Positions 1 through 16,370 of a DNA stretch of 16,370 bases are shown here, one piece after another; position 1 is the stretch's first letter; each line of letters starts with the position of its first letter. The notes beneath the pieces were generated by a model. That model did not search any database. It saw nothing but the letters and a program-made list of their open reading frames with translations, and had not been told where the DNA came from. This stretch comes from Paraprevotella sp. Its GTDB lineage: Bacteria; Bacteroidota; Bacteroidia; Bacteroidales; Bacteroidaceae. A program made the translations under genes and the position numbers. The stretch is taken from assembly GCA_021205005.1 (NCBI GenBank), contig JAJPYK010000144.1, forward strand, positions 1-16,370, read 5' to 3'.

Positions 1-24
1 CTCTACCAACTGAGCCATGTCGGC
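1..24 (-). tRNA. tRNA, 5' part only (probably tRNA-Thr)
   Basis: On the minus strand, positions 24 to 1 read as the 5' end of a tRNA: a seven-base acceptor strand GCCGACA followed by TG and the D-arm start GCTCAGTTGGTAGAG. The gene leaves the window before the anticodon, so the isoacceptor cannot be read. The GCCGA acceptor start is common in bacterial tRNA-Thr, so Thr is the best guess. A promoter lies immediately upstream. Confidence 0.85.
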
Positions 25-39
25 TTTTGATTTCGGGTG

Positions 40-69
40 CAAAGGTAAGACTTATTTTCTAAATACAAA
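40..69 (-). promoter_or_regulatory. Bacteroidales-type promoter of the tRNA
   Basis: On the minus strand there is a -7 box TACCTTTG (47 to 40) and a -33 box TTTG (69 to 66), separated by 18 bases. Both match the known Bacteroides consensus (TTTG / TAnnTTTG). Transcription would begin a few bases before the mature tRNA 5' end at position 24. Confidence 0.6.
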
Positions 70-109
70 AATAAAATGCGTTTTTTTATCGGACGAATAG
101 AAAATAAGC

Positions 110-117
110 TATCTTTG
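110..117 (+). promoter_or_regulatory. -7 promoter element of the GH105-GH2 unit
   Basis: TATCTTTG matches the Bacteroides -7 consensus TAnnTTTG exactly. The expected -33 region is a T-rich run near 81-88 without a clear TTTG, so the promoter may need an activator. The start site would fall near 123-126, leaving only a short leader before the ATG at 141. Confidence 0.5.
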
Positions 118-140
118 CTCATATAAATATGTATACTAGC

Positions 141-1304
141 ATGAAGAAAGTATTATGGATAATCCTGGTTTTTACGGGCGTCATCGGACTTAAAGCAGAA
201 AAGTGGCCGGAGAAAAAAACGATAGTGGAACGGATGACGCTGGTTAACGACCGCTTCATGAGAAAATGGCCCGTAGCCGGAGACACCATCAGGAGTCCTA
301 AGATATATCCGTCTAATATATGGACGCGCAGCGTATATATGGAAGGATTGATGGCATTGAACGAAACGTCGCCCAACCGACAATATGTTCAATATGCCAC
401 GGATTGGGCCGTTTCCAACATGTGGGGATTTCGAGAAGGTTCGCACACCCGCAACGCCGACAACCAATGTTGTGCTCAGATCTATGCGGACCTGTACCGA
501 CTGCATGGCGATGCCCAAGTGTTAGGCAATACAGAACGCATGCTCAATAATATAGTAAACAGTACGAACCGCAAGGATTGGACGTGGGTGGATGCTTTGC
601 AAATGGCCATGCCTCTGTATGCCAAGATGGGAAACATCAAACACGATATCCGATACTTCCGTACCATGACAGAACTTTACCGCTACACAAGAAACAAAGC
701 CGGACAAGTAGGTTTATTCAACTCCATAGACGGATTGTGGTGGCGCGACTCAACCTTTATCCCTCCTTATAAGGAACCGAACGGAAAGAATTGCTATTGG
801 AGCCGCGGAAACGGCTGGGCGTTGGCCGCGTTGGCACGTACATTGGATGAAACGGTGCGTGCGGATACACTGTTTGAAAACGGAGAAAAACTGGAAATCG
901 AAAGGTTGAGGAAAATGCTTGCCGATGATTTTGTCGCCATGGCTTTAGCCATAAAAAAGTATCAACGACAAGACGGATTCTGGAATTGCAGCCTCACGGA
1001 CGAATTGCACTATGGCGGACGGGAAACCACCGGCACATCTCTTTTCGTCTACGGCATAGCATGGGGCATACGGCGTCACCTCCTTTCTCCTGAGGTTTTC
1101 GCTCCGGTCGTCATACGGGCATGGAATGCACAGGCTCGCGATGCGGTACATCCCGACGGATTCCTCGGCTATGTGCAAGGCACCGGTAAAGAACCGAAAG
1201 ACGGACAACCCGTAGGATACGACAGTCAACCGGATTTCGAGGATTTCGGCATCGGTTGTTTCCTTCTGGCAGGTTCAGAAATGGCCAAACTCAGCCGCAA
1301 ATAA
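141..1304 (+). CDS. Glycoside hydrolase family 105 (unsaturated rhamnogalacturonyl/glucuronyl hydrolase)
   Basis: This is a predicted exported enzyme that removes the 4,5-unsaturated uronic acid left by polysaccharide lyases, typically from rhamnogalacturonan (pectin) oligosaccharides. GH105 features seen are the (alpha/alpha)6-barrel motif WVDALQMAMP, whose Asp (residue 151 from the chosen start) matches the catalytic Asp of YteR-type enzymes; the motif WSRGNGWA; and DGFW followed by GGRETTGTSLF. Length (387 aa) fits the family. An in-frame ATG lies at 129, but the ATG at 141 opens a clean signal peptide (MKK plus a hydrophobic stretch, cleavage near GLKA/EKW), so 141 is preferred. It is followed after 26 bp by the GH2 gene, so the two are probably co-transcribed. 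Exact substrate cannot be told: GH105 and GH88 are related, and some members act on other uronides. Confidence 0.85.
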   Translation: MKKVLWIILVFTGVIGLKAEKWPEKKTIVERMTLVNDRFMRKWPVAGDTIRSPKIYPSNIWTRSVYMEGLMALNETSPNRQYVQYATDWAVSNMWGFREGSHTRNADNQCCAQIYADLYRLHGDAQVLGNTERMLNNIVNSTNRKDWTWVDALQMAMPLYAKMGNIKHDIRYFRTMTELYRYTRNKAGQVGLFNSIDGLWWRDSTFIPPYKEPNGKNCYWSRGNGWALAALARTLDETVRADTLFENGEKLEIERLRKMLADDFVAMALAIKKYQRQDGFWNCSLTDELHYGGRETTGTSLFVYGIAWGIRRHLLSPEVFAPVVIRAWNAQARDAVHPDGFLGYVQGTGKEPKDGQPVGYDSQPDFEDFGIGCFLLAGSEMAKLSRK

Positions 1305-1330
1305 AATACTCATATATTAACCTGATTTTC

Positions 1331-4269
1331 ATGAAAAAGCACTATCTTCAAACTCTTGTTACGGCCATGCTTGCATGGGGCTGTTGCGGTTTTCTTCCGG
1401 CTCAAGACCGGATAGACTTATCCGGTACCTGGGATTTCCAAACCGATCCCACGGAACAAGGGACATCCGGCAAATGGTACGAAAAGACCTTGCAGGACCG
1501 CATTTTACTCCCCGGCAGTATGCCTCAACGATTGAAAGGCGATCTTCCTTCAGTGAACACGCAGTGGACCGGTTCGATCTACGACAGCTCTTATTTCTAC
1601 AGCCCGTACATGGAGAAATACAGACGGACAGAGAAATTCAAGCTCCCTTTCTTCCTCACGCCCGACCGGCACTACGTTGGTACGGCATGGTACAAAAGAA
1701 CCATCGATATTCCGAACTCCTGGCAAGGCAGACGGGTCATTCTATTCCTCGAACGCCCGCACATCGAAACGGAACTATGGGTGAACGGAACGCATATAGG
1801 ATCCGACAATAGCTTGTGTGTACCTCACTGTTACGATTTGACAGACGTGATAAAAAAGGGAAAAAACACATTGGCCCTGCGCATCGGGAACTCCATCGAC
1901 AGCGTATGTGTAGGAGCCGACTCCCACAGCGTAACCGACCAGACACAAGGTAATTGGAACGGTATCGTGGGCCGCATGGAACTGCAAAGTACTCCTCTGC
2001 TTTACGTAGAAGACATACAAGTCTATCCTGACATTTACCGAAAAACAGCCACAGTCCGGCTCGTACTCAAACAACATCATCCCAAGGGAAATCCTTCGGC
2101 CGAAATCACCATCTCGGCCAAGAGTTTCAATACGGACTCCACGTATATTGTCCCTGCCGTAACCCGTCAAGTGACTTTGCAAAATGGGCAAACGGCAGTG
2201 GAAATGACCCTTCACATGGGGAATCAGGTACAACTGTGGGACGAATTTCATCCTGCCTTATACGAACTGACCACAGAAGTCCATTCAAAAGGCGGTACCG
2301 ATAAACAAGTGCGTACTTTCGGCATGCGCGAATTCAATATTATCGGAAAGATGTTCTACGTGAACGGACGCCTTACCCATCTGCGCGGCACTGTGGAAAA
2401 CTGCGACTTTCCCTTGACCGGATATGCTCCGATGGACGAAGCCTCATGGGAACGCGTATTCCGTATTTGCCGCCGCTACGGACTGAATCATATGCGTTTC
2501 CATTCATACTGTCCGCCGGAAGCCGCTTTCGAAGCTGCCGACCGCGTAGGTTTCTACTTGCAACCGGAAGGACCTAGCTGGCCCAACCACGGCGTGAAGT
2601 TAGGCAACGGTATGTACATCGACCGGTACCTGATGAGCGAAACCCAAAGAATGGATCAGGCATACGGCAATCATCCTTCGTTTTGCATGATGGCCTGCGG
2701 AAACGAACCGGCCGGAAACTGGGTTCCCTGGGTCAGCCGATTCGTGGACTATTGGAAGAAGACTGATAGCCGACATGTATACACCGGTGCTTCGGTCGGC
2801 GGCGGATGGGCTTGGCAACCCCGAAACATGTATCACGTAAAAGCCGGAGTGCGCGGGCTGGACGAATGGCGCCGCCATGCCCCGGAAAGCCAATACGACT
2901 TCCGCAATAAAATAGATACCGTAAGCGTTCCTTTCGTTTCCCACGAAACCGGACAGTGGTGCGCATTTCCCGATTTCGATGAGATAGACCGATATACAGG
3001 AGTGAACAAAGCCAAGAACCTTGAGATTTTCCGTGATCTACTGCACGATAATCACATGGGAGATCGGGCCCACAAGTTTATGATGGCCTCCGGAAAACTG
3101 CAAACCTTATGCTATAAACATGAAATCGAACGCATGCTTCGTACGCCGGAGTATGCCGGCTTCCAACTGTTGACCTTGAACGACTATTCCGGACAGGGAA
3201 CGGCCTTGGTGGGCGTAACCGATGTATTCTACAACGAAAAAGAATATTGTTCGCCCGAAGATTTTCGCGAATTCTGCTCTCCTACCGTCCTCTTGGCACG
3301 CATCCCCCGATTCACCTATTGGGACGATGAACCTTTCACGGCCTCTGTCGAAGTGGCCCATTACGGCCGGGCTCCTCTCCGCAACGCCGAAGTGACGTAT
3401 GTCATCAAAGACCGATACGACAAAATCTACGCCCGCGGCGTCTTGTGTCGCCGGGATCTCGGATTGGGCAACTGCATCCGTTTAGGCGACATTTCCGCCT
3501 TCACGCTCCAAGGGGCAGAGGCTCGACAACTGACGTTGGAAGTTCGTCTGAAAGGCACTTACGACCTTGACGGATCCCCCAGGAGATCCATAGCAAAAAT
3601 CATTGGAACTTTTGGGTATACCCCAAGGCCACGCGGCAAGAGTTGAACGCCATTAACACAAAAGACCTCTACATCACAGATTCCATGGCCGAAGAAGCCG
3701 AACGGACATTGAAACGCGGAGGACGGGTACTGGTGACTGCTGCCGGAAAGATCACTTACGGCAAAAACATCGTACAACAGTTTACGCCCGTATTTTGGAA
3801 TACAAGTTGGTTCAAGATGCGCCCGCCTCATACCACAGGCTTATATATCGAAAACGACCATCCGCTCTTCCGTAACTTCCCCACCGATTATTATAGCGAC
3901 ATGCAATGGTGGGACCTGGTAAATCTGAAACAAGTGATGTTATTCACGGATTTTCCCGCAGACTTCCAGCCCATCGTGCAAAGCATCGACACATGGTTCC
4001 TCAGCCGGAAAATCGGCATGTTGTTCGAAGCCAATGTCGCAGGCGGGCGACTGATGATGACCACCATGCCGCTGGACGCAGACGAGAATCATCCCGTAAG
4101 GGCGCAGATGCGCAAGGCTCTCATCGACTATATGCTCTCTGACGATTTCCGTCCGAAATATACCGTAGACCCGGCGCAAGTCCAGGAACTGTTCACCAAA
4201 GAAGCTCCTGCCGTGGACTTGTATACGCATGACTCTCCGGACGAACTGAAACCGAAAAACAAAAACTGA
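1331..4269 (+). pseudogene. Glycoside hydrolase family 2 enzyme, frameshifted
   Basis: This is a secreted GH2 enzyme of the beta-galactosidase/beta-glucuronidase superfamily. The start at 1331 gives a signal peptide (MKKHYLQ..., cleavage near LPAQ). Next come an N-terminal jelly-roll sugar-binding domain (GTAWYKR, LWVNGTHIG), an Ig-like domain and a TIM barrel. The proton donor is Glu459 in CGNEP and the likely nucleophile is Glu539 in SHETGQW. The first frame (1331-3646) ends with unrelated residues. From 3598 the family-typical NHWNFWVYP continues in the -1 frame to a TGA at 4267, giving a C-terminal domain (VVQQF-like, FWNTSWFKMRPPHTTG). The total of 2939 nt is one short of a multiple of three. 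The break lies within about 3574-3600, where there are runs of five C and five A; one extra A would restore the frame. Both catalytic residues are upstream of the break. The polysaccharide target is unknown; pairing with GH105 suggests pectin. Confidence 0.85.
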
Positions 4270-4306
4270 ATTCCGAAGAATAAAGATATAGACCGAAGAT
4301 GAACAT

Positions 4307-4351
4307 AAAAAATCGCTATGGCATCCCGACAGAGAAGCCATAGCGATTTTT
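4307..4351. terminator. Bidirectional intrinsic terminator between GH2 and the carboxylase operon
   Basis: A perfect stem of TCGCTATGGC (4313-4322) with GCCATAGCGA (4337-4346) is flanked by A6 on the left and T5 on the right, around a 14-nt loop. It can terminate the plus-strand GH2 unit (stop at 4269) and the minus-strand carboxylase operon (stop at 4381). Confidence 0.9.
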
Positions 4352-4380
4352 ATGTAATGTGAGACGACCTGACCGCCCCG

Positions 4381-5913
4381 TTACAAAGGCATGTTACCAT
4401 GCTTCTTGGGCGGATTGTTCTGGTTCTTGTTCCGCGCCATCTCCAAAGCATGGATCAATTTGGCCCGCGTATCGCGCGGCATGATCACTTCGTCCACCAG
4501 ACCGCGCTCGGCGGCACGATAAGGATTGGAAAACTCCTCTTCATAAGCCTCCACGGCTTTCTTCTTCTCCTCGTCCGAAGCCTTGCGATAGAGAATATTG
4601 ATGGCGCCCGAAGCTCCCATGACGGCAATTTCAGCCTGAGGCCATGCGAAGTTTACGTCGGCACCGATCATCTTGCTGGACATGACAATGTAAGCCCCGC
4701 CATAGGCCTTGCGGGTAATCAACGTAATCTTGGGCACCGTGGCCTCGGCATAAGCATATACGATCTTGGCCCCGTGACGGATAATGCCGTCGTGCTCCTG
4801 AGCCGTTCCGGGCCGAAATCCCGGCACATCCTCGAAAGTCACCAACGGGATGTTGAAACAATCGCAGAAACGAATGAAGCGGGCGGCCTTGTCGGACGCA
4901 TTGATATCGAGCACGCCGGCCAGGAACGCAGGCTGATTGGCGACGAAGCCTACCGTCTGACCGCCCAAACGGGCAAAGCCCACCACGATGTTCTTGGCAA
5001 AATGAGGCATCACCTCAAAGAAATACTGATCGTCCACCACCGGTTCTATCACGTCCTTGATGTCATACGGCTGATTAGGGTCCTCGGGCACTATGGTCTG
5101 CAAGCTTTCCACCCGCCGGTTGATGTCGTCGCTGCAAGGCACGATCGGCGCGTCTTCCATATTATTGGACGGCAGGAAACCGAGCAGCTCACGAATCTGC
5201 ATCAGCGTTTCCTCCTCCGTTGAATATATGAAATGGGCCACACCGCTCTTGCTGCTGTGCGTATAAGCCCCGCCCAACTCTTCCTTGTCCACCACTTCGT
5301 TCGTCACGGCCTTCACCACATCGGGACCGGTGATGAACATGTGACTTTTCTCATTCACCATGAAAATGAAATCTGTAAGCGCGGGAGAATAACATGCCCC
5401 TCCGGCACACGGACCGAGAATGACCGTCAGTTGGGGAATCACGCCCGAAGCCATCGTATTCTGATAATAGATAGAGGCATAACCGGCCAGACTGCTTACG
5501 CCTTCCTGAATGCGGGCGCCTCCGGACTCGTTCAGACCGATAATCGGTGCGCCGTTTTTCAAGGCCAGCGTCTGCACCTTGACGATCTTGGTCGCATTCG
5601 TCTCGCTCAACGAACCGCCATGCACGGTGAAGTCGTAGGCATATACAAAGACCTGGCGCCCGTCGATCTTGCCGTAACCGCATACCACGCCGTCACCCGG
5701 AATCTGCTTATTCTCCATCCCGAAACGATGGCAACGATGGTTCACGAACTTGTCCATCTCGCAGAACGTACCTTTGTCGAGCAGCATGTCGATGCGCTCG
5801 CGTGCCGTCATACGTCCCGAAGCGTGCTGTTTTTCCACCTTGTCCAAACCGCCGCCTTGCGAAGCCCGCCGGTCTAATTCCTCGAAACGGGCATATATTT
5901 CTTCTCTGTTCAT
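4381..5913 (-). CDS. Acyl-CoA carboxylase carboxyltransferase subunit (propionyl-CoA carboxylase beta / methylmalonyl-CoA decarboxylase alpha type)
   Basis: This 510-aa cytoplasmic carboxyltransferase moves CO2 between carboxybiotin and an acyl-CoA, most likely propionyl-CoA/methylmalonyl-CoA. Both crotonase-like halves are present. The N-terminal half has GGARIQEGVSSLAGYA and GGACYSPALTDF; the C-terminal half has NIPLVTFEDVPGFRPG, GGAYIVMSSK and AWPQAEIAVMG. Length fits the family and the frame is intact. The ATG (5913) overlaps the TGA of the upstream biotin carrier gene (ATGA), which implies translational coupling and a shared complex. It is the third gene of the accC / carrier / carboxyltransferase operon. 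The neighbouring biotin carboxylase gene argues for an ATP-dependent carboxylase. A sodium-pumping decarboxylase would instead be expected next to membrane subunits, and none are seen. Acetyl-CoA cannot be excluded as substrate. Confidence 0.9.
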   Translation of the reverse strand: MNREEIYARFEELDRRASQGGGLDKVEKQHASGRMTARERIDMLLDKGTFCEMDKFVNHRCHRFGMENKQIPGDGVVCGYGKIDGRQVFVYAYDFTVHGGSLSETNATKIVKVQTLALKNGAPIIGLNESGGARIQEGVSSLAGYASIYYQNTMASGVIPQLTVILGPCAGGACYSPALTDFIFMVNEKSHMFITGPDVVKAVTNEVVDKEELGGAYTHSSKSGVAHFIYSTEEETLMQIRELLGFLPSNNMEDAPIVPCSDDINRRVESLQTIVPEDPNQPYDIKDVIEPVVDDQYFFEVMPHFAKNIVVGFARLGGQTVGFVANQPAFLAGVLDINASDKAARFIRFCDCFNIPLVTFEDVPGFRPGTAQEHDGIIRHGAKIVYAYAEATVPKITLITRKAYGGAYIVMSSKMIGADVNFAWPQAEIAVMGASGAINILYRKASDEEKKKAVEAYEEEFSNPYRAAERGLVDEVIMPRDTRAKLIHALEMARNKNQNNPPKKHGNMPL

Positions 5914-6425
5914 TCTTCTGGTTTTAATTCTAATTCTATCAATGTCTGATTGTCTTGCACGGCATCGCCCTCGGCCACCAGGATGCGCTTCACCCGACAG
6001 TCGGAACTTACCTTATAATTACTTTGCATCTTCATGGCTTCCAGCACGACGGCTATGTCGCCGGCTTTCAGCTCGTCTCCTTCTTTCACCGGTATGCTCA
6101 CCACTTTTCCGGGCATGGGAGCCACAATCTTGTCGCCCTGCCGGTCGTCGGCGTTCTTCTTCATCCGGAGATATTTGGCCTGTGTATCCACCACATCCAC
6201 ATGATAAGAGCGGTGGAACATGTTCACGTCATAACTCTTTCCGGATTTTCCACGAATCAGCTCGGCATTATAAGAATTCCCGTCGTGCAGGATCGAACAA
6301 CTTCCGTTTTCGGCCATCACGAGATCGACCACACAAGGTTTCCCGTCGATGGTCAACTCCACACGATTGCCCTCTTTGTTGACCAGCGTCACGTCCGCCA
6401 CGCGGTCTCCGATATGTATTTCCAT
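5910..6425 (-). CDS. Biotin carboxyl carrier protein of acyl-CoA carboxylase
   Basis: This 171-aa protein carries biotin between the biotin carboxylase upstream and the carboxyltransferase downstream. The last ~75 residues form a biotinyl/lipoyl domain (IVAPMPGKVVSIPVKEGD) with the biotin-accepting Lys132 in EAMKMQ. The first ~95 residues are a beta-rich segment that probably docks to partner subunits, as in other Bacteroidales carriers of this size. The start codon is 21 bp after the accC stop, and its TGA overlaps the next gene's ATG. Frame and key residues are intact. Confidence 0.92.
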   Translation of the reverse strand: MEIHIGDRVADVTLVNKEGNRVELTIDGKPCVVDLVMAENGSCSILHDGNSYNAELIRGKSGKSYDVNMFHRSYHVDVVDTQAKYLRMKKNADDRQGDKIVAPMPGKVVSIPVKEGDELKAGDIAVVLEAMKMQSNYKVSSDCRVKRILVAEGDAVQDNQTLIELELKPEE

Positions 6426-6446
6426 AAAAAAACTCCTTCTTCTGAT

Positions 6447-7964
6447 TTAAATGCGTAAAACTCCTTTCTGCAAACCGAACTCGCGCCAGCGGCTGATCGG
6501 ACGGGAATCGGTAGTACGCACCGCCTTGTTCTCTTCCAAGTTGAACAGATAGTCCACGTAGGCCGCGATCATCGCCATGTTTTCGAGTTCTTCATTCTCA
6601 CCGTTGGAGCGTTGCAACGAACGCGAATACTTGGACAGGAACGAAGTGTCGTACTCCCCTTTTACAAAAGCCGGAGCGTACATGATGCGCCGCAGATAGC
6701 CGAGGTTGTTCTTCAATCCCGTAATCTTGAACTCATAAAGCACGCGGCGCATGCGTTCGATGGCGAACTGTCGGGTCGTGGGCCACACGATCAATTTACC
6801 TATCATAGGGTCGTAATACAAAGGAATTTCGTATCCTTCGTACACATAGCTGTCGAAGCGTACGCCGATGCCGTTCGGCTCCGTCAACTGACGGATCACG
6901 CCCGGAGAAGGCATGAAACCGTTTTCCGTATCTTCGGCACAAATGCGGCATTCTATGGCATGACCGCGCTGGTAGAGTTCGTCCTGACGCAGATGCAACA
7001 CCTCTCCCTGGGCCACGCGCAATTGCTCTTTCACAAGGTCTACGCCTACCACTTCCTCCGTAATGGGATGCTCCACCTGCAGACGGGTATTCATCTCGAG
7101 GAAATAAAAATGGCGGTATTTGTCCACCAGAAACTCGATGGTACCGGCACCGCGATAGTTCACGGCCCGGGCTGCAGCCACGGCTTTCTCGCCCATCTCC
7201 CGACGCAGTTCGGGCGTCAGGAAAGGCTACGGACTTTCCTCCACAATCTGTTGGTTGCGACGCTGCACGGAGCATTCGCGATCGAACAAATGGATCACGT
7301 TGCCATGAGCGTCTCCCAATATCTGAAACTCGATATGATGAGGCTCCTCCACGAACTTTTCCAGATAGACCGTGTCGTCTCCGAACGAGGACATCGACTC
7401 CGAACGGGCCGAATCATAAGCTTCCTTCACTTCGTCTTCGCTGTGGATAAGACGCATGCCTTTTCCGCCGCCGCCCATAGAGGCTTTCAGCATAACCGGA
7501 AATCCGATCTCCTTGCAAATGCGTAAAGCTTCATCGGCATCTTTCAACGGCTCTGCCGTACCCGGCACCACCGGAACGCCGGCGGCCATCATGCGTTTAC
7601 GGGCCGCAATCTTATCGCCCATGGCCTCCATCGTATCGGCCTCCGGACCGATGAATACGATGCCTTCCGCCTCGCAACGGCGCACGAAATCGGCATTCTC
7701 GGAAAGAAAACCGTAACCGGGATGAATGGCGTCGGCCCTGCATTTCAGGGCCACCTGAATGATTTTATCGATGTTCAAATAACTCTCGTGCGACTCCGAT
7801 GCGCCGATGCAATACGCTTCATCGGCATACATCACGTGTCTCGAAGCCCGGTCGGCTTCGGGAAATACGGCTACGGTACGCAGCCCCATCTCGCGGCACG
7901 AGCGCATAACCCGCACAGCGATCTCGCCACGATTGGCGATCAATACTTTTTTTATCATTTCCAA
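6447..7964 (-). pseudogene. accC: Biotin carboxylase (AccC-like) interrupted by an in-frame TAG
   Basis: This is the ATP-dependent biotin carboxylase subunit, first gene of the carboxylase operon. The start at 7964 (MEMIKKVLIANRGE; 7958 is also possible) leads into the biotin carboxylase N-domain. The ATP-grasp glycine loop (MGGGGKGMRL), CSVQRRNQQIVEESP, EMNTRLQVEHPITE and AIECRICAED follow. Codon 246 (7229 to 7227) is TAG. The same frame continues at once with PFLTPELRR, exactly the residues that follow in homologues, where Ser or Ala is usual. Overall length would be 505 aa, normal for Bacteroidales. Translation stopping at the TAG would give a 245-aa protein lacking the catalytic half, so it would be non-functional. 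A single change from TCG (Ser) would explain it. Alternatives are suppression or sequence error. A cobalamin riboswitch lies upstream. Confidence 0.88.
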
Positions 7965-8021
7965 AATACAATTTTCCTACATGTTCCCCTATCCCACGAG
8001 TAAGAACACCGTCTTCATATT

Positions 8022-8200
8022 GAAAGGAAGGTCTTCTGACTCAGCTCCTTTCTGAAACCTTCCCGACCGAATGTGAACAAGGCCAGTGGCTATGGTATTT
8101 TTCAGAAAGTTCACAAAGCATCACAGCAGCGGGACTGTCCGGGATTTACACCCGATTCCCTTTTAATCCGGGATACAAGAAGTTGTATACGGAACCTATT
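8022..8200 (-). ncRNA. Cobalamin riboswitch upstream of the biotin-dependent carboxylase operon
   Basis: The minus-strand leader contains the hallmarks of the cobalamin riboswitch class. These are the conserved core GGGAATCGGGTG / AAATCCCGGACAGTCCCGC / TGCTGTGATG (about 8161 to 8117), the GCCACTG segment (about 8091 to 8085), and the B12 box AGTCAGAAGACC (8041 to 8030). It lies between a good promoter (8238-8207) and the accC start (7964). The family senses adenosylcobalamin or related cobamides and usually lowers expression of the gene downstream. No clear terminator with a U-tract is visible between 8022 and 7964, so control is more likely at translation initiation. The edges given are approximate. 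Confidence 0.93.
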
Positions 8201-8206
8201 CTAGTG

Positions 8207-8238
8207 CAAAGATAGTCCTTTTTTCAGTTTCGGCCCAA
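8207..8238 (-). promoter_or_regulatory. Promoter of the riboswitch-carboxylase operon
   Basis: On the minus strand the -7 box is TATCTTTG (8214 to 8207), a full match to TAnnTTTG. A TTG (8238 to 8236) lies 21 bases upstream as a partial -33 box. Transcription would start just before the riboswitch. Confidence 0.65.
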
Positions 8239-8323
8239 CGCTTTCAAAAGAAATTTAATGACCGAAAGTAAATATAAGAGTAAGAATAATAAATTTCCCG
8301 TACAGAAAGGAAGAAGATATTTT

Positions 8324-8401
8324 TCCTGCGCCGAACGGAAAATCATTCTGCGGAGAAAAATATTTTTTTCTGCGCAGAAAAAAAACACATTCTGCGGAGA
8401 C
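8324..8401. repeat. Array of four TTCTGCGcAGAA-like motifs with exact 22-bp period
   Basis: Four 12-bp motifs start at 8324, 8346, 8368 and 8390: TCCTGCGCCGAA, TTCTGCGGAGAA, TTCTGCGCAGAA and TTCTGCGGAGAC. The invariant CTGCG recurs at 8326, 8348, 8370 and 8392, exactly every 22 bp. The third motif is a perfect palindrome that extends with its T and A flanks to 22 bp (8363-8384). Spacers are mostly A/T-rich. The array lies 86 bp or more upstream of the carboxylase promoter and beyond the aminotransferase terminator. It could be a set of helically phased operators or a degenerate intergenic repeat able to extrude hairpins. No gene is seen from 8239 to 8471. Confidence 0.7.
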
Positions 8402-8471
8402 GGATGCAACGGAAACCTAAGAAAAAGTTATATCGCTCATTTGTAATCAATTAACAAAAAATACACTAAAA

Positions 8472-8504
8472 AGGCTGTCCGTAATCAATAAAAACGGACA
8501 GCCT
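8472..8504 (-). terminator. Intrinsic terminator of the omega-amidase / iorAB / aminotransferase operon
   Basis: A perfect 11-bp stem (AGGCTGTCCGT at 8472-8482 with its complement at 8494-8504) surrounds an 11-nt loop. On the minus strand it is followed by TTTTAGTGTATTTTTTG. It lies about 20 bp after the aminotransferase stop codon. Confidence 0.88.
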
Positions 8505-8525
8505 GTAAGATACGGGATCATTTCG

Positions 8526-9848
8526 TTATTTCTCCAATGGATGGTCCAGACGAAAATTCCTCATCCTTTCCTCCATCACGGGATAAAGCTCTTCCCGCAT
8601 GCGCGACGTGCAGGCCCGTACTCCGTACTGCTCGCTCCCCGTCGTGGACAACGAAATGCTGCTTACGCCGTAGTAGAGCAACTCGCGCAACAAATCGCCG
8701 CCGTCCATCTGGCCATAGCCGATGGTAAAGAAGAAACCGTCGCCCACCGGACGGGTCACATCGTAGTCGTAAACAATATGGAAACCGTTGTCGGTGAATA
8801 TCTTTTTCATCCGCTCGGCCCGTCGGGCATATTCTCTCACGTCGGCCGCAAAATCCAACATACCGTCTGAAGAGGCTTTCAACATCTCGGCATAACCGTA
8901 CTGCGTGGAAGCGATACACCCCGAAGTGATCATGTAGAGCACCGAAGCCTCGAAAGTCTGTCCGAACATGCCGGAATCGCCGTAACGTGCAGCCAGAGCC
9001 GGAAAATGCGTATCAAACAGTTTGTCGGACACACAAGCTACGGCGATGCGCTGCCCAGCATAGCTGAAGATCTTGGATGAGGACAGCATGAGGATATACC
9101 GGTCCGTATAGCGGGCCACCGTAGGCGGATAAGGCGGTTGCCAGGGATGGCCCAGGTCCTGACGGAAATCCATGCAGAAGTAGGCCATATTTTCAAGCAC
9201 GACGGCATCGTAACGGTCGGCCAGTTCGCCGATGATCTTCAGTTCGCTGTCTTCCAAACAGATCCAGGCCGGATTGTTGGGATTGGAATACACGATGGCC
9301 GCAATATCCCCCCGGCACAAGTAACTTTCCAGCTTATCCCGCAAAGCCTCTCCGCGATAGCGGTAAATGTAGAACTGTTCCCAGCGCGCACCGATGATGC
9401 GCAGTTGCGACTTCTGAATGGGGAAACCGGGATCGATGAACAGCACCTTGTCCTTGCCGGGACGACATTGGGTACAGACCACAAATGCCCCGAAAGAGGC
9501 GGCCACCGAACCGGTGGTGGGAATACAGGAACGCGGCGTGATGTCCACATTCACAAAGGCTTTCACGAAACGGGACGCCTCGCGCTTCAATTCGGGAATG
9601 CCGTCGGCCGCAGGATATTGCGCCCCCACCCCGCGATCCAGCGCAACTTTTTCGGCCTCCACGCCTACCCTGTTGACCGGCAGCCCCGGAGAGCCTTGGT
9701 CCATGCGGATAAAGGGAATACCGGTGAGCTGTTCCAGACGGGAAGCCACCAACAACACCTCTCCGATAGTGGCATGGGCCAGATCGGCAATGTGCAGTTC
9801 CTGCACGACGGAAGCCACCAACTCTTCGCTAAATACCTGATGTTTCAT
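8526..9848 (-). CDS. Class I/II PLP-dependent aminotransferase
   Basis: This 440-aa cytoplasmic fold-type I aminotransferase probably interconverts an aromatic or related amino acid and its 2-oxo acid, given its neighbours. The family pattern is clear: a substrate loop with QGSPGLP, YPAADGIPELK, a TTGSVAASFGAF cofactor-phosphate region, and YSNPNNPAW (the NPNNP signature around residue 190). Also present are ENMAY (Tyr223), and SSSKIFSYAGQR with the Schiff-base Lys259 and the phosphate-binding Arg267. C-terminal TTGSEQYGVRACTSR fits the substrate-binding region. The frame is intact, unlike the three genes upstream of it in the operon. It starts 4 bp after the iorB stop codon, so it is likely translationally linked to IorB. 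Substrate and amino donor cannot be read from sequence. Confidence 0.9.
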   Translation of the reverse strand: MKHQVFSEELVASVVQELHIADLAHATIGEVLLVASRLEQLTGIPFIRMDQGSPGLPVNRVGVEAEKVALDRGVGAQYPAADGIPELKREASRFVKAFVNVDITPRSCIPTTGSVAASFGAFVVCTQCRPGKDKVLFIDPGFPIQKSQLRIIGARWEQFYIYRYRGEALRDKLESYLCRGDIAAIVYSNPNNPAWICLEDSELKIIGELADRYDAVVLENMAYFCMDFRQDLGHPWQPPYPPTVARYTDRYILMLSSSKIFSYAGQRIAVACVSDKLFDTHFPALAARYGDSGMFGQTFEASVLYMITSGCIASTQYGYAEMLKASSDGMLDFAADVREYARRAERMKKIFTDNGFHIVYDYDVTRPVGDGFFFTIGYGQMDGGDLLRELLYYGVSSISLSTTGSEQYGVRACTSRMREELYPVMEERMRNFRLDHPLEK

Positions 9849-9852
9849 CGTC

Positions 9853-10438
9853 TTATGCTTTTACTTCGGCCGCGGCATGACCGATGTCGAATGCCTTACG
9901 GTTCATTTCTACCACGGCCTCTCCTTTCGATCCGAACACCCGGGCGATACTCTCGCGCAACTGTGTCACAGAAAGGATACTCAGGAACCGTGCAGCCGCT
10001 CCCAACAAAATCACGTTGGCGCATTTCGGCAGGGCATGCTCCCGCGCCAAAGCCTCCGTATCGATACATACCACATGGGGCAAAGCGCGCAAATCCGCAC
10101 GCAAAGCCTGCTCTTCAGGATAATCGGGGATGTTTTTAAAAGGCGAGGAAGAAGTTTATCACCCACCCGTCGCGGTTCAAATACGTAACGTAACGCAGGG
10201 CTTCCATCGGCTCTAACGAAAGAATCATGTCGGCTGTGCCGACAGCTATCAGGTCGGAAGCGATAGGACGGTCGGACAGACGCAGGTTGGACTGCACCTC
10301 GCCTCCGCGCTGGCTCATGCCGTACACCTCGGCTTGTTTCAGATCCAGACCGGCTTGTGTGGCGGCCTCGCCGATAATGGTGGCGATGGACAGGATGCCC
10401 TGTCCGCCCACCCCCGAAAGGATAATATCTTGTTTCAT
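9853..10438 (-). pseudogene. iorB: Indolepyruvate ferredoxin oxidoreductase beta subunit, frameshifted
   Basis: This is the gamma-domain-type subunit of 2-oxoacid:ferredoxin oxidoreductase, partner of the IorA encoded just upstream; together they convert aryl-pyruvates to arylacetyl-CoA. The start ATG at 10438 overlaps the iorA TGA (ATGA). The N-terminal half is typical (MKQDIILSGVGGQGILS, GMSQRGGEVQSNLRL). Near residue 95 the frame is lost. The reading frame ends at 10136, while the expected continuation (SSPFKNIPDYPEEQALRADL) runs in another frame to a TAA at 9853. The gene is 586 nt, one more than a multiple of three. Removing one T from the AACTTCTTCC stretch (about 10147-10156) restores a 195-aa protein, the usual family length. 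It is either a decayed gene or a sequence error. Confidence 0.88.
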
Positions 10439-12048
10439 GCTTTTTTTTCTGTTTTTCTCTGTTTTGATTTCCGGTTCAGGGTCTGGATGCACTCCCTTCG
10501 GGGAATGATGACCGAGACGCCTTTATACTCGATCTCTTCACGGATCGTGTGCGTGATTTCCGCCATGTTACCGGGCAAAGGCACCACCACACGCACATGT
10601 TCTGGCTCCACTCCCAGCCCGAGACAGATAGCCTCGAACTTGTTCGTGCCGGCCGAATCCTGTCCGCCCGTCATGGCCGTGGTCAGATTGTCGGAAAGAA
10701 TCACAGTGACCGGTGCACGGTCATTCACGGCATCCAGCAATCCCGTCATACCCGAATGGGTGAACGTGGAATCGCCGATCACGGCTATGGCCGGAAAGAC
10801 GCCGGCGTCGGCCGCTCCCTTGGCCATCGTGATGGAAGCTCCCATGTCGAGACAAGTGTCTATGGCCCTGAACGGAGGCAAGGCTCCGAGCGTGTAACAG
10901 CCGATGTCGGCAAAGACACGTGCATCCGGATACGATTTCACCACCTCGTTCAAGGCCGTATAAACGTCCCGATGACCACACCCCTTGCACAAGGCGGGCG
11001 GGCGTCCCACCACGCTCTTCGGCACCTCGAAATAACGTTCAGGCCGATGTCCCATGGCTTCGGCCACACGGTCGGGCGTCAAATCTCCGGTACGCGGAAG
11101 ATCTCCCGTCAACCGCCCCTTGACCGGATAACCGGCCGACACGATGCCGTGCACGATTTCCTCGGCAAAAGGTTGTCCGTCCTCCACGACCAGAATCTCA
11201 CAGCTCTCTTCCGCCAACTTCCGCACCCGGTCGGCCGGCTACGGATATTGGCTTACCTTTAATATATTGTATGCGCCTCCGTCCCCTTTCGCGTCGGACA
11301 CGTAGTTATAGCCGATACCGCAAGCCAGAATCCCTACGGGACGCGACGAACGGGCCGGCTCGTAACGGGTATAAGGCGAGCATGACGCCAATTGCTCCAG
11401 ATGTGCCTGACACTCCACCAACGCCGCATACTTGCGACGCGAATGCGCCGGAAGCAAGACCCAACCGGCCGGATTTTTCACACAAGGCAGCACCCGCACG
11501 TCCTCCGCCTCGTCTTTCACCTCCACGGCAGCGCTGGAATGGGCCAGACGCATCACGACGCGCATCAACACCGGCAACCGTTCGCGCTCGGACAGTTCAT
11601 AGCCGTATGACATCATGTCGTAGGCCTCCTGCTGCGTGGAAGGCTCCAGCGTGACGACTAATGCAAACTTACCGTAGAAACGGGAGTCCTGTTCGTTTTG
11701 GGAAGAATGCATGGAGGGGTCGTCGGCCACGACCACGACCATACCTCCGTTCACTCCCGTAATCGCGGAATTGACGAAAGCATCGGCCGCCACGTTCAGT
11801 CCCACATGCTTCATGCAGACCAGCGAACGCGCTCCGGCGTAAGACATACCCAAAGCAGCTTCCACAGCCGTCTTCTCGTTCGTACACCACGAGGTGTGCA
11901 GATGTCGTTCGCGGGCCAGAGGATGCCGCTGGATATACTCGGTGATTTCAGTGCTCGGCGTACCGGGATAGGCGTACACTCCGCGAATGCCGGCATGGAT
12001 AGCCCCCAAAGCAATCGCCTCATCGCCCAATAAAAGTCTTTTTTTCAT
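10435..12048 (-). pseudogene. iorA: Indolepyruvate ferredoxin oxidoreductase alpha subunit, interrupted by an in-frame TAG
   Basis: This thiamine-diphosphate subunit oxidatively decarboxylates indolepyruvate and other aryl-pyruvates (or carboxylates arylacetyl-CoA in reverse). The start at 12048 (MKKRLLLGDEAIALG) is preferred over 12063. The N-terminal pyrimidine-binding domain shows AYPGTPSTEI, NEKTAVEAALG and DDPSMHSSQNEQDSR. The C-terminal thiamine-diphosphate domain shows LCKGCGHRDVY, GDSTFTHSGMTG and DNLTTAMTGGQ. Codon 270 (11241 to 11239) is TAG in SQYP-stop-PADRVRKL. The frame continues without loss; related enzymes usually have a hydrophobic residue there, and TTG to TAG is one change. 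Only Cys residues unrelated to a ferredoxin follow the last domain, so the C-terminal 2[4Fe-4S] domain of archaeal IorA is absent. At 537 codons plus stop, this appears normal for the short form in Bacteroidales. The stop overlaps iorB. Confidence 0.88.
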
Positions 12049-12063
12049 GGAATTGATGTGCAT

Positions 12064-12828
12064 TTAAATAGATAAAGTAAAACGGTCGGCATCGTCCAGC
12101 ACGGGGAACTTCTGACGAAACTCATCCAGCCCCGCCCGGTCCGTTTCCACCGTCACGGCGCCGACCTTTCCCGGCTCACAAGCCGCCATAGTCCGCCCGT
12201 AAGGATCTATCATCAGCGTACCGCCGTTGTATTCACAGGCCGGATCATGCCCCACACTGTTCACTCCGGCCACATAACACTGGTTTTCGATGGCCCTCGC
12301 CCGCAGCAAAGCCAGCCAGGCATCCAGTCTCGACGTCGGCCAACTGGCCACGTACAGGGCCAGATCGTAATCCTTCAGATTACGCGACCACACGGGAAAG
12401 CGCAGGTCGTAACAGATTTGCAAAAGGATGCGCATGCCCATATACTCCACTACCGTGCGCTGCCGCCCCGCCGTGAAATGCGCATGCTCGCCCCCGTAAG
12501 TAAACAGATGTTTCTTGTCATACGTCCGGAAAGTCTCGTCTGGGTAGACAATATAGAACCGATTGTAGTAACGGCCTTCGTCCCGAACGGCGATACTGCC
12601 GGCCACGGCACATCGGTGTGCCGAGGCTTAACGGCGCATCTTCTGTAAAGTCTCGCTTTCGGCTTCCTCGGCCATCCCCTCGGGCTCCGTACAAAAGCCG
12701 GTAGAGAATATCTCGGGCAGTACATAAAGATCGGAACCCGGACAGGAATCCATCGCACGCTCGGCCGCCGCCATGTTCTCCCTCGGGTTTCCCCAGACAA
12801 TATCTTGCTGCAAAAGTGTTATTTTCAT
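12064..12828 (-). pseudogene. Omega-amidase of the nitrilase family (YafV/NIT2-like), interrupted by an in-frame TAA
   Basis: It resembles E. coli YafV (a 2-oxoglutaramate amidase) along its whole length. Such enzymes hydrolyse the omega-amide of 2-oxo acids formed by glutamine or asparagine transamination. The Glu-Lys-Cys triad is visible as Glu39 (LPEIFSTGF), Lys105 (YDKKHLF) and Cys139 (ICYDLRFPVWSR). ALYVASWP, RAIENQCYVAG and GGTLMIDPYG also fit. Codon 67 (12630 to 12628) is TAA, between QKMRR and ASAHRCAVAGS, with the frame unbroken on both sides. Total length is 254 codons plus stop, matching the 256-aa YafV. Translation stopping there would remove two of the three catalytic residues. 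It is the first gene of the operon, and its TAA stop lies 15 bp before the preferred iorA start. Confidence 0.88.
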
Positions 12829-12851
12829 ATATTATTTATATTAGGCCGCAA

Positions 12852-12859
12852 CAAAGTTA
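12852..12859 (-). promoter_or_regulatory. -7 promoter element of the omega-amidase / iorAB operon
   Basis: On the minus strand TAACTTTG (12859 to 12852) fully matches TAnnTTTG, 24 bp before the omega-amidase ATG. No clear TTTG is present at the expected -33 distance. It lies downstream of the GH95 terminator on the same strand, which supports an independent transcript. Confidence 0.5.
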
Positions 12860-12913
12860 ATGAAATAAAACAAGAGCAGGGTATTTTCTTATAAACTATT
12901 TTTCGCCGGAACA

Positions 12914-12960
12914 TAAAAAAAGACCGTTGCGGCATTCTCCTTCCGAATCGCCGCAACGGT
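12914..12960 (-). terminator. Intrinsic terminator of the GH95 gene
   Basis: A perfect 11-bp stem (ACCGTTGCGGC at 12923-12933 with its complement at 12950-12960) surrounds a 16-nt loop. On the minus strand it is followed by CTTTTTTTATG. It is 30 bp after the GH95 stop codon. Confidence 0.88.
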
Positions 12961-12989
12961 TCATCCCGATTTCTCCTCACACGGGGAGA

Positions 12990-15230
12990 TCACTCCCAAC
13001 AAAGCCGGTAACACTGACCGCGCCGGGTGGAAAACGTCACTGTTCCGTCCGGCCCATATACGACCTCCACACGGCCTCCCCTTCTTTTTCGGATTTTGAC
13101 ATCCTCCTGTTGCGGCAGATAAAGCCGGCAATCTTGTCCGCCATCGGAATACAGACAGACCTCTTTCAGCTTGCCGTCTTGCCAGGCCACATCAAAAGTG
13201 AAACCGCCTTCGGCCCTCAATCCCTTGAAAGATCCGCTCTTCCAGGCAGAAGGCAGAGCCGGAAGCAAATATATTCCCTTCACCGTATTCTGCAACAACA
13301 TCTCGGCGATGCCTGCCGTGGCTCCGAAGTTCCCGTCGATCTGAAAAGAAGGATGGGCACAAAACAAGTTTTCATAAATACCGCCGGCATTGTCGTCCAT
13401 GCTGACCACGGTCACATCCGTAAGGTGCTGCGCTTGCTTCAACAGACGGTAGGCACGGTCGCCGTCCCACAATCGCGCCCAACAGGCTATCTTCCATGCC
13501 CGGCTCCAGCCCGTAGCCCCGTCTCCGCGGGAGTTCAAGGACACTTTGGCGGCATCGGCGTAACGCGGATCCTGCAAATAGGAAATCTGACGGCAGGAAT
13601 ACAAGGCCATCAAATGGGAAAGGTGCCGCTGATGATTGCCTTGTTCGTCTTCCTGCACGGTCCATTCCTTGATTTGCCCCCACGAACCGATATGCAGACC
13701 GTTGTCCAACGAAGCGAATCTGTTATGCAGTTCCTCCACGAAAGCGTCTTGCACATGCAAGACTTCGGATGCTTTCAACGTAACGTCGAACAGGGCGTAA
13801 ATCAGTTGCTGGGCATAGGCCACGCCGTCCTCCCAAGGCCCGTGTTCGGGCGACCATTCGTCGGGAGCCACCCATTTTCCTTCGGCGTTCTTTTTCAGAC
13901 GGTCGAACCAAAACTCACAAGTCGACTTCATTACAGGATAAGCCGTGGTGCGCAAATAATCCTGATCCAACGTATAAGCATAGTGCTGCCACAAATGGGT
14001 GCAGTACCAGGCATTGGCCGGACGATTGATGAGCCAATCCGTATATCCGAAAATATTGTTTTGCGTATGAAGGGCCCAACCGCGACAATTCTCCTTCCGT
14101 GCCACCTGCTGCCAGGAGCCGTCCGGCTTCATGGCCTCGGTCTGCACGTAACGGATAAAAGGTTCGTAACAGTCCGACAAATTAGTCACTTCGGCCGGCC
14201 TGTAGTTCATCTGCACATTGATGTTACTGTGGTAATCGCATTCCCATGCCGGATTGTTCACGTTGTTCCACAGTCCCTGCAGATTGCTTGGCAACTGGCC
14301 TCCGCGTGAAGAGCCGAGCCTCAGATAACGGCCATATTGGAATTACAACATCTCGAGATAAGCATTGTCCGGATGTTCGCGAATGAGTACATCCGTAGGA
14401 TAATCGGGAAGTCCCGCGCCAAGATCCAACTCCACACGGGCAAAAAGCGGACGATAGTCGGAAAGATGGTCAGCCTTGAGCTTCTTGTACGATTTCCCAG
14501 ACACGCGCTTCAAACGAGCCGCCAGCCGTTCGTGTATCTGTCGGGCATCGCCCTGCGTATACGTCGGCGAACCCAGATCGAAATTCGTACTTCCGGTCAA
14601 AATGACCGTCACGGCATCTGCCCCGCGCACGTTCAGACGATCGGAAGTCGACTCCACAGTCCCGCCTTCGGCCTGCAAGACCGCCTGCGCCTCATAAGAC
14701 AACAAGTCCAGCCGACCCTTTATCGTCATTGTACGCCCCTCTACTTTCGTGACGCCCTGCCGCCCGTCCTGCATCCTCACCGAAAAGTTCAGTTTACCTT
14801 TGTGTCCGGGCGTAGTCAACCGCATCACGATCACACTGTCGGGATTACTGGCAAAATATTCCCGCAAATAGTCTATCCCGCCGATCGTATACGACACCCG
14901 TCCGACAGCGTCGTCCAGAACCAATTCCCGCTCATATCGGGTACAAGTATCCGGTGTGTCGAAATCGAAAAACAGATCGCCCATATTCTGGTATGATCCG
15001 CGCTGCGTCGTACTGCCCGACCACCATGTTTTATCGTTAAACTGCAACTGTTCGTGCGCCACACCTCCGAAGAACATGGCTCCGATTCCTCCGTTACCGA
15101 TCGGCAAAGCCGACGTCATCCAGACCTTTGCCGGTCGGTCATACCAAAGTTTCATCGGCACTCTCGCCGCATTCACCGCCAGCCCGCAACAGACAAAGGC
15201 CCATCCCAAAAAGCATTTTCGCAAATTCAC
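12990..15230 (-). pseudogene. Glycoside hydrolase family 95 (alpha-L-fucosidase / alpha-L-galactosidase), interrupted by an in-frame TAA
   Basis: This is a secreted GH95 enzyme that cleaves alpha-1,2-L-fucose, or in some plant-cell-wall members alpha-L-galactose. It has a signal peptide (cleavage near AVNA/ARVPM), the N-terminal beta-domain starting LWYDRPAKVWMTSALPIGNG, then the (alpha/alpha)6 barrel. Catalytic-region motifs are SNINVQMNY (Asn336/338), WSPEHG (Glu462), HLSHLMALY and DGNFGATAGIAEML (Asp632). Codon 296 (14345 to 14343) is TAA within LEML-stop-FQYGRYL. Tyr is expected there, so TAT or TAC to TAA explains it. The frame is otherwise continuous for 746 codons including the TAA. 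Two further oddities are MNYRPAE, where Trp is usual instead of Arg, and a short SSRGGQLPSNLQG segment. It is transcribed alone, with its own terminator. Stopping at the TAA would remove the whole catalytic barrel. Confidence 0.87.
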
Positions 15231-15340
15231 ATTTCTGTTTGTATCAATGAGAAAACGAAATTAGCAGTTCTGCAAAGAACAAATCCCTCGAAACGCTTCT
15301 TATTTTGGAAGAAATGCGGAAAGTAAAGGTGTCTCCTTAC

Positions 15341-15396
15341 ATAAAATATCCCCGCAGGGGAAATGAGGCATGCAAAATCCTCTTCCCCCTGCGAGG
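15341..15396 (-). terminator. Probable terminator after the outer-membrane protein gene
   Basis: On the minus strand, CCTCGCAGGGG (15396 to 15386) pairs with CCCCTGCGGGG (15360 to 15350), with one G-U pair and a further inner GAGG/CCTC pairing. It is followed by ATATTTTATG. The T-tract is poor, so it may act partly as an mRNA-stabilising hairpin. The rest of 15231-15349 is AT-rich GH95 leader with no convincing promoter match. Confidence 0.65.
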
Positions 15397-15426
15397 CAAA
15401 TCATATGAATAATAACATTACGTTTC

Positions 15427-16101
15427 TCAGAAATTCTTTCCCACACGCAGACTGAAAGAGCCGAAACGCGCCTCGGGTGCGGCTTCATTGAAATCTATGC
15501 CGTAACCTATGCCGAAGTTATATGAGCCATAATCTGCCGTGAGTCCGATTTGCCATCCCATCTGGAAACGTTTCCAATCTCCGCCTTCACTCCCGTAAAG
15601 ATTATACGAATCCGAAACCGTATGACCGTCCACACCGCTCTCATACTTTTCCTTTCCCAACAACCCTAAACGGAAATATATTCCCGTATAGGGCTTCAAT
15701 GCGATCTTGTCAGTCACACGAATCTTATAGACGACATTGACTGGGATATACAGGCCCAATATATTCTGATAGGTCTTCAATGTCACATCGTCTTCCGAAG
15801 CATCATAACTGTGACGCCAAAAATTCACGCCGCCTCCGGCTTCAACGAAAAACGGAAGCGTCCGGGTGAAATGCCACGCATAGACATAACTGAGCGTAAA
15901 GCCGTTGAATCCTTGTTTAAGGTCGCTATTATCGGCTGTAGACTTCAATATGGAACGGTCATAAGAGAAACGAAGGCCCTTCCAGGCGTCATGATCGGCC
16001 CCGGTCAGGATATCTTTCACTTGATTCTTTTCCTGTGCCTGCATAGCGGCTCCACCCAAGAAGCACGACAGCAGGATCATCATAATTCCTTTTTTCATCA
16101 T
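15427..16101 (-). CDS. Small outer-membrane beta-barrel protein
   Basis: This is a 224-aa predicted porin-like or PorT-type beta-barrel protein of unknown role. The chosen start (16101, MMKKGIMMILL...) follows an AAGGAAAG purine tract and opens a signal peptide with cleavage near AMQA/QEKNQ. An upstream in-frame ATG at 16131 would add ten residues and spoil the signal peptide. The mature part alternates short amphipathic strands (FTLSYVYAWHF, FFVEAGGGVNFW, LYIPVNVVYKI, IGLTADYGSYNFGIGYG) and ends with FSLRVGKNF. A C-terminal Phe is typical of outer-membrane barrels recognised by the BAM machinery. It follows the partial gene upstream by 33 bp, so the two are probably one operon. The specific function cannot be assigned. 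Confidence 0.8.
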   Translation of the reverse strand: MMKKGIMMILLSCFLGGAAMQAQEKNQVKDILTGADHDAWKGLRFSYDRSILKSTADNSDLKQGFNGFTLSYVYAWHFTRTLPFFVEAGGGVNFWRHSYDASEDDVTLKTYQNILGLYIPVNVVYKIRVTDKIALKPYTGIYFRLGLLGKEKYESGVDGHTVSDSYNLYGSEGGDWKRFQMGWQIGLTADYGSYNFGIGYGIDFNEAAPEARFGSFSLRVGKNF

Positions 16102-16134
16102 CTTTATTCTTTCCTTTATATTAAAACTCATTTC

Positions 16135-16370
16135 TCATTCGCCACGATATTTCGACTTATGCCGTCCGACAGGTAATCCGAAATGTCCGCCTCTCGTATG
16201 CCCGGTATCTTGCTGTCCTAAGGATTTGATCTTATGCCAACTGCTATCCCATTGGTCATTATATTTAAAAGAAACAATTACATAACCCTGCCAGTTACTT
16301 GACGTTCCCTCCCCATAGTGCTCATCCTGTCGGTTAGATATACTATTCAGAGATCCGTCGGGGTTATAGG
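16135..16370 (-). CDS. Unrecognised protein, C-terminal part only
   Basis: The minus strand is open from the right edge to a TGA at 16137-16135, giving about 77 residues that begin YNPDGSLNSISNRQDEHYG. They include GEGTSSNWQGYVIVSFKYND and end GRHKSKYRGE. The stretch is rich in Asn, Ser, Gly and aromatic residues, as in surface-exposed or periplasmic Bacteroidales proteins. The family is not recognised. It precedes the beta-barrel gene by 33 bp on the same strand. Confidence 0.65.
   Translation of the reverse strand, partial: YNPDGSLNSISNRQDEHYGEGTSSNWQGYVIVSFKYNDQWDSSWHKIKSLGQQDTGHTRGGHFGLPVGRHKSKYRGE

Follow-up and report, generated by a model that had tools for sequence, protein, structure and literature searches.

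A stretch of DNA from an uncultured Paraprevotella species raises the question of whether the broken genes it appears to carry are broken in the organism or in its draft sequence. The window, meaning the whole stretch of 16,370 nucleotides, is contig 242 of 305 in a fragmented, metagenome-type assembly of 2,294,291 bases (called G000 here; 82.27% complete, 0.27% contaminated), and it has no N gaps. It holds eleven complete genes: GH88, GH2, pccB, bccp, accC, an aminotransferase, iorB, iorA, an amidase, GH95 and an OMP-like gene. Six of the eleven are broken, and it is very likely that all six breaks are base-level errors of the assembly. A search of the literature returned nothing usable on the question, and the argument below is built from comparisons of sequences.

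The broken genes of the window

The six broken genes, together with two unbroken neighbours that were used for counting missense changes, are as follows.

1331..4269, forward strand: GH2 glycoside hydrolase with Pfam GH2 domains; frameshift near 3577-3584
4381..5913, reverse strand: pccB, carboxyl transferase (Pfam Carboxyl_trans); unbroken, used for the missense count
5910..6425, reverse strand: bccp, biotin carrier protein (Pfam Biotin_lipoyl); unbroken, used for the missense count
6447..7964, reverse strand: accC, biotin carboxylase; TAG at 7227-7229, with a single frame spanning the stop
9853..10438, reverse strand: iorB; frameshift near 10155-10157, with Pfam POR on the downstream piece
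10435..12063, reverse strand: iorA; TAG at 11239-11241, with a single frame spanning the stop
12064..12828, reverse strand: nitrilase-type amidase; TAA at 12628-12630, with Pfam CN_hydrolase on both pieces and a single frame spanning the stop
12990..15230, reverse strand: GH95; TAA at 14343-14345, with Pfam GH95 and GH65N_2 on the two pieces and a single frame spanning the stop

An earlier note on this DNA had described six broken genes among eleven, four of them cut by in-frame stops, and the frames, the Pfam domains and the open homologues confirmed this. The GH2 homologue of the related genome G001 can be aligned in frame +2 as far as 3628, and in frame +1 from 3580 onwards; the alignment of iorB with its homologue in G002, another relative, is split over two frames. 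The two pieces of accC together carry Biotin_carb_N, CPSase_L_D2 and Biotin_carb_C, and those of iorA carry POR_N and TPP_enzyme_C. Open homologues were found for all six genes: in G001 for GH2, in G002 for iorB and the amidase, and in homologue listings for accC, GH95 and iorA. The best listed homologue is 92% identical for accC and 78% for GH95. For the intact pccB the best named locus is that of P. xylaniphila, at 93% identity, and the genus is taken as Paraprevotella on this ground. A search of the assembly for a further copy of the accC site yielded none, nor did a second genome of the same species turn up among 18 genomes of the genus.

Three side observations concern these genes. A cobalamin riboswitch (Rfam RF00174, 92.6 bits) lies at 8009-8214 on the reverse strand, directly upstream of accC, a position that would suit a B12-dependent propionyl-CoA/methylmalonyl-CoA pathway for accC-bccp-pccB. 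The carboxylase is patchy in the genus: a full-length accC occurs in 9 of 18 genomes, and three genomes with a completeness of 96-99% lack one. One homologue of iorA, P0241 (663 aa), has its TPP-binding part repeated internally, which is possibly another assembly fault.

Breaks elsewhere in the assembly

Very recent decay would mean that this lineage no longer needed the six genes, and that they were inactivated while their neighbours stayed intact. The position of the breaks, inside a gap-free contig and away from dense bursts of mismatches, is as this reading expects, and so is accC, which the counts above show to be dispensable in the genus. The breaks also resemble recently decayed pseudogenes in being few and in lying in otherwise conserved genes. 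Decay further expects breaks to be confined to dispensable genes, and this is not so: essential-type genes are broken in G000 as well, which sets the case apart from recent-decay pseudogenes.

Nine essential-type genes were checked, and four of them (rpoD, valS, alaS and a gyrA-like gene) are broken, against six of eleven genes in the window. The other five have open frames like those of the relatives; these are presumably ileS-, leuS-, metG-, parC- and topA-like genes, the names having been assigned by family and gene length. The gene accC was not counted among the nine; it had been considered as an essential gene and was dropped, with a full-length match in only half of the genomes of the genus.

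The four broken genes differ in how they are broken. The only match to rpoD in G000 carries a TAG and reaches the end of its contig. It has 9 mismatches to G001 over 249 codons, and 5 of these, among them the stop, are crowded into the final 24. A TAA interrupts the gyrA-like gene at codon 53 of its contig. The 18 genomes of the genus gave 35 matches of this family; no other copy contains a stop, though one (in G007) has a shorter open frame. In valS, a 10-N gap is preceded by a TGA and a TAA. A 30-base sequence stands on both sides of this gap, its two copies differing at 9 positions by a count made by eye; the copy before the gap holds a stop, while the one after it reads normally. The frame of alaS shifts where there is no N gap, and the 31 codons before the shift hold 10 mismatches to G002, against 40 in the preceding 498. 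Three of these four genes are broken at a contig end or a scaffold gap, and two within dense mismatch bursts. Since rpoD, valS and alaS are indispensable to a living cell and yet are broken, such errors must be common in the assembly; and since essential genes are broken in like manner, the breaks of the window are most likely errors of the draft sequence too. Decay cannot account for any of the four.

Sets of proteins from the two relatives were also compared with G000. Those of G001 (47 genes) gave 22 flagged stops and 5 flagged frame changes, and those of G002 (78 genes) gave 6 of each. These were sorted by eye. The stops kept were those of accC, iorA and rpoD, together with one in an ABC-F gene (C172) and one in a gene of C127; every other stop flagged in G000 was attributed to an ORF in the wrong frame, an over-long start or the edge of a run of N. 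The frame changes kept were those of GH2, iorB and the genes on C172 and C127, the last two of which thus have one stop and one frameshift each; the rows dropped were three at the N gaps of C64, one in a match of 63% identity and one in a doubtful ORF. As a control, G001 and G002 were compared with each other in both directions, and no frame change appeared in 91 and 69 gene comparisons. The control flagged 11 stops in each direction; on inspection by eye these were put down to ORFs in a wrong frame or to over-long starts.

The breaks are not spread evenly. No internal stop was found in 38 ABC-domain matches of G000, so the rate of breaks must vary across the assembly. Two ABC-F genes lie in two frames, that on C172 by a frameshift and that on C64 across an N gap, and the latter was not counted. 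The lengths of ORFs in 14 sampled stretches did not separate G000 from its relatives. Errors gather at ends, gaps and joins in rpoD, valS, alaS and the gyrA-like gene, but this was not seen at the breaks of the window, C172 or C127, and no dense mismatch burst like those of rpoD, valS and alaS was seen beside the window breaks in alignments judged by eye.

Missense load around the stops

The earlier note had held that nonsense changes dominate with no matching load of missense changes, and that catalytic motifs are almost untouched; neither claim survived counting. A random coding substitution in the window has a 4.2% chance of creating a stop, and four stops therefore imply substitution at about 0.63% (95% range 0.17-1.6%). 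At this rate roughly 94 changes would be expected in the window, 69 of them missense. The load was measured over pccB, bccp and accC, in 434 columns at which the other 25 loci all agree. In these columns the window copy is changed 6 times, once by the stop of accC, where 6.4 changes were predicted. The four nearest relatives, pooled, have 2 changes in 1714 columns (Fisher p about 0.001 against 6/434). The missense load is present, and it is of the size predicted from the stops.

Taken separately, pccB has 2 private changes in 203 invariant columns and bccp none in 18. In accC, 272 columns have a conservation of at least 97%, and they contain 4 changes, the stop among them, where 4.0 were predicted; in the same columns the 12 best-scoring homologues have 0-1 changes, and more distant ones up to 24. 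One of the changes in accC lies seven codons before the stop, in the column of residue 238 of E. coli biotin carboxylase (counted from the alignment), which we take to be the catalytic lysine. The best homologues of GH95 are merely 78% identical, and its 16 private changes were therefore left out of the missense argument.

By itself, an excess of private changes could also come from relaxed selection or from a longer branch. Two observations count against decay of the window genes in particular. The unbroken pccB also has private changes at invariant columns, and a missense load shared with unbroken neighbours is unlike recently decayed pseudogenes. The excess of radical changes also extends beyond the window: outside it, the radical share of private changes is 174/1320 in G000, against 85/957 in G001 and 115/1196 in G002. 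Within the window the radical share (7/72 against 5/130) was not significant (p 0.12). Taken with the broken essential-type genes, this makes recent decay of all six genes very unlikely.

A narrower claim is that most of the breaks are errors while one or two are genuine in the species, accC first. The patchiness of accC in the genus favours this, and errors and true losses are compatible with each other in one genome. On the other side, accC cannot be told apart from the error-ridden genes elsewhere in the assembly, and its number of changes equals the random prediction. Such a mixture is unlikely. Still less probable is its most specific form, in which the lineage would truly be losing its biotin-dependent acyl-CoA carboxylase, with both the stop in accC and the altered residue in the column of the catalytic lysine being genuine, on top of unrelated assembly errors.

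Recoding, sequence context and the origin of the breaks

Partial recoding or programmed readthrough, in which the stops would be read as amino acids, was the third explanation to be weighed. It is consistent with each stop being crossed by a single frame. The stops, however, are of every kind, TAA and TAG in the window and TGA in valS, and opposite the four window stops the relatives have three different residues. Frameshifts accompany the stops, and in 17 related genomes of the genus the gyrA-like gene is free of stops. A search of the window and 25 stretches of G000, about 12% of the bases of the genome, turned up no suppressor tRNA. Recoding is rejected, its probability being close to nil.

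A systematic error tied to sequence context was also considered. GGC on the forward strand precedes the base presumed to be changed at three of the four window stops (7227-7229, 11239-11241 and 12628-12630). When every private change of the sampled genes was counted, the rate of change after GGC and elsewhere was 39/587 and 1482/18052 at first codon positions, 16/368 and 788/19345 at second positions, and 238/619 and 3964/10869 at third positions. There was no clear rise, and the idea was dropped.

Base errors in draft and metagenome-assembled genomes yield spurious pseudogenes. The breaks described here are like these: conserved genes, some of them essential, are hit by in-frame stops and one-base shifts, often at contig ends and gaps. 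They differ in that the stop-making substitutions of the window outnumber the shifts and lie inside a gap-free contig. The contigs come in order of length and there are 10-N gaps among them, from which we infer that the underlying data are short reads. Poorly supported stretches, contig ends and joins would carry random substitutions, at about 0.6% in the window, and some of these would turn codons into stops, while occasional one-base insertions or deletions would add the frameshifts. Low read support is the presumed cause of the errors. Each of the six sites is probably an error in its own right, accC being the site for which this is least secure. Of the three options in the earlier note, a poor assembly is the one supported, essential genes being broken in the same manner, and recent decay and recoding are not.

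These findings are a warning and not a discovery. Counts of pseudogenes, tests of stop-codon use and metabolic predictions made from this assembly would be wrong, although its scores for completeness and contamination look acceptable. Two cheap checks that need no reads are whether essential genes are broken too, and whether the missense load matches the stops. For the Paraprevotella species itself, the six genes are very probably intact in the living cells.
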